64,000 nt of DNA. Source: Flavobacteriaceae bacterium. Its GTDB lineage: Bacteria > Bacteroidota > Bacteroidia > Flavobacteriales > Flavobacteriaceae. The DNA lies in the NCBI GenBank assembly GCA_017857815.1, contig JAFMCL010000011.1:1-64000 (forward strand). Reading direction: 5' to 3'. How positions within the stretch are numbered: the first letter of the stretch is position 1; every line of letters begins with the position of its first letter. Shown here in pieces: positions 1 to 64,000 of this stretch. Below the pieces are notes generated by a model, which made no database searches, was not told where the DNA came from, and saw nothing but the letters and a program-made list of their open reading frames with translations. Made by a program: the position numbers and the translations under genes.

Positions 1-68
1 GAAGGCGCACGCTTGGAAAGCGTGTATACGCCAAAAGCGTATCGAGGGTTCGAATCCCTTCCTCTCTG
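1..68 (+). tRNA. tRNA-Ser(GGA), 3' portion only
   Basis: The window opens inside a tRNA. The anticodon stem (8-12 with 20-24) encloses the loop TTGGAAA, giving anticodon GGA at 15-17, which reads UCC serine codons. A long variable arm (about 25-43, with its own stem) is typical of class II tRNAs such as tRNA-Ser. The T arm lies at 44-60 and includes GGTTCGAATCC. The 3' acceptor strand is 61-67 and the discriminator is G68. The next bases are CA then A-rich DNA, so a full CCA is not encoded. The acceptor 5' strand and D arm lie upstream of the window. Confidence 0.93.
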
Positions 69-70
69 CA

Positions 71-100
71 AAAAAAATACAATCGTATGTATTTTTTTTT
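71..100 (+). terminator. Rho-independent terminator after tRNA-Ser
   Basis: An A-rich arm (72-80) pairs with 89-97 around an 8-base loop and runs directly into a long T tract. It starts right after the tRNA and should end its transcript. The stem is mostly A-T, so it is weaker than the terminator at 2580. Confidence 0.55.
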
Positions 101-141
101 ATCTTTAGACTTTTAAACACTAGAACAAAACTTTGATTAAA

Positions 142-960
142 ATGAGAAAATTATTTTTTGCCCTAAGCTTTTTTGGGATTTTAATGACCCAAACTATGGC
201 TCATGCGAGCACCGTTAATGTTAACATTCCTCAGGATGAAACAGAGCAACAAGAAGAAGCACCTGCTGCTGTAGTTGAAGAAGCACCTGCTGCTGTAGTT
301 GAAGAAGCTCCGGCTGAAGCACCCGCAGAAGTGTCTTTTACACAAGAACTTAAAAAAAGATTTATTGAAGGGGGTCCCGGTTTTATGGGGATTGTACTGA
401 TTTGTTTGATTCTTGGATTGGCAATTGCCATCGAACGTATCATCTATCTTAATCTCGCAACAACCAATACGCAAAAACTTACGAGTGGTGTAGAAGAAGC
501 TTTGGCTTCTGGAGGCGTTGAGGCTGCCAAAGAACTTTGTAGAGATACAAAAGGTCCGGTTGCTTCTATTTTCTATCAAGGTTTAGACCGTGCCAACGAA
601 GGCGTTGAAAGCGCTGAAAAAGCAGTTGTGGCTTATGGGGGTGTCCAGATGGGACAGTTAGAGAAAAATGTGTCTTGGATATCATTATTCATCGCATTGG
701 CGCCAATGCTTGGATTTATGGGAACGGTAATCGGGATGATTCAGGCCTTTGATAAAATTGAAGCTGCCGGTGATATGCAACCTTCACTTGTTGCAGGGGG
801 TATTAAAGTTGCACTTTTGACTACAGTATTTGGATTGATCGTTGCGATTATCCTTCAAATTTTTTACAATTATATCATCGCAAAAATTGATAGTATTGTG
901 AATGATATGGAAGACGCTTCAATCACTTTGATTGATATTCTTGTAGCTCAAAAGAAATAA
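142..960 (+). CDS. exbB: ExbB/TolQ/MotA-family proton channel subunit
   Basis: Inner-membrane proton-channel subunit of an ExbB-ExbD complex that uses the proton motive force to energise TonB-type or similar envelope processes. I start at ATG 142; an in-frame TTG at 133 would add three residues. The 272-residue protein has a signal-like hydrophobic N-terminus, a Glu/Ala/Pro-rich periplasmic linker with a perfect 8-residue tandem repeat (38-53), then the family core with membrane segments near 81-103, 180-203 (with the conserved GFMGTVIGM stretch) and 223-245. It leads an operon with a small membrane protein and two ExbD subunits. No TonB gene is visible nearby. Confidence 0.93.
   Translation: MRKLFFALSFFGILMTQTMAHASTVNVNIPQDETEQQEEAPAAVVEEAPAAVVEEAPAEAPAEVSFTQELKKRFIEGGPGFMGIVLICLILGLAIAIERIIYLNLATTNTQKLTSGVEEALASGGVEAAKELCRDTKGPVASIFYQGLDRANEGVESAEKAVVAYGGVQMGQLEKNVSWISLFIALAPMLGFMGTVIGMIQAFDKIEAAGDMQPSLVAGGIKVALLTTVFGLIVAIILQIFYNYIIAKIDSIVNDMEDASITLIDILVAQKK
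253..300 (+). repeat. Perfect 24-bp tandem duplication within exbB
   Basis: Two identical 24-bp units (253-276 and 277-300) encode EEAPAAVV twice in the periplasmic linker of the ExbB-like protein. The unit length keeps the frame, so the copy number can change without breaking the gene. Confidence 0.95.
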
Positions 961-985
961 CATCTTACAACCTAATTAGAAGCAT

Positions 986-1435
986 ATGAAACTTCAAAAT
1001 ATAGTCAAAATCATCAGTGCCTTGTTAAGTGTTCTCGGAGGGATTTTCCTTCTTAGAATCCTTGGGGCAGGAGATGATGACATTAAACTAGCAGCTTCGA
1101 TGGGCGATTACGGTGTCGTATCCCCATTGGTAGAACTTGCTAAAGTGATACTGTATCTCACCATAGGAATTACTTTAGTGTTTACAATTAAAGGCTTGTT
1201 TTCTGATAAAGAAAAATTGAAAAAAGCAGCTCTATCTATTGGATTTTTTGCCGTTGTACTTGTAATTTCTTACGTCCTTTCTGACGGTGTGGAAACACCA
1301 ATGAAAGATGGGGAGTTTTTATCAGCAAACGGATCCAAATGGGTAGGTACTGGAATTCGAATGTTTTACTTCTTGGCTATTATTGCCATTGGTTTAATGT
1401 TGACTTCCGGATTAAAAAGAATCATTAAAAAATAA
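986..1435 (+). CDS. Small membrane protein of the exbB-exbD operon
   Basis: 149 residues with about four hydrophobic segments (roughly 8-26, 50-70, 80-100 and 124-142) and a short Lys-rich C-terminus (GLKRIIKK). I recognise no named domain. It sits 25 bp after exbB and 6 bp before exbD, so it is surely co-transcribed. Similar small membrane proteins occupy this place in flavobacterial exbB-exbD-exbD operons, which suggests an accessory part of the proton-channel complex. That role is inference from position only. ATG 986 is the obvious start. Confidence 0.8.
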   Translation: MKLQNIVKIISALLSVLGGIFLLRILGAGDDDIKLAASMGDYGVVSPLVELAKVILYLTIGITLVFTIKGLFSDKEKLKKAALSIGFFAVVLVISYVLSDGVETPMKDGEFLSANGSKWVGTGIRMFYFLAIIAIGLMLTSGLKRIIKK

Positions 1436-1441
1436 TCAATT

Positions 1442-2062
1442 ATGGCCAAACGTTCAGCACCCGAAGTTAACGCGGGGTCTATGGCGGACATTGCTTTTCT
1501 GTTATTGATTTTCTTTTTGGTGACAACTACCATAGAAACCGATAGCGGAATTAACAGAAAGCTTCCTCCCATCGAGGATGTTGAAGATCCACCAATCATT
1601 AAGCAGAAAAACATTTTCACTGTTGTTGTGAATAAAAATAATCAATTGTTGGTAGAAGAAGAATTGACCAGTATTGAAGATTTGCGTTCATTGGCAGTTG
1701 AGTTTCTTGACAATGGAGGAGGAAAGGATGAAGACGCATGTGACTTTTGCCAAGGGTCTAAAGATCCAAAATCTTCCGACAATCCTACAAAAGCAATTAT
1801 TTCTCTTAAGAACGATAGAGAAACTTCATATAAAGTTTATATTTCTGTTCAAAATGAGTTGGTAGCTGCCTACAATGAACTCAGAGACCGAGAGTTTTTG
1901 AGACTGAATCCCAATGATGGCTTAACTTTTGTTGAAGCCGACAAGAAGTACTCAGATCCCAGAACGAATCTCGAACAGAAAAATCGCCTTAAGCCCAAGC
2001 TCGATATAGTTAAGGCTATGTTTCCTCAGAAACTGTCTGAAGCAGAGCCAAGTAAAAATTAA
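1442..2062 (+). CDS. exbD: ExbD/TolR-family subunit (first copy)
   Basis: Biopolymer-transport subunit with a single N-terminal membrane helix. The short cytoplasmic tail is followed by GSMADIAFLLLIFFLV (about 12-27), which carries the proton-relay aspartate at residue 15, and then a periplasmic domain. At 206 residues it is longer than usual: the periplasmic part has an insert with a cysteine pair (C100 and C103, CDFC) and a Lys-rich C-terminal tail. The Cys pair is absent from the second copy. ATG 1442 follows the upstream gene closely and 14 bp separate it from the next exbD. Confidence 0.92.
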   Translation: MAKRSAPEVNAGSMADIAFLLLIFFLVTTTIETDSGINRKLPPIEDVEDPPIIKQKNIFTVVVNKNNQLLVEEELTSIEDLRSLAVEFLDNGGGKDEDACDFCQGSKDPKSSDNPTKAIISLKNDRETSYKVYISVQNELVAAYNELRDREFLRLNPNDGLTFVEADKKYSDPRTNLEQKNRLKPKLDIVKAMFPQKLSEAEPSKN

Positions 2063-2076
2063 AATTAAAACTAGAA

Positions 2077-2559
2077 ATGTCAAAGTTTAAAAAGAAAAAA
2101 GGAGGCGAATTGCCTGCCATATCTACAGCATCTTTACCTGATATTGTCTTTATGTTGTTGTTCTTTTTTATGGTAGCAACCGTTATGCGCGACAGTACCT
2201 TGATGGTAAAAAACAAATTGCCTGCCGCCGATCAAATTCAAAAATTAGACAAGAAGGATCGTGTCATGTATATTTATGCTGGTCAACCCTCTCCAAGGTA
2301 CACTGACAAATACGGATCTCAGCCTAGAATTCAGCTCAATGATAAGTTTGCAACGGTTTCAGAAGTAGCCGCTTTCGTTCTCGCAGAACGTGCCTCTAAG
2401 CGGCAAGAGCTTCAAAATGTATTAACAACTTCACTCAAGGTGGATGGTGATACAAAAATGGGCCTAATCTCAGATATCAAGCAAGAATTGCGTAAAGTGA
2501 ATGCATTGAAAATTAATTATACAACACGAATTGGGGATTATACTCAAAACCGTGATTAA
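2077..2559 (+). CDS. exbD: ExbD/TolR-family subunit (second copy)
   Basis: Second ExbD of the operon, 160 residues. A Lys-rich cytoplasmic start is followed by LPDIVFMLLFFFMVATVM (about 20-37), with the conserved aspartate at 22, and a periplasmic domain. Two different ExbD subunits beside one ExbB is the usual Bacteroidota arrangement and suggests a hetero-oligomeric channel. An intrinsic terminator follows 20 bp after the stop and closes the operon. Confidence 0.93.
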   Translation: MSKFKKKKGGELPAISTASLPDIVFMLLFFFMVATVMRDSTLMVKNKLPAADQIQKLDKKDRVMYIYAGQPSPRYTDKYGSQPRIQLNDKFATVSEVAAFVLAERASKRQELQNVLTTSLKVDGDTKMGLISDIKQELRKVNALKINYTTRIGDYTQNRD

Positions 2560-2577
2560 TTATTTTTTAAAACTGTT

Positions 2578-2606
2578 TAAAAGTGCCCTTGCGGCACTTT
2601 TTTTTT
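2578..2606 (+). terminator. Rho-independent terminator of the exbB-exbD operon
   Basis: Perfect 8-bp stem AAAGTGCC / GGCACTTT (2580-2587 and 2593-2600) with a 5-base loop, continuing into a T run to 2606. It lies 20 bp after the second exbD. Confidence 0.92.
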
Positions 2607-2661
2607 ACCATTTTTTTATTGTTTAGTGTTAACTTTATCTTTTATTCATTTATTTTTTAAA

Positions 2662-3327
2662 ATGACGCGTCCTTTTTTTTTACTGACCTTCTTTTATTTA
2701 CTTGCTTTTTTTGCCCATTCACAAGAAGTAGATCGTATTGACAAATACCGAGAAGATCAGTTTTATATTGGGTTTTCATTGGCGATTCAAGATCAAGGAA
2801 TTCCTGAATTTAAACAAAATGGCTTTTCGAATTATTTTCAATTAGGATTTATTCGTGACATACCATTAAATTCAAAAGGAAATTTTGCACTAGGGATTGG
2901 TTTGGGTTATGGTTTCACTCATTTTAATTCCAATTTAAATCTAATAGAAAACTCGAACAATGATTTAAATCTATCTCATTTGAATGATTCGAAAAACAAA
3001 CTCACTTATTCATCGGTCACTTTTCCACTTGAATTTCGATGGAGAACTTCAACACCCACAGAAACTGCTTTTTGGAGAATATATGGAGGTGTAAAATACA
3101 GTCAAAATTTTAATCAAAGGTTTGAATCTCCCAGCGTTGGTAAATCGCGAACCAAGATGATAAACAACAATATCAGTTCCTTATACCTGAGCATGGGATA
3201 CAATACTTGGAATTTGTATTTTGAATATGATTTAGATTTAATTTATAAATCAGAATTTTCGCTTTCTGATGGAACCGAGCTGGAGGTAAGAGCACTAAAA
3301 GTTGGATTGATTTTTTACCTATTTTAA
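2662..3327 (+). CDS. PorT-like outer-membrane beta-barrel protein
   Basis: 221 residues from ATG 2662; a longer reading from GTG 2626 adds an unlikely extension in front of the signal peptide. The signal peptide (hydrophobic to about residue 20, AHSQ cleavage region) is followed by YREDQFYIGFS and alternating beta-strand sequence ending in a C-terminal aromatic strand (GLIFYLF). The YREDQFY opening and the length match the PorT family, whose best-known member is a T9SS outer-membrane component. Whether this copy is the secretion component or a paralogue cannot be settled here. Its stop abuts the rpoN stop with no gap. Confidence 0.75.
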   Translation: MTRPFFLLTFFYLLAFFAHSQEVDRIDKYREDQFYIGFSLAIQDQGIPEFKQNGFSNYFQLGFIRDIPLNSKGNFALGIGLGYGFTHFNSNLNLIENSNNDLNLSHLNDSKNKLTYSSVTFPLEFRWRTSTPTETAFWRIYGGVKYSQNFNQRFESPSVGKSRTKMINNNISSLYLSMGYNTWNLYFEYDLDLIYKSEFSLSDGTELEVRALKVGLIFYLF

Positions 3328-4779
3328 TTAAATAGACTTTCGAAGTCTAGCAACTGGGAGGTCTAATTGCTCTCTGTATTTGGCCACAGTTCTTCTTGCA
3401 ACACTGAACCCCTTTTCTTTTAGAAGTGCTGAAAGCGCCTGATCAGCTAGAGGCCTTTTTTTGTCTTCTTCAGCAATTAATTTATCCAAAATCTTTTTGA
3501 TCTCAATGGTAGAAACATCTTCGCCTTCATCATTTTTCATTCCCTCCGAAAACAAGCTTTTTAATAACATCACTCCATAAGGGGTGTCGATGTATTTGCT
3601 GTTTGCAACACGAGAAACCGTTGAAATATCCATCTTGATTACATCAGCAATGTCTTTAAGAATCATGGGTTTAAGTCGGTGCTCGTCTCCAGTTAGGAAG
3701 TATTCCTTCTGATAGGAAACAATTGCATTGATCGTTAGGTATAAGGTTTGATACCTTTGTTCAATTGCATCGATGAACCATTTCGCCGAGTCTAATTTTT
3801 GTTTTATGAATTGTATTGCTTCTTGCTGAGGTTTGGACTTATTCGGATCTTGGGAATAGCCATTAAGCATTTCTTTGTAATTGTTAGAAATATGTAGCTC
3901 AGGGGCATTTCTTCGGTTTAGGCTAACTTTTAATTCTCCGTTTTCAATCAGTAAAGTGAAATCGGGTAAAATATGATTGTTTTGACTGTAATCAGAAAGG
4001 GCTCCTCCGGGCTTGGGATTTAACTTAGAGATTTCATCAAAAACTGATCTCAATTCTTCTTCAGTGAGGTGAAACCGATCCTGAAGTTTTTTATAATGCT
4101 TTCTAGAAAACTCTTCAAAACTACTATCAATGATGGACTTGGCTATTTTAACAGTGGGTCGATCTTTACTTTTTCTTTCCAACTGAAGCGAGAGACATTC
4201 TTGAAGCGAACGAGCTGCGACTCCTGGTGGATCTAAAGATTGAACTTTTTTTAGCACCTGATTCAGTTCCTTTTTCGTAAGGTTGATGTTCTCAGTAAAT
4301 GCCAAATCATCTATAATTTCTTCATCTGATCTTCTGATGTAGCCACTGTTGTCGATGCTTCCAATGAGAAACTCAGCAATGGGTTTTTCAAAATCGTTAA
4401 GAATTAAATTTTGAAGCTGATTTTCTAAATATTCATGAAAACTAATTCTTCCTGAAAAAGGCATTGATTTTTCCTCATCGTCAGACGATTGATTGTTGGA
4501 CTGAAACCGGTAACTAGGAATTTCATCATCACTCAAATAAGCATCAATATCAATGTCTTGAATGTCAATATTGTCCTCGCTATATTCAGGATATTCTTCT
4601 TCGGGACTAACTTCAGATTCATCAATTTCTTTTCCGTTTTCCAGTGCTGGGTTCTCCCCAATTTCAGCTTGAATCCTTTGCTCCAACTCCTGTGTCGACA
4701 ACTGGATAAGTTTCATCAACTGAATCTGTTGTGGAGACAGTTTTTGAGATAGCTTTATTTGGAGCTGTTGTTTAAGCAT
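3328..4779 (-). CDS. rpoN: RNA polymerase sigma-54 factor RpoN
   Basis: Alternative sigma factor recognising -24/-12 promoters and needing AAA+ activators. The 483 residues show all the parts: a Gln/Leu-rich activator-interaction region at 1-47, an acidic linker (about 50-110), the core-binding region, and the DNA-binding C-terminus with the RpoN box ARRTVAKYRE at 461-470. ATG 4779 gives the expected start. It is 52 bp downstream of asnS on the same strand and may be co-transcribed. A weak -7-like TATCTTTA lies just upstream at 4798-4805. Confidence 0.97.
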   Translation of the reverse strand: MLKQQLQIKLSQKLSPQQIQLMKLIQLSTQELEQRIQAEIGENPALENGKEIDESEVSPEEEYPEYSEDNIDIQDIDIDAYLSDDEIPSYRFQSNNQSSDDEEKSMPFSGRISFHEYLENQLQNLILNDFEKPIAEFLIGSIDNSGYIRRSDEEIIDDLAFTENINLTKKELNQVLKKVQSLDPPGVAARSLQECLSLQLERKSKDRPTVKIAKSIIDSSFEEFSRKHYKKLQDRFHLTEEELRSVFDEISKLNPKPGGALSDYSQNNHILPDFTLLIENGELKVSLNRRNAPELHISNNYKEMLNGYSQDPNKSKPQQEAIQFIKQKLDSAKWFIDAIEQRYQTLYLTINAIVSYQKEYFLTGDEHRLKPMILKDIADVIKMDISTVSRVANSKYIDTPYGVMLLKSLFSEGMKNDEGEDVSTIEIKKILDKLIAEEDKKRPLADQALSALLKEKGFSVARRTVAKYREQLDLPVARLRKSI

Positions 4780-4831
4780 GGTTACTTTTCTGTTCTATAA
4801 AGATATAAAAAAGTACGCTTAATGATTTTCA

Positions 4832-6265
4832 TCAGAAAGATGCATTTTGTGGGGTGCGCGGAAATGGAATCACATCCCGGATATTACTCATGCCCGTAGC
4901 AAAGAGTACCAAGCGTTCAAATCCAAGGCCAAAACCACTGTGGGGTGTGCTTCCAAAACGTCTTAAGTCAAGGTACCACCAAAGCTCTTCAGCGTCTACA
5001 CCCAGTTCTTGAATTCTTTTTTCGAGAACGTCTAATCGTTCCTCACGTTGCGAACCACCAACGATTTCACCAATTCCAGGGAAAAGTATGTCCATGGCAC
5101 GAACCGTCTTTTGGTCGTCGTTCATCCGCATGTAAAAGGCTTTTATTTTGGCAGGATAGTCAAATAATATTACGGGTGCTTTAAAATGTTTTTCAACCAA
5201 AAATCGCTCGTGCTCACTTTGTAGATCAGCTCCCCATTCTTCAATTATATAATCGAATTTCTTTTTCTTATTAGGCTTTGAATTCCTGAGGATTTCGATG
5301 GCTTCGGTATAGGAAACTCTTTTAAAATCATTTTCAACAACGAATTTAATTTTTTCCATAAGCCCCATTTCGCTTCTCATGCTTTGAGGTTTTGTTTTCT
5401 CCTCGTCTGCCTGACGTTTGTCTAGAAATTCAAGATCCTTAGGGCATTTTTCTAAAATATATTTTAAAGTAGATTTGATAAATTCTTCAGCCAAATCCAT
5501 GTTTTCATTAAGATCACAGAATGCCATTTCGGGTTCAATCATCCAAAATTCAGCCAAGTGTCTTGTTGTGTTCGAGTTTTCAGCACGAAACGTTGGTCCA
5601 AAAGTATAAACTTTCCCCATGGCTTGTGCATAAGCTTCAGCTTCCAATTGTCCTGAAACGGTTAAGTTAGTTTCTTTTCCAAAAAAATCTTCTTTATAAT
5701 TAACTTCACCAGAATCCTCTAAAGGTGGTTTTTTAGCATCCAAAACACTGACCCTAAACATTTCTCCAGCACCTTCCGCATCACTTCCTGTGATGATTGG
5801 AGTATGAACATTAATAAAGCCTTTATTTTGGAAAAATTGATGTATTGCAAATGAAAGTACCGATCGAATTCTCATTACCGAACTGAAAGTTGCGGTGCGA
5901 ACTCTTAAATGCGCTTTTTCTCTTAAAAACTCAAAGCTGTGTTTTTTAGGCTGAATTGGATAAGTCTCAGGATCTGATTCTCCCACGATTTCAATCTCTT
6001 CTACAATGATCTCTAAACTTTGCCCTTTTCCCATACTTTCAACAAGCTTGCCCTTGATTTTCACAGCTGTTCCAGTGTTGATCTTTTTTAATAGACTTTC
6101 TTCCGTTTTTTTAAAGTCTACAACACATTGCAGATTTTCTATTGTTGAGCCATCATTAAGCGCAATGAATCGGTTGGCACGAAAGGTTCGTACCCAACCA
6201 TTTACTTCAACTTCTTGGTTATTCTCAGGATTTTTTAAAAGATCTACTAATCGAATGATGGACAT
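4832..6265 (-). CDS. asnS: Asparaginyl-tRNA synthetase
   Basis: Class IIb aminoacyl-tRNA synthetase charging tRNA-Asn. The 477 residues have an N-terminal OB-fold anticodon-binding domain (VEVNGWVRTFRANRFIALNDG, shown here in part), then the class II catalytic domain with FRAENSNTTRHLAEFWMIEPE (motif 2 area) and the C-terminal motif 3 (GFGLGFERLV) followed by RDVIPFPRTPQNASF, typical of AsnS rather than AspS. ATG 6265 is preceded by a good -7 box. Confidence 0.97.
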   Translation of the reverse strand: MSIIRLVDLLKNPENNQEVEVNGWVRTFRANRFIALNDGSTIENLQCVVDFKKTEESLLKKINTGTAVKIKGKLVESMGKGQSLEIIVEEIEIVGESDPETYPIQPKKHSFEFLREKAHLRVRTATFSSVMRIRSVLSFAIHQFFQNKGFINVHTPIITGSDAEGAGEMFRVSVLDAKKPPLEDSGEVNYKEDFFGKETNLTVSGQLEAEAYAQAMGKVYTFGPTFRAENSNTTRHLAEFWMIEPEMAFCDLNENMDLAEEFIKSTLKYILEKCPKDLEFLDKRQADEEKTKPQSMRSEMGLMEKIKFVVENDFKRVSYTEAIEILRNSKPNKKKKFDYIIEEWGADLQSEHERFLVEKHFKAPVILFDYPAKIKAFYMRMNDDQKTVRAMDILFPGIGEIVGGSQREERLDVLEKRIQELGVDAEELWWYLDLRRFGSTPHSGFGLGFERLVLFATGMSNIRDVIPFPRTPQNASF

Positions 6266-6284
6266 GGAAATGTATTTTTCGATG

Positions 6285-6292
6285 CAAAGATA
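6285..6292 (-). promoter_or_regulatory. Bacteroidota -7 box (TATCTTTG) upstream of asnS
   Basis: Perfect TAnnTTTG match 19 bp before the asnS start. I see no convincing TTG -33 element at the usual distance, so the call rests on the -7 box and its position. Confidence 0.5.
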
Positions 6293-6312
6293 TGCTTATT
6301 TCCAAAATCTAC

Positions 6313-8712
6313 TTAGGATTTTTTCTCTGTGTCTTCGGAAATAATATTGAACTTAGGTTCTTTCATCACCTTTTCATTACTCATGGTGTCCTCTAGAGAA
6401 ATCAAAAGAGAAGGCAAAAGAATTAAATTGGCCAACATCGCAAACAAAAGAGTAACAGAAACTAACCCTCCAAGTGCCACGGTTCCTCCGAAATTTGAAG
6501 TCATAAACACCGCAAATCCAAAGAACAAAACAATGGAGGTATAAAACATGCTAATGCCAGTTTCTCTTAAAGCAGCGTAAACAGCAGTTTTTATTCTCCA
6601 ATTATTTTCAATGAGTTCTTGTCGGTACTTTGCCAAAAAGTGGATGGTGTCATCTACCGATATTCCAAAGGCGATACTAAAGACAAGGATGGTTGATGGT
6701 TTTAAGGGGATGCCAGTGAATCCCATCACTCCAGCAGTAATGATTAATGGCAATAGGTTTGGAATTAAAGAAATGACAATCATTTTGAATGACCTAAACA
6801 TATAGGCCATAAAAAGTGCGATCAACAAAATTGCAAGAGACAAAGAAATGATCAGGTTTCTGATTAAATAATGTGTTCCTTTAAGGTATAATAAAGATTT
6901 CCCAGTCATTTTTACTTCATAACGATCTGGAGGAAAAATTTTATCTATCTGTTTTAAAAGATCCGCCTCAATGGCTTCCATACGATCTGTTTTGATGTCC
7001 TGCATGAAGGTTGTCATTCGACTGTATTGACCCGTCTTGTCAACATAATTTCCCATTAAATTTTTGGATTGTTCAGCATTTCTTAAATACCTTAAAATGA
7101 AGGTGTTTTCTTGAGACGTTGGAATTTTATAATAATTGGGATTTCCGTTGTAATAAGCTTGTTTAATAAACTTTAATCCATTCACTGAGGAAATGGAGGG
7201 AGAAAGCTCTGGGATGTCTTTAATGTATTCTTCCAGTTGATTCATCCGATTTAGCGTGGTGAGTCTATTGGCCCCTCCTTTTCTTTTAGTATTTATGATG
7301 ATTTCTATAGGTACAATTCCATTGAATTCTTTATCAAAGAATAGAATGTCTTGAAAAAATGCAGATTTCTTGGGCATGTCTTCAATAATGCTTCCTGAAA
7401 TATTTATTTGATAAATTCCGATAATACCCAAAACTAAGCTTACAAGCGATATTAGATAAACATTGATTCTTTTGTGTCTCACCTTGCTCTCCATCCAGCC
7501 AACAAAACTTTTAATATAATTGTTGCTAAGATGTTTTAGGTGCTTTTCATTGGGCCGATTCATAAAGCTATATACTATAGGAATGATCAACAAAGACAAA
7601 AGGAAAATTGCGATAATATTAATGGAGGCTACGATTCCAAATTCTTTTAAAATTTTACTATCTGTAAGAATAAAGGTTGCAAACCCTGAAGCGGTTGTCA
7701 GATTGGTCATCAAGGTTGCATTCCCGATTTTCATAATTACCCTATGTAATGATTTTGCCTTGTTGCCATGTTTAGCTACTTCTTGTTGATATTTATTAAT
7801 AAAGAAGATACAGTTCGGAATCCCAATTACGATGATTAGTGGAGGGATCAGAGCGGTCAGAACGGTGATTTCATAACCCAACCATCCTAAAATCCCAAAG
7901 GCCCACATAACGCCTATGACCACGACAAACATTGAAATAAAAGTGGCGCGATAGGAACGAAAGAATAAAAAGAATATCAGGGTGGTCAGTAACATTGCAG
8001 AGATTACAAAAAGGCCAATCTCATCGACAATATTTTGCGCATTTAGGGTCCTGATGTAGGGCATGCCAGAGACTTTTACATCCAACCCGGTTTCTTCCTC
8101 AAATGACTCCACAAGCGGGATGAAAGTTTTGAATATAAAATTTTTTCTCTGTACCGTGTTTACGATTTCTTTATCTAAATAAATTGCTGTTCGAATTGTT
8201 TTTTCGTCCTTGCTGTAAAGAATATTTTCATAGAATGGGAGTTCTAAAAAAAGCTTTTCCTTTAGTTGTTCTATGGATTTTTCGTCAAAGGTTTTGTTTT
8301 CAAAAACAGGTTTTACTTGGAACTGATTTTTAATATTGTCCTTGACCAATTCCTGAATGTTCTTGATAGAAAGAACAAAATCAACTTCAGGAAAATCATT
8401 AATACTTTGATTAAACGTGTTCCACTTATTGAATTTATCTCTGTTAAAGAAAGTTGTGTCTTTAACGGCAATCACGATTAGGTTTCCTTCCTCACCAAAG
8501 ATGTTGATAAACTCATCATAAATGATGTTTTCTGGATGGTGGTCGGGCAAAAGGTTAGCTTCTGAAAAAGTAAACTGCATGTACTTCCATTGAGTGGTCC
8601 AAAATGCAGTAGCAAATGCGAGAATAATTAAAATTAGTATCCGATTCCTGAGAATTAGATTAGCAACGACTCCCCAAAAGTTAGACTTGGTTTTCTTTAT
8701 AGTTTTCGGCAC
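6313..8712 (-). CDS. RND-superfamily exporter (MMPL type)
   Basis: 799-residue inner-membrane protein with the two-fold RND layout: one membrane helix near residue 30, a large periplasmic loop, a five-helix cluster (about 215-400), then a second helix near 420, a second large loop and a second cluster (about 625-780). GISVDDTIHFLAKY near 700 is the usual sequence of MMPL-type RND proteins. No membrane-fusion or TolC-like gene lies nearby, which fits the MMPL subfamily acting on lipids or hydrophobic cargo. The start is GTG 8712; I see no in-frame ATG near it. Substrate unknown. Confidence 0.9.
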   Translation of the reverse strand: MPKTIKKTKSNFWGVVANLILRNRILILIILAFATAFWTTQWKYMQFTFSEANLLPDHHPENIIYDEFINIFGEEGNLIVIAVKDTTFFNRDKFNKWNTFNQSINDFPEVDFVLSIKNIQELVKDNIKNQFQVKPVFENKTFDEKSIEQLKEKLFLELPFYENILYSKDEKTIRTAIYLDKEIVNTVQRKNFIFKTFIPLVESFEEETGLDVKVSGMPYIRTLNAQNIVDEIGLFVISAMLLTTLIFFLFFRSYRATFISMFVVVIGVMWAFGILGWLGYEITVLTALIPPLIIVIGIPNCIFFINKYQQEVAKHGNKAKSLHRVIMKIGNATLMTNLTTASGFATFILTDSKILKEFGIVASINIIAIFLLSLLIIPIVYSFMNRPNEKHLKHLSNNYIKSFVGWMESKVRHKRINVYLISLVSLVLGIIGIYQINISGSIIEDMPKKSAFFQDILFFDKEFNGIVPIEIIINTKRKGGANRLTTLNRMNQLEEYIKDIPELSPSISSVNGLKFIKQAYYNGNPNYYKIPTSQENTFILRYLRNAEQSKNLMGNYVDKTGQYSRMTTFMQDIKTDRMEAIEADLLKQIDKIFPPDRYEVKMTGKSLLYLKGTHYLIRNLIISLSLAILLIALFMAYMFRSFKMIVISLIPNLLPLIITAGVMGFTGIPLKPSTILVFSIAFGISVDDTIHFLAKYRQELIENNWRIKTAVYAALRETGISMFYTSIVLFFGFAVFMTSNFGGTVALGGLVSVTLLFAMLANLILLPSLLISLEDTMSNEKVMKEPKFNIISEDTEKKS

Positions 8713-8731
8713 GTTGCTTTTTGGGATTTAA

Positions 8732-9286
8732 TTATACCGTGAGTATTTCTTTCTCTTTGGCAGAAAATATTTGATCTACTTTATTAATAAAATTATCTGT
8801 TAATTCTTGGATATCAATTTCAGCATTATCTTGGAGGTCTTCTGAAGCATCAGATTTTTTAATTTCAGTGTTCCCATTCTTTCTCGCATTTCGAATTCCT
8901 ACTTTTGCGTTTTCAGCTTCAGTTTTCGCAAGCTTTACCAAATCCTTTCTTCTTTCTTCGGTTAAAGGTGGAACATTGATGATAATTGACTCTCCATTGT
9001 TCATTGGGTTAAATCCAATGTTTGCATGAAGAATTGCTTTTTCGATTTCAGAGAGTAATGTTTTTTCCCATGGCTGAATAGATAGAGTTCTCGCATCAGG
9101 AGTGTTTACATTAGCGACTTGGCTCAGAGGTGTAGCAGTTCCATAATAATCAACCATAATGCTTTTAAGCATAACGGGGTTTGCTTTTCCTGCTCTTATA
9201 TTGAGTAACTCTTTTTCTAAATGAAGAATGGAAGACTCCATACTTTCTTTTACAGTCTCAATGATGATTAGTATTTCTTCATTCAT
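8732..9286 (-). CDS. frr: Ribosome recycling factor
   Basis: Splits post-termination ribosomes together with EF-G. The 184 residues are the normal length, with the long helical segments, the LLNIRAGKANP region and the conserved VPPLTEERRKDLVKLAK segment. It follows pyrH by 14 bp, the classical pyrH-frr pair. Confidence 0.97.
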   Translation of the reverse strand: MNEEILIIIETVKESMESSILHLEKELLNIRAGKANPVMLKSIMVDYYGTATPLSQVANVNTPDARTLSIQPWEKTLLSEIEKAILHANIGFNPMNNGESIIINVPPLTEERRKDLVKLAKTEAENAKVGIRNARKNGNTEIKKSDASEDLQDNAEIDIQELTDNFINKVDQIFSAKEKEILTV

Positions 9287-9300
9287 TATTGATAATGATA

Positions 9301-10005
9301 TTAAATGACATGTGTTCCGATGTTTTCACCGTTTATTATTCTACTCAAATTGCCTTTTGTATTCATATCAAAAACAATAATAGGGAGATTGTTTTCTTGA
9401 CTGAGTGTGAAGGCTGTGGTATCCATTACTTTCAATCCTTTTTTTAATACTTCATCAAAAGAAAGAGAATCGAACTTAATCGCTTCTTTGTTTTTTTCTG
9501 GATCTTTATTGTATATTCCATCTACGCGGGTTCCTTTAAGGATAACATCAGCATTGATTTCTATTGCCCGAAGCACTGCTGCGGAGTCAGTTGTGAAATA
9601 TGGATTTCCTGTTCCTGATCCAAAAATGACAACTCTTCCTTTTTCCAAATGCCTTGTAGCTCTTCTCCTAATAAAAGGTTCAGCAATGGCTTCAATTCTA
9701 ATTGCGGTTTGTAATCGTGTTGGGACATCTGCATTTTCTAGAGCACTTTGAAGTGCAAGACCATTAATAACGGTGGCGAGCATTCCCATGTAATCTGCTT
9801 GTACCCGATCCATTCCTTTACTAGCTCCAGAAACCCCTCTAAAAATATTTCCACCACCAATTACAATAGCAATTTCAGTTCCTGTTTGTTGAATTTGCTT
9901 AATCTCCTCGGCATATTCCTTCATTCGAACTGGATCTATACCGTGGTTTTGATCTCCCATAAGCGCTTCACCGCTTAGCTTCAACAAGATTCTTTTGTAT
10001 TTCAT
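9301..10005 (-). CDS. pyrH: UMP kinase
   Basis: Phosphorylates UMP to UDP in pyrimidine nucleotide synthesis. The 234-residue amino-acid-kinase fold shows [10 protein letters not shown] (7-16), the nucleotide/phosphate loop GGGNIFRG (about 51-58) and [13 protein letters not shown] in the middle. ATG 10005; frr follows directly. A TATATTTG -7 box lies 29 bp upstream. Confidence 0.97.
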
Positions 10006-10034
10006 GGATGGAAAAAATATTCGTGCTAATATAG

Positions 10035-10042
10035 CAAATATA
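10035..10042 (-). promoter_or_regulatory. -7 box (TATATTTG) upstream of pyrH
   Basis: Perfect TAnnTTTG on the minus strand in the 46-bp gap between nadC and pyrH. A TTTG that could serve as -33 lies about 27 bp further upstream, longer than the usual spacing, so the pair is uncertain. Confidence 0.45.
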
Positions 10043-10051
10043 GAGCGATTC

Positions 10052-10915
10052 TTATAATGCCTTTAAACTCAAATCAATATTTTTAGCAGAATGTGTCAAG
10101 GCACCCATCGAAAGGAAGTCCACTCCAGTTTCTGCGATTGGGACAAGATTTTCGGCAGTTATATTTCCAGAAGCTTCGGTAGGAAAACTTCCATCGATTA
10201 ATTTTATGCTTTTTATTAACTCCTTGAGATTCATGTTATCTAAAAGAATTCGTTTAATCCAAGGAAAATCAAGCGTCTCAGTAATCTCTTTTTGATTTCT
10301 TACTTCAACAATTACGGGAATATTTAGCATATTTTTTTCTAAATATGATTTTGTTTTTTCTAATGTTTTTTTCATTCCACCACAAAAATCAACATGATTA
10401 TCCTTGATCATGATGGCATCGAAAAGTCCCATTCTGTGGTTGTATCCTCCCCCGATGACAACTGCCCATTTTTCAGGATAGCGGAAGCCAGGGGTTGTCT
10501 TTCGGGTGTCCAAGATTTTACAATGGGTGTGTGCGATTTCGTCAGTTAAGTTCTTAGTTAATGAAGCAATTCCGCTCATTCGTTGCATGCAATTCAGCAC
10601 CAAACGTTCTGTAGCCAAAATAGATTTTGCTTTTCCTGTTACTGAGAAAACGATTTCTCCTTTTTCAAGTTCTGTTCCTTCTTTGAAGTATTTTTCAAGG
10701 GTTAGTTCGGGGTCAAATTCTTTAAAAATTTTCTCTGCCAATGAGATTCCAGCGATAACACAAGACTCTTTTACTAGCAAGTGAGCAGTTTCGGGTTTGT
10801 CTCCGTCCAAACAGGCACTGCTGCTGTGGTCACCAGTTTCAATGTCTTCCTGTAAGGATTGTTTTATGAAACGATCAATTTCGATACTGTATTTTGAATA
10901 GAAATTATCATGCAT
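10052..10915 (-). CDS. nadC: Nicotinate-nucleotide diphosphorylase (carboxylating)
   Basis: Quinolinate phosphoribosyltransferase, the third step of de novo NAD synthesis. I choose ATG 10915 (287 residues, [10 protein letters not shown]), which overlaps the nadB stop by 8 bp; the in-frame TTG at 10939 would add only nadB-overlapping residues. Visible family sequence includes the first-domain [11 protein letters not shown], the phosphoribosyl-binding [10 protein letters not shown] and [18 protein letters not shown], and the late ASGNITAEN. Last gene of nadA-nadB-nadC. Confidence 0.96.
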
Positions 10916-12461
10916 AATCGTGATTGTAAAATACGCCAACGTTAGCGTTGAGCTCTTGAGATTGTTTGATCATAAGATAAGCAACACTAACCATGTTTCT
11001 TAATTCACAAACCCCTAGCGTTAATTTGTTTTGCTTATAAATTTCTTGGGTTTCAAGAAATATTTTTTTAAGTCGAATTTCTGCTTCTAAAAGACCTTTA
11101 GATGTTTTGAAAATACCCACCTTGGTACTCATCACTTCCTGTAGTTCTTTTTTTAATTTACCAATAGCACTTATTTTTTCGTTGGAAATATAATGTTCCC
11201 CTTTCCATTCAGGAATTGCTTCATAAAAAGAATCAGTGGGGAGAATTTCTTTTAACTGCTTTAAAGAATCTAAAGCTGCACGATGAGAAAAAACCAAAGA
11301 TTCGAGCAGAGAATTGGAAGCCAATCTGTTGGCCCCATGAAGCCCAGTATGGCTGCATTCACCAATTGCATAGAGTCCCTTTAGTCCTGTTTCTCCATGT
11401 TCGTTAACTTCTAATCCGCCACAGAAATAATGTGCAGCAGGGATCACTGGTATGAAATCTTTTGGAGGATTAATTCCTACAGAATTACAGCTTTGTTGAA
11501 TCGTAGGAAAATGATTCTGAAATTCCTCTTCACTAATTGTACTACAATCAAGGTAAACAAAGTCATCTCCTGATTTTATGATTTCTTGTGCGATAGATCT
11601 TGCAACAATGTCTCGTGGAGCGAGTTCAGCATTTGAGTCATAATCAGGCATGAATCGCTTTCCGCTTTTCGTTATAAGTAGTGCACCTTCTCCACGAACT
11701 GCTTCTGAAATTAAAAACGTATTGTCTTTTATTTTAGGAAATAGGGCAGTAGGGTGAAATTGAACAAAAGGCAGTCCTTCGATTTTTACTTTGGCACGAT
11801 ATGCAGCGCCAAGACCATCACCAGTTGCATTCTTAGGGTTGGTGGTGTGGGAAAATAATTGCCCAGCACCCCCGGTAGAAAGAATGGTAATTTGAGCAGA
11901 AATCTTAATAATTTCTTGTTGGGTGTTTGAGATGACGTATGCGCCATAACAACGCTTGAAGTCACTCCCAGTGTGGTGATCCGTGATTAAATCAACCAAA
12001 GTGTGGTTCTCTAACAAAGTGATGTTTAGGAAAGTTTTTATTTTTTTAATTAAAGCTTGTTGTATTTCAAGCCCAGTCCGATCTTTATTATGGATGATTC
12101 TTTTTTCAGAATGTCCTCCTTCTTTTGTTAAATGAAGTGTGTTTTTATTCGTGTCAAAGTGCGTGCCCCATTCGATCAATTCTTGAACCCGATCGTGTCC
12201 TTCCTCAACAACAAATCGGACAACAGTTTCATTGCATTTCCCTGCCCCTGCAATTTGAGTATCAGAGATGTGTTTTTCGTAGGAATCATTTTTAAAATTA
12301 GAAACCACCGCAATTCCACCTTGTGCATACCGCGTGTTACTCTCCAACAGATTATTCTTCGAAATCATAACGATCCCTAATTCAGGATTTTTCTCTGCTA
12401 CCTTAATCGCATAGGTCAAGCCAGAAATTCCACTGCCGATAACGAGAACATCAGTAATCAT
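10908..12461 (-). CDS. nadB: L-aspartate oxidase
   Basis: FAD flavoprotein oxidising L-aspartate to iminoaspartate, the first step of de novo NAD synthesis. The 517 residues have the dinucleotide fold GSGISGLTYA (8-17), NTRYAQGGIAVV, the active-site stretch FVQFHPTALF and SEAVRGEGALL, GLHGANRLASNSLLESLVF near the end of the FAD domain, and a C-terminal helical domain. ATG 12461 is 4 bp after the nadA stop. Confidence 0.97.
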   Translation of the reverse strand: MITDVLVIGSGISGLTYAIKVAEKNPELGIVMISKNNLLESNTRYAQGGIAVVSNFKNDSYEKHISDTQIAGAGKCNETVVRFVVEEGHDRVQELIEWGTHFDTNKNTLHLTKEGGHSEKRIIHNKDRTGLEIQQALIKKIKTFLNITLLENHTLVDLITDHHTGSDFKRCYGAYVISNTQQEIIKISAQITILSTGGAGQLFSHTTNPKNATGDGLGAAYRAKVKIEGLPFVQFHPTALFPKIKDNTFLISEAVRGEGALLITKSGKRFMPDYDSNAELAPRDIVARSIAQEIIKSGDDFVYLDCSTISEEEFQNHFPTIQQSCNSVGINPPKDFIPVIPAAHYFCGGLEVNEHGETGLKGLYAIGECSHTGLHGANRLASNSLLESLVFSHRAALDSLKQLKEILPTDSFYEAIPEWKGEHYISNEKISAIGKLKKELQEVMSTKVGIFKTSKGLLEAEIRLKKIFLETQEIYKQNKLTLGVCELRNMVSVAYLMIKQSQELNANVGVFYNHDYA

Positions 12462-12465
12462 ATGC

Positions 12466-13461
12466 TTAACCTAAAGTCAACATTCGTGTGATGGGTAACT
12501 TTGCTTTGTCTATCAATTCTTGAGACAATATGACCTCAGGTTGTTCGTGTTCTAAACAAGAATAGAGTTTCTCAAGGGTATTGAGTTTCATAAATGCACA
12601 CTCACTACAAGCACAAGTTTCGTCTTCTACTGGCGCAGGAATAAATGTTTTTTCAGGGCAGCGTTTTTGCATTTCATGTAAAATTCCTGCTTCGGTTGCT
12701 ACGATAAACGAAGTTGCTTTATCTTCTTGAATATATTTTAATAATCCAGAAGTGCTCCCTACATAATGGGCAATATCCAAAACTTGAGATTCACTTTCAG
12801 GATGGGCGATAAACTTAGCCTTAGGATGCTCTTTGGCAAGTGCAACAATTCTATCGAATGAAAATGCCTCATGCACGATGCATGATCCGTCCCACAATAT
12901 CATGTCTCTCCCCGTTTCTTTTATCAGATAACGCCCTAGATTTTTGTCAGGTGCAAAAATGATAGTTTCACTTTTAGGGATCGATTCTATAATTCTTACG
13001 GCATTGCTAGACGTGCAAACAATAGTGCTCAATGCTTTTATTTCCGCCGAACAATTAATGTAGGTCACCACATGAGCATCTGGATGTTTTGAAATAAATT
13101 TTTCAAATTCATCTGGAGGACAGGAGTCGGCCAGCGAACAACCTGCTTTCAAGTCAGGGAGCAATACTTTTTTGTTAGGGTTGATTATTTTTGCAGTTTC
13201 TGCCATGAAGTGCACCCCCGCAAAAACGATAATGTCCGCAGCAACTTTTTCTGCAGCTTGGGCAAGAAAAAGACTGTCTCCGAGGTAATCAGCAAGTTCT
13301 TGAATTTCTGGTTCTTGATAATAATGCGCTAGAATTACTGCATTCTTTTCTTTTTTAAGACGATTTATTTCGGCAACCAAGTCAATATCTTTAGAAACAG
13401 ATAAATCTAAATAACCTTTTTTATGAAGACGTTCTTGAATTTCATCCGTAGTTAAATTCAT
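12466..13461 (-). CDS. nadA: Quinolinate synthase
   Basis: 4Fe-4S enzyme condensing iminoaspartate with dihydroxyacetone phosphate to quinolinate. 331 residues with the three-fold NadA repeat. The likely cluster ligands are visible in [22 protein letters not shown] and [38 protein letters not shown] near the N-terminus is typical of the family. First gene of the nadABC operon; ATG 13461. I found no clear promoter in the 62 bp upstream. Confidence 0.97.
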
Positions 13462-13523
13462 GGAAAGCGTATGTTTTGGTAAAATTATTAAAAAACAAAG
13501 AATCTAAAGCTATTAAGTTGGGA

Positions 13524-14234
13524 TTATATTACTTCTAGTTCTGCTGTAATTTGTTCAATAGTATAAGCATCTTCAATACGATGCAAGCCAATAGCGGTTC
13601 TTCTTAAACTACTCAGATGAGCACCTGACCCTAAGGCTTTTCCATAATCATTGGCCAAAGACCTGATGTAGGTGCCTTTTGAGCATTTTACATAAAAATC
13701 TATTGTTGGTAGCTTAATTTTTGTTAGTTCAAAGGCTAAAATTTCAACCTGTCTCGAGTTAATCTTAATTTCTTCACCCTTTCTGGCATATTCATAGAGT
13801 CTTTTACCATCTTTCTTTATCGCTGAGAAAACTGGAGGATATTGATCAACTACTCCAGTAAATTGATTGATGACTTCCATTAGGGCATCGTCATCGAGGT
13901 GGTCTATTGGGAAGGTGCCGTCAATAGGAGTTTCAAGATCATAAGACGGGGTGGTGGCTCCCAACGTAAATGTTCCGGTGTATTGCTTCACCAGTGCTTG
14001 AATCTCAGAAATTTTCTTAGTCATTTTCCCAGTACACACCAACAAAAGACCTGTTGCTAATGGATCTAAAGTCCCTGCATGTCCCACTTTTAGCTTTTTT
14101 ATACCAAACTTGTTTTTTAACTCCCAACGAACTTTATTTACGACCTGAAAAGAAGTCCAATTTAGGGGTTTATCAATCAAAAGCAATTGTCCTTCGGTTA
14201 ATGAAGTTTCGTTAAGTTCTAATTTAGAATGCAT
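13524..14234 (-). CDS. truB: tRNA pseudouridine-55 synthase
   Basis: Makes pseudouridine 55 in the T loop of tRNAs. I choose ATG 14234 (236 residues), overlapping the uppP stop by 11 bp, rather than the in-frame GTG 14252. The catalytic motif GHAGTLDPLATGLLLV lies at 51-66 with the catalytic aspartate at 57. FSAIKKDGKRLYEYAR and CSKGTYIRSLANDYG are the other family signatures. Translationally coupled to uppP. Confidence 0.96.
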   Translation of the reverse strand: MHSKLELNETSLTEGQLLLIDKPLNWTSFQVVNKVRWELKNKFGIKKLKVGHAGTLDPLATGLLLVCTGKMTKKISEIQALVKQYTGTFTLGATTPSYDLETPIDGTFPIDHLDDDALMEVINQFTGVVDQYPPVFSAIKKDGKRLYEYARKGEEIKINSRQVEILAFELTKIKLPTIDFYVKCSKGTYIRSLANDYGKALGSGAHLSSLRRTAIGLHRIEDAYTIEQITAELEVI

Positions 14235-15012
14235 AGACAATGGAAATAACACCTACAACAATGCAGTAAAAGCTAAAGTATTTCAATTGGCTTTTCTTGA
14301 CGAGTGCAATCATCCATTTACAAGCAAAAACTCCAGTTATAAATGCTGCGATAAATCCAACCAAAAGGGAAAGAAAATCTGGAGACTGAGTAACAGAATC
14401 GATTTCTAAAAGACTTTTCGCCATGCTTCCAAAAATTAGAGGAATGACCATTAGAAAAGAAAATCTAGCCGCTCTTTCTCGATCAATTCCGAGCAAAACT
14501 GCCAAAGCAATCGTCGCACCACTTCTTGAAATCCCTGGAAGAATTGCAATCGCTTGTATGACTCCAATTAATAGTGCAGAAGGATAATTCAAGGGTTTGT
14601 TGTTTTTACCAATGCGATCTGCTTGAAATAATAAAAAGGCCGTGATAAGTAGCATAAAACCAACCAGCAAAAGGTTTCTGTCAAATAAACTTGCAATAAA
14701 ATCTTCAAAAAATAGTCCTACGATAACCGCAGGAATCATTGACAATATAATTTTAAGTGCAAAATATAAACTTTCACTTTTTTCAAATCGCAACAATTCT
14801 TTAAAAATAAAACCGATGTCTTTTCTAAAATAAAACAAAGTGCTCATTGCCGTAGCCGCATGAAGTGTTATGGTGATTAATAGGCTTTCTTTTGGCTGGT
14901 AGTCACTGTTAAAAATTTCTTTAAAAATCTCTAGATGACCACTTGAAGAAACCGGTAAGAACTCTGTGAGCCCTTGGATGATTCCAAGGATTAAGCTTTC
15001 AAATAAACTCAT
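14224..15012 (-). CDS. uppP: Undecaprenyl-diphosphate phosphatase
   Basis: Membrane phosphatase recycling undecaprenyl diphosphate for peptidoglycan and other glycans. The 262 residues have about eight membrane segments and both BacA signatures: LTEFLPVSSSGHL (15-27) and the second, inverted-repeat motif PGISRSGATIAL (about 160-171). It overlaps the DUF3098 gene by ATGA (4 bp) and truB by 11 bp. Confidence 0.97.
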   Translation of the reverse strand: MSLFESLILGIIQGLTEFLPVSSSGHLEIFKEIFNSDYQPKESLLITITLHAATAMSTLFYFRKDIGFIFKELLRFEKSESLYFALKIILSMIPAVIVGLFFEDFIASLFDRNLLLVGFMLLITAFLLFQADRIGKNNKPLNYPSALLIGVIQAIAILPGISRSGATIALAVLLGIDRERAARFSFLMVIPLIFGSMAKSLLEIDSVTQSPDFLSLLVGFIAAFITGVFACKWMIALVKKSQLKYFSFYCIVVGVISIVYAF

Positions 15013-15254
15013 TTACTTTTCTTTGGAGCTGTAAGTATGGCGTAGATTGCCATGGCAAATCCAATAAGGATGATAGTTGGCGCCAAACGAATCCTTCGGA
15101 AGTTAAATATTTCAGGGTTAAAAACATTTGGATCATCACTTCCTCCGCCTGACATTAAAATAAATCCGAGTGTGATTAACAGGATGGAAAACATCAAGAA
15201 TTTATAATTTCTTTTTCCAAACAATAATTGTTTTTTGGCTTTAATGTTACTCAT
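15009..15254 (-). CDS. DUF3098 family small membrane protein
   Basis: 81 residues with two membrane segments (about 18-36 and 58-76) joined by a Gly/Asp-rich loop (MSGGGSDDPNVFNPEIFN). The sequence and its place between ftsX and uppP fit DUF3098, a Bacteroidota family of unknown function. Position suggests a link with division or envelope synthesis; that is inference. Confidence 0.85.
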   Translation of the reverse strand: MSNIKAKKQLLFGKRNYKFLMFSILLITLGFILMSGGGSDDPNVFNPEIFNFRRIRLAPTIILIGFAMAIYAILTAPKKSK

Positions 15255-15263
15255 ATAATTGAT

Positions 15264-16142
15264 TTAATATACAGCATCAGATTTGAGATTAAGGTAGCGT
15301 TGCATTGCAAAAAAAGTACAAATTAGTGTAATCCCCAACCCTAAAAAGAAAACGCTAACAAAAATAAGAGCTGGTTCGAGGGGGTTGTTTAGAATCTGCA
15401 ATTCAGGAAAGCGTTTGTCCATTTCATAGACTACACCACTGAGTGCAAGCAGGGCCATTATGGAGCCAATAAAACTCATTAAAATGTTGGTCTTAATGAA
15501 TGGTTTTCTAATAAAACTTTTGGTGGCTCCCACCAATTGCATTGTTTTAATTATGAGTCGTTTGGAGTAGATCGAAAGCCGGATAGAACTGTTGATCAAC
15601 AAGACGGCAACCAAGACGAAAATAAGACTCGCGAAAAACATCCAATAAGTTATTTTCTTGATGTTTTCGTCTAATAATTCCAGTAAGGGTTGATCGTAAT
15701 TAACTTCATTGACGTAGTCATAATTCTCCAAATTTGTTTTAATTTTTTCTATTAAAGAAGGAGTGACATAGGCCGCTTTAAAATAGACATCGATGGAGTT
15801 AAGTAACGGATTGTAACCTAAAAACTCCATAAAATCCTCTCCAATTTCGTTTGCATGAACTGCCGAAGCTTCCTCTTTGGTAATGAAAATTGCTTTTTTA
15901 GTTGCGACTTCAAGACTTAAGGTTTTTTGTAATTGCTTAACTTCAATTTCTTTTGCAGAGTCTTTAAGATATACGGTCATTGCAATTTGTTCCTTAAAGT
16001 GGTCTGCAACTTTTTTAGAGTTAAGGAGTAATAAGCCTAAGATCCCAATTAAAAATAAAACCAAAGTGATGCTTAATACCACGGAAAAGTAACTCGAAAT
16101 CAGACGGCGTTTATAATATTTTTCTTCAGGTTTTTGTTTCAA
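15264..16142 (-). CDS. ftsX: Cell division protein FtsX
   Basis: Permease-like partner of FtsE, coupling division to cell-wall hydrolysis. Four membrane segments: one near the N-terminus after KRRLISSYFS, and three at the C-terminal end separated from it by a periplasmic domain (IAMTVYLKD... to about residue 170). The open frame runs back to a TTG at 16259 (331 residues), only 5 bp from the divergent leuS. I prefer TTG 16142, which gives 292 residues, about the family length. No in-frame ATG exists in this region, so the start is uncertain. Confidence 0.88.
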   Translation of the reverse strand: MKQKPEEKYYKRRLISSYFSVVLSITLVLFLIGILGLLLLNSKKVADHFKEQIAMTVYLKDSAKEIEVKQLQKTLSLEVATKKAIFITKEEASAVHANEIGEDFMEFLGYNPLLNSIDVYFKAAYVTPSLIEKIKTNLENYDYVNEVNYDQPLLELLDENIKKITYWMFFASLIFVLVAVLLINSSIRLSIYSKRLIIKTMQLVGATKSFIRKPFIKTNILMSFIGSIMALLALSGVVYEMDKRFPELQILNNPLEPALIFVSVFFLGLGITLICTFFAMQRYLNLKSDAVY

Positions 16143-16263
16143 AATATTCGGATATTTTAAGTAAAAATAGGAAACCCGTTTTAAAAAATAATGAAGGGAG
16201 ACATAAACTTTTTTCCTTTCATTCAATAAACGTATTTTTACGGCTTCAAAAACATGCAAGGTA

Positions 16264-19077
16264 GTGATATACGATTTTCAAAAAATTGAAAAAAAATGGC
16301 AAAATTTCTGGTCTGTTCAACAGACCTTTAAAGCTGAAAACCAAAGTGATAAACCTAAATATTATGTTTTAGACATGTTTCCTTATCCTTCCGGAGCAGG
16401 ATTGCATGTTGGACATCCACTGGGATATATCGCAAGTGATATAGTAGCACGATTTAAGCGACATAAGGGATTTAATGTGCTGCATCCTCAGGGATACGAT
16501 TCTTTTGGGCTCCCAGCTGAACAATATGCCATGCAAACTGGCCAACACCCAGCGAAAACTACTGCAACAAACATCAAACGCTATCGCAAACAACTCGATC
16601 GAATGGGATTTTCGTTTGATTGGAGTAGGGAAGTGCAGACTTCTAGCCCAGATTATTATCGGTGGACGCAATGGATTTTTTTATTGCTTTTTGATTCCTA
16701 TTATTGTTTAGACGACGATAAAGCTAAGCCGATAAGTAAATTGATTGCAAGTTTTGAAGCGGAAGGAAATATAAATATTAAAGCTAATTGCGATAATAAT
16801 ATTCCTGAATTTGGTGCCGACGAGTGGAATGCTATGGGAGCATTAGAAAAGGAGGAGGTTTTATTAAAATACAGATTAACTTATTTATCTGATACGGAAG
16901 TGAACTGGTGTCCAGCATTAGGGACAGTCCTTGCTAATGATGAAATCATAAATGGTGTTTCTGAACGTGGAGGTCACCCTGTTACGAAAAAGAAAATGAG
17001 ACAATGGAGCATGCGAATTGGCGCCTATGCCAATCGATTACTCGAAGGTTTAAACACATTAGATTGGTCAGATTCTTTAAAGGAAGTGCAGAGAAATTGG
17101 ATTGGAAAATCTATTGGAGCTTCTGTTTATTTCGATGTTAAAGGACATCAAGATCGACTTGAAGTTTTCACAACAAGACCCGATACTATTTTTGGTGTCA
17201 CTTTTATGACACTGGCTCCAGAGCATGAATTGGTTCAAAAAATAACAACTGCCGAGCAAAGAGGAGCCGTAGAAAATTATATCCTTGAGGCTGCTAAAAA
17301 GTCTGATCGAGAACGTCAATCAGAGGTGAAAAATATTAGTGGTGTTTTTACAGGAGCTTATGCCATTCACCCTTTTACCAAAGAAAAAGTTCAAATATGG
17401 ATTGGAGAGTATGTCTTAGCGGGCTATGGAACAGGAGCGGTTATGGCTGTTCCTTGCGGAGACCAGCGAGATTATGATTTTGCAAAACATTTTGACATAC
17501 CCATTATTAATATTTTCGATCAAATTGATATTTCGGAGGCTGCCTATACTGAAAAAGCCTCTGTTGGACTTATAAATTCAGATTTCTTAAATGGCCTTTC
17601 TTATAAGAAAGCAGTAAAAAGAAGCATTTATGCTTTGGAAGAATTAAATGCTGGAAAAGGAACTGTTAACTTTCGTCTGAGAGATGCTGTTTTTAGTCGT
17701 CAGAGATATTGGGGGGAACCCATTCCAATCTATTTTAAGTCTGGAATTCCATTTCCGCTTAAAGCAGAACATTTACCGCTTAAATTACCTAAAGTTGAGA
17801 AATATTTACCAACCGAAGACGGGAAGCCACCTTTGGGCAATGCAAAAGATTGGGCTTGGAACACTGTCTTAGAGAAAGTCGTTAGCTTAGACGAAATTGA
17901 TAATGAAACCATTTTTCCATTGGAATTAAACACCATGCCAGGTTGGGCAGGGAGTTCTTGGTACTTCATTCGCTATATGGATGCTCAAAATGAAGAGAGT
18001 TTTGTTGGAAATAGGGCCTTAAATTATTGGCAAGATGTCGACCTATACCTCGGAGGTGGCGAACATGCAACAGGACATTTGTTGTATTCTAGGTTTTGGC
18101 AAAAATTCCTTTATGATCGAGGTTATTTACCCGTAGAAGAATATGCTAAAAAATTGATCAATCAAGGGATGATTCTTGGGAATTCAGCCTTTATTTATCG
18201 TAAAAAAGGAACTCAAGATTTTATTTCAAAAGGTTTAATAAAAGGGCAAAAAGTCGAGCCCATTCATGTCGATGTGTCATTCGTTAATTTAAATAACGAA
18301 TTGGATATTGAAAAAGTTAAAGCATGGCAAAAAGATTTTGAACATTCCAACTTCATTCTTGAGGAAGGGAAATATATTGTAGGTAGAGAAGTTGAAAAAA
18401 TGTCCAAGTCGAAATACAATGTGGTCAATCCTGATGAAATATGTGAAACCTACGGAGCAGACACCTTGCGGATGTATGAAATGTTTTTAGGGCCCCTAGA
18501 ACAAGACAAGCCTTGGAATACTGCTGGAATAAGTGGTGTACATAATTTTCTAAAAAAAACGTGGCGTTTGTTTTATGATCAAGAAAAACTTATTGTTGAT
18601 AACAATAAGCCTTCGCCTGAAGCTTATAAGATTTTGCACCAAACCATAAAGAAGGTAACCGATGATATTGAGCGGTATTCTTTTAACACTTGCATCAGTA
18701 CTTTTATGATTTGCGTTAATGAATTGAGTGCTTTGAAATGCTCAAACCGTGAAATTCTAGCACCACTTATAGTTCTTCTCTCTCCTTTCGCCCCTCATTT
18801 CAGTGAGGAACTATGGTCAGTTTTGGGACACTCTAAAAGTATTGAATTCGAGCCGTTTCCTTTATTCGATCCCTACCATGTGACAGAAACAACCAAAGAT
18901 TATCCAGTTTCATTTAATGGAAAGATGCGATTTACTTTAAAGCTTTCATTAAGTCTAAGCATAGATGAAATTAAAGAGATAGTGATTAACGAGGAGAGAA
19001 CTCAAAACCAACTTCAAGGAAATCCTCCTAAAAAGATAATTGTAGTCCCAGGGAAAATAATAAATATAGTAATCTAA
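16264..19077 (+). CDS. leuS: Leucyl-tRNA synthetase
   Basis: Class Ia synthetase charging tRNA-Leu. 937 residues: HIGH-type motif HVGH at 48-51 in FPYPSGAGLHVGHPLGY, a large editing domain (about 280-480, with TTRPDTIFGVTFM), and KMSKS at 712-716. A Bacteroidota-type insertion near 155-200 separates the early catalytic segments. The start is GTG 16264 (MIYDFQKIEKKWQ), since the conserved YDF begins right after it. The promoter must lie within the upstream ftsX region. Confidence 0.97.
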   Translation: MIYDFQKIEKKWQNFWSVQQTFKAENQSDKPKYYVLDMFPYPSGAGLHVGHPLGYIASDIVARFKRHKGFNVLHPQGYDSFGLPAEQYAMQTGQHPAKTTATNIKRYRKQLDRMGFSFDWSREVQTSSPDYYRWTQWIFLLLFDSYYCLDDDKAKPISKLIASFEAEGNINIKANCDNNIPEFGADEWNAMGALEKEEVLLKYRLTYLSDTEVNWCPALGTVLANDEIINGVSERGGHPVTKKKMRQWSMRIGAYANRLLEGLNTLDWSDSLKEVQRNWIGKSIGASVYFDVKGHQDRLEVFTTRPDTIFGVTFMTLAPEHELVQKITTAEQRGAVENYILEAAKKSDRERQSEVKNISGVFTGAYAIHPFTKEKVQIWIGEYVLAGYGTGAVMAVPCGDQRDYDFAKHFDIPIINIFDQIDISEAAYTEKASVGLINSDFLNGLSYKKAVKRSIYALEELNAGKGTVNFRLRDAVFSRQRYWGEPIPIYFKSGIPFPLKAEHLPLKLPKVEKYLPTEDGKPPLGNAKDWAWNTVLEKVVSLDEIDNETIFPLELNTMPGWAGSSWYFIRYMDAQNEESFVGNRALNYWQDVDLYLGGGEHATGHLLYSRFWQKFLYDRGYLPVEEYAKKLINQGMILGNSAFIYRKKGTQDFISKGLIKGQKVEPIHVDVSFVNLNNELDIEKVKAWQKDFEHSNFILEEGKYIVGREVEKMSKSKYNVVNPDEICETYGADTLRMYEMFLGPLEQDKPWNTAGISGVHNFLKKTWRLFYDQEKLIVDNNKPSPEAYKILHQTIKKVTDDIERYSFNTCISTFMICVNELSALKCSNREILAPLIVLLSPFAPHFSEELWSVLGHSKSIEFEPFPLFDPYHVTETTKDYPVSFNGKMRFTLKLSLSLSIDEIKEIVINEERTQNQLQGNPPKKIIVVPGKIINIVI

Positions 19078-19349
19078 TGAGTAATGACATTCTAGTTGAA
19101 GCTGTTGGCTTAGTAGGAGCCACATTCACCACCCTTGCTTTTGTGCCTCAAGTTGTTAAAATTTGGAAAAACCGAAGCTCAAACGGAGTGTCCCTTTCAA
19201 TGTATGTTTGCATGCTTGTCGGAATTATTATTTGGTTGGCCTATGGCATTTTAATCAATAGTATTGCAGTTATAACCGCCAACATACTCTCAGGGATTTT
19301 ACAAGTTGTGATTATATTCTTGACGCTTAAAAACAGAAAAAATGATTAA
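19077..19349 (+). CDS. SemiSWEET-type sugar transporter (PQ-loop/MtN3)
   Basis: 90-residue protein with three membrane helices, the three-helix half unit of SWEET sugar transporters, which works as a dimer. The PQ motif is FVPQVVKIWK (PQ at 24-25), followed by the typical SxxGVSLSMY. Its ATG shares one base with the leuS stop (TAATG), so translation is probably coupled to leuS. The sugar cannot be predicted. Confidence 0.9.
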   Translation: MSNDILVEAVGLVGATFTTLAFVPQVVKIWKNRSSNGVSLSMYVCMLVGIIIWLAYGILINSIAVITANILSGILQVVIIFLTLKNRKND

Positions 19350-19816
19350 ATCTGAATTTGTCTTTTAATCTGTTGATTTAAAGAAATAAAAGTCTCCGTT
19401 CTAGAAACACCCTCTATGGATTGAATTTTATGATTTAAAAGTCCCATTAGGTGTTCATTATCTTTACATAATATTTTAATTAACACACTCCAGTTTCCTG
19501 TGGTATAATGACATTCGATCACTTCAGGTATTTTTTCGAGTTGCTTTACTGCTTCGGTATTTCGGATGGCTTTGTCCAAATAAATCCCTATGAAAGCCAT
19601 TGTTTTAAAACCTAAAACCTTGGGGTTTAATATGATTTGTGAACCAGAGATGAGATGAGCTTGCTCTAGTTTTTTTAAACGTTGGTGAACCGCCGCTCCC
19701 GAAATACCAGCGGTTTTTGCAATTTCATTAATTGATTTTCTTGCGTCATTCATGAGCGCTCGAAGAATAATCTTATCTAAGCCATCTATTAAAATTTCTT
19801 TGTTATTTATTTTCAT
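19346..19816 (-). CDS. Lrp/AsnC family transcriptional regulator
   Basis: 156 residues with an N-terminal winged helix-turn-helix (about 13-60: LDKIILRALMNDARKSINEI, then AGISGAAVHQRLKKLE) and a C-terminal RAM ligand-binding domain carrying the VIECHYTTGNWS turn. The effector is unknown, presumably an amino acid. A 12-bp perfect inverted repeat starts 10 bp upstream of its ATG, a good autoregulatory operator. Its 3' end overlaps the SemiSWEET gene by 4 bp, tail to tail. Confidence 0.94.
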   Translation of the reverse strand: MKINNKEILIDGLDKIILRALMNDARKSINEIAKTAGISGAAVHQRLKKLEQAHLISGSQIILNPKVLGFKTMAFIGIYLDKAIRNTEAVKQLEKIPEVIECHYTTGNWSVLIKILCKDNEHLMGLLNHKIQSIEGVSRTETFISLNQQIKRQIQI

Positions 19817-19825
19817 TGTTATAAA

Positions 19826-19857
19826 TTATTAATCAAAATCCTAAATTTGATTAATAA
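19826..19857. promoter_or_regulatory. 12-bp perfect inverted repeat, probable Lrp-type operator
   Basis: TTATTAATCAAA (19826-19837) and TTTGATTAATAA (19846-19857) are exact inverse copies with an 8-bp spacer. The site lies in the divergent gap between the Lrp/AsnC gene and the DUF423 gene, and contains the plus-strand TAAATTTG -7 box. It has no T run, so it is not a terminator. Confidence 0.65.
19842..19849 (+). promoter_or_regulatory. -7 box (TAAATTTG) for the DUF423 gene
   Basis: Perfect TAnnTTTG on the plus strand, 60 bp before ATG 19910, with TTG at 19816-19818 about 23 bp upstream as a possible -33 element. It overlaps the inverted repeat, so a bound regulator could block it. Confidence 0.4.
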
Positions 19858-19909
19858 ATATAAGTGAAATCATTTTTATAATTTATATTTTTTACTTTAA
19901 ATTAGTTAA

Positions 19910-20278
19910 ATGAAAAAAATCAGAATAGCAGGAGCGGTTTTCGCTTTATTTTCAGTTGTTTTGGGAGCTTTTGCAAGTCACCTTTTAAGAACATTGTTAA
20001 CTGAAACGTCATTACACTCTTTTGAAACAGGTGCCCGATACATGATGTACCACGGTTTGGCTTTGCTGTTGGTTTCTGTAATGCAAATAGAAGACAAGAG
20101 GTGGATTTTTAGATTCTTCTTTTGGGGAACAATACTGTTTTCTTTCAGCATCTTCTTTTTGTCCCTCCAGTCCATTATGAAAGTAGACCTATCTTGGATC
20201 GGTCCAATAACACCCATAGGAGGAACATTACTTATTTTTGGTTGGTTCTTTTTACTTATTAAATCAATAAAGGATTAA
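19910..20278 (+). CDS. DUF423 family membrane protein
   Basis: 122 residues with four membrane segments. AGAVFALFSVVLGAFASHLL followed by FETGARYMMYHGLALLL is the signature of DUF423 (YgdD-like), a widespread family of unknown function. ATG 19910; the divergent neighbour is the Lrp/AsnC regulator. The downstream gene is on the opposite strand, so it stands alone. Confidence 0.9.
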   Translation: MKKIRIAGAVFALFSVVLGAFASHLLRTLLTETSLHSFETGARYMMYHGLALLLVSVMQIEDKRWIFRFFFWGTILFSFSIFFLSLQSIMKVDLSWIGPITPIGGTLLIFGWFFLLIKSIKD

Positions 20279-20289
20279 ATACCCTAAGA

Positions 20290-21033
20290 TTATTTACCAA
20301 GCCCAACAATATGTTTTTCAATGGCCATGCTCATTGAGGGGGTTTCAGGAGTGGGCGCACTTATATCGACCCTTAGGTTTGCAGCTTTTGCAGCATTGAC
20401 AGTAGCATTACCATAAGCTGCTATCATTGTGTCTTTTTGTTCAAAATCAGGAAAGTTATGCAACAGAGATTCGATTCCAGAAGGACTGAAAAACACTAAA
20501 ATATCATAATACACATCCCTTAGATCCGAGAGGTCACTTACTTTGGTTTTGTAAAGTTGTGCGCGTTGCCACTTAACTCCAATTTTATCTAGAATGTTAG
20601 GAATCTTAGGGTTGTCAACATCCGAGGTGGGAAGCATGAATTTTTCAATTTCAAACTTCTTAAAGACAGACTCCAAATCTGCTACACTTTTTTCGCCCAC
20701 ATAAATTTTCCTCTTGCGATAAACCACATATTTTTGTAGATAATAAGCGACGGCTTCTGATTGACAAAAGTATTTTGTGGAATCAGGAACTTTATAGCGC
20801 ATTTCTTCAGTCAGTCTGAAAAAATGATCAACAGCGTTTCGGCTGGTGAGGATAATATTATTAAATTCAGAAAAATTAATTTTTTGTTTTCTAACCTCCT
20901 TCGCAGACATGCCTTCAACATGAATGAAAGGACGAAAATCAATTTTTAATTTGTGTTTTTCTTTTAGACGTTTGTATGGGGATTTTTCACTCGCTGGCTC
21001 AGGTTGCGAAACCAAAATGGTTTTCACTTTCAT
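20290..21033 (-). CDS. hemD: Uroporphyrinogen-III synthase
   Basis: Cyclises hydroxymethylbilane to uroporphyrinogen III in haem synthesis. The 247 residues have the two-lobed HemD fold: INFSEFNNIILTSRNAVDHF in lobe one and DILVFFSPSGIESLLHNF in lobe two, with IAAYGNATVNAAKAANLRVD near the end. HemD sequences are poorly conserved, but the pairing with DUF4271 is typical of Bacteroidota and supports the call. ATG 21033. Confidence 0.9.
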   Translation of the reverse strand: MKVKTILVSQPEPASEKSPYKRLKEKHKLKIDFRPFIHVEGMSAKEVRKQKINFSEFNNIILTSRNAVDHFFRLTEEMRYKVPDSTKYFCQSEAVAYYLQKYVVYRKRKIYVGEKSVADLESVFKKFEIEKFMLPTSDVDNPKIPNILDKIGVKWQRAQLYKTKVSDLSDLRDVYYDILVFFSPSGIESLLHNFPDFEQKDTMIAAYGNATVNAAKAANLRVDISAPTPETPSMSMAIEKHIVGLGK

Positions 21034-21061
21034 ATGTTTAAATTTAATTACCTCTCTTGGC

Positions 21062-21718
21062 CTAATACAATATTAAATAGAGCCAAAGCCAGGGCGCTAT
21101 TTTGAATCCACAAAGATATAAAATTATATAAAACAGATGCGTAGGTTGTTTACTTGTTATTTCAATATAAATTGTTATGTGATATATGAAAGAAGAGGCA
21201 AAGACAATTAGGAGACTTATTAAAAGAAAGTTATGATTGTCAGGAAAAGTGAAGTGATAAAGTAACAAAAAGCAACTGCCCATTATGCCAATTAACCCCT
21301 TAATTGTCAGACTTTTAAAGTATACTTGATCAAATGTGTTTTTTAGTCCTATGGGGTTTAAAATCATTTTCAGTACAAAGAATCGAATAGTTACTAAACT
21401 GAATAAGAAAATTAAAATTTCATAAAATTTAATTCTCCCTAAAAAAGAAATTAATATTTTTTGATAGAAAAAATGAGCATAAAGTGCGTAGGCAAGTAAT
21501 GAGATGAAAAATAAAATCAAATTGAACTGATGTAAATGACTTAAATATTTGTCTTTTCCATAAATATTTAGATAATTATTCAAATTCCTTATATCCACAA
21601 ATAATCTAAATTGTGAATAATGCCGCTGAGACAAAAAAGCTAACAGCGCAAAAATTATAAATAAAATAAAAGTAATCCAGTCTCCTGAGGCTTGTAATCG
21701 ATCAGTCCATTCAAACAT
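21062..21718 (-). CDS. DUF4271 family membrane protein
   Basis: 218 residues with six or so hydrophobic segments and a short N-terminal soluble stretch (MFEWTDRLQASGDWITF). Length, sequence character and position upstream of hemD match DUF4271, a Bacteroidota-restricted family of unknown function. It ends 28 bp before hemD on the same strand, so the two are probably one transcript. Confidence 0.85.
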   Translation of the reverse strand: MFEWTDRLQASGDWITFILFIIFALLAFLSQRHYSQFRLFVDIRNLNNYLNIYGKDKYLSHLHQFNLILFFISLLAYALYAHFFYQKILISFLGRIKFYEILIFLFSLVTIRFFVLKMILNPIGLKNTFDQVYFKSLTIKGLIGIMGSCFLLLYHFTFPDNHNFLLISLLIVFASSFIYHITIYIEITSKQPTHLFYIILYLCGFKIAPWLWLYLILY

Positions 21719-21791
21719 GAAATAAAATTAAGGAAGTATTCTTATTTATTTAATTTATTTCATGTGTTTTAGTAAATTTACATTGAAATTT

Positions 21792-22529
21792 ATGAAAAAA
21801 GCACTTGTCATTATCCCCACTTATAACGAGGTTGAAAACGTAAAATTGGTGCTTAAAAAAACCTTTTCTTTAAAGCGCTTTGATGTATTGATCGTTGATG
21901 ATTCTTCTCCCGATGGAACGGCAGTCGCTGTGAACCAGCTCCTGCCAAAATATCCCCAAAAGTTGTTTTTAGAAGTTAGAAAGGATAAAGAAGGACTTGG
22001 TAAAGCCTATATTCATGGTTTTAAATGGGCTTTAAAAAACAATTATGAATACATTTTCGAGATGGACGCTGATTTATCTCATGACCCTAACGCATTGATT
22101 CCCATGCTTGAGTCATTGGAAAGTGACGTTGATTTTATAGTGGGCTCTAGATATGTTGATGGGATTAATGTTGTGAACTGGCCTTTGAGTAGGATATTAC
22201 TATCTTATTTTGCCTCAATTTATGTACGTTTGATCACTTTTATGCCGATAAAAGATCCCACAGCTGGTTACGTAGGTTACCGACAAAAAGTATTAGAGGA
22301 GCTAAACCTCGATGAAATTCAATTCGTAGGTTATGCTTTTCAAATAGAAATGAAGTATAAAGCTTGGAGAAAAAGATTCAGTTTTAAGGAATACCCTATT
22401 GTTTTTACTGATCGGAAAAAGGGAATCTCTAAAATGAATGGAAATATAATTTGGGAAGCGCTCTATGGCGTCTTAGATTTGCGAATAAAAGATTTTTTTA
22501 AAAAACAGAATGGAAATAGTACTGATTAA
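21792..22529 (+). CDS. Polyprenol-phosphate sugar transferase (DPM1-like GT2)
   Basis: GT-A fold glycosyltransferase moving a sugar (typically mannose) from a nucleotide sugar to a polyprenyl phosphate at the cytoplasmic membrane. I prefer ATG 21792 (245 residues, MKKALVIIPTYNE) over the in-frame ATG 21762. Signatures: IPTYNEVENV, VDDSSPDGTA, FEMDADLSHDP (metal-binding acidic motif) and DFIVGSRYVDG. No C-terminal membrane domain is present. Its end overlaps pyrC by 20 bp. Confidence 0.92.
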   Translation: MKKALVIIPTYNEVENVKLVLKKTFSLKRFDVLIVDDSSPDGTAVAVNQLLPKYPQKLFLEVRKDKEGLGKAYIHGFKWALKNNYEYIFEMDADLSHDPNALIPMLESLESDVDFIVGSRYVDGINVVNWPLSRILLSYFASIYVRLITFMPIKDPTAGYVGYRQKVLEELNLDEIQFVGYAFQIEMKYKAWRKRFSFKEYPIVFTDRKKGISKMNGNIIWEALYGVLDLRIKDFFKKQNGNSTD

Positions 22530-23850
22530 GAATGCAATGCTGGTCAATGAGGGAGAAATCGTTCAGAAAGACCTTTTGATTCATGGTGAGCTGATCCATA
22601 AAATAGCTGATTTTATTGATCCAAAATTGGCGGACAACGTCATTGATGCCAGAGGATTACATTTGATGCCTGGCTGGATTGACGACCAAGTGCATTTTCG
22701 TGAGCCAGGCTTGACTCACAAGGCAACGATAGCCTCAGAATCTAGGGCGGCAGTTGCTGGAGGAATTACTTCCTTTTTCGAAATGCCAAACACCAATCCT
22801 CAAACGACTTCAAGCGAAGCGCTAGCGGAAAAGTTTGAAATTGCTTCAAAAAATTCAATTGCGAATTATTCTTTTCTTTTTGGAGGTACGAATGATAATC
22901 TGAAAGATATCATATCGATTGATAAAAGTAAAATACCTGGATTTAAATTGTTCTTAGGCTCATCAACGGGAAACATGTTGGTCGACGATCCAGAAGTTTT
23001 ACGTGAGATTTTTTCTAATATCGATTTACCCATTGCAGTGCATTGCGAAGATGAAGTGACTATTAAGGAAAACCTAAGTCGTTTTATTGCCGAATATGGA
23101 GACGACATTCCAATCGGAAAGCACCCTGAAATAAGAAGCGAAAAAGCTTGTTATTTATCTTCTTCAAGAGCAATAGAACTTGCCAAAGAAACTGGCGCTC
23201 GTCTTCATGTTTTTCATTTATCGACTGCCATAGAAACAGAATTGTTTGAAAATGATATTCCCCTGAAAGAGAAGAAAATAACGGCTGAGGTTTGTGTTCA
23301 CCACCTTTGGTTTTCAGAAGAAGATTATGAAGAAAAAGGGACTTTAATTAAATGGAATCCTGCCATTAAGAAGAAAACAGATCGCGAGGCGCTATGGAAA
23401 GCCTTGAACGATGATCGTATTGATGTTTTGGCTACGGATCATGCTCCTCACACTTTAGAAGAAAAACAGCAAGTTTATACCAAAGCCCCATCTGGAGGTC
23501 CGCTGGTACAACATGCACTACCAGCAATGCTTACGGCAGTTAAGCATGGCAAAATAAAATTTGAGAAATTTGTCCAAAAAGCCTGTCACAATCCCGCAAT
23601 TTTATTTAATATTGAAAAGCGTGGTTTTTTAAAAGAAGGTTATTTTGCAGACTTAGTTTTGGTTGATTTAGAGAAAATAAATACGGTGATCAAAAGTGAT
23701 TTACTTTACCAGTGTCAATGGTCGCCTTTTGAAGGGACAACTTTTGAAGCTTCCGTAGAAAAAACTTTTGTGAACGGAAATATGGTTTACGATCAAGGGA
23801 AAATCATTGAAAATGGCTTAGGTAAAAGACTTACCTTTCATAATAGTTGA
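22510..23850 (+). CDS. pyrC: Dihydroorotase
   Basis: Zinc amidohydrolase closing carbamoyl-aspartate to dihydroorotate in pyrimidine synthesis. The 446 residues have the metal-binding DDQVHFREPGLTHK, PIAVHCEDE and ATDHAPHTLEEK (catalytic Asp and His), which place it with true dihydroorotases rather than catalytically dead subunits. ATG 22510 lies inside the preceding glycosyltransferase gene, suggesting translational coupling. Confidence 0.94.
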   Translation: MEIVLIKNAMLVNEGEIVQKDLLIHGELIHKIADFIDPKLADNVIDARGLHLMPGWIDDQVHFREPGLTHKATIASESRAAVAGGITSFFEMPNTNPQTTSSEALAEKFEIASKNSIANYSFLFGGTNDNLKDIISIDKSKIPGFKLFLGSSTGNMLVDDPEVLREIFSNIDLPIAVHCEDEVTIKENLSRFIAEYGDDIPIGKHPEIRSEKACYLSSSRAIELAKETGARLHVFHLSTAIETELFENDIPLKEKKITAEVCVHHLWFSEEDYEEKGTLIKWNPAIKKKTDREALWKALNDDRIDVLATDHAPHTLEEKQQVYTKAPSGGPLVQHALPAMLTAVKHGKIKFEKFVQKACHNPAILFNIEKRGFLKEGYFADLVLVDLEKINTVIKSDLLYQCQWSPFEGTTFEASVEKTFVNGNMVYDQGKIIENGLGKRLTFHNS

Positions 23851-23857
23851 TTTTATA

Positions 23858-24214
23858 ATGAAAAACACATTATTTTTTGCTATAATAGTATTATTATATT
23901 TTTCCTGCACACAGCAAGACAAAGTTAAACCGCCAGAGGATTTGATTCCGCCAGATTTGATGGAAGAGGTGCTTTTAGACATGCACTTGCTTAAGTCTAT
24001 GAGAAGCAGTGGGTATGCTTTAAAAGGATATAATAGCATGTTGGGCGATGGTTATTTTCTTGAAAAATATTGTATCGACAGTATGCAACTCGTGAATAGT
24101 AAAAACTATTACGCACAAAGTCCCAAGGAATATCTATTGATTTACAAAAAAATTGAAAAAAGGCTATTGGCTTTAAAAGACAGTGTTGCAGAATTAGATA
24201 TTATAACTAAATAA
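23858..24214 (+). CDS. DUF4296 lipoprotein
   Basis: 118 residues. A lipoprotein signal peptide with lipobox LYFSC puts the lipidated cysteine near residue 17, followed by PPEDLIPPDLMEEVLLDMHLL, which is characteristic of DUF4296, a Bacteroidota family of unknown function. The mature part is mainly helical. It follows pyrC by 7 bp, a usual pairing in flavobacteria, and converges on the epimerase gene. Confidence 0.85.
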   Translation: MKNTLFFAIIVLLYFSCTQQDKVKPPEDLIPPDLMEEVLLDMHLLKSMRSSGYALKGYNSMLGDGYFLEKYCIDSMQLVNSKNYYAQSPKEYLLIYKKIEKRLLALKDSVAELDIITK

Positions 24215-24227
24215 CAGATCTGATTAA

Positions 24228-25193
24228 TTATAAAACCTCTTCAATTGGAGTGTAGGCAAAATCAAGTTTAGTCTTAATTTTATCTCCTTTAATGTTCTTT
24301 TGCTCATACATGTCTTTTATTAAAGCCCGAGTTAGTTTTCTTTTTCTGAAAAAAATCAATTCTAAAAAGTGCTCTACAATCCATATGAAATAGAATGTGA
24401 ATTTTGGAATTAAATAAACCGTTTCATTTTTTTTATTTTTTCTAAGTAGGAATTGATAAAGGGATTTATTGGTCCAATTTTCCGCAACCAAAATAAAGCG
24501 CTCTCCGTTAATATCAGATTCCATCAATTGAGACATGACAGAAATAACGTCTGAAACGTGAACATATCCTGAGTTTCCGGGGGTGTAAAACCTAAATCCT
24601 TTTCTTATTTTATTTAAAATAAAATTAGCAGGACTACCTTTCCCTAAAATCACACCAGGATTGACAATGCAAAACTCAAGTCCTTCTTGACCAGCACGCC
24701 AAACCTCTGTTTCAGCACCATATTTTGAATAGGCATAAGGCGTTTTTTCAGCATTATTAATCCAAGGCGTTTCTTCGTCCACATCAGCGCTGGTTTCTTC
24801 CTTTCCTAATGCGGCAATCGAACTTACGTAGATCAATTTTTTTACTTTATGGGACAGACAAAGATTCACGATGTAGGAAGTTCCTTGTTCATTTATTTCG
24901 ATTAACTTTTTTATTTTGCTGTGAGAAAATGAAATCAATGCTGCACAATGATAAACTTTAATAATTCCTTGAAATGCTTCCTCAAGGCTAGGGAAGTCTG
25001 TTAAATCGCCTTTTCGCCAAACGATTTTTTCGAATTGAGATTTTCCGTCCGAGAACTTTGATTCAAAAATGGATTGAATTGAGTTTTTCTTGGTGTCACT
25101 TCTGTAGAGTGCTACTGGATATATGTTTTTCTCTGCCAAATGACATAACAAATTCGATCCTATAAAACCTGTGGCTCCTGTGACTAATATCAT
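24228..25193 (-). CDS. NAD-dependent epimerase/dehydratase family protein
   Basis: Extended short-chain dehydrogenase, 321 residues. The Rossmann loop is TGATGFIGSNLL (5-16), the active-site tyrosine and lysine are in TPYAYSKYGAE, and the serine region is YVSSIAALG. Full-length members act on nucleotide sugars, flavonoid-like or steroid substrates; I cannot assign this one. It stands alone between the convergent DUF4296 gene and divergent tyrS. Confidence 0.88.
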   Translation of the reverse strand: MILVTGATGFIGSNLLCHLAEKNIYPVALYRSDTKKNSIQSIFESKFSDGKSQFEKIVWRKGDLTDFPSLEEAFQGIIKVYHCAALISFSHSKIKKLIEINEQGTSYIVNLCLSHKVKKLIYVSSIAALGKEETSADVDEETPWINNAEKTPYAYSKYGAETEVWRAGQEGLEFCIVNPGVILGKGSPANFILNKIRKGFRFYTPGNSGYVHVSDVISVMSQLMESDINGERFILVAENWTNKSLYQFLLRKNKKNETVYLIPKFTFYFIWIVEHFLELIFFRKRKLTRALIKDMYEQKNIKGDKIKTKLDFAYTPIEEVL

Positions 25194-25225
25194 TGATTAA
25201 AACTACTGCTTTTTGAAGAATAATT

Positions 25226-25254
25226 TTTTGTTTTACGCTATAAATCTATCTTTG
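25226..25254 (+). promoter_or_regulatory. Bacteroidota promoter of tyrS
   Basis: TTTTG (25226-25230) as -33 and TATCTTTG (25247-25254) as a perfect TAnnTTTG -7 box, separated by 16 bp. The tyrS ATG follows 17 bp later, leaving a leader of roughly a dozen bases. Confidence 0.7.
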
Positions 25255-25271
25255 TAAAACAAAATAAAAAA

Positions 25272-26567
25272 ATGTCTAAAAACTTTGTTGAGGAACTGCG
25301 CTGGAGAGGAATGTTGCATGATATTATGCCAGAAACTGAGGCCCACCTATTGGCCAATTCAAGCTCTGGTTATATTGGTTTTGATCCCACAGCAGACTCC
25401 TTGCACATTGGGAGTTTGGTTCAGATTATGATACTGATTCATTTTCAGAAGGCGGGACACCGGCCCATCGCACTTTTGGGAGGAGCCACTGGAATGATTG
25501 GTGATCCTTCTGGGAAATCAGATGAAAGAAACCTTTTGGATTTCGAAGCACTTGATAGAAATGTTTCTGGAATCAAGCAACAACTAGAAAAATTTCTTGA
25601 CTTTAATAAAACGAATCCTGCAGCAGCTCAGTTAGTGAATAATTACGATTGGATGAAAAATTATTCATTGATTGATTTTTCAAGAGATATTGGTAAGCAT
25701 CTGACCGTCAACTATATGATGGCGAAAGACTCCGTTAAAAAACGTTTGGGAAGTGATTCTAAGGTTGGGATGTCTTTTACTGAATTTACCTATCAGCTCC
25801 TCCAAGGCTATGATTTTTTACACCTATATCAAAATATGGATTGTAAAATTCAGATGGGAGGTAGCGATCAGTGGGGAAACATAACCACGGGAACAGAATT
25901 GATTCGGCGCAAGGCTTCTGGAAAAGCCTACGCCATCACCTGTCCTTTAATTACAAAATCAGACGGAACCAAGTTTGGCAAGTCAGAAGGAGGAAATATT
26001 TGGTTGGATAAAAGCAGAACTTCCCCTTATAAATTTTATCAGTACTGGTTAAATGCCTCAGATGAAGATGCTGAGAAATATATTAAAATTTTTACGCTAC
26101 TGACACAAGAAGAAATAGTATCATTGACGAGTGAACATAAAGAAACTCCACACCTAAGGCTTTTGCAAAACAAAATTGCCGAGGAGGTAACGCAAATGGT
26201 ACATTCTAAAGAAGATTTAGAAAAAGCAAAGCAAGCCAGTAAGATATTGTTTGGGAGATCGACAGCAGAAGACCTTATTCAGCTTGATGAAGACACTTTT
26301 CTGGAAGTTTTTGAAGGCGTGCCTCAAGCAGAAATTTCAAAAAGTCAATTTGAGAGTGGAATTGAAATGATTAATCTTTTGGCTTCTGAAACAGGGTTTT
26401 TAAAATCAAACGGTGAGGCAAGAAGAGCTTTGGCTGAAAACTCGATTGCGGTGAATAAAAACAAGGTTGACGAAAACTATGCCATTGCAGAAAATGACCT
26501 GATTGATAAAAAATATATTTTATTACAAAGAGGAAAGAAAAATTATTTTGTCTTAAAAGTGGTTTAA
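25272..26567 (+). CDS. tyrS: Tyrosyl-tRNA synthetase
   Basis: Class Ic synthetase charging tRNA-Tyr. 431 residues with the HIGH-type [11 protein letters not shown] (about 39-49), [30 protein letters not shown] and the KMSKS-type KFGKSEGG, plus a C-terminal S4-like RNA-binding domain ([19 protein letters not shown], truncated here). Its stop abuts the stop of the convergent LuxE-like gene with no gap and no terminator. Confidence 0.97.
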
Positions 26568-27554
26568 CTAAAAAACCATCAAATTACAACCTCTAACTTC
26601 CGAGTGATCAAAACGGCCCAATACTTCAAAAGTTCCATCCGAATAAGTTTTTCCTAAATCCTGAGTGGCAATAAAGGAACACGAATCGCGATTGGCTAAA
26701 TCTATTATGTTTAATCCTCCTGTTTTTTCAAATCCAATATTTTGAAATGGATCTTCGCTTTCTCTTGTGGAAACACGCATCCAGGGAGGACAAATAAACC
26801 GACCATTACCTTTCGAATAGGCCTGAGAAAGAAGTTCGGTCATTCCGTATTCTGAATGTATTTTTTCAACACCAAAACCTTCAGAGAGTTTTTGATGCAA
26901 TTCACTTCTTGTGAGTTCTTTTCTTCGGCCTTTCATTCCCCCAGTTTCCATCACAATCGTGTTTTTTAAATCAAACTTGTGTTTTTCAATTAAGTCAAGT
27001 AGGGCAAAAGAAACGCCGATTAATAATGTTTTTTGACCTCGCTCTTCAAGATCGAGTATCTTTTCCTTTAAATGATCCCATTCGTTTAGATAAAATCCAC
27101 TTTCGGATTTATTACTCTTGGAGATTAAATCAGAAACCATATAAGTTAATGAAGAGCCTTCGCGGTCTGCATAAGAGGGGAGTAGTGCCAAAACAACACT
27201 TTCTTCAATTGAACCGTAAAATCTTTCAAAACAGTTTCTGAAACTTAATTGATAATCATTTAAATCTCGAATAAAATGTTTTGAGGCGATCGAAGAAGTG
27301 GTGGTGCTTGAGCTAAATTCTTTTATAATGTCTTCTTTGAAGGAAATAACTGACATTGATTTAAAAAAGGAAATGGGTAAAAAAGGAATATTCTCTGAGT
27401 GCATGATGTCAGAAGCAGAACGATTGATTAAGTCACAGTAGGAACGGTAAACGGAATTGTTATTATATTGAAAGTTGAACGTATCAAGCGCTAATCGTTC
27501 AAACGATTCTTCGGATTTAATTTCCCAAAAGGGGATGAGGTCGGTAGAATTCAT
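26568..27554 (-). CDS. LuxE-like acyl-protein synthetase family protein
   Basis: 328-residue member of the LuxE/adenylating superfamily. Features matching the family are the N-terminal FQYNNNSVYRSYCDLI, IPFLPISFFKS, ALLPSYADREGSSLTYM and EYGMTELLSQAYS, the last resembling the acyl-adenylate-forming YGxTE motif. LuxE activates fatty acids for the luciferase aldehyde cycle, but no luxC or luxAB is present, so the substrate here is open. Flavobacterial genomes commonly carry such orphan copies. Confidence 0.82.
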   Translation of the reverse strand: MNSTDLIPFWEIKSEESFERLALDTFNFQYNNNSVYRSYCDLINRSASDIMHSENIPFLPISFFKSMSVISFKEDIIKEFSSSTTTSSIASKHFIRDLNDYQLSFRNCFERFYGSIEESVVLALLPSYADREGSSLTYMVSDLISKSNKSESGFYLNEWDHLKEKILDLEERGQKTLLIGVSFALLDLIEKHKFDLKNTIVMETGGMKGRRKELTRSELHQKLSEGFGVEKIHSEYGMTELLSQAYSKGNGRFICPPWMRVSTRESEDPFQNIGFEKTGGLNIIDLANRDSCSFIATQDLGKTYSDGTFEVLGRFDHSEVRGCNLMVF

Positions 27555-27583
27555 TAAAACTCAAGTGCTAAAGACATGAAAAA

Positions 27584-27937
27584 TCAGGGAATCAACAGTC
27601 TTTTTAAACCCATGTGATTACCTTGAATAAGCTTAACAAGATAGATTCCAGTTTTGAGGTTTTGAAGAATAATACGGTTTTCCAGGGTTTCTTTTTCAAA
27701 CACCGCTTCACCCAAAACATTAAATATTATTATATTTTTCACTTCAGAACGTCGAGAGTCTATGTTTAAGTATACACCGGTCATTGGGTTGGGGTAAATC
27801 TTAAAGTCTAATTCCTGAATGGTCTCTTCGGCAGCTAAACTTTCATTTGTTGCATCTCTTCCAAAGGCTTCGTTATGGCGTTGTGCTGAAGCAAAAACGC
27901 TGAACAATAAAAAAATAAAAAACACAGAAAAACGCAT
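27584..27937 (-). CDS. Minimal T9SS cargo protein (signal peptide plus type A sorting domain)
   Basis: 117 residues with a signal peptide (to about residue 18, FASAQR), a short linker of about 25 residues, then a complete type A T9SS C-terminal sorting domain starting at IYPNPMTG and ending with GIYLVKLIQG and LKRLLIP. Almost nothing is left for a passenger. It is intact, not a visible remnant. It precedes the LuxE-like gene by 29 bp on the same strand and diverges from the response regulator gene. Confidence 0.85.
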   Translation of the reverse strand: MRFSVFFIFLLFSVFASAQRHNEAFGRDATNESLAAEETIQELDFKIYPNPMTGVYLNIDSRRSEVKNIIIFNVLGEAVFEKETLENRIILQNLKTGIYLVKLIQGNHMGLKRLLIP

Positions 27938-28078
27938 AACTGTAAATATCGTATTGTTCTATACCTTGTAAAGGTAGTAAATATTAAAGGGATTGGGTAA
28001 AATGTATTGCATATAATAATTATTTATTAACGTTAAGCACCATTTAAATTTATATTTTAGTAAACTATAATAAAGTAA

Positions 28079-28765
28079 ATGAAAAAAAAAGTAATAAAAA
28101 TTTTATTGGTTGACGATGATCCGGATGTTATTGAAATTATCCGATTTAATTTAGATCAGGAAGGGTATAGTATTTCGACAGCAAGTGATGGCAAAAAGGC
28201 AATAGAAGAGGCTGACAGAGAACTTCCCCATTTAATCATCATGGATGTTATGATGCCCAATATGGATGGAATTGAAGCATGCGGATTGTTGCGAAAAGAC
28301 CCTCGTTTCAAAGAAACAATCATAATGTTTCTTACTGCACGAGGCGAGGATTATTCGCACGTAGCTGCTTTTGATGCAGGTGCAGATGATTATGTTACCA
28401 AACCGGTCAAACCAAAGATTTTGGTTTCTAAGGTAAAAGCACTTCTCCGGAGATTGAGGGATAAAGACGAAGAAAAATTACAGATAGGAAAACTGATAAT
28501 TGATAGGGAAGAGTATCAGGTCACTTTTGATGGTAAGGTTTTTTCACTGCCAAGAAAGGAATTTGAATTACTCTTCTTGTTGGCCTCTAAACCACAAAAA
28601 GTTATTAAAAGAGAAAAAATAATGGAAATCGTTTGGGGTAGTGAAGTTGTTGTGGGAGACCGAACCATTGATGTTCATATCAGAAAATTAAGAGAAAAAA
28701 TCGGTGATAAATATTTTAAAACGGTAAAAGGAGTTGGTTATAAATTTGTGCCACTTGACTTATAG
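28079..28765 (+). CDS. OmpR/PhoB-family response regulator
   Basis: 228 residues. Receiver domain with the acidic triad DDD (12-14), phosphoacceptor D56 in IIMDVMMPNMDG and the conserved lysine in DDYVTKPVKP. The C-terminal winged helix ends in VRKLREKI-type sequence (DVHIRKLREKIGD) and TVKGVGYKF. ATG 28079; the sensor kinase starts 5 bp after the stop. Confidence 0.96.
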   Translation: MKKKVIKILLVDDDPDVIEIIRFNLDQEGYSISTASDGKKAIEEADRELPHLIIMDVMMPNMDGIEACGLLRKDPRFKETIIMFLTARGEDYSHVAAFDAGADDYVTKPVKPKILVSKVKALLRRLRDKDEEKLQIGKLIIDREEYQVTFDGKVFSLPRKEFELLFLLASKPQKVIKREKIMEIVWGSEVVVGDRTIDVHIRKLREKIGDKYFKTVKGVGYKFVPLDL

Positions 28766-28770
28766 TATTT

Positions 28771-29814
28771 GTGTTTAGATTTAAGAATTATAAAATAGCA
28801 TTTAAGCTTTCGGTTCTCCTGATGACCGCCCTTCTTGTTGTTTTTGTTATTTTTTATTTTTTCAGCTCAGTTAAATTCACCTTTCAAGATGTTATGCTGG
28901 GATCGGTCTTAATTTTGCTGTTTTTTGTATTCTCGATTCTATTACTTCACCTTAAGATCGAACGTTCTATCCTAAGAAAGCTAAAGGGCATATATGATGA
29001 TCTTTCTCCTTCTGGTTTTTCTGAGAATAGCGAGGTAACCGAGTCCGATATGGAATCCTTAAAAGAAAGTCTTCGTCAATTTGCGGACGATAAAAAACTT
29101 GAAATTGAAGTGCTTAAAGACAAAGAAAGCTACAGGAAAGAGTTTATTGGAAACATATCTCATGAATTAAAAACTCCGCTATTCACAATTCAGGGTTATG
29201 TTTTAACGCTACTAGAAGGCGGTATAAATGATAAGGATTTAATAAAAAAGTACCTTAAAAGAACCGCCAAAGGAGTTGAGCGACTTGTATATATAGTTAA
29301 AGATTTGGACTTAATCACTCAGTTCGAATCTGGAATAAAATCCATTGAAAGAATTGATTTTGATATCATAAAATTGGTTGAAAATGTATTTGAACTTTTT
29401 GAAATGCAGGCCAATAAGAGTGAAATCATACTTTCATTTGAAAACACTAATTCCCAACCGATACTTGTAAATGCCGATGAAGAGAGAATTCAACAGGTGT
29501 TAACTAATTTGGTGATCAACTCGCTAAAATATGGAGTAAACAAAGGGACTACGGAGATTAGCATTCAAGACCTTAATGAGGAGAAAGTTATAGTGAGGGT
29601 TACGGACAATGGTGAGGGTATTGAGAGAGAACACCTACCAAGACTTTTTGAGCGTTTCTATAGGGTAGATAAATCCGGAAACAGAGACCAAGGAGGCTCA
29701 GGTTTGGGGCTGGCAATTGTCAAACACATTATTGAAGCACATAAAGAGAAAATATTTGTTGAAAGCTCACCTGGCGTTGGTTCGGAATTTTCGTTTACAC
29801 TTCAAAAGACTTAA
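28771..29814 (+). CDS. Sensor histidine kinase, partner of the OmpR-type regulator
   Basis: 347 residues from GTG 28771. Two N-terminal membrane helices (about 10-30 and 38-60) with almost no periplasmic loop suggest sensing within the membrane or through partners. Then a HisKA domain with H131 in NISHELKTPLF, and a HATPase domain with NLVINSLKYG, VTDNGEGI and GGSGLGLAIVKHI. The signal is unknown; the arrangement resembles PhoR-type kinases. Confidence 0.95.
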   Translation: MFRFKNYKIAFKLSVLLMTALLVVFVIFYFFSSVKFTFQDVMLGSVLILLFFVFSILLLHLKIERSILRKLKGIYDDLSPSGFSENSEVTESDMESLKESLRQFADDKKLEIEVLKDKESYRKEFIGNISHELKTPLFTIQGYVLTLLEGGINDKDLIKKYLKRTAKGVERLVYIVKDLDLITQFESGIKSIERIDFDIIKLVENVFELFEMQANKSEIILSFENTNSQPILVNADEERIQQVLTNLVINSLKYGVNKGTTEISIQDLNEEKVIVRVTDNGEGIEREHLPRLFERFYRVDKSGNRDQGGSGLGLAIVKHIIEAHKEKIFVESSPGVGSEFSFTLQKT

Positions 29815-29877
29815 AATTAAAATTCTTGAGTAATTTTAGAATTCAAAGCTCTATTTTCGTCCTAATAGATTATACCA

Positions 29878-30552
29878 GTGGGAAGCAAAAACAAATTAAG
29901 AAGATTTAAAGAGAATAGTACTTTCTCAAACGTTATTCAACCTGAAAGGGAAGATTTATTGCTAAACTCTTTTTCGCTTAAGGGCAAGTGGCATAGTAAA
30001 TATTTTAAAAACGATAATCCGATCACGCTCGAGTTAGGTTGTGGTAAAGGAGAGTATTCCGTTCATCTGGCGGAATTAAATCCTCAAAAAAACTATATAG
30101 GTATAGATACAAAAGGGGCTCGTTTTTGGAGAGGAGCAAAAACTGCATTAGAAAATGACCTTAATAATGTGGCATTTATTAGGGCACAAATTGAACTCAT
30201 TACACAACTTTTTGATAAAGGTGAGGTTGCTGAAATATGGATTACCTTTCCGGATCCTCAAATAAAATATAAGCGGACCAAGCATCGGTTGACTTGTCCA
30301 GAATTTTTAAATCAGTACAAACAAGTTCTTGTTCCAGACGGTGTTATGCATCTAAAAACAGACAGTGAATTCCTTCATGGGTACACCCTTGGGATATTGA
30401 ATGATAGCGCTTATGAGATATTATATGCCCATCACAATATATATAATAATGATTATTCTCCTACTGAGGCCACTGCGGTTCAAACGTTTTATGAAAAGAT
30501 GTTTCTTAAAGAAGGAAAGCCGATAACTTACACTCAATTTAAATTTAAATAG
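29878..30552 (+). CDS. trmB: tRNA (guanine-N7-)-methyltransferase
   Basis: Methylates G46 of tRNAs with SAM. The 224 residues start at GTG 29878 (MGSKNKLRRF). LELGCGKGEYSVHLA is the SAM-binding loop, and EIWITFPDPQIKYKRTKHRL is the TrmB signature containing the catalytic-region aspartate. Its TAG stop shares a base with the GTG of the next gene. Confidence 0.96.
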   Translation: MGSKNKLRRFKENSTFSNVIQPEREDLLLNSFSLKGKWHSKYFKNDNPITLELGCGKGEYSVHLAELNPQKNYIGIDTKGARFWRGAKTALENDLNNVAFIRAQIELITQLFDKGEVAEIWITFPDPQIKYKRTKHRLTCPEFLNQYKQVLVPDGVMHLKTDSEFLHGYTLGILNDSAYEILYAHHNIYNNDYSPTEATAVQTFYEKMFLKEGKPITYTQFKFK

Positions 30553-30893
30553 TGTCTAATTTTTTTAGTAATGTTTATGAAGTAGTCAAGAAAATACCAG
30601 AAGGTTATGTTACCTCTTATGGAGCAATCGCAACATATTTGGGCGCGCCTCAAAGCGCCAGAATGGTGGGTTGGGCCATGAACGCTTCCCATAACTTACC
30701 TGATATTCCTGCTCACAGAGTGGTGAATAGAAACGGGCTTTTATCGGGTAAACTACATTTTTCTGGCACCAATTTAATGCAGCAGCTTCTGGAGAATGAA
30801 GGGCTAACAATTAAGGATAATCAAATTCTTAATTTTAAGGATTTTTTTTGGAATCCATCGCTTCACCTACCTCCCCTTGAATTTGATTTGTAA
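30552..30893 (+). CDS. Alkyltransferase-like protein (MGMT family, no active-site Cys)
   Basis: 113 residues matching the DNA-binding domain of O6-alkylguanine-DNA alkyltransferase: VTSYGAIATYLG, SARMVGWAMNA and a C-terminal wing. The active-site PCHRV is IPAHRVV here, with alanine at residue 54 in place of the alkyl-accepting cysteine, as in alkyltransferase-like (ATL) proteins that flag O6-alkylguanine for nucleotide excision repair. It starts at GTG 30552, overlapping trmB by 1 bp. Repair-flagging is inferred from the family. Confidence 0.9.
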   Translation: MSNFFSNVYEVVKKIPEGYVTSYGAIATYLGAPQSARMVGWAMNASHNLPDIPAHRVVNRNGLLSGKLHFSGTNLMQQLLENEGLTIKDNQILNFKDFFWNPSLHLPPLEFDL

Positions 30894-30895
30894 AC

Positions 30896-30926
30896 TTTTG
30901 TTTCCAAGCAGATTGGAGTATATTTG
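30896..30926 (+). promoter_or_regulatory. Bacteroidota promoter of the Mrp-ferredoxin operon
   Basis: TTTTG (30896-30900) and TATATTTG (30919-30926) are separated by 18 bp, a near-ideal -33/-7 pair. ATG 30955 follows with an AAGAAGG purine stretch about 10 bp before it, one of the few Shine-Dalgarno-like sites in this window. Confidence 0.75.
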
Positions 30927-30954
30927 TAAGCTCATTTAAAGAAGGTATTATCAA

Positions 30955-32085
30955 ATGAAAATCAATAAAAATGATGTTGTTGCGGTTTTAAAAACGATTA
31001 GTGCACCAGGCGAAGGAGAAAATATAATAGACAGTGGAGCGATCACTAACATAATGATATTCGGAGATCAAATCGACTTGGATGTAACCTTGGCAAATCC
31101 CAGTCTCCAAGCTAGAAAAAAATTAGAGGTTACCATTTTGGAAGTCCTTCACCAAAAGGTTTATGAAAAAGCAAAAATTAAAATCAACACTAAAGTAAGT
31201 ACACCGCCGCCTGCTGCCGAACCTATCAAAGGAAAGTCGATACCAGGGATTGATTCTATCATTGCAATATCTTCCGGTAAAGGAGGTGTAGGAAAGTCCA
31301 CAATAACTGCCAACATCGCAATAACCCTTTCGAAAATGGGTTGTAAAGTAGGGATTCTTGATGCAGATATTTATGGCCCCTCTATTCCAACAATGTTTGA
31401 CATGGAAGGCGCAAGGCCAATGTCAATAAACATTGATGGGAAATCAAAAATGGAGCCCATTGAAAACTATGGAGTTAAAGTGCTTTCCATAGGGTTTTTT
31501 ACAAAACCTGATCAGGCAGTTATTTGGCGAGGACCGATGGCAGCCAAAGCTCTTAATCAAATGATTTTTGATGCCGCTTGGGGTGAACTTGATTTCTTAC
31601 TGGTTGATTTGCCTCCAGGTACGGGAGATATTCATTTAAGCATTGTTCAGTCTTTACCCCTTACTGGTGCAGTGGTCATAAGTACGCCGCAAAATGTTGC
31701 TCTTGCAGATGCTCGTAAAGGAATTGCGATGTTTGCCCAAGACAGCATAAGCGTTCCTTTGTTAGGGATTATTGAAAACATGGCTTATTTCACACCAGAA
31801 GAATTGCCAAACAATAAATATTATATCTTTGGAAAAGAAGGAGCAGAAAATCTGGCCAAAGACAAAGATGTTCCATTTTTGGGAGCTTTGCCCCTTGTTC
31901 AAAGTATAAGAGAAGCTGCAGATGTTGGAAGACCAGCAGCATTACAGGATGGCACTGAAATTGAGAAATCTTTAGTTAAAGTGACTCAGAATTTGGTCGC
32001 ACAATTGTTAAAAAGAAACACGACCTTGCCCCCAACAAAAGCTGTGGAAATCACCAATATGGTGGGCTGTTCAGCCATAAAATAA
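30955..32085 (+). CDS. Mrp/NBP35-type P-loop ATPase, Fe-S carrier
   Basis: ATPase of the Mrp/ApbC family, believed to carry Fe-S clusters to target proteins. The 376 residues have an N-terminal DUF59/MIP18-like domain (1-85), a Pro-rich linker, then the deviant P-loop GKGGVGKST at 108-116, DADIYGPSIPTMF and LVDLPPGTGDIHLS. The CxxC that many family members carry after ENM is absent (ENMAYFTPEELPNN), so cluster binding may use other residues. NifU-domain, reductase and ferredoxin genes follow in the same operon. Confidence 0.93.
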   Translation: MKINKNDVVAVLKTISAPGEGENIIDSGAITNIMIFGDQIDLDVTLANPSLQARKKLEVTILEVLHQKVYEKAKIKINTKVSTPPPAAEPIKGKSIPGIDSIIAISSGKGGVGKSTITANIAITLSKMGCKVGILDADIYGPSIPTMFDMEGARPMSINIDGKSKMEPIENYGVKVLSIGFFTKPDQAVIWRGPMAAKALNQMIFDAAWGELDFLLVDLPPGTGDIHLSIVQSLPLTGAVVISTPQNVALADARKGIAMFAQDSISVPLLGIIENMAYFTPEELPNNKYYIFGKEGAENLAKDKDVPFLGALPLVQSIREAADVGRPAALQDGTEIEKSLVKVTQNLVAQLLKRNTTLPPTKAVEITNMVGCSAIK

Positions 32086-32089
32086 AACT

Positions 32090-32332
32090 ATGAACTCAAA
32101 AAAAATTAGAGAAAAAGTTCTTATCGCACTAGAGGAAATACGTCCTTTTCTTGAATCTGATGGTGGGGACATCTCTTTGGTGTCTATTGATGAAGATAAA
32201 ATAGTAAATGTTCAACTTCACGGTGCATGTGTTTCCTGCACGGTCAATCAAATGACCCTCAAATCAGGGGTGGAGATGACCATTAAAAAGTATGTTCCAC
32301 AAATCGAAAAAGTTGTAAGCATAACGCCCTAG
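32090..32332 (+). CDS. NifU-type C-terminal domain protein (Fe-S scaffold)
   Basis: 80 residues forming only the NifU C-terminal (Nfu) domain: RPFLESDGGDISLVSI followed by the cluster-binding CVSC (C47 and C50) in GACVSCTVNQMTLK. Nfu proteins hold and pass on 4Fe-4S clusters as dimers. It lies 4 bp after the mrp-like gene. Confidence 0.94.
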   Translation: MNSKKIREKVLIALEEIRPFLESDGGDISLVSIDEDKIVNVQLHGACVSCTVNQMTLKSGVEMTIKKYVPQIEKVVSITP

Positions 32333-32336
32333 TTCA

Positions 32337-33389
32337 ATGGTAAAAACGGATATTATTATTATTGGCGCAGGACCGACAGGCTTATTCGCTGTTTTTGAAG
32401 CTGGTTTACTTAAATTAAAATGTCATTTAATAGATTCACTCCCAATTCCAGGGGGGCAATGTTCAGAGATTTACCCAAAAAAACCCATCTATGACATTCC
32501 TTCTCAGCCCGAGATTTTGGCAGGGGATTTAGTGGACAACTTGATGAAGCAAATCAGTCCTTTTCAACCGGGCTTTACCTTGGGTGAGTGTGCTCAAACT
32601 ATTGAAAAAAACTCATCTGGCGATTTTATTGTTACCACAGACAAAGGGACAAAGCATCAAGCACCTATAGTAGCTATAGCAGGAGGTTTGGGGACTTTTG
32701 AGCCGAGAAAGCCCAATTTAGCTAATCTTGAAAAGTTTGAAAACCATGGGGTTGACTACATGATTAAAGATCCTGAAAAATATCGTAACAAGAAAGTTAT
32801 TATTGCTGGTGGAGGAGATTCGGCATTAGATTGGACTATTTTTTTAGCGAATATTGCTAAAGAAGTCACTTTGATTCACCGAAGAGATGAATTTCGTGGT
32901 GCGTTAGACTCGGTTGAAAAAGTCCAAAAATTAAAAGATGACAATAAAGTTAAATTAATTACACCCGCAGAGGTTACTGAACTTAACGGGCAGGATTTTT
33001 TAGAGTCAATTGTTGTGTCTAATGAAGGAGAGATAAAGACGGTTATGGCGGATTATTTCATCCCACTTTTTGGGTTAACACCCAAGCTAGGTCCAATCGC
33101 AGGTTGGGGTTTAGAAATTGAAAAGAATGCAATCAAGGTTAATAATAGCTTAGATTATCAAACCAATATCCCGGGAATCTATGCCATCGGGGATGTAAAT
33201 ACTTACGCAGGCAAGTTAAAACTCATTCTTTGTGGCTTCCATGAAGCCACCCTAATGTGTCAAAGTGCTTTTCAAAGGATTTATCCTGATAAAAAAAACA
33301 TATTAAAGTACACTACTGTTAGTGGTGTATCTGGCTTTGATGGGAGTAGAAAAGAAGCCAAGAAATCTACAATTAAAGCAATTAAATAG
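32337..33389 (+). CDS. Thioredoxin reductase-like ferredoxin-NADP+ reductase
   Basis: 350-residue FAD/NAD(P) flavoprotein. FAD-binding loop GAGPTGLFA (8-16 region), second dinucleotide fold IIAGGGDSALDWT, and the late GIYAIGDVNTYAGKLKLI. It lacks the CxxC redox motif of thioredoxin reductases, as in the TrxR-like ferredoxin-NADP+ reductases of Bacillus and green sulfur bacteria. The adjacent ferredoxin gene, 2 bp downstream, is the likely partner. Confidence 0.9.
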   Translation: MVKTDIIIIGAGPTGLFAVFEAGLLKLKCHLIDSLPIPGGQCSEIYPKKPIYDIPSQPEILAGDLVDNLMKQISPFQPGFTLGECAQTIEKNSSGDFIVTTDKGTKHQAPIVAIAGGLGTFEPRKPNLANLEKFENHGVDYMIKDPEKYRNKKVIIAGGGDSALDWTIFLANIAKEVTLIHRRDEFRGALDSVEKVQKLKDDNKVKLITPAEVTELNGQDFLESIVVSNEGEIKTVMADYFIPLFGLTPKLGPIAGWGLEIEKNAIKVNNSLDYQTNIPGIYAIGDVNTYAGKLKLILCGFHEATLMCQSAFQRIYPDKKNILKYTTVSGVSGFDGSRKEAKKSTIKAIK

Positions 33390-33391
33390 AT

Positions 33392-33712
33392 ATGAATCAA
33401 GACATTTCAATCACCGTTATTGACAGAGAGGGGAAATCACACGAACTGATAGCCCCTACGGATATGGCAATGAACCTTATGGAAGTTTGTAAAGCTTATG
33501 AGCTCCCTGTTGAAGGCACTTGTGGTGGTATGGCGATGTGTGCATCTTGTCAATGCTATTTAGTGAGTGATCATGATTTACCTGAAAAATCTGATGACGA
33601 AGAAGCCATGCTATCTGAGGCTTTTTACGTAAAAGAAAACAGCCGATTGGGGTGTCAAATTCATATGTCAAAAGCACTTGAAGGGCTTACCGTGGAGTTA
33701 GCTCCAGAATAA
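33392..33712 (+). CDS. 2Fe-2S ferredoxin
   Basis: 106-residue adrenodoxin-type ferredoxin. The cluster ligands are C44, C50, C53 (EGTCGGMAMCASC) and C88 (RLGCQI). Acidic residues around 60-75 could dock a reductase. Last gene of the Mrp-Nfu-FNR-ferredoxin operon, which suggests that these electrons serve Fe-S cluster assembly or maturation; that role is inference. Confidence 0.94.
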   Translation: MNQDISITVIDREGKSHELIAPTDMAMNLMEVCKAYELPVEGTCGGMAMCASCQCYLVSDHDLPEKSDDEEAMLSEAFYVKENSRLGCQIHMSKALEGLTVELAPE

Positions 33713-33796
33713 ATTAGTCTTAGATTATTTAAAGAAAATATTGTAAGAAAACTCCTTCATTTTTGATTTTTTCGCCATTAGGTTTATCAGAAAATA

Positions 33797-34216
33797 TTAT
33801 TTTTCTTGATCCAATTTTTTATGAGTCCAACCGATCAATGCTCCGGCAATACCATAATAGAAAATACTCCAAACAGCATCCACCAAAGAAGCTTGGAGGT
33901 CCATTAGGTTTGCAGTTGCATAGTAGACAAGACCAATTCCGAATCCAACAAAAAAACCGATCAAAGCGCCGAAATTAAAACCTGATTTTAGGCCGTAGTT
34001 TCCGATCGACCACTTGCCGTAAAGCAAAGAAACCACATACGACTGAAACAAAACGCCAAAGGCAATAAATTCCAATCTAACTTTTGCTTCAAAAGGCATG
34101 TTTATCATATGATTTGAAAAATAATTTATGGCAATGATATCGTAGAAACACCAGCCACCAAAAAAGAGAAAAATGAAACCGATGAAGGTTCCTGCTAAAG
34201 TTAATTTTGAAAACAT
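33797..34216 (-). CDS. Uncharacterised four-helix membrane protein
   Basis: 139 residues with four membrane segments (about 7-28, 48-66, 80-102 and 110-130) and a Lys-rich C-terminus (THKKLDQEK). The spacing of helices and glycines resembles small DUF1761-like membrane proteins, but I cannot assign it firmly. ATG 34216. It converges on the ferredoxin gene and precedes no same-strand gene closely. Confidence 0.75.
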   Translation of the reverse strand: MFSKLTLAGTFIGFIFLFFGGWCFYDIIAINYFSNHMINMPFEAKVRLEFIAFGVLFQSYVVSLLYGKWSIGNYGLKSGFNFGALIGFFVGFGIGLVYYATANLMDLQASLVDAVWSIFYYGIAGALIGWTHKKLDQEK

Positions 34217-34272
34217 AATGTTAAGGTTTGAGTTGAACGCTAATTTATAAAAACACTTTGAAATTGACTTTT

Positions 34273-34755
34273 TTACAAGTAGTTTAGGACTACGATTGCT
34301 GCATTAAGCAATGTCGCAAAAGCGACCCATGCCAAATAAGGGTAGAGCAATTGAGCCGAAAATAAATCAACCATTTTAAACCATTTGATCGAACGCTCAA
34401 TTAAAACTAACAGTATTATAATCACAATGAGTCCCAGAACAGAGTTTTTTAATCCAAAAAACACCAGAGACCAAAGACCATTGAAAATCAGTTGAAATCC
34501 AAAGTGGTATATGGCAGTTTTTCCCCAACGGTGATGAAGCCCAAAAAACCAAATTCGACCAATAGCAATTCCCATTAACAAATAGAGTAAAGTCCAAACA
34601 GGAGCAAACAGCCAATTGGGAGGATTGAAAAAAGGTTTTTTCAGGGTTGGATACCAAGTATCGACCGAAATCCGAGTGGCCATACTTGAAAAGTAACCCA
34701 CGGCAAGACAGATTAAAACACCAATTAAAACGTGAAATAATAATTTTCGTCGCAT
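34273..34755 (-). CDS. tspO: TspO/MBR family protein
   Basis: 160-residue tryptophan-rich membrane protein with five helices; TspO members bind porphyrins and are tied to stress and tetrapyrrole responses. Signatures: WYPTLKKPFFNPPNWLFAPV, WTLLYLLMGIAIGRIW and FQLIFNGLWSLVFFG. I choose ATG 34755; an in-frame TTG two codons upstream is less likely. A -7 box ends only 3 bp before the ATG. Confidence 0.95.
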   Translation of the reverse strand: MRRKLLFHVLIGVLICLAVGYFSSMATRISVDTWYPTLKKPFFNPPNWLFAPVWTLLYLLMGIAIGRIWFFGLHHRWGKTAIYHFGFQLIFNGLWSLVFFGLKNSVLGLIVIIILLVLIERSIKWFKMVDLFSAQLLYPYLAWVAFATLLNAAIVVLNYL

Positions 34756-34758
34756 ACT

Positions 34759-34766
34759 CAAAGCTA
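34759..34766 (-). promoter_or_regulatory. -7 box (TAGCTTTG) abutting the tspO start
   Basis: Perfect TAnnTTTG on the minus strand, 3 bp upstream of ATG 34755. If used, transcription would begin at or inside the start codon. I see no good -33 element, so it may be chance. Confidence 0.3.
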
Positions 34767-34815
34767 ACCCAAATAATTAAGTTTTTATTGCTTTTCAATA
34801 AGAAGTTCAAAAGCT

Positions 34816-34823
34816 TATCTTTG
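34816..34823 (+). promoter_or_regulatory. -7 box (TATCTTTG) of the mvaD operon
   Basis: Perfect TAnnTTTG, 6 bp upstream of ATG 34830, implying a leader of about two bases. A TTG at 34788-34790 is 25 bp upstream, a little far for -33. Confidence 0.5.
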
Positions 34824-34829
34824 CATTCG

Positions 34830-35903
34830 ATGGAGGAAAAAAATTTTATTTTTAAGTCTAGTTCAGCTATAAATCACCGTGCTACTTGGCAAGCACCCAG
34901 TAATATTGCATTGGTTAAATATTGGGGGAAACACGGGGATCAGCTTCCTAAAAACCCATCAATTAGCTTCACGCTTTCTAAATGCGTAACAACTACCACA
35001 GTTGAATTTACTCCTCGTTTGTCTGAAAATGATCCTTGGTTTTCATTTCTATTTGAAAATAAAGAACAAGTGAATTTTCATCCAAAAATTAAACAATTCT
35101 TAGATCGAATTTCAATATACATGCCAGGGATAAAATTTCAACGCATGTCGATTAGCAGTAGTAATTCCTTCCCTCATAGCAGTGGAATTGCTTCATCAGC
35201 TTCAGCGATGGCTGCCCTAGCTTTGTGTCTTATGGATTGGGAAAAAAAATCAAACCCAGTGCTTAGTGACAGTCTATTTAAAACCAAAGCTTCTTTTTTA
35301 GCAAGACTAGGCTCAGGAAGTGCTGCAAGAAGTATCGAAGGGCCTTTAACTATTTGGGGTGAAAATGCCACATTTAAAAACAGTACGGACATTTATGCTG
35401 TGCCATTGACCTCTAAAGTTCATGATGTTTTCTATAATTTTCAGGATACCATTTTAATTGTTGACCGAGGCACTAAAAAAGTGAGCAGCAGCCTTGGACA
35501 TCAGCTTATGAATGGACACCCTTTTGCTGAAAACAGATTCCTACAAGCCAATGATAATTGTGAACTTCTCAGTAAAATCCTTGTAAATGGAGATTTAGAT
35601 GCTTTTATAGAAGTCGTTGAATCCGAAGCCCTCACTTTGCATTCCATGATGATGACCTCTAGTCCGAGGTTTATTTTAATGCAGCCCAACACCCTAACTG
35701 TAATTAATAAAATTTGGGATTTTAGAGCAGCTACGCAACTTCCATTGTGCTTTACTTTAGATGCAGGAGCGAATGTACACTTGCTCTATCCAGAAACGCA
35801 TGCACCAGCCATTAAGATTTTTATTCAAGAAGAATTATCACAGCATTGTGAAGCCGGACAATTTATTGAAGATCAAGTTGGTCAGGGGGCAAAAAAACTT
35901 TAA
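34830..35903 (+). CDS. mvaD: Diphosphomevalonate decarboxylase
   Basis: GHMP-kinase-fold enzyme making isopentenyl diphosphate from mevalonate diphosphate. I start at ATG 34830 (357 residues); the open frame continues upstream across the tspO promoter without homology. Signatures: APSNIALVKYWGKHG near the N-terminus, the ATP loop HSSGIASSASAMAALAL, and GSGSAARSIEGPLTIW. It starts a four-gene run with a second GHMP kinase, a prenyltransferase and a pseudouridine synthase homologue. Confidence 0.95.
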   Translation: MEEKNFIFKSSSAINHRATWQAPSNIALVKYWGKHGDQLPKNPSISFTLSKCVTTTTVEFTPRLSENDPWFSFLFENKEQVNFHPKIKQFLDRISIYMPGIKFQRMSISSSNSFPHSSGIASSASAMAALALCLMDWEKKSNPVLSDSLFKTKASFLARLGSGSAARSIEGPLTIWGENATFKNSTDIYAVPLTSKVHDVFYNFQDTILIVDRGTKKVSSSLGHQLMNGHPFAENRFLQANDNCELLSKILVNGDLDAFIEVVESEALTLHSMMMTSSPRFILMQPNTLTVINKIWDFRAATQLPLCFTLDAGANVHLLYPETHAPAIKIFIQEELSQHCEAGQFIEDQVGQGAKKL

Positions 35904-35912
35904 TTTAGATTT

Positions 35913-36842
35913 ATGAAAGGTCCACTTTTTTACGCTAAAATTTTACTTTTTGGAGAATATGGAATTATTAAGGATTCAAAAGGACTTTCTATACCTTACA
36001 ATTTTTTCAGAGGCGCTTTAAAAATCCCCCAATCTGAAACAGAAATCACAAAAAAATCTCACTCAAAACTCCTTTCTTTTGCTGACTATCTTAGAACAAT
36101 AGATTCCAAAATAGTTTCTTTTGATTGGACGAGTATAGAAAAAGATTTATCCAAAAAATTATTTTTTGACAGTAGTATACCCCAAGGGTATGGAGTAGGA
36201 AGTAGTGGAGCACTTGTTGCGGCTTTTTATGACCGTTATGCTGCTGACAAAATTACTGTCCTAGAAAACTTGACTACTGAGAAACTTCAAAAGCTTAAAG
36301 TTGTATTTTCAACTATGGAATCTTTTTTTCATGGAAAATCCTCCGGCTTAGATCCTTTAAATAGTTACTTAAGTTTGCCTTTGTTGATTCATTCTAGCGA
36401 AAAGATTGAAACAACGGGGATTCCTTCTCAAAATCTAGAAGGGAAAGGTGCCGTTTTTTTACTAGATAGCGGCGTTTTAGGAGAAACTGCGCCAATGGTA
36501 TCCTTGTTTTTTGAAAACATGAAAGACGAAGGTTTTAGTAAAATGATGCGAGATCAATTTACCACGACAACGGACAAATGTGTTGAAGATTTTTTGAATG
36601 GAAACATTAAGTCACTATTTAAAAATATTAAATCTTTATCCTCTTTAGTTCTTAATAATTTCAAGCCGATGATTCCAAATCATTTTCATGAGCTTTGGAA
36701 AAGGGGAATTGACTCCAATGCTTATTTTCTCAAGCTCTGTGGGTCAGGAGGTGGAGGCTACATGCTTGGATTTACAGAAGACTTCGCGGCAGCATCCAAG
36801 GAGCTCGAAGGACATCGTTTGGAAGTGGTTTATCACTTTTAA
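35913..36842 (+). CDS. GHMP kinase, probable mevalonate kinase
   Basis: 309 residues. YAKILLFGEYGIIKDSKGL is the N-terminal mevalonate-kinase-type motif, IPQGYGVGSSGALVAAF the ATP-binding motif 2, and KLCGSGGGGYMLGF the C-terminal motif 3. Position between mvaD and a UbiA enzyme supports mevalonate kinase; phosphomevalonate kinase is the alternative. 9 bp after mvaD. Confidence 0.88.
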   Translation: MKGPLFYAKILLFGEYGIIKDSKGLSIPYNFFRGALKIPQSETEITKKSHSKLLSFADYLRTIDSKIVSFDWTSIEKDLSKKLFFDSSIPQGYGVGSSGALVAAFYDRYAADKITVLENLTTEKLQKLKVVFSTMESFFHGKSSGLDPLNSYLSLPLLIHSSEKIETTGIPSQNLEGKGAVFLLDSGVLGETAPMVSLFFENMKDEGFSKMMRDQFTTTTDKCVEDFLNGNIKSLFKNIKSLSSLVLNNFKPMIPNHFHELWKRGIDSNAYFLKLCGSGGGGYMLGFTEDFAAASKELEGHRLEVVYHF

Positions 36843-36850
36843 AGCCTGCC

Positions 36851-37732
36851 ATGCCAGTCTCTAGATCACATCAGCGATTAGCAATCAAAATATTCGGATT
36901 GTTTAGTTTGGTAAGGGGATACAATATTGTTGTATTGATCCTGGCGCAATACCTGACCTCTCGTTATATCCTTGCCCCCTCCAGTTCATTTTATGAAATT
37001 CTTTTTGACCTTAAACTTTTTTATTTGGTTTTGGCGACTGCCTTTTCAACAGCTGCCGGTTATATTATAAATAATTTTTATGATGCTGAAAAAGACAAAA
37101 TCAATCGACCAAAAAAATTCTTATTAGAACATTTGTTGTCTCAGCAAAGTCAGCTAGTCTTGTACTTTCTTCTCAACGGAGCCACTTTAATTGCTGCTGG
37201 TGCAGCTTCTTTTAATGCAATTTTGTTCTTTACGGTTTACATTTTTGGTATATGGATTTATAGCAGTAGCCTAAAGCGTCTTTTTTGGATCAGTAATCTT
37301 TTTGCTACACTCTTGGCGATTATTCCTTTTTTTGCAGTTACTATTTATTTTAAAAATTTTGAAGCCGTCGTAATCTATCATGCGAGCTTTTTATTTTTAT
37401 TGATTTTAATTCGTGATATCGTAAAAGATCTTCAAAATTATAAAGGAGATTGGGTACACAGCTACCAAACCCTTCCAATTGTATTTGGCAATCTAAAAAC
37501 TAAAATAATAGTTTCAGCCTTGATTTTTTTAAATTCTGTTCCAATTTTTCTTTTGATTCAAAGCCATTTGGGGTTGATGACTTATTACTTCTACTTCTCA
37601 ATTCCATATTTGCTTTTTGTTCTTGTACTGCTCTGGATGGGATCGACTCAAAAGATGTATCTTTGGATTCATAATTTGCTTAAGATTTTAATATTATTAG
37701 GAGTCATAGGCATTTATTTTATGTACAAATAA
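36851..37732 (+). CDS. UbiA-family prenyltransferase (geranylgeranylglyceryl phosphate type)
   Basis: 293-residue integral membrane prenyltransferase with about eight helices. Two Asp-rich Mg-diphosphate motifs are visible: NNFYDAEKDKINRP and RDIVKDLQNYKGD. Bacteroidota copies of this type are usually annotated as geranylgeranylglycerol-phosphate geranylgeranyltransferase, an archaeal lipid enzyme; menaquinone or haem O synthesis are other UbiA roles. Co-transcription with mevalonate genes fits isoprenoid chemistry. The acceptor is not established. Confidence 0.85.
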   Translation: MPVSRSHQRLAIKIFGLFSLVRGYNIVVLILAQYLTSRYILAPSSSFYEILFDLKLFYLVLATAFSTAAGYIINNFYDAEKDKINRPKKFLLEHLLSQQSQLVLYFLLNGATLIAAGAASFNAILFFTVYIFGIWIYSSSLKRLFWISNLFATLLAIIPFFAVTIYFKNFEAVVIYHASFLFLLILIRDIVKDLQNYKGDWVHSYQTLPIVFGNLKTKIIVSALIFLNSVPIFLLIQSHLGLMTYYFYFSIPYLLFVLVLLWMGSTQKMYLWIHNLLKILILLGVIGIYFMYK

Positions 37733-37744
37733 CAAATTCTCACC

Positions 37745-38509
37745 GTGCGATATAATCCAAAAAAGAAGTCAGATAACAACAATTTAAACCGAGGTACTAG
37801 AACAGTAAAAAGACTGAACAAATACCTTTCCAATGCAGGACTTTGTTCTCGAAGAGAAGCCGATCAGCACATTGCTATGGGTTTGGTTTCCGTCAATGGA
37901 AAAATCATTACCGAAATGGGGTACCAAGTAAACCCAGGTGATGAGGTGAGATATGATGGTCAACGTGTTAGAGCAAGTGAGCCCATTTATCTTTTGCTTA
38001 ATAAACCAAAAGGTTTTGTTGCAACTGCTCAAGGGGGAGTTGTTAAGAAGTCTGTTCAAGAGTTAATTCGTACCGCGCATCCAGAAAATGTTTCTCCAAT
38101 TGGGGACATGGGTAGACCAATCACAGGCTTGTTGTTTTTTACTAATGACGATGCCTTAAGAAAAAAACTTAATAATGCTCAAAAGAAAATCCTTATGGTT
38201 TATCAGGTTGTTTTGGATAAAAGCATAAGTGCTGCCAAAATAGAGATGCTCAAAAGCGGAATAAGTCTTAAGGGCTTTGTATATCAAGTTAAAGATGTTG
38301 AATATATAAAAGGTGGAACCAAACGAGAAATTGGAATAGAAGCTTATAATTTGACTCCAGGTACACTAAGCAAAATGTTAGAAAAATTAGAATTCGAAGT
38401 TTTACAAATGGACAGAATGCTTTTTGCTGGTTTAACAAAAAAGGATTTACCTAGAGGTAATTGGAGGAAACTTACCCTCAAAGAAGTTAACTTCTTACAA
38501 ATGCTTTAA
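37745..38509 (+). CDS. RsuA/RluB-family pseudouridine synthase homologue with a lost active site
   Basis: 254 residues from GTG 37745. The N-terminal S4 RNA-binding domain is intact (RLNKYLSNAGLCSRREADQH, about 23-42) and the C-terminal FAGLTKKDLPRGNWRKLT matches flavobacterial RluB/RsuA proteins. The catalytic motif, GRLDRNTTGLL in active relatives, reads GDMGRPITGLL (120-130): the catalytic aspartate is Gly123 and the Arg before it is Asp121. The later GRNRIVRR-type stretch is also replaced (NLTPGTLSKMLEK). The frame is open throughout, so this looks like a pseudoenzyme rather than a decayed gene. Confidence 0.85.
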   Translation: MRYNPKKKSDNNNLNRGTRTVKRLNKYLSNAGLCSRREADQHIAMGLVSVNGKIITEMGYQVNPGDEVRYDGQRVRASEPIYLLLNKPKGFVATAQGGVVKKSVQELIRTAHPENVSPIGDMGRPITGLLFFTNDDALRKKLNNAQKKILMVYQVVLDKSISAAKIEMLKSGISLKGFVYQVKDVEYIKGGTKREIGIEAYNLTPGTLSKMLEKLEFEVLQMDRMLFAGLTKKDLPRGNWRKLTLKEVNFLQML

Positions 38510-39818
38510 TGCGATTGGCTTTATCACTTACCTCTAAAATTAATAGCAGATAAACAGGTAAGTATTCTAGAAATAATATTAGTGGATCCGTATAAACCTC
38601 ATGCATTCCATAGCTGGTATAGCTTAAGGTGACTGTTGCCGTCCATAACAATGCAAATCGATAGTTTGTGAAAACACCAAATAGTAAAGGAGTGATCACA
38701 TACCATGGGTGAACGGTTGTGCTTATAAACAGATAAGCGGTGATAAGAAACAACATGCTTTTAAAACGTCTTGTCAGAGTATCATTTTTCTTTAAAACAG
38801 AAAAAACAAACACCAATCCCATTACAACGAAAGGTGTGAATTTTCCAATTATTTTAATGACATTATAACCTTTGATTTGATATCCCACGGATCGGATTAA
38901 GTTGTAAATACTGCCGTTAAATTCAAAAGTATCAAACCAAAGTCTTATGGTTACCCAGTAATTCCCTCCCATTAAAACCGACAAATAGGGACCCCAAATC
39001 AGCAAAGAGGATAAGCCAATACTTCCAAGAAAATAAAAACGATCCTTCCATTTGTGAGGGTTGATTAAAATAAATATAAAGAAGAGTGGAATTAATTTTG
39101 CACCAACTCCCATCGCCATAAAAATGCCAGCAAGGAGTACTCGATTCTCAGTCAGCATAAACACTGCAAATAGAAGAAAAAGCAACATCAAACCTTCGCC
39201 ATGTAAATTGCCGATCAGCTCAATGATGACCAATGGGTTTAAGAAATACCATCCAATGTTTTTCTCAGGAAGTTTTAATTTTTTTAAAAGTTCTTTTCCT
39301 ACAAAAAACAATCCAACATCGGCAGCAATATGAACGAGACGGAGTCCTATAATCATGGAAAATAATTCCCCATTACTTGCAAATGACAAAACAGTAAAAA
39401 GCCATTGACTGACTGGGGGATAATTTGAGTAATTAGATTGGCTCAATCCTCCCATTCCATCATACAGTGTTTTTGAAAACAAAGACTTTTGATCAGAAGA
39501 TAATAGTTCATTAGGCGAAAACTCATAGGGATTAAAACCTAAGAGCTGAATTTCCCCATCCCAAAAAAATCTATAAAAGTCTTGTGAAAGCCAAGGGGTA
39601 GAAAAAAGTAAGATCAGACGAAAACCAATCCCGATCCATAAAATCTCCTTCCATCCAATTTCTTTTGTTTTTTGGAGCCAACAAAAGGACAGGAACAATA
39701 GGGCGAAAGACAAGATCAACTCCAAATGAGAGGACCTTTCGATGAAATGACCTTGGTATGCATAACAGATTAATCCAATGATTATGCAGCCGTAAGATAT
39801 TAATTTATTACGGTTCAT
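38487..39818 (-). CDS. GT-C-type membrane glycosyltransferase (mannosyltransferase-like)
   Basis: 443-residue polytopic protein with about 12 membrane helices. The first loop holds SQDFYRFFWDGEIQLLGFNP and the following YSNYPPVSQWLF, a layout typical of polyprenol-phosphate-sugar-dependent GT-C mannosyltransferases. It overlaps the GT2 gene upstream by ATGA and its end overlaps the pseudouridine synthase homologue by 23 bp, tail to tail. Donor and acceptor are unknown. Confidence 0.82.
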   Translation of the reverse strand: MNRNKLISYGCIIIGLICYAYQGHFIERSSHLELILSFALLFLSFCWLQKTKEIGWKEILWIGIGFRLILLFSTPWLSQDFYRFFWDGEIQLLGFNPYEFSPNELLSSDQKSLFSKTLYDGMGGLSQSNYSNYPPVSQWLFTVLSFASNGELFSMIIGLRLVHIAADVGLFFVGKELLKKLKLPEKNIGWYFLNPLVIIELIGNLHGEGLMLLFLLFAVFMLTENRVLLAGIFMAMGVGAKLIPLFFIFILINPHKWKDRFYFLGSIGLSSLLIWGPYLSVLMGGNYWVTIRLWFDTFEFNGSIYNLIRSVGYQIKGYNVIKIIGKFTPFVVMGLVFVFSVLKKNDTLTRRFKSMLFLITAYLFISTTVHPWYVITPLLFGVFTNYRFALLWTATVTLSYTSYGMHEVYTDPLILFLEYLPVYLLLILEVSDKANRIKAFVRS

Positions 39819-41329
39819 TTTCCTTCAATAAATGATCGTAATGATACATAGCCAAAACCACAAAACAACATTAGGTGGAATGGGAATAATCCAAAATCTC
39901 CTTCTTTACCCAGGATAAAAGCACTGTACATTCCAAATAAAAAATAAATCACTAAGAGGCTCTCCACTAAGGTGTTTTTCGAGATTTTGCGATTAATATA
40001 TTTGTTTTTTAATAATTTTTTTTCAAAAGATTTTTCATTAAATTTTGGAGTCCTAACAAAGGGTGTTTTTTTTCCAAAATGGCCTTGAATTACTGCAATC
40101 GAATTGTGAAATGAAAAGCCCATGGCGAGGGTGAAGAAGACAACGAAACTTTGAAGGTATTTTATAAAACTTAAAAAACCACTACTGTAAATTTGTTTGT
40201 GTATTTGCCAGTAACAGATGAAGAGAATTAATGTACTTATAACAAACAATGAAGAAAGATTAAAATACAAGCCAAAAATAACCCATCTAGACTTGATGTA
40301 AAGCATGGGTATGCTCAATATAGCTACGATAAAAACATTTAAAAACATGGTGCTGTTTAAGAGATGCATTGAAGCATAAAGTTTTGTTTTAAGCGGAGTT
40401 TTTTTAGAATGCAAAACTTTTTTAATCATTTTCTGGAAAGTTTCGGCGCCTCCTTTGTTCCATCGATATTGTTGTGAACGAGCAGCACTAATGAGAACGG
40501 GCAGTTCAGCAGGGGTGATGATGTCTTCCAAATATTTGAATTTCCACCCACCAAGCTGTGCTCGGTAACTCAAATCTAGATCTTCAGTTAGTGTATCCGC
40601 TTGCCAATTACCCGAATCGATAATGCATTCCTTCCTCCAAATACCAGCAGTACCATTAAAATTTATAAAATGATTTTGACTGTTACGGCCAACTTGCTCT
40701 AAAGTAAAATGGGCGTCTAGTGCGAAAGCTTGAACACTCGTTAATATGGAGTAATTTCGATTTTGATGCCCCCAGCGGGTTTGGACCACTCCAATTTTTT
40801 CATCTTGAAAATGGGGTATTGTATTCAATAACCAATTTTTTTCGGGTAGAAAATCAGCATCAAAAATTGCAATAAAAGTACCTTTTGCACTTTTTAGCCC
40901 TTCTTTTAAAGCACCCGCTTTAAAACCGGTTCTGATTTTTCGCCTCAAATGAATAATGTTAATTCCCTTTTTTTTTATTTTAGAGATTAATGCTTTTGTT
41001 AATGGAACAGATTCATCATCAGAATCATCTAATACCTGAATTTCAAATTTTTCTTTAGGGTAATTTAGTTTGCTGATGTTTGTTAAAAGCTGCTCCATAA
41101 CATAGACTTCGTTGAAAACAGGTAACTGTATAGTAACCTCAGGGAGTTGTTCCCAAGGGATTTGTGTTGGAGGATTAAGTTTCTTTTTTGTCTTTTTAAA
41201 ATTGAGATAGTTTCTAAGCAGATACAATTGTGACAAACTGTAAAGAAATATAAAGAACAACGAAAAGCTATAAATAATAATTAAAGCAATCGCAAATAAA
41301 TAAGAAAACTGTTCGATATTATTTTCCAT
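39815..41329 (-). CDS. Membrane GT2 glycosyltransferase (cellulose-synthase-like)
   Basis: 504 residues. N-terminal membrane helix (about 12-35), cytoplasmic GT-A domain with VTIQLPVFNEVYVMEQLL, QVLDDSDDES, FDADFLPEKNW and the Q/RxxRW motif (QQYRWNKGGAETF), then four C-terminal helices. This is the processive or ceramide-glucosyltransferase-like topology. It is translationally coupled to its neighbours on both sides (overlaps of 4 and 11 bp), so the three glycosyltransferases probably act in one pathway. Confidence 0.9.
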   Translation of the reverse strand: MENNIEQFSYLFAIALIIIYSFSLFFIFLYSLSQLYLLRNYLNFKKTKKKLNPPTQIPWEQLPEVTIQLPVFNEVYVMEQLLTNISKLNYPKEKFEIQVLDDSDDESVPLTKALISKIKKKGINIIHLRRKIRTGFKAGALKEGLKSAKGTFIAIFDADFLPEKNWLLNTIPHFQDEKIGVVQTRWGHQNRNYSILTSVQAFALDAHFTLEQVGRNSQNHFINFNGTAGIWRKECIIDSGNWQADTLTEDLDLSYRAQLGGWKFKYLEDIITPAELPVLISAARSQQYRWNKGGAETFQKMIKKVLHSKKTPLKTKLYASMHLLNSTMFLNVFIVAILSIPMLYIKSRWVIFGLYFNLSSLFVISTLILFICYWQIHKQIYSSGFLSFIKYLQSFVVFFTLAMGFSFHNSIAVIQGHFGKKTPFVRTPKFNEKSFEKKLLKNKYINRKISKNTLVESLLVIYFLFGMYSAFILGKEGDFGLFPFHLMLFCGFGYVSLRSFIEGK

Positions 41330-42023
41330 TTTTAAAGTAGTATTTAAAAATCCACCCTAATATCTTAATCGAAGCCATGACAGTTCCTACAAGAGTTCCA
41401 GAGACTTTTGATTTTCCAATTCTTTTTTTATAGCGAACAGGAACTTCACAATAAGAAAACTTATTTCCCAATATTTTTAGCTGCATTTCGACTGTCCAAC
41501 CATAAGTTTTATCCTGCATTTTAAGCTTATTAAGTACCGCCAGTTTGATTGCACGAAAAGGTCCTAAATCACTAAACTTTCCGCCATAGAGTATGCTCAT
41601 CAATACACTAGCGAGTTCGTTTCCGAAAATTTGCTGAGGAGTCATTGATCCTCTTTCTCTTTGACTTTTAACACGTGATCCTACTACAAAATCGACCTTA
41701 TCTTCTAAAATAGGTTTTATTATTATATTTAAATCTTCAGGGTAGTCAGAATAATCTCCGTCTAAAAAAACGATAATCTCTGGAGGTTTTGGTAAGTTGT
41801 TGTAGTAATTAATTCCGCAAAGACATGCTTGACCATAACCCTTTCTGGGTTCATTCAACACTGTTGCTCCAGCAGAAATTGCTTTAATTTCGGTTTCATC
41901 AGTCGATCCATTATTGACTACTACAATTTCAGTAACCGTTTGTGGAATTTCCGATACTACTTTCCCAATTGAAAGTGCTTCGTTATAAGCAGGGATGATA
42001 ACCCCTATTTTAGAATCATCCAA
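41319..42023 (-). CDS. GT2 glycosyltransferase (DPM1/UDP-glucose type)
   Basis: 234-residue GT-A protein: GVIIPAYNEALSIGKVV, VVNNGSTDET, FLDGDYSDYPED and FVVGSRVKSQRERGSMTP. A short hydrophobic C-terminus may sit at the membrane. The only reasonable start is TTG 42023 (MDDSKIGVIIP); the nearby ATG is out of frame. It probably transfers a sugar to a polyprenyl phosphate, which the downstream GT-C enzyme could use; that link is inference. Confidence 0.88.
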   Translation of the reverse strand: MDDSKIGVIIPAYNEALSIGKVVSEIPQTVTEIVVVNNGSTDETEIKAISAGATVLNEPRKGYGQACLCGINYYNNLPKPPEIIVFLDGDYSDYPEDLNIIIKPILEDKVDFVVGSRVKSQRERGSMTPQQIFGNELASVLMSILYGGKFSDLGPFRAIKLAVLNKLKMQDKTYGWTVEMQLKILGNKFSYCEVPVRYKKRIGKSKVSGTLVGTVMASIKILGWIFKYYFKNGK

Positions 42024-42034
42024 AAGATTTGGTT

Positions 42035-43522
42035 TTAATAACGATTTTTTGAACTAACATTTTCTAATTTAAGAACTCCTCTTGGACAGACTGTTGCACA
42101 GATTCCACAACCAACACATGAGGATCTGACAATGTTTTCTTCATTTTGTGCATAGGAACGAACGTCAATGCCCATTTCACAGTAGCTAGAGCAGTTTCCG
42201 CAAGAAATACATTGTCCTCCGTTGGTTGTAATTCTAAAGCGGGAGAGCAGACGTTGTTGCAGCCCAAGTATTGCTGCCATTGGGCATCCAAATCGACACC
42301 AAACACGACTTCCCAAGATCGGGTAAAAACCAACACCTAAAACTCCTGAAAAAGCAGCACCAACTCCAAAACCATACCATTTTCTCAAGCTATAACTATC
42401 GACAAACATTAAATTTTCTTGATTCCATTTACTTTGCCAAATAATCACAAAAATCAATATGGTTGCAATGCTGATTATGGTATTTACAGCATCCTTATTT
42501 AGTTCTTTTCTTCCCCACACGAGAATGACCAATATTAATAGAATTAGAAAGCCAATAATCACATTGGCAAAATATTTCCGGGTTAAAGTCTCCCCACTTG
42601 TTTCTGAACCTAAGTAAGTCCAAATTACGGCAATGGTCGTGATGAAAATAAAGACCAAAACGACATGTATCATCCATCTTTCAAACTTCCAAACACTTAT
42701 TTTTTTACTAGACAGTTGTCTGAATGGGTCGCCCGCAGTTTCAGCCAATCCACCGCAACCACATACCCACGAACAATACCATCGTTTTCCGAAAAAATAG
42801 GTTAAGATTGGTGAAATAACAAACATCATCAATAGTCCGAAAATTAAAATAAAGAGACCCAAGTTACCGCCGTTTAGCATGTTGTTGAAGTGCCAGTCTT
42901 CAAAGAAATAATAATTAAGAGGCCACATGTTCTTTAGATCTTTAGAAAAATAAGGAAGATCTTGATTAAGTTTACTAAGGATTTCAGGAATTAAAAAAGC
43001 AAACCCTAACTGAAAGAAAATCACAGAAATTGTCCTAAAAACTTGATAGCGATTGTTCCTGTATTTAAAAATAAATTTTATACCAAATAATATAATTGCT
43101 AGAGTATAAACCGTACCGTAGAGAAACCACTGGGTGGCAGGTTTCCCATTTAATAAAACACTTAGGGGATCAAAGAAAGCAACAAGACCCGAACTTTTTC
43201 CTGCCTCATTGTATCCTAGGAATTCGGGATAAAAGTAAAGAAGGACGTAGAAACCTGTTAGTACCAAGCCCAATAACCAACCCCATATACTTCTTGAAAC
43301 CAATGAAGAAAACCACACGCCATTGTTTCTAATCCCAGCCAAACTTGTAAAGTATAATGAATAGGAATACCCAATAACTCCAATACTCATCATTAGGAAA
43401 CCAATGCTAAGCATTAATGTTTTGTTTTGATATTCAATCCAAAAAGAGCTTGACCATAAGAGCAAGCCTAAAAAACCCAGAAGGAGTGCTGTATTTTGTG
43501 ATAATGATTTCTTATTGACCAT
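42035..43522 (-). CDS. Membrane polyferredoxin (NapH-like 4Fe-4S protein)
   Basis: 495 residues with about ten membrane helices. Cys-rich loops include WYCSWVCGCGGLAE and VWCRFGCPMAA, as in NapH/NosR/CcoG-type proteins, and a C-terminal pair of 4Fe-4S motifs, CISCGNCSSYC and CVGCGICATVCP. It can move electrons across or along the inner membrane. It follows an FAD oxidoreductase by 9 bp, suggesting one electron-transfer unit. Partner and acceptor are unknown. Confidence 0.9.
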   Translation of the reverse strand: MVNKKSLSQNTALLLGFLGLLLWSSSFWIEYQNKTLMLSIGFLMMSIGVIGYSYSLYFTSLAGIRNNGVWFSSLVSRSIWGWLLGLVLTGFYVLLYFYPEFLGYNEAGKSSGLVAFFDPLSVLLNGKPATQWFLYGTVYTLAIILFGIKFIFKYRNNRYQVFRTISVIFFQLGFAFLIPEILSKLNQDLPYFSKDLKNMWPLNYYFFEDWHFNNMLNGGNLGLFILIFGLLMMFVISPILTYFFGKRWYCSWVCGCGGLAETAGDPFRQLSSKKISVWKFERWMIHVVLVFIFITTIAVIWTYLGSETSGETLTRKYFANVIIGFLILLILVILVWGRKELNKDAVNTIISIATILIFVIIWQSKWNQENLMFVDSYSLRKWYGFGVGAAFSGVLGVGFYPILGSRVWCRFGCPMAAILGLQQRLLSRFRITTNGGQCISCGNCSSYCEMGIDVRSYAQNEENIVRSSCVGCGICATVCPRGVLKLENVSSKNRY

Positions 43523-43531
43523 TTGAGAATG

Positions 43532-44830
43532 TTATTGTTTAATTATTGCGAAATCCGCTTTTATTTTAGCAATCGGATTTTTAGAAAATTCAGGATCGAA
43601 ATAAGCTTCTTGCAACCTGTCAACTACTTCTTCCAAGGTTTTGTTTTGATCAAGCCACTGTTCAAATATTTTATGACGCATACGGATTCCCATAACGTTG
43701 ACGCCCTGTAAAATTTCAGTTTCTGGATGATAGCTTAATCTTAATAATTGATTCTTATTTTGATGCTGCCAATAAAACTGCTTTTGTTCTTTGGGATCAG
43801 GATCTGCTTCAACTCGTCCATAGGTTTGATATTCGATATCAAAGAATTTAGCAGAGTTAAACCAATGGTTTGGTAGGTATTCTTTTCGCTTGCCACAAAG
43901 AGTGTTTGCAAGAGTTTCTCCCATGATTTTTCCTGTATACCAAACAGCCTCTATGGGTCTGCGATTTTTTTGAGGTTGTGTTTGTTCAGCACAATCTCCG
44001 ATGGCATAAATATCTGGCAGGTTGGTCTCTAAAAAGGAATTAACCAATACGCCTCTACCCAAAGCAATTCCACTGTCTTTTAAAAAATCAACATTGGGAC
44101 TGACACCTATAGTTGATCCAATATATTCACAAGGAATCACTTCTCCTTTATTGGTTATAACTTCTTTAACACCTCCTTGCTCGCTAGGGATGATGGCTTT
44201 TAATTCCGTTTCGAGTAGCAGCCTGATACCATGCGCTTCGATGTGTGAATTGATCATTTTTGATTCAGCGTCTGGTAGAACCCTGTTCCAAAAACTATTT
44301 TCTCTAACAATTAGAGTTACTTTCTTACCTCTACTGTGCAGCATTTCTGCGAGCTCTATACCGATCAGTCCTCCTCCAACAATCACGGCACTTTTAATTG
44401 AATGACTCAAGGATTCCAAACGGTCTAAATCTTGTTTGTGATACATGCCATGCACACCATTTAAATCATTGCCAGGACAGCTGAGTTGATTGGGTTTTGA
44501 TCCACTTGCGATTATTAAAACATCAAAAGACATTGTTTCGCCATTCTTAAATTCTAAATACTTTTTTCGACCATTTATGTTTTTAACTCTAGCTTGAATA
44601 CAATTGAGATTATTTTTTTTCCAAAAATCATTTTCGTAAGGCTGTGTTGCTTCGAACGGCATATGTCCCATATAAACATACATGAGTGCCGTCCTTGAAA
44701 AAAAATAAGGATGTTCTTCAGAAATTATTGTGATTGGGCGATCGGTTCTTTTTCTTAGGTGACGTGCAGCAGTAATACCTGAAATTCCATTGCCTAAAAT
44801 CACGATGTTTTTTTTGGGGAAATCTTTCAT
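43532..44830 (-). CDS. NAD(P)/FAD-dependent oxidoreductase
   Basis: 432 residues of the rubredoxin/nitrite-reductase flavoprotein type. FAD loop GNGISGITAARHL (13-25), NAD(P) loop IVGGGLIGIELAEML, and LPDIYAIGDCAEQ before the C-terminal domain. YFFSRTALMYVYMG near the N-terminus is common in this family. First gene of the minus-strand block with the polyferredoxin and three glycosyltransferases; it likely feeds electrons from NAD(P)H to the polyferredoxin. Confidence 0.9.
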   Translation of the reverse strand: MKDFPKKNIVILGNGISGITAARHLRKRTDRPITIISEEHPYFFSRTALMYVYMGHMPFEATQPYENDFWKKNNLNCIQARVKNINGRKKYLEFKNGETMSFDVLIIASGSKPNQLSCPGNDLNGVHGMYHKQDLDRLESLSHSIKSAVIVGGGLIGIELAEMLHSRGKKVTLIVRENSFWNRVLPDAESKMINSHIEAHGIRLLLETELKAIIPSEQGGVKEVITNKGEVIPCEYIGSTIGVSPNVDFLKDSGIALGRGVLVNSFLETNLPDIYAIGDCAEQTQPQKNRRPIEAVWYTGKIMGETLANTLCGKRKEYLPNHWFNSAKFFDIEYQTYGRVEADPDPKEQKQFYWQHQNKNQLLRLSYHPETEILQGVNVMGIRMRHKIFEQWLDQNKTLEEVVDRLQEAYFDPEFSKNPIAKIKADFAIIKQ

Positions 44831-44951
44831 CTCATTGCAAGTTAATTATTTTAAACTACTTTTTGTAAATTGATATGGTTTTAGTCAATTTTGCAAGCAG
44901 CCCCCCTTTTGTGTCAGAATTACCTAAATCAACAATCTAAAAAACCTACTT

Positions 44952-45134
44952 ATGATCGTTTTGTTATGGATTATCTATGTAATCGCCTGCTTCTTTCTAG
45001 GGTATAAACTCATTAAAGCCTCTTCAGAAGGCTTAAGTTTCTTTTCTGGCGTTCTTTATTTGTTAATTTTCATTATCACCAGCGGTTTCCTGTACAAGAT
45101 AGTTTTTGGTGTTTATTATACGTTTGTATATTAA
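44952..45134 (+). CDS. Possible small two-helix membrane protein
   Basis: 60 residues from ATG 44952, nearly all hydrophobic: one helix near 2-20 and a second near 30-56, joined by KLIKASSEGLSFFSG. It lies on the plus strand in the gap between two minus-strand gene groups and overlaps neither. I know no family for it and see no clear promoter, so it could be chance. Confidence 0.4.
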   Translation: MIVLLWIIYVIACFFLGYKLIKASSEGLSFFSGVLYLLIFIITSGFLYKIVFGVYYTFVY

Positions 45135-45141
45135 ATGATGA

Positions 45142-45825
45142 TCACCACTTTTTAGAATAAGCGTTCAGTTTTTTGTAATTCAACCCTGAAAAAATCATTA
45201 TTCTTACAACGATATGTCTTAGTTGAGTTTTGAAAACACCATTTTGAAAGAATTTTCTTCCAGACGTAATTACGGATTTCGATAAAATTTCAAAATTACC
45301 ATGGCGATAAATCTTTCTGCATAAAAGTAAATCTTCAGCAATATCATATTGTTCATCAAACCCCTCTAGATCATTGAATAACTCTTTGTGAATCATCAGC
45401 GTCTGGTCTCCACCACGACACCAAGCAATATTTAGACGGCTTCCCAGTGCTGCAATTTTTAAAGAGAAGTGATCAAGATCAAAATTCAACGAAAAACACC
45501 TTGCTGTTTTTTTGTTTTTCAAGTTTTTAATCAGTAATCGATCAAAATGATAAGGTAGCATTGTGTCGGCATGAACAAAGAAAAGCCATTCATTTTTTGC
45601 GTGATTAGCACCCTCATTTAGCTGTATTGCACGTCTTTTTTTTGCTTGAATTACGGTGATTTCTTTTTGACTTTTTATCAAAGAAACAGTCCCATCAGTA
45701 CTTTCTCCGTCCACAACAATTATTTCGTGTTTTATTGAGGCTTGGGTTTGTAGATGTTTTAAAAAATGAAGAATATGCTTACTTTCATTATGCACCGGAA
45801 TAATAATGGAAAGCTGTTCACTCAT
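45142..45825 (-). CDS. TIGR04283 family arsenosugar biosynthesis glycosyltransferase
   Basis: 227-residue GT2 enzyme. SIIIPVHNESKHILHFL, VVDGESTDGTV, AIQLNEGA and WLFFVHADTMLP match the TIGR04283 family, whose genes travel with arsM and arsS. GGDQTLMIHKELF and FDEQYDIAEDLLLC lie near the active-site end. It overlaps the DUF547 gene by 8 bp. Expected role: adding a sugar or polyol unit to an arsenic-containing ribose; the precise step is not proved. Confidence 0.88.
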   Translation of the reverse strand: MSEQLSIIIPVHNESKHILHFLKHLQTQASIKHEIIVVDGESTDGTVSLIKSQKEITVIQAKKRRAIQLNEGANHAKNEWLFFVHADTMLPYHFDRLLIKNLKNKKTARCFSLNFDLDHFSLKIAALGSRLNIAWCRGGDQTLMIHKELFNDLEGFDEQYDIAEDLLLCRKIYRHGNFEILSKSVITSGRKFFQNGVFKTQLRHIVVRIMIFSGLNYKKLNAYSKKW

Positions 45826-46513
45826 TTAAATTCCAATCATAGGGTAAATACCTAAAGCTTGTTTTATTATTAATTGTTTCATCACCATATTTTTTTAAAA
45901 AATTAATCCGATCATCAAAAGAACCAAAATCCTTCACATACCATTGGAAAATTTTAGAAAGCATTGTCTTTTTACTATTAAGCTGGTTTTTGGATTTGTC
46001 AGACAAAAAATCACAGGTTAAGCGATAGAGTTGTTGCTCCAATTTCAAACTTCTAAAAGCCTCGTTTAAAAGCTTAGGGCAAGAAACCGAAGCACAGTTT
46101 ATAGCAAAATGAATTCTTGGTTCATTCATTTTTCTTAGCACTTCATGTTCTATTTCACCCAAACTGTAGGATTTACCTTCTATTTCAATAACCTTTCGAC
46201 CCCATGGATCTTTCAGGTCTTTTATGCTTTTTAAAGGATAGTTTTGAAGGATCAATTGAACCGTCAATGCATTGTAAGCATTTATCCAATAGGCTATTAC
46301 ATCGTTTTTTGGCCAAAATTCTTGAGGCGGATGATTTTTCAAAGCTTCAAGGTAGGAATCAACTTCATAAATTGAACTTTTCCAATCCTTGTAATTTACT
46401 TTACCGGTTTCGGAAACGAATTTTTTTAATTGTTGATCCCATCTTTCGTGGATGTTTTTTTGAGTAAAATTAAGCGTTAAAAATAAGGTCAGTAAGAATG
46501 AGATTTTGAGCAT
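45818..46513 (-). CDS. DUF547 protein of the arsenosugar locus
   Basis: 231 residues with a cleavable signal peptide (about 1-17) followed by DUF547: VNYKDWKSS, DVIAYWINAYNALTVQLIL, IEHEVLRKMNEPRIHFAINC and ASVSCPKLL. The domain resembles cysteine-peptidase-like folds and carries a conserved Cys in ASVSCP. Its chemical role in arsenosugar synthesis is unknown, and the signal peptide puts it outside the cytoplasm, unlike its operon partners. 12 bp after arsM. Confidence 0.88.
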   Translation of the reverse strand: MLKISFLLTLFLTLNFTQKNIHERWDQQLKKFVSETGKVNYKDWKSSIYEVDSYLEALKNHPPQEFWPKNDVIAYWINAYNALTVQLILQNYPLKSIKDLKDPWGRKVIEIEGKSYSLGEIEHEVLRKMNEPRIHFAINCASVSCPKLLNEAFRSLKLEQQLYRLTCDFLSDKSKNQLNSKKTMLSKIFQWYVKDFGSFDDRINFLKKYGDETINNKTSFRYLPYDWNLNE

Positions 46514-46525
46514 AATAATTAATTT

Positions 46526-47494
46526 TTAGCAACATCCTCCACCGTCATAATGGAATGTTGCAGGTGAAATAAAAATATCTTTTCGAGATAATTCTGCTAT
46601 CGAATTGGCTGTTTTGTCACAAATAGCGAGAGGCTGATTTTGTAAAAGCACATGGCCATTACCATCATCAAAATAATCTTCACAACCAAAATAAATCGCT
46701 GTTTTTCCAGTGAAAACACAGGGTCCATCCGCAGGCATCGGATTTTTGATGGCACAAACTTCCACACTCTCAATATAAATCAATTCGTCGGTAGGGTGGT
46801 TTAGCGGGTCTAAAATGCGATAAGGTCGTTTAGCACGAATTTCAATCGTTCCAAAGCCAACATCAGTTAACATTTTAATGTATTCTTTTAAAGGTATGGA
46901 ACCCGATAGACATAAGGCCCTCAATCTATCGTCATTCCTTAAGGTTTCATTCATCGGCTGATCACAAATCGGATCACTCATTACGAGTCGTCCATTTGTT
47001 TTTAGCACGCGATACATTTCTTTTAGAGCCTGCTTCAACTCTGTCATTTTAAAAATGTTAAAAAGGCAGTTTTGGGCTGCTACATCAATGCTGTTATCTG
47101 GAACAGGAAGGTTCAAAGCGTCCCCTTTTTTAAGGGTAACAAAATCCGATTTAAACCAATTGTTTTCATTTTCAGCGAGTTTAAAGTTATCCTTTGAAGC
47201 TTCCAGCATTTCATCTACGACATCAACTCCAACAACCCCTCCTTTTTTTCGTGAGAAATATGCAAACTGTAGTAACTCCATTCCACCACCAACTCCTACA
47301 TAAAGCACCTTTGGATTCCCACTTAAATCCCTTGGATGTACTGTACTACCACACCCGTAATTCATTTCTTGCATCCGAATTGGTATAATTAAACCCGGTA
47401 ATTTCCATAGGGGAGTGGATATACAACAAAGCCCTACGTCTGGTGTTATTGCAGCCTCTTTATATACATCATGCGTGGTTTTTAAGTATTCCAT
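46526..47494 (-). CDS. arsM: Arsenite methyltransferase ArsM (arsenosugar type)
   Basis: SAM-dependent methylation of trivalent arsenic to mono- and dimethyl forms, the feed for arsenosugars. 322 residues: C23-C24 in VGLCCISTPLWKLPG, C48 in MNYGCGS, SAM loop VLYVGVGGGMEL (63-74), then a class I methyltransferase core and a distinctive C-terminal extension ending GGGCC (C321-C322). These features match the arsenosugar-type ArsM, which differs from the shorter stand-alone detoxifying enzymes. Flanked by PNP and DUF547. Confidence 0.92.
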   Translation of the reverse strand: MEYLKTTHDVYKEAAITPDVGLCCISTPLWKLPGLIIPIRMQEMNYGCGSTVHPRDLSGNPKVLYVGVGGGMELLQFAYFSRKKGGVVGVDVVDEMLEASKDNFKLAENENNWFKSDFVTLKKGDALNLPVPDNSIDVAAQNCLFNIFKMTELKQALKEMYRVLKTNGRLVMSDPICDQPMNETLRNDDRLRALCLSGSIPLKEYIKMLTDVGFGTIEIRAKRPYRILDPLNHPTDELIYIESVEVCAIKNPMPADGPCVFTGKTAIYFGCEDYFDDGNGHVLLQNQPLAICDKTANSIAELSRKDIFISPATFHYDGGGCC

Positions 47495-47509
47495 TTTTTA
47501 ATTTATAAA

Positions 47510-48328
47510 TTAAATTCTTGACATCCATTTTTCTAGTAACAAGATAAGCGAATTTTCTCCTTTCTTAGCCATGTCCATTATTTCAGGAATATTAATCGGT
47601 TGTAGGTTGTCAGGGTCGCAAGAGTCTGTCAACACCGAAAATGCAATTACGGATATTTTCAATTGATTGGCAACAATGACTTCGGGTACTGTCGACATGC
47701 CGACTGCATCGGCTCCAATGATTTTAAGGTAGCGATACTCCGCGGGAGTTTCTAGTTGGGGACCAACCACAGCCGCATAGACACCTTGATGCATTATAAT
47801 GTCATTTTCACTAGCGATTGTTTTAAGAATCTCGATTGATTTTTTATCATAAGCTTGACTCATGTCAACAAATCTTTCTCCAAAGTCCTCAATATTTTTC
47901 ATTGCAAGTGGAGAACTTCCTTGAAGATTAATGTGATCTTTTATTAACATGATTTCTCCTTTTTTGAATTCAAGGTTGATAGCCCCAGCAGCATTACTTA
48001 CTACTAAATTTTGCACTCCTAGCATTTTCATTATTCTTACTGGATAGGTGATTTCAAAAAAATCATAACCCTCATAAAGATGGAAACGGCCATCAAAGAC
48101 TAAAACTTTCTTTCCGAATAATGTTCCGTAAATCAATTTCCCATTATGATAAGAAACTGTCGTTAGCGGAAGATGTGGTATTTCCTCATAATCAAGAACG
48201 ATTATGGGTTTAATTTTTTCGACCAATCCCCCCAGACCCGTCCCAAGAATGATTCCAAATTCAGTTGATTCTATTCCTCTTTCTTTAATGAATCTGATTG
48301 ATTCTTTTAATTTTTCTATCCTATTCAT
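47510..48328 (-). CDS. Purine nucleoside phosphorylase of the arsenosugar locus
   Basis: 272-residue trimeric-type PNP. GIILGTGLGGL, HNGKLIYG, RFHLYEGY, VSNAAGAINLEFKKGEI, AAVVGPQLETPAEYR, MSTVPEVI and VLTDSCDPDN are the phosphate-, ribose- and base-binding segments (the usual Asn that binds the purine lies in VLTD/N-type sequence). In this setting it probably removes adenine from the arsenic-bearing deoxyadenosyl intermediate made by ArsS, exposing the ribose; that is inference from context. Overlaps its upstream gene by 8 bp. Confidence 0.9.
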   Translation of the reverse strand: MNRIEKLKESIRFIKERGIESTEFGIILGTGLGGLVEKIKPIIVLDYEEIPHLPLTTVSYHNGKLIYGTLFGKKVLVFDGRFHLYEGYDFFEITYPVRIMKMLGVQNLVVSNAAGAINLEFKKGEIMLIKDHINLQGSSPLAMKNIEDFGERFVDMSQAYDKKSIEILKTIASENDIIMHQGVYAAVVGPQLETPAEYRYLKIIGADAVGMSTVPEVIVANQLKISVIAFSVLTDSCDPDNLQPINIPEIMDMAKKGENSLILLLEKWMSRI

Positions 48329-48929
48329 GTGGTCTAATTTTTTCTAATAAATCAGGGTGATCTTCAAGGTCTTCTAAAACATCTATATCGTTTTTTTCTT
48401 CGAGAAGAAACACATCATTTCCTTCTAACGCATTTAAAGTTTTACTCAAAACTTGATCAGTACTCCAGGGTATGCTCTTAAAAAGAATATCTCTCATCTG
48501 CTTTAATCCTAACAAGTAATAGCCACCGTCCTTTGCGGGGCCAATGACTACATCATGGTTTAGCAGCAACTTGAATGATAAATCAATATCCTTTGGTTTT
48601 AAACTCCATAAGTCACTTCCGATAATTAATACAGACTCATAACCTTTGTTGAAAGCCCACTGAAAAGCAAATTGCATTTTTGATCCTAAATCAGAACCTA
48701 CTTGAAGCATTTTATGTTGAGCAACGTTATCCCAAAGATCAGTCTCGGGAATGAATTCACTGTAAAAAACGGCAGATGAGAAACCAGACTCTTTTACACA
48801 GTCTGTAGTGTGTGTTAATAAATATTTATAGACCTCTAAAGCTTTATGCTTCCCAATCTTGTTTGCCAATCGAGATTTTGTCCTCCCAAGTATTGGATTT
48901 TTACAAAAAACTATGATTAGTGATTTCAC
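48321..48929 (-). CDS. TIGR04282 family (DUF2064) arsenosugar biosynthesis glycosyltransferase
   Basis: 202 residues, nucleotidyl/glycosyltransferase-like fold: LIIVFCKNPILGRTKSRLAN, VLIIGSDLWSLKPKDI, VVIGPAKDGGYYLLGL and IPWSTDQVLSKTL. Matches TIGR04282 of arsenosugar loci. The start is GTG 48929; two ATGs just upstream are out of frame. First gene of the minus arm (TIGR04282, PNP, ArsM, DUF547, TIGR04283). Confidence 0.86.
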   Translation of the reverse strand: MKSLIIVFCKNPILGRTKSRLANKIGKHKALEVYKYLLTHTTDCVKESGFSSAVFYSEFIPETDLWDNVAQHKMLQVGSDLGSKMQFAFQWAFNKGYESVLIIGSDLWSLKPKDIDLSFKLLLNHDVVIGPAKDGGYYLLGLKQMRDILFKSIPWSTDQVLSKTLNALEGNDVFLLEEKNDIDVLEDLEDHPDLLEKIRPHE

Positions 48930-48974
48930 ATCATAAATTTACTCAAAATATCTTTGATTTTTAGCATAAAAAAA

Positions 48975-49012
48975 CCCCAATGTACCCACACTTTTTTCAT
49001 TGGGGAAACACT
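48975..49012 (-). terminator. Rho-independent terminator downstream of the LytTR gene
   Basis: Perfect 8-bp arms (48975-48982 and 48998-49005; CCCCAATG in the minus-strand reading) enclose a 15-base loop. On the minus strand the stem runs into seven T's. It stops transcripts arriving from the LytTR gene at 49212 and insulates the arsenosugar minus arm, which must have its own promoter in 48930-48974. Confidence 0.8.
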
Positions 49013-49211
49013 ATTAAAAGTGTTTTTTTTTAATAGAAAACTCTATGAAAGTTTTAAAGTAACATTCTTGTTTATTGTCTTTAGAAGATTAGTTTTAATG
49101 GTAATTCCTAGAAATGTACAAAATTTTGTTTTCATCATTAAAATTCAAGAAATTAAGGAGTATTATTGGGAGTTTTCGAAGTATAGAGTCGTAAGAACAT
49201 TCTTACTTTTT

Positions 49212-49943
49212 TTAGCTATTTTCACCTAAATACTTAATCAGATTATTTCGTTCAATAGTGTTTATTTCGATTGATCTTCCGTCAGATAATTTACATTCAT
49301 AATTATTACTTGAAATTAAGTTAATTTGATTCAAATGGTTCAGATTGATTGTGCAATATTCTTTTAAATTATAAAACAAGACACTAGATAAATATTTCTT
49401 TCGAATCTTATTTAAAGAAAGAGAATTCACATATGGTTCAATATTTTTTTGATGAATTCTGGTTTTGTTTTTATAAGAATGAATTGAGATCAAAGATTCC
49501 CATGAGATTATCTTTAAATTTTCATTTTTTGGAGAGTTCGGCAAAATTATTTTGTTTGAAAACGGATTATTTTTGGTTCGCTTCTTCTTCAAATAAAGAA
49601 CGTCTTTAATTAAGCGTTTGATTTCTTCCTTAGTTGGTGGAGGAGAGATGCATAGATCGATACCTTTTCTAAGTGCTAAAATAATTGCTTCGGGTTCTGT
49701 GGCAAATAATAATTTAAACACACTGGTTTTTTGAATAATATTCAATAATTTTTCAGTATCATGATACATACATCCTGATTCAATAAGAACAAGATCGATT
49801 TCAGGTCTTATAAGATCTTCTAGAGCTCTTTTGCTGTTCACTTGATGCTTATGGTTCAAAGACACCATACTGTATCGATTTATTAAGGGATAGGTTTCTG
49901 AGAAAAAAACATCAGATGTTAGCCATAGTAGAGATAATACCAC
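49212..49943 (-). CDS. LytTR-domain regulator with a degenerate receiver
   Basis: 243 residues from GTG 49943. The C-terminal part (about 150-243) is a LytTR DNA-binding domain: YCTINLNHLNQINLISSNNYEC and KLSDGRSIEI parallel the neighbouring regulator. The N-terminal half looks like a response-regulator receiver without a phosphorylation site: the phosphoacceptor position reads DLVLIESG with Glu55 for Asp, and the N-terminal acidic pair is missing. It could be a phosphorylation-independent regulator related to the kinase pair next to it. 122 bp after the response regulator; terminator downstream. Confidence 0.8.
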   Translation of the reverse strand: MVLSLLWLTSDVFFSETYPLINRYSMVSLNHKHQVNSKRALEDLIRPEIDLVLIESGCMYHDTEKLLNIIQKTSVFKLLFATEPEAIILALRKGIDLCISPPPTKEEIKRLIKDVLYLKKKRTKNNPFSNKIILPNSPKNENLKIISWESLISIHSYKNKTRIHQKNIEPYVNSLSLNKIRKKYLSSVLFYNLKEYCTINLNHLNQINLISSNNYECKLSDGRSIEINTIERNNLIKYLGENS

Positions 49944-50065
49944 TTTATAATTTATTCCGTTGTTTAGAATAATAAAGTTATCACTTTTATGTTATTTCAC
50001 TTTGTCTGGCCGTAATACGTGGTTGGATATAGATATAACCTAATCGTTTAGTGTTATAACTGGCT

Positions 50066-50824
50066 TCAGATAATGTTCAAGTGTTGTAGGAGTTTGTCAT
50101 ATCTTCTTCTTGAAATTGGGAGTTCGGTTCCATCTTTTAATTCACAATAGTTTCCAGATTTTTTATTGATATTGGTCAAGTGATTAAGGTTAACCATATA
50201 AGAGTTGTGAATCCTAAAAAAATCTTTATGTTGGAGAATTGCCTCGTATTCCCCCAAGGATTTAGATGCGATTAACATTACTTTATTGATCAGGTGAAAC
50301 TCGGTATAACGACCAGAAGATTTACAATAGAGGATGTCGATGTTTTTAATTAAATTTACTTTATTGATGTTAGAAATAGTAACAAAGTTAAAAGGAGAAT
50401 AAGAATTATTTGGTATCTGAATCTCTCCTGAACTGTGTAATGCGTATTCTTTTTTAGTACTACTTTTTTCAATTGCGCGATTAACAGCTTCTATCAGTTT
50501 GTCAATTTCAATAGGTTTAAGTAAGAAATCGACAGCATTGTATTTAAAAGCCTTTATGGCATATTGATCAAAAGCGGAGACGAAAATTATTTGAGGCAAA
50601 TCCCCTTTGATTTCATCAAGAAGCTCAAAGGCTGTGTCTTGATCAAGAATGATGTCCATAAAAACAATGTCATAACTCTTGCTTTTCAGCATGTCAATTG
50701 CTTCTTGTTTTTGGCTGCTACTGTCCAAGGCTTTGATTTCTGGACAATACTTTTTTATAAAATGTTCGAGAATTTCAATATTATTCTTGTCATCATCTAC
50801 AATTAATGCAGAAATTTTTTTCAT
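50066..50824 (-). CDS. LytTR-family response regulator
   Basis: 252 residues from ATG 50824 (a TTG 16 codons upstream is in frame but inside the kinase gene). Receiver with D10-D12, phosphoacceptor D57 in YDIVFMDIILD and K in VDFLLKPIEIDKL, then a LytTR domain with ILYCKSSGRYTEFHL, FFRIHNSYMVNLNHL and NYCELKDGTELPISRRR. Overlaps the kinase gene by 32 bp, so the two are one unit. It sits in the middle of the arsenosugar locus and is a candidate regulator of it, but no site was proved. Confidence 0.93.
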   Translation of the reverse strand: MKKISALIVDDDKNNIEILEHFIKKYCPEIKALDSSSQKQEAIDMLKSKSYDIVFMDIILDQDTAFELLDEIKGDLPQIIFVSAFDQYAIKAFKYNAVDFLLKPIEIDKLIEAVNRAIEKSSTKKEYALHSSGEIQIPNNSYSPFNFVTISNINKVNLIKNIDILYCKSSGRYTEFHLINKVMLIASKSLGEYEAILQHKDFFRIHNSYMVNLNHLTNINKKSGNYCELKDGTELPISRRRYDKLLQHLNII

Positions 50825-51647
50825 AGGTTTTGGTTTGGTATGACTTAAGGGCAAGTCTGTCTGATGTTTCAAAAGGAATGTCTAAGGTAATCCTTGTACC
50901 TGAAGCAATGTCTGATTTGTTTAAGTCTTCACTGTTATAAATAATTTTTTCTTTTTGATTCTTATTAATGAGTTTTATTCTTCTATGTAATATTCGGTTT
51001 CCAAGAGAATTATGTCCCTTTTCGTGTAAACTAGTTTTTTTCTTTGATGTTTCAATACCGATTCCATTGTCTTCAATATTAATTTGAAGACCCTTGGAAG
51101 TGTATTTAAAGATGATGACCAAGATCCCGTTTATTTTTAAAGGTGAAATACCATGGATAATTGCATTTTCAACAATAGGTTGAAGAAGCATTGGTGGGAG
51201 GTAGAATTTTAAAGGCTCTACATCAATACTGATATCAAAAAAATAATTAAATTTATCCTTTAGTCGCATTTTTTGAAGTTCAAGATATGCCTTAAGGTAT
51301 TCGACCTCTTCTTTTAAAGAGACTGATTCTCTCTCATTCACTTCTAGTGTTTTTCTTAACAGTGTTGAGAACCTTCCTAGATATTGATTGATTTTTCGTT
51401 CTGATTTGAGGATTAATAAACTTTGAATTCCATTTAAAATGTTAAAAACGAAATGCGGATTCATTTGTGCCTGAAGTGATTGAGATTCTAGAAGACTAAT
51501 CTTAATTTTATATGCTTTTTTATAGTATTTTGTATAAAAATAATGATAACAAAAAAAAAGCAATGAAGTAAATAAAAACTGAACTATAATTAATTCAATA
51601 TATTGAATGTGTCTGGAGAGAATATGCTGTAAATTGAGAATGGTCAT
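50793..51647 (-). CDS. LytS/YehU-type sensor histidine kinase
   Basis: 284 residues. One membrane helix near 17-37, then a His_kinase domain with H65 in QAQMNPHFVFNILNGIQSLL, and a GHKL ATPase domain (NAIIHGISPLKINGI, EDNGIGIET). No periplasmic sensor domain is visible, so it probably relies on a partner or senses at the membrane. Partner regulator directly downstream. Confidence 0.93.
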   Translation of the reverse strand: MTILNLQHILSRHIQYIELIIVQFLFTSLLFFCYHYFYTKYYKKAYKIKISLLESQSLQAQMNPHFVFNILNGIQSLLILKSERKINQYLGRFSTLLRKTLEVNERESVSLKEEVEYLKAYLELQKMRLKDKFNYFFDISIDVEPLKFYLPPMLLQPIVENAIIHGISPLKINGILVIIFKYTSKGLQINIEDNGIGIETSKKKTSLHEKGHNSLGNRILHRRIKLINKNQKEKIIYNSEDLNKSDIASGTRITLDIPFETSDRLALKSYQTKTYEKNFCINCR

Positions 51648-51752
51648 TGGGGTGACATTTTTTAAAATAGTATAAATCGATTTTCAATATAATAAAAAAT
51701 ATTTATTTATTTAAATATTTTTGACATTAATAATTTATAGAAAACAAGTGTA

Positions 51753-51772
51753 TTGACACTATAATCTGTCAA
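51753..51772. promoter_or_regulatory. Inverted repeat upstream of the peroxidase-like/arsS operon
   Basis: TTGACA (51753-51758) and TGTCAA (51767-51772) are inverse copies with an 8-bp spacer, 13 bp before ATG 51785. A third half-site in the TTGACA orientation lies at 51721-51726, preceded by Ts (TTTTTGACA, 51718-51726). No TAnnTTTG box is seen, so this promoter may use other signals. The binding protein is unknown. Confidence 0.4.
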
Positions 51773-51784
51773 AATAATCAACCT

Positions 51785-52120
51785 ATGAAAAAAAAATATT
51801 ATAAAAGTGATGATTTGAAAAAATTTAAAAATATAACAGATTGGAACCCAGAGTTAGGTGAAAAGTTTTTCGAATACTACAATAGTGTTTTTAAAGAAGG
51901 GAGTCTCAGTGTCCGTGAAAAATCATTGATTGCTCTTGCAGTCTCTCATGTAGTTCAGTGTCCATATTGTATTGAGGCTTACACGCGTGACGGCTTGCAA
52001 AAAGGGATTGAAAAATCTGAAATGATGGAAGCGGTTCATGTCGGGGCAGCCATACGAAGTGGTGCTTCCTTGGTTCATGGCGTACAAATGATGAATGTGT
52101 ACGATAAATTGAGTATGTAA
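51785..52120 (+). CDS. Arsenosugar biosynthesis-associated peroxidase-like protein
   Basis: 111-residue AhpD/carboxymuconolactone-decarboxylase-fold protein with the redox pair CPYC (C59 and C62) in VVQCPYCIEAYT, and a histidine before it (SHVVQCP). The family (TIGR04169) accompanies ArsS. Its stop shares a base with the arsS start (TAATG). It may keep an arsenic or sulfur species reduced; that is inference. Confidence 0.88.
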   Translation: MKKKYYKSDDLKKFKNITDWNPELGEKFFEYYNSVFKEGSLSVREKSLIALAVSHVVQCPYCIEAYTRDGLQKGIEKSEMMEAVHVGAAIRSGASLVHGVQMMNVYDKLSM

Positions 52121-53175
52121 TGGCTTCCAAATCGTTAAAAGCAAGTAACAACGTTTTGTCCTCAACTAAACGCCAATTAGAAATACTCTCCAATGGTATT
52201 TTTTCTGATGGAGGTCTTCCTAAGTTTGAGTCCCGTTTGGTTGCGTATGAACTCGATGCACTACGTCCGTTGAAGTTAGAGATTCTTCAAATTAATGTTG
52301 GCTATATGTGTAATCAGGTTTGTGCACATTGTCATGTTGATGCGGGACCAGACCGAAAAGAAATGATGTCTAGGGAAACAATGGAACTGTGCCTCGATGT
52401 TTTAAGGAAAACAAAGGTTAAAACCATTGATTTGACTGGAGGCGCTCCTGAAATGCATCCTGATTTTCGATGGTTTGTCAGTCAGATACGTTTGACTGAT
52501 GTAGAAGAGATTATTGTACGATCTAATTTGACAATAATATTGGCCAATAAAAAATATCATAGTCTTCCTGATTTTTTTAAACAAAACAAAGTACATATTA
52601 TCTCCTCGTTACCTTTTTATAAAAAAGATAAAACTGACAGGCAAAGAGGAGATGGAGTATTTAGTCAATCTATAACAGCTTTGAAATTACTAAACTCTGC
52701 TGGATATGGAAAGTCAAACAGTGACTTACAACTTGATTTGGTTTACAATCCCTCAGGAGCATTTTTACCTGGAGATGAGAAAACTTTAGAAAATGACTTT
52801 AAGAAAGCCTTAAAGCTTGATTTTGATATTGACTTTAACCAATTATTTGCAATTACAAATTTGCCTATCAGTCGTTTTCTAGATTATTTAATTGCCTCTG
52901 AAAACTATGAAGATTATATGTCTTCTTTGGTTGAATCTTTTAATCCTAAAGCAGTTGCTAATGTAATGTGTACCAATACACTTTCAGTTCGTTGGGACGG
53001 AATGCTTTTTGATTGTGACTTTAACCAAATGTTAGACTTAAAGGTAGCAAGCCCAATAACGCATCTGCGTGATTTTAATCTAGAATTGTTACAAGAAAGA
53101 AAGATAGGGGTGTCACAGCACTGCTATGGTTGTACGGCAGGATCTGGAAGTAGCTGTCAAGGGACTGTGGTCTAA
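52120..53175 (+). CDS. arsS: Arsenosugar biosynthesis radical SAM protein ArsS
   Basis: Radical SAM enzyme that joins the 5'-deoxyadenosyl group to dimethylarsenic, giving the 5'-deoxy-5'-dimethylarsinoyl-adenosine intermediate in known arsenosugar producers. 351 residues with the CxxxCxxC cluster (C64, C68, C71 in YMCNQVCAHCHVDAGP), the SAM-binding DLTGGAPEMHPDF, and a C-terminal second cluster region (CYGCTAGSGSSCQG). The end of the 53,175 bp gene converges on the PorP/SprF gene. Confidence 0.94.
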   Translation: MASKSLKASNNVLSSTKRQLEILSNGIFSDGGLPKFESRLVAYELDALRPLKLEILQINVGYMCNQVCAHCHVDAGPDRKEMMSRETMELCLDVLRKTKVKTIDLTGGAPEMHPDFRWFVSQIRLTDVEEIIVRSNLTIILANKKYHSLPDFFKQNKVHIISSLPFYKKDKTDRQRGDGVFSQSITALKLLNSAGYGKSNSDLQLDLVYNPSGAFLPGDEKTLENDFKKALKLDFDIDFNQLFAITNLPISRFLDYLIASENYEDYMSSLVESFNPKAVANVMCTNTLSVRWDGMLFDCDFNQMLDLKVASPITHLRDFNLELLQERKIGVSQHCYGCTAGSGSSCQGTVV

Positions 53176-53194
53176 AATTTAGGTGATGCCGTTA

Positions 53195-54166
53195 CTATTT
53201 AATAGCTACTCTTTTTTCTTTATTTCTTGTGCCAATCCTTCTGTCATCAGAGGAATTAGCTGAATTTCCTAAACGTATCTTAAGAATCAATTCATGAGTC
53301 CCATTGGTCAATTGACTAATATCAGATTCCCTAGGTGTTTCATATGCATAACCAAAAGAAAGACCCCCTTGAGTTTTTAGCATTAAATTGGCTCCAAAAC
53401 CACTTTCAAGATTATACTCGATTCCGAAGTTGATGAATTGATCATAATTAAAAGTCGTGTTAAGAGAAAGAAAAGTAGGGGCTCCTGCCACTTGCCTATA
53501 GAGTAAGAAAGGACTCAAAGTCCACCGGTCAGATACAAAGAGATTTACACCCCCACTTGCATAAAAATGAACCCTGTCAGTTGCACTAGTATACAAGCCT
53601 TGCTGGTCTAAATATCTTTTTGAATTTAGGATTCTAGGAGCAGATAAGGAAACAAAATATTTATTGTTTTTGAGATAAACTCCAACTCCGACATTGGGTA
53701 CAAATTGGCTGTAGTTTATAAGGTTTGGGTCAACTCCACTAGTCGTATTTTTACTTTCAAGTGCTTCAGCTTCGAGCCTAGTTCCATTGGCTCCTGCTTG
53801 TAGTCCTAAAAACAAATCGGTTTCTTCGGACATTGGAAGTTTATAGGAAAAGTTTACATAAGCATGCGTTTGTCTTTGTATAAATATTTCATCGTTGATA
53901 ATGTTCAACCCTATACCAACACGTTCATTGCTGGTTGGTGTCCCAAATGAAAAAGCTTGCACAACTGGAGCTCCATCAATTCCTGACCACTGACTTCGGT
54001 AACTCATGCTGAGCATAGGTGCCTCTTGTGTTCCTGTATAAGCAGGATTGAAAATAGTCATGTGCTGCCTGAACAATGAAAAGTGAGTGTATTGTTGTGA
54101 GAAGACAAAAACTGAAGTAAAGAACGCTAAAAGCGTTATAACGGGTCTGTTTATTGTAGTATTCAT
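53195..54166 (-). CDS. PorP/SprF-family T9SS outer-membrane protein
   Basis: 323-residue beta-barrel with signal peptide (to about residue 23). FSLFRQHMTIFNPAYTGTQEAPMLSMSYRSQWSGIDGAP, of which NPAYTG and the following MSYRSQW are the PorP/SprF signature, is at 28-65. SprF-type proteins help secrete and anchor partner T9SS cargo at the outer membrane. The gene directly upstream encodes such a cargo with a type B sorting domain, and its stop touches this ATG. Confidence 0.94.
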   Translation of the reverse strand: MNTTINRPVITLLAFFTSVFVFSQQYTHFSLFRQHMTIFNPAYTGTQEAPMLSMSYRSQWSGIDGAPVVQAFSFGTPTSNERVGIGLNIINDEIFIQRQTHAYVNFSYKLPMSEETDLFLGLQAGANGTRLEAEALESKNTTSGVDPNLINYSQFVPNVGVGVYLKNNKYFVSLSAPRILNSKRYLDQQGLYTSATDRVHFYASGGVNLFVSDRWTLSPFLLYRQVAGAPTFLSLNTTFNYDQFINFGIEYNLESGFGANLMLKTQGGLSFGYAYETPRESDISQLTNGTHELILKIRLGNSANSSDDRRIGTRNKEKRVAIK

Positions 54167-55174
54167 TTATCTTGAGATATATAACCAACCATGAGCATCA
54201 ACGTTCCCATCTCCATCGAGATCGATTACGTAGAGATAGGAGGCCGAGGGTAAGACAGTGTCTTTAGAGTAGTTTCCTTCCCAATCATTTGAATAATTAT
54301 TTGGTGCGTAGAATACCACTTGACCTTGTCGATTAAACACTTTGATTATTGCGTTGGGATATTTTTCAATGTTATCGATTTGCCAAGTATCGTTGAAGCC
54401 ATCTCCATTAGGGGTTATGGCGTCGGATACTTTTATTTCCATATTGTCTGTTGCATTCACATTAACGAGTGTAAAAGCAGAGTAATCACTTAAATCAATA
54501 TTGTCCAGAGTTGTAATTGATCCCGAAAGTAAGTCAGCGGGGGAGCCATCGTGAAAGGAAGTGGTGTCTAGCATTGCAGGTATCCTTTTCCAGGATGTCC
54601 CATCATATCCTCCAATCCCTAATGCATTGATGTTGTTATCGGTTAATTTATCTATGTTACTAAAAGCGTTCCATGATAAAGAGATTTTTGAGTTCCCATT
54701 ACTTTTAATAATCCAATAAAATTCATCAGAAATGTTATTAATTTCAGGGTCTGTTGTGAGGTTAGAATGAGAAACATGTGAATATGCAAAGTCAATTTTA
54801 GTGTTTGCATTCTCAACAACTGTCGCAACGGGTTGAAATATTGCATCATGACCAATTGGAAACATGAAATTAGGGTTGTTTATATTTCTAACAAATCCAT
54901 TCACATGAGTATCGTGATTTGCTCCTGTTGCTTGACTGTTTTCACTAAAGGAAAGTATGCCATAATCATTTAGACTTGCATCTCCTCGATCCGCCAAAAC
55001 AATCCCAGACTCAAAATAAGTCATGGGTAGTGCGACATGCATTTCAGCACGCGGTGCAATATATATGTCTTGATTGATATAAAGTTGCGCTTGAAGCGAA
55101 ATGAAGGCAGTAGGAATGAGTGTTAATAATAATACACGCAATTCTATAGGTAGGTAGTTCATGGATGTGGGCAT
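54167..55174 (-). CDS. T9SS cargo with type B (gliding-motility) sorting domain
   Basis: 335 residues with a signal peptide (about residues 5-29; ATG 55162 is an equally good start), a body of beta-rich, Asn/Asp-rich sequence about 190 residues long with no domain I recognise, then a C-terminal type B sorting domain from VSDAITPNGDGFNDTWQID to the end. KVFNRQGQVVFYAPNN and ASYLYVIDLDGDGN complete the domain. Paired with the PorP/SprF gene, as SprB-type cargos usually are. Short for this class. Confidence 0.9.
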   Translation of the reverse strand: MPTSMNYLPIELRVLLLTLIPTAFISLQAQLYINQDIYIAPRAEMHVALPMTYFESGIVLADRGDASLNDYGILSFSENSQATGANHDTHVNGFVRNINNPNFMFPIGHDAIFQPVATVVENANTKIDFAYSHVSHSNLTTDPEINNISDEFYWIIKSNGNSKISLSWNAFSNIDKLTDNNINALGIGGYDGTSWKRIPAMLDTTSFHDGSPADLLSGSITTLDNIDLSDYSAFTLVNVNATDNMEIKVSDAITPNGDGFNDTWQIDNIEKYPNAIIKVFNRQGQVVFYAPNNYSNDWEGNYSKDTVLPSASYLYVIDLDGDGNVDAHGWLYISR

Positions 55175-55340
55175 CTGAATCTCTATTTATTTTGAGTTTT
55201 TCGGTACTAAATTATCCCTTCATTCATGAGAAATCATTCTACGCGCCATCAACTGAAATAATAGGTTCATTTAATGTTTTAAACGGTATATAATGTGTCA
55301 TTATTGGTAAAAACCAACATCGGTGAAAACCATCGGATTC

Positions 55341-55370
55341 GTAAGACTTTTCTTACATTTATTTATGTAA
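55341..55370. other. Two overlapping hairpins downstream of trpA
   Basis: GTAAGA / TCTTAC (55341-55346 and 55351-55356) and TTACAT / ATGTAA (55353-55358 and 55365-55370) share bases 55353-55356, so only one can form at a time. They lie in the 238-bp gap between trpA and the type B cargo gene, which otherwise shows an imperfect repeat (AAAACCAACATCGG and AAAACCATCGG near 55307-55336). Neither hairpin has a T run on the minus strand. Confidence 0.4.
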
Positions 55371-55412
55371 ATCTTGAGGTGGTTTTAGTTAATTTTTTTC
55401 AGTGAAATTTTC

Positions 55413-56177
55413 TTAAGATCTTATAGATTTTACAAAGGAATTTATTTTTTGAACCCCATTATTTTCTAGAAATTTAATAAATGCTGAACCTATTATCGCT
55501 CCACGACTCCATTGGGTTGCCAACTGATAAGTATCTGAATTGCTTATTCCAAACCCAACCACCTGAGGCGTTTTTAAATTCATGGAATTAATCCGCTCGA
55601 AATAATCTGATTGAGTATCTCCAAAAGTTGACTTTGCTCCTGTTACACTGGCACTACTAACCATATAGATAAAACCATCTGACACTTCATCAATATACCT
55701 AATTCTCTCATCGGATGTTTGTGGAGTGATTAAAAACATATTGTATAAGCCATGTTTTTGAAAAAGTGATTTGTACTGTTCATTATATAAATTCACAGGG
55801 AGATCGGGAATTATAAGTCCGTCTATTCCTACCTCAGCGCATCGTTCACAAAAACGCTCAATTCCAAATTGCATCATTGGATTGAAATATCCCATCAATA
55901 CTAAAGGGATGGTAATTTGACTACGGATATCTTTTAGTTGATTAAAGAGTATTTCAGTAGTCATCCCATTTTTAAGAGCTTGAGTAGAGCTTTCTTGAAT
56001 GGTAGGGCCATCTGCAAGGGGATCGCTGAAGGGCAACCCTATTTCAACCATGTCAACTCCAGAAGCTTCAAGAGCTTTTAAAATTGGGACAGTGTCTTCT
56101 AGAGAAGGGTGTCCGGCGGAAAAATAAATGGACAATAATTTTTTATTGCCTTGAAAGGTTTGATCGATTCGATTCAT
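55413..56177 (-). CDS. trpA: Tryptophan synthase alpha subunit
   Basis: Cleaves indole-3-glycerol phosphate to indole and glyceraldehyde-3-phosphate; 254 residues. Catalytic Glu and Asp lie in MVEIGLPFSDPLADGPTIQ, with GLIIPDLP and the phosphate site VGFGISN. Its ATG shares a base with the trpB stop. Last gene of trpEGDCFBA. Confidence 0.97.
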   Translation of the reverse strand: MNRIDQTFQGNKKLLSIYFSAGHPSLEDTVPILKALEASGVDMVEIGLPFSDPLADGPTIQESSTQALKNGMTTEILFNQLKDIRSQITIPLVLMGYFNPMMQFGIERFCERCAEVGIDGLIIPDLPVNLYNEQYKSLFQKHGLYNMFLITPQTSDERIRYIDEVSDGFIYMVSSASVTGAKSTFGDTQSDYFERINSMNLKTPQVVGFGISNSDTYQLATQWSRGAIIGSAFIKFLENNGVQKINSFVKSIRS

Positions 56178-57364
56178 TATAGTTTGAAGTATTCAATATA
56201 GGTATCTAAGTCTTTGTCTCCTCTTCCTGAGCAGTTGAAGACAATGACTTCATTTGGTTTAAACTTTCTTACATCTAGCGCTGCAAAAGCATGTGCTGTT
56301 TCAATTGCTGGGATGATTCCTTCCATTTGAGAGAGCATCAGACCCCAATCCATTGCTTCCTGATCTGGAATGGATATAAATTCGGCCCGCTTCGATCTGA
56401 AAAGATGGGCATGCATCGGACCTACACCCGGATAGTCTAAGCCTGCTGATATAGAGTAAGGCTCAGTGATTTGACCATCTGGGGTTTGCATTAATAAGGT
56501 TTTACTACCATGAATAATTCCTTCTTTCCCGAGTGCTGAGGTTGCTGCGCTTTCTCCAGAATCAATTCCTTTTCCAGCAGCTTCTACGGCAATGATGTTA
56601 ACCCGTTTATCATCTAAATAATGATAATATAAACCAGCTGCATTACTTCCGCCTCCGACACATGCAATTAAATGATCGGGGTAATCACGACCTTCTTTTT
56701 CTAACAATTGAGTTTTGGTCTCTGCACTGATAACTGACTGAAAACGTGCGACCATATCTGGATAAGGGTGAGGGCCAACAACCGATCCTATTATATAATG
56801 AGTGTTAACTGGGTTGTTGATCCAGTCTCTTATGGCTTCATTGGTGGCATCTTTAAGAGTTTTACTACCAGATTGGGCAGGCCTAACCTCGGCACCGAGC
56901 ATTTTCATGCGGGCAACATTAGGGGCTTGTCTTTTAATGTCAAGTGCTCCCATATAAACGATACATTCAATCCCCATCAATGCGCAAACGGTAGCGGTTG
57001 CAACTCCGTGTTGACCAGCGCCAGTTTCAGCAATGATTCTATTTTTTCCCAAACGTTTTGCCAATAGAATTTGTCCAATCGTGTTATTTACCTTGTGAGC
57101 ACCTGTATGGCACAAATCTTCGCGCTTAAGATAAATTTTAGTGTTGTATTTTTCCGAAAGCCTTGAAGCGTAATATAATGGAGTTGGACGCCCAACATAT
57201 TCCTTTAACAAGTAATCGAATTCTTTTTTGAATTCAGGCTCTGCAGTTATTTTTAAATAGTTTTGTCGCAATTCCTCTACATTGGGATGAAGCATTTCAG
57301 GGATATAAGCTCCTCCAAAATCTCCATAAAACCCTTTTTCATCTACTTGATACTTCATTCGCAT
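56177..57364 (-). CDS. trpB: Tryptophan synthase beta subunit
   Basis: PLP enzyme joining indole and serine; 395 residues. PLP lysine in LCHTGAHKVNNTIG, phosphate loop GGGSNAAGLYYHY, and the channel-domain GAGQHGVATATVC. ATG 57364 or the in-frame ATG 57358 are both possible. Immediately follows trpF. Confidence 0.97.
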   Translation of the reverse strand: MRMKYQVDEKGFYGDFGGAYIPEMLHPNVEELRQNYLKITAEPEFKKEFDYLLKEYVGRPTPLYYASRLSEKYNTKIYLKREDLCHTGAHKVNNTIGQILLAKRLGKNRIIAETGAGQHGVATATVCALMGIECIVYMGALDIKRQAPNVARMKMLGAEVRPAQSGSKTLKDATNEAIRDWINNPVNTHYIIGSVVGPHPYPDMVARFQSVISAETKTQLLEKEGRDYPDHLIACVGGGSNAAGLYYHYLDDKRVNIIAVEAAGKGIDSGESAATSALGKEGIIHGSKTLLMQTPDGQITEPYSISAGLDYPGVGPMHAHLFRSKRAEFISIPDQEAMDWGLMLSQMEGIIPAIETAHAFAALDVRKFKPNEVIVFNCSGRGDKDLDTYIEYFKL

Positions 57365-57979
57365 TTATTTAAAAAGTCCGATTTTAAAATCTTTTAATAA
57401 TTCAATTTTTTTCATTCCAGCTTCGCTTTCAAATTTACTATTTACATCAATAGCGTAAAGCGGTAAATTTAATTTAATGATTTCTTTTAAGTCTGCTAGA
57501 TGATCTATTCCTATTCCTCCGCTAAGGAAAAATGGCTTGCTAGAAGGGTATGATTTCAATAACTCCCAGTCAAACGCATATCCATTGCCCCCAGGAAGTT
57601 TCCCTTTGGTGTCAAATAAAAAATAATCACAAACATTTTCATAAGGGACTAAAGCCGAAAAATCAAAACCCTTTTTTATTGAAAAAACTTTAATGATTTC
57701 AACGTTTAAGTCTTTTAAACGATCACAAAAAGCAGGGTTTTCGTTTCCGTGTAACTGAATAGCTTGCAGTTGATGTGTTTCAATTAAACTTTTGATTTCA
57801 TCAAATGCTTCATTAACAAAGACTCCTGTTTTTTTGATACTGCTTGGAAGTGTTGGAGTTGTTGTTGTAACAAACCTTTTGGAGGGTCTCCAGAAAATGA
57901 AGCCCATATAGTCTGGTTTTAAATCAGACAACGCCAGAATGTTTTCGTGGCTTCGCATTCCACAAACCTTTAACTTCAT
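57365..57979 (-). CDS. trpF: Phosphoribosylanthranilate isomerase
   Basis: 204-residue TIM-barrel enzyme of tryptophan synthesis. KVCGMRSHENILAL with the catalytic cysteine, GVFVNEAFDEI, QLHGNE and FFLSGGIGIDH are the family segments. The ATG overlaps the trpC stop by ATGA. Confidence 0.96.
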   Translation of the reverse strand: MKLKVCGMRSHENILALSDLKPDYMGFIFWRPSKRFVTTTTPTLPSSIKKTGVFVNEAFDEIKSLIETHQLQAIQLHGNENPAFCDRLKDLNVEIIKVFSIKKGFDFSALVPYENVCDYFLFDTKGKLPGGNGYAFDWELLKSYPSSKPFFLSGGIGIDHLADLKEIIKLNLPLYAIDVNSKFESEAGMKKIELLKDFKIGLFK

Positions 57980-58761
57980 TGTTCAAGTTTTTTTATGAAA
58001 TCCATTGCACTTGCACCTGGATTTTCAGTTTTCATAAAATTCTCACCAATCAAAAACCCTTTATAACCGTATTCTTTCAAATCTTTAATGGATTCAACAT
58101 CACTAATCCCACTTTCAGATACTTTGATAAAATCGTCTGGGATCTTCTCTGCCAATACTTTGCTGGTTTCTAGAGAAACTTCAAAGGTTTTTAAGTTGCG
58201 ATTATTTACACCTAACAGATTCAGGCTGGGCATAATTGATTTTTCCAATTCTTCTGCATTGTGAACTTCAAGAAGAACTTCAAGTCCAAGACTTTGAGCA
58301 AATTCAGAAAGTTCTTTTATCTGATTTTTACTTAAAACAGCTGCAATCAAAAGGATGACATCAGCGCCATGCGCCTTTGCCTCTAGAATCTGATAACGAT
58401 CAATAATAAATTCTTTTCTAAGCAAAGGAAATTGAGTGACTGCCCTTGCTGCGATCAGATCGCCCAAACAACCTCCAAAATATTTAGTGTCAGTTAATAC
58501 AGACATTCCCGATACCCCAGCGGATTCATAGCCTTTGGCAACATCAGTAATAGAAAGGCTACTGTTGATGCTGTTTCGCGAAGGGGATCTTCTTTTGTGC
58601 TCGGCGATGATGCCCGAAGTACTGTTTTTTAAACATTCAGAAATTGAAACAGTTGCTTTTTCAAACAAAGGGGATTGTTCCCAAAAGGAAACTGGGAATA
58701 GGGCTTTTCTTTGTGCGACTTCTATATTCTTGTCAGCGATAATTTTATCTAAAATTGTCAT
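57976..58761 (-). CDS. trpC: Indole-3-glycerol phosphate synthase
   Basis: 261-residue TIM barrel making indole-3-glycerol phosphate. IIAEHKRRSPSRNSIN with the catalytic lysines, SVLTDTKYFGG, LLRKEFIIDRYQI and VSESGISDVESI are all present. It is separate from trpF here, not fused. Overlaps trpD by 4 bp. Confidence 0.96.
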   Translation of the reverse strand: MTILDKIIADKNIEVAQRKALFPVSFWEQSPLFEKATVSISECLKNSTSGIIAEHKRRSPSRNSINSSLSITDVAKGYESAGVSGMSVLTDTKYFGGCLGDLIAARAVTQFPLLRKEFIIDRYQILEAKAHGADVILLIAAVLSKNQIKELSEFAQSLGLEVLLEVHNAEELEKSIMPSLNLLGVNNRNLKTFEVSLETSKVLAEKIPDDFIKVSESGISDVESIKDLKEYGYKGFLIGENFMKTENPGASAMDFIKKLEQ

Positions 58762-59753
58762 TCAGCACTCAGTTTTTGAAGGGTGATTAATGCTTGATTG
58801 GCTTTTCCCGAGAGTAAAGATTCTTTAGCTTTTTCAAAACCTTCTTTTGGGGAACATTCCAAAACTGTAGCAATTGCCATGGCTGCATTAGCACAGACAA
58901 CATTTTGTTGTGCTTGAGTTGCTTTTCCTCGAATAACTTCTGTAAAAATTTTTGCAGAAGAGGAGATGTTATCTCCGCCTGCAATCTCTGAGGCATCCAG
59001 TGAGTTAAGCCCAAAGTCTTCCGGGTGAATTAAACTTTCTCCTGAATTTCGTAGTGCTTTGGTGGGTCCAGTTAATGAAATTTCATCATAACCATCCAAC
59101 GCATACAATATGGTAAAGTTTTGATCAGTTTTCTGAAAAAGATATCCATAAAGTCTGGCCAATTCAAGATTGAAAACACCTGTTAGTTGATGCTTGGGAA
59201 ATGAGGGATTTACTAATGGCCCTAACATGTTGAAAAATGTTTTGACGCCGAGTTCTCTTCTTATGGGTGCAACGTTTTTCATGGCAGGGTGAAACAGTGG
59301 AGCGTGAAGATTACAAATACCCGCTTGGTCAATACATCTTTTTAAAAAGTCAGCATCATTTGAAAATTTAATTCCCATTAGTTCTAAAACATTACTTGAT
59401 CCACAACCAGATGATACCCCATAATTTCCGTGTTTAGCAACTTTGATTCCAGCTCCTGCTGTTACAAACGATGCTAATGTGGAAATATTGAAAGTGTCTT
59501 TTCCGTCTCCTCCTGTTCCGCAAAGATCAATGGGTGAAAATTCACTTAGATCGATGGCAAGGCAAAGCTTTAGCAAAGCGTTTCTAAAACCTTCTAACTC
59601 CTTAAGTGTGATGCTTCTCATCATAAAAACCGTCAAAAATGAAGCAATCTCACTAGGGTTGTATTTGCCTTCGGCAATCCCAACGAGAACATTTTCGGCC
59701 TCTTCTTTTTCAAGTGTTTCGTGCTGTGTTAATCGGTTGAGTATGGCTTTCAT
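58758..59753 (-). CDS. trpD: Anthranilate phosphoribosyltransferase
   Basis: 331 residues. LCGTGGDGKDTFNISTLASF is the PRPP/anthranilate site, KHGNYGVSSGCGSSNVLE and the later GDDNIS-type segment (GGDNISSSAKIF) complete the active site. It follows trpG by 4 bp. Confidence 0.96.
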   Translation of the reverse strand: MKAILNRLTQHETLEKEEAENVLVGIAEGKYNPSEIASFLTVFMMRSITLKELEGFRNALLKLCLAIDLSEFSPIDLCGTGGDGKDTFNISTLASFVTAGAGIKVAKHGNYGVSSGCGSSNVLELMGIKFSNDADFLKRCIDQAGICNLHAPLFHPAMKNVAPIRRELGVKTFFNMLGPLVNPSFPKHQLTGVFNLELARLYGYLFQKTDQNFTILYALDGYDEISLTGPTKALRNSGESLIHPEDFGLNSLDASEIAGGDNISSSAKIFTEVIRGKATQAQQNVVCANAAMAIATVLECSPKEGFEKAKESLLSGKANQALITLQKLSAE

Positions 59754-59757
59754 GTTC

Positions 59758-60321
59758 TTAGCTATTGATCCAATTTTCTAATATTTTCTTACCGTTGGGA
59801 GTCAATACGGATTCTGGGTGGTATTGAACCGAACGAACATGATATTCTTTGTGTCTTAAAGACATTAGCTGATGTTTTTCATCATAAGATGTAGCAATTA
59901 AAACTTCTGGTAAAGGTGTTTTTACCACCCAAGAGTGGTAGCGCCCAATGTCAAAAGTTTTTGGAAGTCCTTCAAATAAAAGATCCTTTTCGCATATGGT
60001 AACTGGAGTTGCTACGCCGTGAAAAACAGAGTCTAAATTAGTTAATGTAGCACCAAAAACTTCGCCAATGGCTTGCTGTCCAAGACATACACCTAATATT
60101 TTTTTTGAAGGTGCGTACATTTTTATAGCATCTTTCAAAAGACCTGCTTCATCAGGAATACCCGGTCCTGGGGAAAGCAAAATGTATTCATATTGCTCTA
60201 ACTCTTTCAATTCAAAACAATCATTTCTTTTAACAGTCACATGACAACCAAGTTCTTCTAAATAGTGAACGAGGTTATAGGTGAAGGAATCGTAATTATC
60301 AATGACGAATACTTTTTTCAT
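59758..60321 (-). CDS. trpG: Anthranilate synthase glutamine amidotransferase subunit
   Basis: 187-residue class I amidotransferase supplying ammonia to TrpE. Nucleophile C79 in ILGVCLGQQAIGEVFG, and the His-Glu pair in VQYHPESVLT. It starts IDNYDSFTYNLVHYLEELG. It could also be shared with p-aminobenzoate synthesis, but position makes TrpG clear. Confidence 0.96.
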   Translation of the reverse strand: MKKVFVIDNYDSFTYNLVHYLEELGCHVTVKRNDCFELKELEQYEYILLSPGPGIPDEAGLLKDAIKMYAPSKKILGVCLGQQAIGEVFGATLTNLDSVFHGVATPVTICEKDLLFEGLPKTFDIGRYHSWVVKTPLPEVLIATSYDEKHQLMSLRHKEYHVRSVQYHPESVLTPNGKKILENWINS

Positions 60322-60331
60322 CTTTATTAAT

Positions 60332-61744
60332 TTATAATTTTTCAGCTAAACTTAATGCTTGGTCTAAAGCACCGAGTTTGTTGTATACTTCTTGTAATTC
60401 GTTTTCCGGAACAGATTTGGCGACGATACCAGCTCCTGCTTGATAATGCAATTTTTGATTTTTACTTAAAAAGGAACGTATGATAATGCAATGATTAAAG
60501 TTCCCTTTAAAATCCATGTATCCCAAGGCCCCTCCATAAAAATTTCTTGAAGTTTTTTCATAACGATCAATGAGTTGAAGTGCTTTGTGTTTTGGAGCAC
60601 CACTTAAGGTTCCAGCGGGGAAAGTGTCTGCAACCACCTGAAAAGTTTTTGCTTTCGACTTTAATCTCCCAGTCACTTTTGATACCAAATGGATCACATG
60701 AGAAAAGAATTGAATTTCTCTATTTTTTTCAACTTTAACATCTGTTCCGTTTCTGCTGAGGTCATTCCTAGCCAAATCAACTAACATTACGTGCTCACTA
60801 TTTTCTTTTGGGTCTTCGGCCAATCTTTTTGCAGATTTAGTGTCCTCTTCGTCATTTCCTGATCTTCGGAAAGTTCCTGCAATTGGGTGAATTTCAGCGA
60901 CACCATCTTCAACAATAAGTTGAGCTTCGGGCGAGCTCCCAAAGATTTTAAAGTCTCCATAATCAAAAAAGAAAAGATAGGGGGATGGGTTTACAGAACG
61001 CAAAGTTCTGTAAACATTAAATTCATCTCCACTAAATTCTTGTGAAAACCTTCTAGACAATACCAGCTGGAATACATCGCCACGGAAGCAATGTTCTTTT
61101 CCTTTTTTCACATAATCTATAAATTCATCATCCGTAAGATTAGACTTTTTTTCTCCCTTTTTCTCAAAACCATAAGTAGCAATATTATCACCTCTTAAAA
61201 GCTGTTCTATTTTTTTTAAATTATGTCCTTTATCAAAAGAGCTTGAGAACAAGTGCGCTTCGTGATTGAAAATACTAATTGCAATTATATTCTGATATAC
61301 TGCATAGTAAATTTCAGGAATATCTAGACTTTCTTTTTCTTCATTCAAATCAATTGATTCGAAATGCTTTACTGCATCATGGGCGATGTAGCCAAACAGG
61401 CCATTTGTTATGAATTTAAAAGGATAACTGTCACTTTCAAATTGTCTAGAAAAACCCTCTATCAATTCTGGCACACTATCCGTTAAGCTCAGCTTAAGGA
61501 TTTCGTTTGACCCATCAGGAAAGCGATAGTCAATCATACCGTTCTGAATGCTTATTGAGGCGATTGGATTGCAGCAGATATAGGAGAAGTTGTTGGTATG
61601 CACATCATAATCACTACTCTCCAGCAAAAGGCTGTGCGGAAATTGATCCCTAATTTTAAGATAAACACTCACAGGCGTCAAGGTATCAGCAAGTATTTTT
61701 TTATGCTCCGAATGTAATTTATATATTTTTTTCTTTAGTTTCAT
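60332..61744 (-). CDS. trpE: Anthranilate synthase component I
   Basis: Converts chorismate to anthranilate; 470 residues. The tryptophan feedback site LLLESSD (about 39-45) is intact, and the chorismate-binding core shows SPYLFFFDYGDFKIFGSSPE, HPIAGTFRRSGN, VMLVDLARNDLSRNG and FPAGTLSGAPKHKALQLID. First structural gene of the operon, 7 bp after the attenuator hairpin region. Confidence 0.97.
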   Translation of the reverse strand: MKLKKKIYKLHSEHKKILADTLTPVSVYLKIRDQFPHSLLLESSDYDVHTNNFSYICCNPIASISIQNGMIDYRFPDGSNEILKLSLTDSVPELIEGFSRQFESDSYPFKFITNGLFGYIAHDAVKHFESIDLNEEKESLDIPEIYYAVYQNIIAISIFNHEAHLFSSSFDKGHNLKKIEQLLRGDNIATYGFEKKGEKKSNLTDDEFIDYVKKGKEHCFRGDVFQLVLSRRFSQEFSGDEFNVYRTLRSVNPSPYLFFFDYGDFKIFGSSPEAQLIVEDGVAEIHPIAGTFRRSGNDEEDTKSAKRLAEDPKENSEHVMLVDLARNDLSRNGTDVKVEKNREIQFFSHVIHLVSKVTGRLKSKAKTFQVVADTFPAGTLSGAPKHKALQLIDRYEKTSRNFYGGALGYMDFKGNFNHCIIIRSFLSKNQKLHYQAGAGIVAKSVPENELQEVYNKLGALDQALSLAEKL

Positions 61745-61750
61745 ATTCTA

Positions 61751-61786
61751 AAATTAAAAAAGGCTTGTCGTGATGACAAGCCTTTT
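61751..61786 (-). terminator. trp attenuator terminator
   Basis: Perfect 12-bp stem: AAAAGGCTTGTC and GACAAGCCTTTT (61775-61786 with 61758-61769), loop of 5 bases, then a T-rich run on the minus strand (TTTAATTTT) that ends 7 bp before the trpE ATG. It lies upstream of the structural genes, so it controls entry into the operon rather than ending it. A segment upstream (61807-61812) can pair with its loop (61768-61773), which would block the terminator. Confidence 0.92.
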
Positions 61787-61806
61787 ATATTTAGATAATA
61801 GCAGTT

Positions 61807-61831
61807 TCACGAATCGATTAAAATAATTCGT
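61807..61831 (-). promoter_or_regulatory. Competing pause/antiterminator hairpin of the trp leader
   Basis: ACGAAT (minus-strand reading of 61826-61831) pairs with ATTCGT (61809-61814) around an 11-base loop, directly after the two Trp codons. The overlapping TCGTGA (61807-61812) is complementary to TCACGA in the terminator loop (61768-61773). A ribosome stalled at the Trp codons would cover 61826-61831 and free the downstream strand for antitermination. Stabilities were not computed. Confidence 0.65.
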
Positions 61832-61865
61832 TCCACCAACTTTTAATTTCCTTTTTGATATTCAT
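61818..61865 (-). CDS. trpL: trp operon leader peptide
   Basis: 15-codon reading frame, MNIKKEIKSWWNELF, with two adjacent Trp codons (61833-61838) and stop TAA at 61818-61820. It lies 73 bp upstream of trpE and precedes a competing hairpin and a terminator, the classical design by which charged tRNA-Trp controls the operon. Too short for standard gene finders. A TATATTTG box lies 4 bp before its ATG, so it may be translated from a leaderless transcript. Confidence 0.85.
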   Translation of the reverse strand: MNIKKEIKSWWNELF

Positions 61866-61869
61866 TACA

Positions 61870-61877
61870 CAAATATA
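61870..61877 (-). promoter_or_regulatory. -7 box (TATATTTG) of the trp operon
   Basis: Perfect TAnnTTTG 4 bp upstream of the trpL ATG. No TTG -33 element is visible in the AT-rich 30 bp upstream. Confidence 0.5.
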
Positions 61878-61923
61878 GAATAAAAAATATTTGTATTTAA
61901 AATCTTAATGAATTTTATATTAC

Positions 61924-62505
61924 TTATTCAGCATTCATAACCAAACTCACTTCTAATTTGATGTCATCTAGGATAAGTTTGTCTCCGAGATTTTCGAAAA
62001 AATTCCCAGATCTAAATTTCACATTGTACTTGGAGCGATCAAAAGTCAAATCAGATTTGGCAGCTCCTCCCGCTAATGTCATTGTAAATGCAATAGGATG
62101 TTCGATGTCTTTGATGGTAAGTGTTCCGTTTAAGCTTTGGACCCCATCAGTAACTCCCGTGTTTTCAGTAATAACTAGTTTAGATTCAGTAAAATTATTT
62201 GTAGAGAAAAAATCATCTGAACTTAGATGACCTTCAAGTTTTTCTTTCATTCCCCCACTAAGGTCTTCGACGCTCATGCTGGTCATGTCTACGATAAATT
62301 CACCCGATACCACATTGTTGTCTTTTATTGTGAGGTTGCCAGCTTTAAATTTTAGATCCCCAAAATGTTCTTTTCCAGTGATTTGCTCACCATACCAGCG
62401 AATATTGCTTGATTCTAAATTAATAGACGATTCTTGCGCATTTCCAACCGTAAAGGCGAATAATAATAAAGAATAAAATAAGATAGTTTTTGATAGTTTT
62501 GTCAT
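61924..62505 (-). CDS. YceI family periplasmic protein
   Basis: 193 residues with a signal peptide (to about 23, NAQESS) and the YceI lipocalin-like barrel: NIRWYGEQITGKEHFG, VSGEFIVDMTSM, LEGHLSSDDFF and LTIKDIEHPIAFTMTL. Members bind polyisoprenoids or other hydrophobic molecules. It is the second gene after a MarR regulator, a frequent pairing. 17 bp separate them. Confidence 0.92.
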   Translation of the reverse strand: MTKLSKTILFYSLLLFAFTVGNAQESSINLESSNIRWYGEQITGKEHFGDLKFKAGNLTIKDNNVVSGEFIVDMTSMSVEDLSGGMKEKLEGHLSSDDFFSTNNFTESKLVITENTGVTDGVQSLNGTLTIKDIEHPIAFTMTLAGGAAKSDLTFDRSKYNVKFRSGNFFENLGDKLILDDIKLEVSLVMNAE

Positions 62506-62522
62506 GTTTAATAGATTGATTG

Positions 62523-62951
62523 TTAATTTAAATTAATTTTATTTAATAATTTTCTTAGAGATTTTTGTTCTTCTAAATCAAGAGGTTTTAATATTTCGAT
62601 TTCGGCTTTTTCAATCACCAAATCCAATTCAGATAACATTGATTTCCCTTTTGGAGTAATAATGAGTTCGATTTTCCTACGATTTTCTTCAGATGTTTTT
62701 CGTTCAACCAAAAATTTTTCTATTAATTTATCGATTAATCTTGTAGTATTACTGTTTTTATGAACCATTCTTTTTTGGATCGTACTCAAATTAGCAGGTT
62801 TTTCTTTGCGACCTCTAAGAATTCTGAGTACATTGAACTGTTGGAGTGAAATTTCATAAGGTTTCAAAACCTTGGATAAAAAATCTTCTGCTCTGCTACT
62901 GGCTTTGAGCAAACCCACTACAGTGTTTTTTGTAAATTCTATCTGCCTCAT
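62523..62951 (-). CDS. MarR family transcriptional regulator
   Basis: 142 residues with a winged helix-turn-helix: LQQFNVLRILRGRKEKP, IQKRMVHKNSNTTRLIDKLIE (recognition region) and a KLIITPKGKSMLSEL-type wing. It probably controls the YceI gene behind it and itself; an ACAATTGT palindrome lies between its promoter and its start. Ligand unknown. Confidence 0.93.
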   Translation of the reverse strand: MRQIEFTKNTVVGLLKASSRAEDFLSKVLKPYEISLQQFNVLRILRGRKEKPANLSTIQKRMVHKNSNTTRLIDKLIEKFLVERKTSEENRRKIELIITPKGKSMLSELDLVIEKAEIEILKPLDLEEQKSLRKLLNKINLN

Positions 62952-62964
62952 GTTTGTTCACACA

Positions 62965-62972
62965 ACAATTGT
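62965..62972. promoter_or_regulatory. ACAATTGT palindrome, possible MarR operator
   Basis: 8-bp palindrome 13 bp upstream of the marR-like start and 5 bp from the minus-strand -7 box TACATTTG (62978-62985), inside a stretch rich in TTGT/ACAC repeats. A repressor here would sit between the promoter and the gene. Confidence 0.35.
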
Positions 62973-62977
62973 ACACA

Positions 62978-62985
62978 CAAATGTA
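62978..62985 (-). promoter_or_regulatory. -7 box (TACATTTG) of the marR-yceI operon
   Basis: Perfect TAnnTTTG on the minus strand, 26 bp upstream of ATG 62951, next to the palindrome. No clear -33 element. Confidence 0.4.
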
Positions 62986-63045
62986 ATGAATATTTCTTCA
63001 GTTAAAAAATAAATGATAATTTTTTTTTATAATGAATTAAGAGCC

Positions 63046-63053
63046 TATTTTTG
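63046..63053 (+). promoter_or_regulatory. -7 box (TATTTTTG) of the rhodanese gene
   Basis: TAnnTTTG match 10 bp before ATG 63064. The upstream T run leaves no distinct -33 TTG. Confidence 0.4.
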
Positions 63054-63063
63054 AAAAAAAACT

Positions 63064-63369
63064 ATGGATTTGACTCAAGAACAATGGAGTAATCAGCAGT
63101 CTGCTGATAAAAAGTCAATTATATTAGACGTAAGAACATCAGAAGAGTTTGAAGCTGGATATATTCCAGAAGCAAAACAACTCGATATACGAAATCCTGA
63201 AACTTTTGTACAAGGATTAGAATCACTAGACAAGTCGGCGAGTTATTATGTTTACTGTCGATCAGGTGCGAGAAGTGCTCAAGCCTGTCAAGTGATGTCC
63301 CAAATGGGATTTGAAAACACCTTTAATTTGTTAGGTGGAATATTAGATTGGAAAGGAGAGGTCGCCTAA
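63064..63369 (+). CDS. Single-domain rhodanese-like sulfurtransferase
   Basis: 101 residues forming one rhodanese domain. The active-site loop CRSGAR sits in YYVYCRSGARSAQAC (about 58-72), and DVRTSEEFEAGYIPEAKQLDI precedes it. Probably transfers sulfur in a cytoplasmic pathway or acts in redox balance; no partner is obvious. No signal peptide. ATG 63064. Confidence 0.93.
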   Translation: MDLTQEQWSNQQSADKKSIILDVRTSEEFEAGYIPEAKQLDIRNPETFVQGLESLDKSASYYVYCRSGARSAQACQVMSQMGFENTFNLLGGILDWKGEVA

Positions 63370-63401
63370 GCCTCAAACACATTTTATTGCCCTAAATTTT
63401 A

Positions 63402-64000
63402 ATGAAAGAAGACTTCCTTCATTATTTATGGCGTTTTCAAAAGTTTGAATCTCAACAGCTTTTTACAGTTAATGGGGAATTGATTCAAGTGATATCGCCA
63501 GGTATTCCCACCAGTGGTTCTGGCCCAGATTTTTCTAATGCTAAAATCTGGATTGGATCAACACTCTGGGCTGGAAACGTTGAGCTACATCTAGATGCCT
63601 CGTCTTGGTACCATCACCGGCATCATCTTGATGCTGCCTATGATTCAGTAATTCTTCATGTAGTTTGGAATAATGATGTTGAGGTTTGCTATCCCTCAGG
63701 AAGTATTATGCCAAGCCTAGAATTGTCAAAAATTATTTCTGAAAACTTAATCAAACTTTATCAAAAACAATTTGATCAATCACCAGATTGGATTCCCTGT
63801 GAGCGAATTTTTAGTAATTATCCAAAAGTCAAATGGAAAAACTGGATAGAAAGGCTCTACATCGAACGTTTAGAGGAAAAGGTGAATTTGATTTTCAATT
63901 TATTGGAAGCCAACAAGAATGATTGGGAAGCAACTTTATTTCAGTTGCTGGCAAAAAACTTTGGATTGAATGTCAACGGAAATGCTTTTTTAAAGTGGGC
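63402..64000 (+). CDS. DUF2851 family protein, truncated by the window end
   Basis: A reading frame opens at ATG 63402 and continues in frame to the end of the window (about 199 codons). It starts MKEDFLHYLWRFQKFESQQL, with SPGIPTSGSGPDFSNAKIWI and NVELHLDASSWYHHRHHLD, characteristic of DUF2851, a Bacteroidota family of unknown function usually about 420 residues long. The rest lies outside the window. Confidence 0.85.
   Translation, partial: MKEDFLHYLWRFQKFESQQLFTVNGELIQVISPGIPTSGSGPDFSNAKIWIGSTLWAGNVELHLDASSWYHHRHHLDAAYDSVILHVVWNNDVEVCYPSGSIMPSLELSKIISENLIKLYQKQFDQSPDWIPCERIFSNYPKVKWKNWIERLYIERLEEKVNLIFNLLEANKNDWEATLFQLLAKNFGLNVNGNAFLKW

Follow-up and report, generated by a model that had tools for sequence, protein, structure and literature searches.

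A diverged Bacteroid-trp leader in an uncultured marine flavobacterium as a probable ribosome-mediated attenuator with a predicted terminator-tip antiterminator

The leader of the trp operon in the window (the whole 64,000-nucleotide stretch analysed here) is best read as a ribosome-mediated transcription attenuator, a diverged homologue of the Bacteroid-trp element in which an antiterminator strand would kinetically block the tip of the terminator; we put the probability of this reading at roughly 0.88. The original prediction had also taken the locus for ribosome-mediated trp attenuation, and the conserved leader anatomy and mutually exclusive pairings described below support that interpretation. 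As in other amino-acid attenuators, an open reading frame (ORF) rich in the cognate codon precedes a terminator placed before the first gene, with exclusive pairings that are conserved in relatives.

The trp leader and its operon

The window comes from an uncultured marine Flavobacteriaceae bacterium that, judged by TrpE, has Candidatus Arcticimaribacter as its closest named relatives. Its complete trp operon, trpE-trpG-trpD-trpC-trpF-trpB-trpA, lies on the minus strand at 55413–61744, with the trpE ATG at 61744, and would be the cognate operon under control of the attenuator. The region just upstream on the same strand (61924–62951) encodes a YceI-like protein and a MarR-type regulator; trpE follows the 3′ end of a YceI gene in several relatives of the genus as well. 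A PorP/SprF-like type IX secretion protein is encoded downstream of the operon, again on the same strand (53195–54166). In one near-identical relative (L018, G018:C4:12090-13500) trpE is broken into two frames near residue 100, which may be an assembly error.

Upstream of trpE the minus strand holds the elements in the order originally proposed, at coordinates that were right except for the distance of the T run. The first is a −7 box, TATATTTG (61870–61877), of the TAnnTTTG type recognized by the Bacteroidota primary sigma factor, assigned from its sequence and the published position of such boxes. A leader ORF follows, MNIKKEIKSWWNELF including the stop codon (61818–61865; ATG at 61865, stop codon at 61820–61818), which is conserved in the genus and family and contains the tandem Trp codons UGGUGG (61833–61838). 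Around its stop codon lies hairpin 1, the putative anti-antiterminator ACGAAUU/GAUUCGU (61809–61831), whose core ACGAAU/AUUCGU (61831–61826 with 61814–61809) is exact and can be extended to 7 bp. The intrinsic terminator (61758–61786) has a perfect 12-bp stem, with arms 61786–61775 and 61769–61758, and a 5-nt loop, AUCAC; it is the only strong terminator-like site within the trp operon. Its T run (61761–61756) ends 11 nt before the trpE ATG, not 7 bp before trpE as first reported.

The proposed antiterminator strand, UCGUGA (61812–61807), is the exact 6-bp complement of UCACGA (61773–61768). This complementarity had been recognized before, with a target described as terminator loop; the target in fact comprises four loop bases and the two that open the 3′ arm. 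Bases 61812–61809 are common to hairpin 1 and the antiterminator pairing, making the two mutually exclusive as predicted, and both pairings are conserved in relatives. The leader RNA as a whole folds better than 200 of 200 shuffled sequences (z = −4.5). The tip complement of the window leader taken alone reaches only p ~ 0.05 against shuffles, and we rejected such a single-leader complement as proof of an antiterminator; across relatives, by contrast, sequence conservation makes the candidate pairing convincing.

Conservation and the antiterminator register

We gathered about 186 trpE leaders, in 165 of which a script located a run of Trp codons with a terminator after it (123 from the family, 42 from other families). 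The W-rich ORF, the terminator and the spacing are kept throughout the class, and the same leader layout is found both in the genus (Candidatus Arcticimaribacter) and widely in Flavobacteriaceae. The original prediction had staked itself on relatives retaining the Trp codons and the terminator, and it withstood this test. Among 17 aligned leaders of the genus, the terminator is present in 17, with its stem pairs kept in 100%, and the tandem Trp codons in 15; the leaders of G017 and G010 keep a single Trp codon.

Within the genus, four of the nine pairs of hairpin 1 have changed on both sides, and 0 of 500 shuffles matched either its count of cells with such two-sided changes or its covariation score. 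RNAalifold recovered from the genus alignment only four hairpin 1 pairs, two further pairs and the terminator, and the pair counts given for the genus were therefore made on structures named by hand. The antiterminator pairing is nearly invariant there, with 99% of cells paired and no covariation within the genus. A seventh pair is available in 16 of the 17 genus leaders, the window leader having six.

Variation across the family is more informative about the register. Throughout the family, the strand (G)UCGUGA has the terminator loop and the start of the 3′ arm as its pairing partner. It lies 23–26 nt downstream of the first of the tandem Trp codons (10th–90th percentile), and the tip complement is significant against shuffles at 0.05 in 102 of the 123 family leaders. 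Compensated variants include UCGCGA/UCGCGA (G025), UCGCAA/UUGCGA (G086) and GCGAG/CUCGC (G024), and the seventh pair switches from A-U to U-A. When the 123 leaders were aligned blind to pairing, 836 of 984 cells proved to be paired, compared with 808 ± 3.8 (maximum 821) in column shuffles, although comparative counts of this kind take no account of phylogeny. Together, these comparisons lend support across Flavobacteriaceae to the antiterminator register put forward originally, as far as sequence can indicate it.

In other families of Bacteroidia, strands such as GUGAACAGC, GAGAAGC or UGAACG pair with GCUGUUC, GCUUCUC or CGUUCA, a target made up of the loop and the last part of the 5′ arm (137 bases in the 5′ arm, 107 in the loop and 37 in the 3′ arm), which is the textbook geometry of an antiterminator. 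The tip complement was not significant in 24 of these 42 leaders. In a swap control, strands fitted their own terminators better than those of others (15.4 versus 11.5, z = 10, for the variants and other families combined; z = 8 for the other families separately).

Such geometry raises the alternative that the window holds an attenuator with a different antiterminator, either UCGUGA in a weak 5′-arm register (GUGAU with GUCAU) or a different stretch of the upstream RNA that sequesters GGCUUGUC, the loop complement then being a by-product. A register slid by three does pair 85% of cells in the genus alignment, and the 5′ arm and loop are used both in other families and in the his leader of the same genome. 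Family-wide, however, the slid registers that we tested pair far fewer cells (186–470), the 5′ arm holds only 13 of the 856 bases in the best duplexes (562 are in the loop and 281 in the 3′ arm), and the compensations track the loop register. We consider this alternative unlikely.

Still less probable is that pairing of UCGUGA with the loop forms a pseudoknot that stabilizes the terminator, or a pause, instead of opposing termination. It would account for a pairing directed at the loop and for a terminator that is kept in the full RNA, but the target reaches into the beginning of the 3′ arm, and since no nucleotide separates target from 3′ arm, canonical pseudoknot geometry should not accommodate both stems. 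Moreover, the homologous strands of other families target the 5′ arm and are thus plainly anti-terminating.

We also weighed whether the terminator, which sits between the YceI-like gene (ending at 61924) and trpE, is simply the ordinary terminator of that upstream gene, with an unrelated promoter nearby and an incidental mini-ORF. The −7 box and the ORF lie in the same interval, and the Trp codons, frame, spacing and pairing are all kept in many genera, which makes this explanation highly improbable. Regulation of trp genes by T-boxes or other tRNA- or protein-binding leaders occurs in other phyla, but the best Rfam match here is Bacteroid-trp and the Rfam search found no T-box or other RNA family in the window leader, with no T-box match even at E 10, so that tryptophan sensing by such a leader can be dismissed as a negligible prospect.

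Folding intermediates and predicted transcript start

Stepwise folding of the emerging RNA revealed the two exclusive states among the intermediates. With the RNA extended to 61765 and a ribosome stalled on the Trp codons, the computed probability was 0.96 for the antiterminator and 0.001 for the terminator; once the ribosome stood at the stop codon, it covered UCGUGA and the antiterminator fell to 0. The footprint edges used for the stalled positions are approximate, lying one base off codon boundaries. Without a ribosome, hairpin 1 had a probability of 0.74, rising to 0.98 at full length, and in intermediates ending at 61768–61767 the antiterminator was briefly preferred (0.85–0.87). In the full-length RNA, computed in every state, the terminator was favoured at 0.999. 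Because the complete RNA always favours the terminator, the antiterminator would have to win kinetically, by capturing the tip while the remainder of the 3′ arm is still to be transcribed.

We therefore propose a switch of the following kind. When charged tRNA-Trp is ample, the ribosome would reach the stop codon and cover UCGUGA, or would leave and allow hairpin 1 to sequester it; in either case the terminator would form and trpE would remain untranscribed. When tryptophan is scarce, the ribosome would stall on UGGUGG and cover the 5′ arm of hairpin 1, leaving UCGUGA free to capture the tip, UCACGA, as it leaves the polymerase and before the remaining 3′ arm exists. A terminator whose tip has been captured could not nucleate, and transcription would continue into the operon.

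The position of the −7 box suggests where this transcript begins. In 17 of 17 genus trp leaders that have both a box and an ATG, the distance from the end of the one to the other is exactly 4 nt, and the same spacing is found in 15 of 15 his leaders of the genus (L273–L298), several of which have a GTG start. In Flavobacterium psychrophilum the −7 box lies at −12 to −5 (PMC9723704) and in Flavobacterium johnsoniae 4–5 nt from the start (PMC6847099). Combined with these positions, the 4-nt spacing would put +1 at the A that opens the leader AUG or one nucleotide away from it, and our predicted start in the window is that A (61865, minus strand). The leader-peptide mRNAs of both the trp and his attenuators of the genus are thus predicted to be leaderless.

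Known relatives and wider comparison

The Bacteroid-trp motif was published in 2010 by Weinberg et al. (PMC2864571). In F. psychrophilum it has been recorded in front of the trp operon (PMC6414381), and transcriptome data from that species have led to the inference that amino-acid operons are attenuated through leader peptides (PMC9723704). Whether such an attenuator had been described in flavobacteria, a question raised by the original prediction, is thereby answered in the affirmative, and with the Rfam family RF01692 and these papers in existence we rejected the idea of a novel kind of element. Among 151 genomes of the family, 132 match RF01692 at E ≤ 1 and 96 pass the gathering cut-off. 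The window match (61775–61885, minus strand) stays below that cut-off, at 36.9 bits (E = 0.009) against 49, with other genera of the family passing. In the Rfam match alignment about 7 of the 24 pairs of the long consensus hairpin, which includes the Trp codons, are non-standard here, and there are deletions besides; the genus conserves the shorter hairpin in its place. A Trp-codon ORF and GGCUUGUC are present upstream of trpE, as in the Rfam family. The window copy is a diverged RF01692 homologue that would go unannotated if the Rfam cut-off were applied.

Like RF01692, the window element lies upstream of Bacteroidota trp genes and combines a short Trp-codon ORF with the conserved terminator arm. 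It differs in that the Rfam model stops at this arm, before any loop or antiterminator pairing, and in that a 5′ UTR is apparently absent in the window's genus. Our additions to a trp attenuator already known in flavobacteria are accordingly two sequence-based predictions, one on the register of the antiterminator and one on a leaderless start. Both the probable switching pairing and a message beginning at the start codon of the peptide appear to be previously undescribed, and searches of the literature in open papers found no loop-directed antiterminator.

With confidence somewhat above even, we propose jointly that the trp antiterminator of Flavobacteriaceae captures the terminator loop and 3′ arm, a register shifted from the classical geometry of other Bacteroidia and of the his attenuator in the same genome, and that the trp and his attenuator transcripts of the genus are leaderless. 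If so, the sensing ribosome would load directly on a 5′-terminal start codon in this genus. Bacteroid-trp, catalogued but with a mechanism undescribed in the sources covered, would gain a testable switch specifying which strand opposes the terminator and where. We suggest that an antiterminator could migrate past the loop, away from the 5′ arm and onto the 3′ arm, with the remainder of the attenuator unchanged. Leaderless sensing peptides would also be predicted in a phylum without Shine–Dalgarno sequences in which leaderless mRNA is rare (about 5.5% in F. psychrophilum; PMC9723704).

The same genome carries a his attenuator (L281; G000:C44, upstream of HisG at 77842) with the leader MQNIKLHTHQFSIAQVR and a terminator, in which the strand GCUCAAGUG pairs with the 5′ arm and loop, CGUUUGAGC; it has no Rfam match at the gathering cut-off. 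A scan of ilvD leaders in the genus found no attenuator. The his attenuators of the genus resemble the trp leader in their 4-nt box spacing, leader peptide (here with His codons), terminator and tip-complementary strand, but their strand falls on the 5′ arm and loop (112 and 42 bases, with 6 in the 3′ arm). The E. coli type of trp attenuator likewise has a leader peptide with tandem Trp codons, exclusive hairpins and a terminator before trpE; the window antiterminator is predicted to take the loop and 3′ arm, not the 5′ arm, and we claim no sequence homology between the two. Finally, the trpL attenuator transcript of Sinorhizobium meliloti is reported to be leaderless, starting at the ATG of the leader peptide (PMC7298713), as predicted for the window, although S. 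meliloti is an unrelated alphaproteobacterium and its start rests on data where ours is a prediction.
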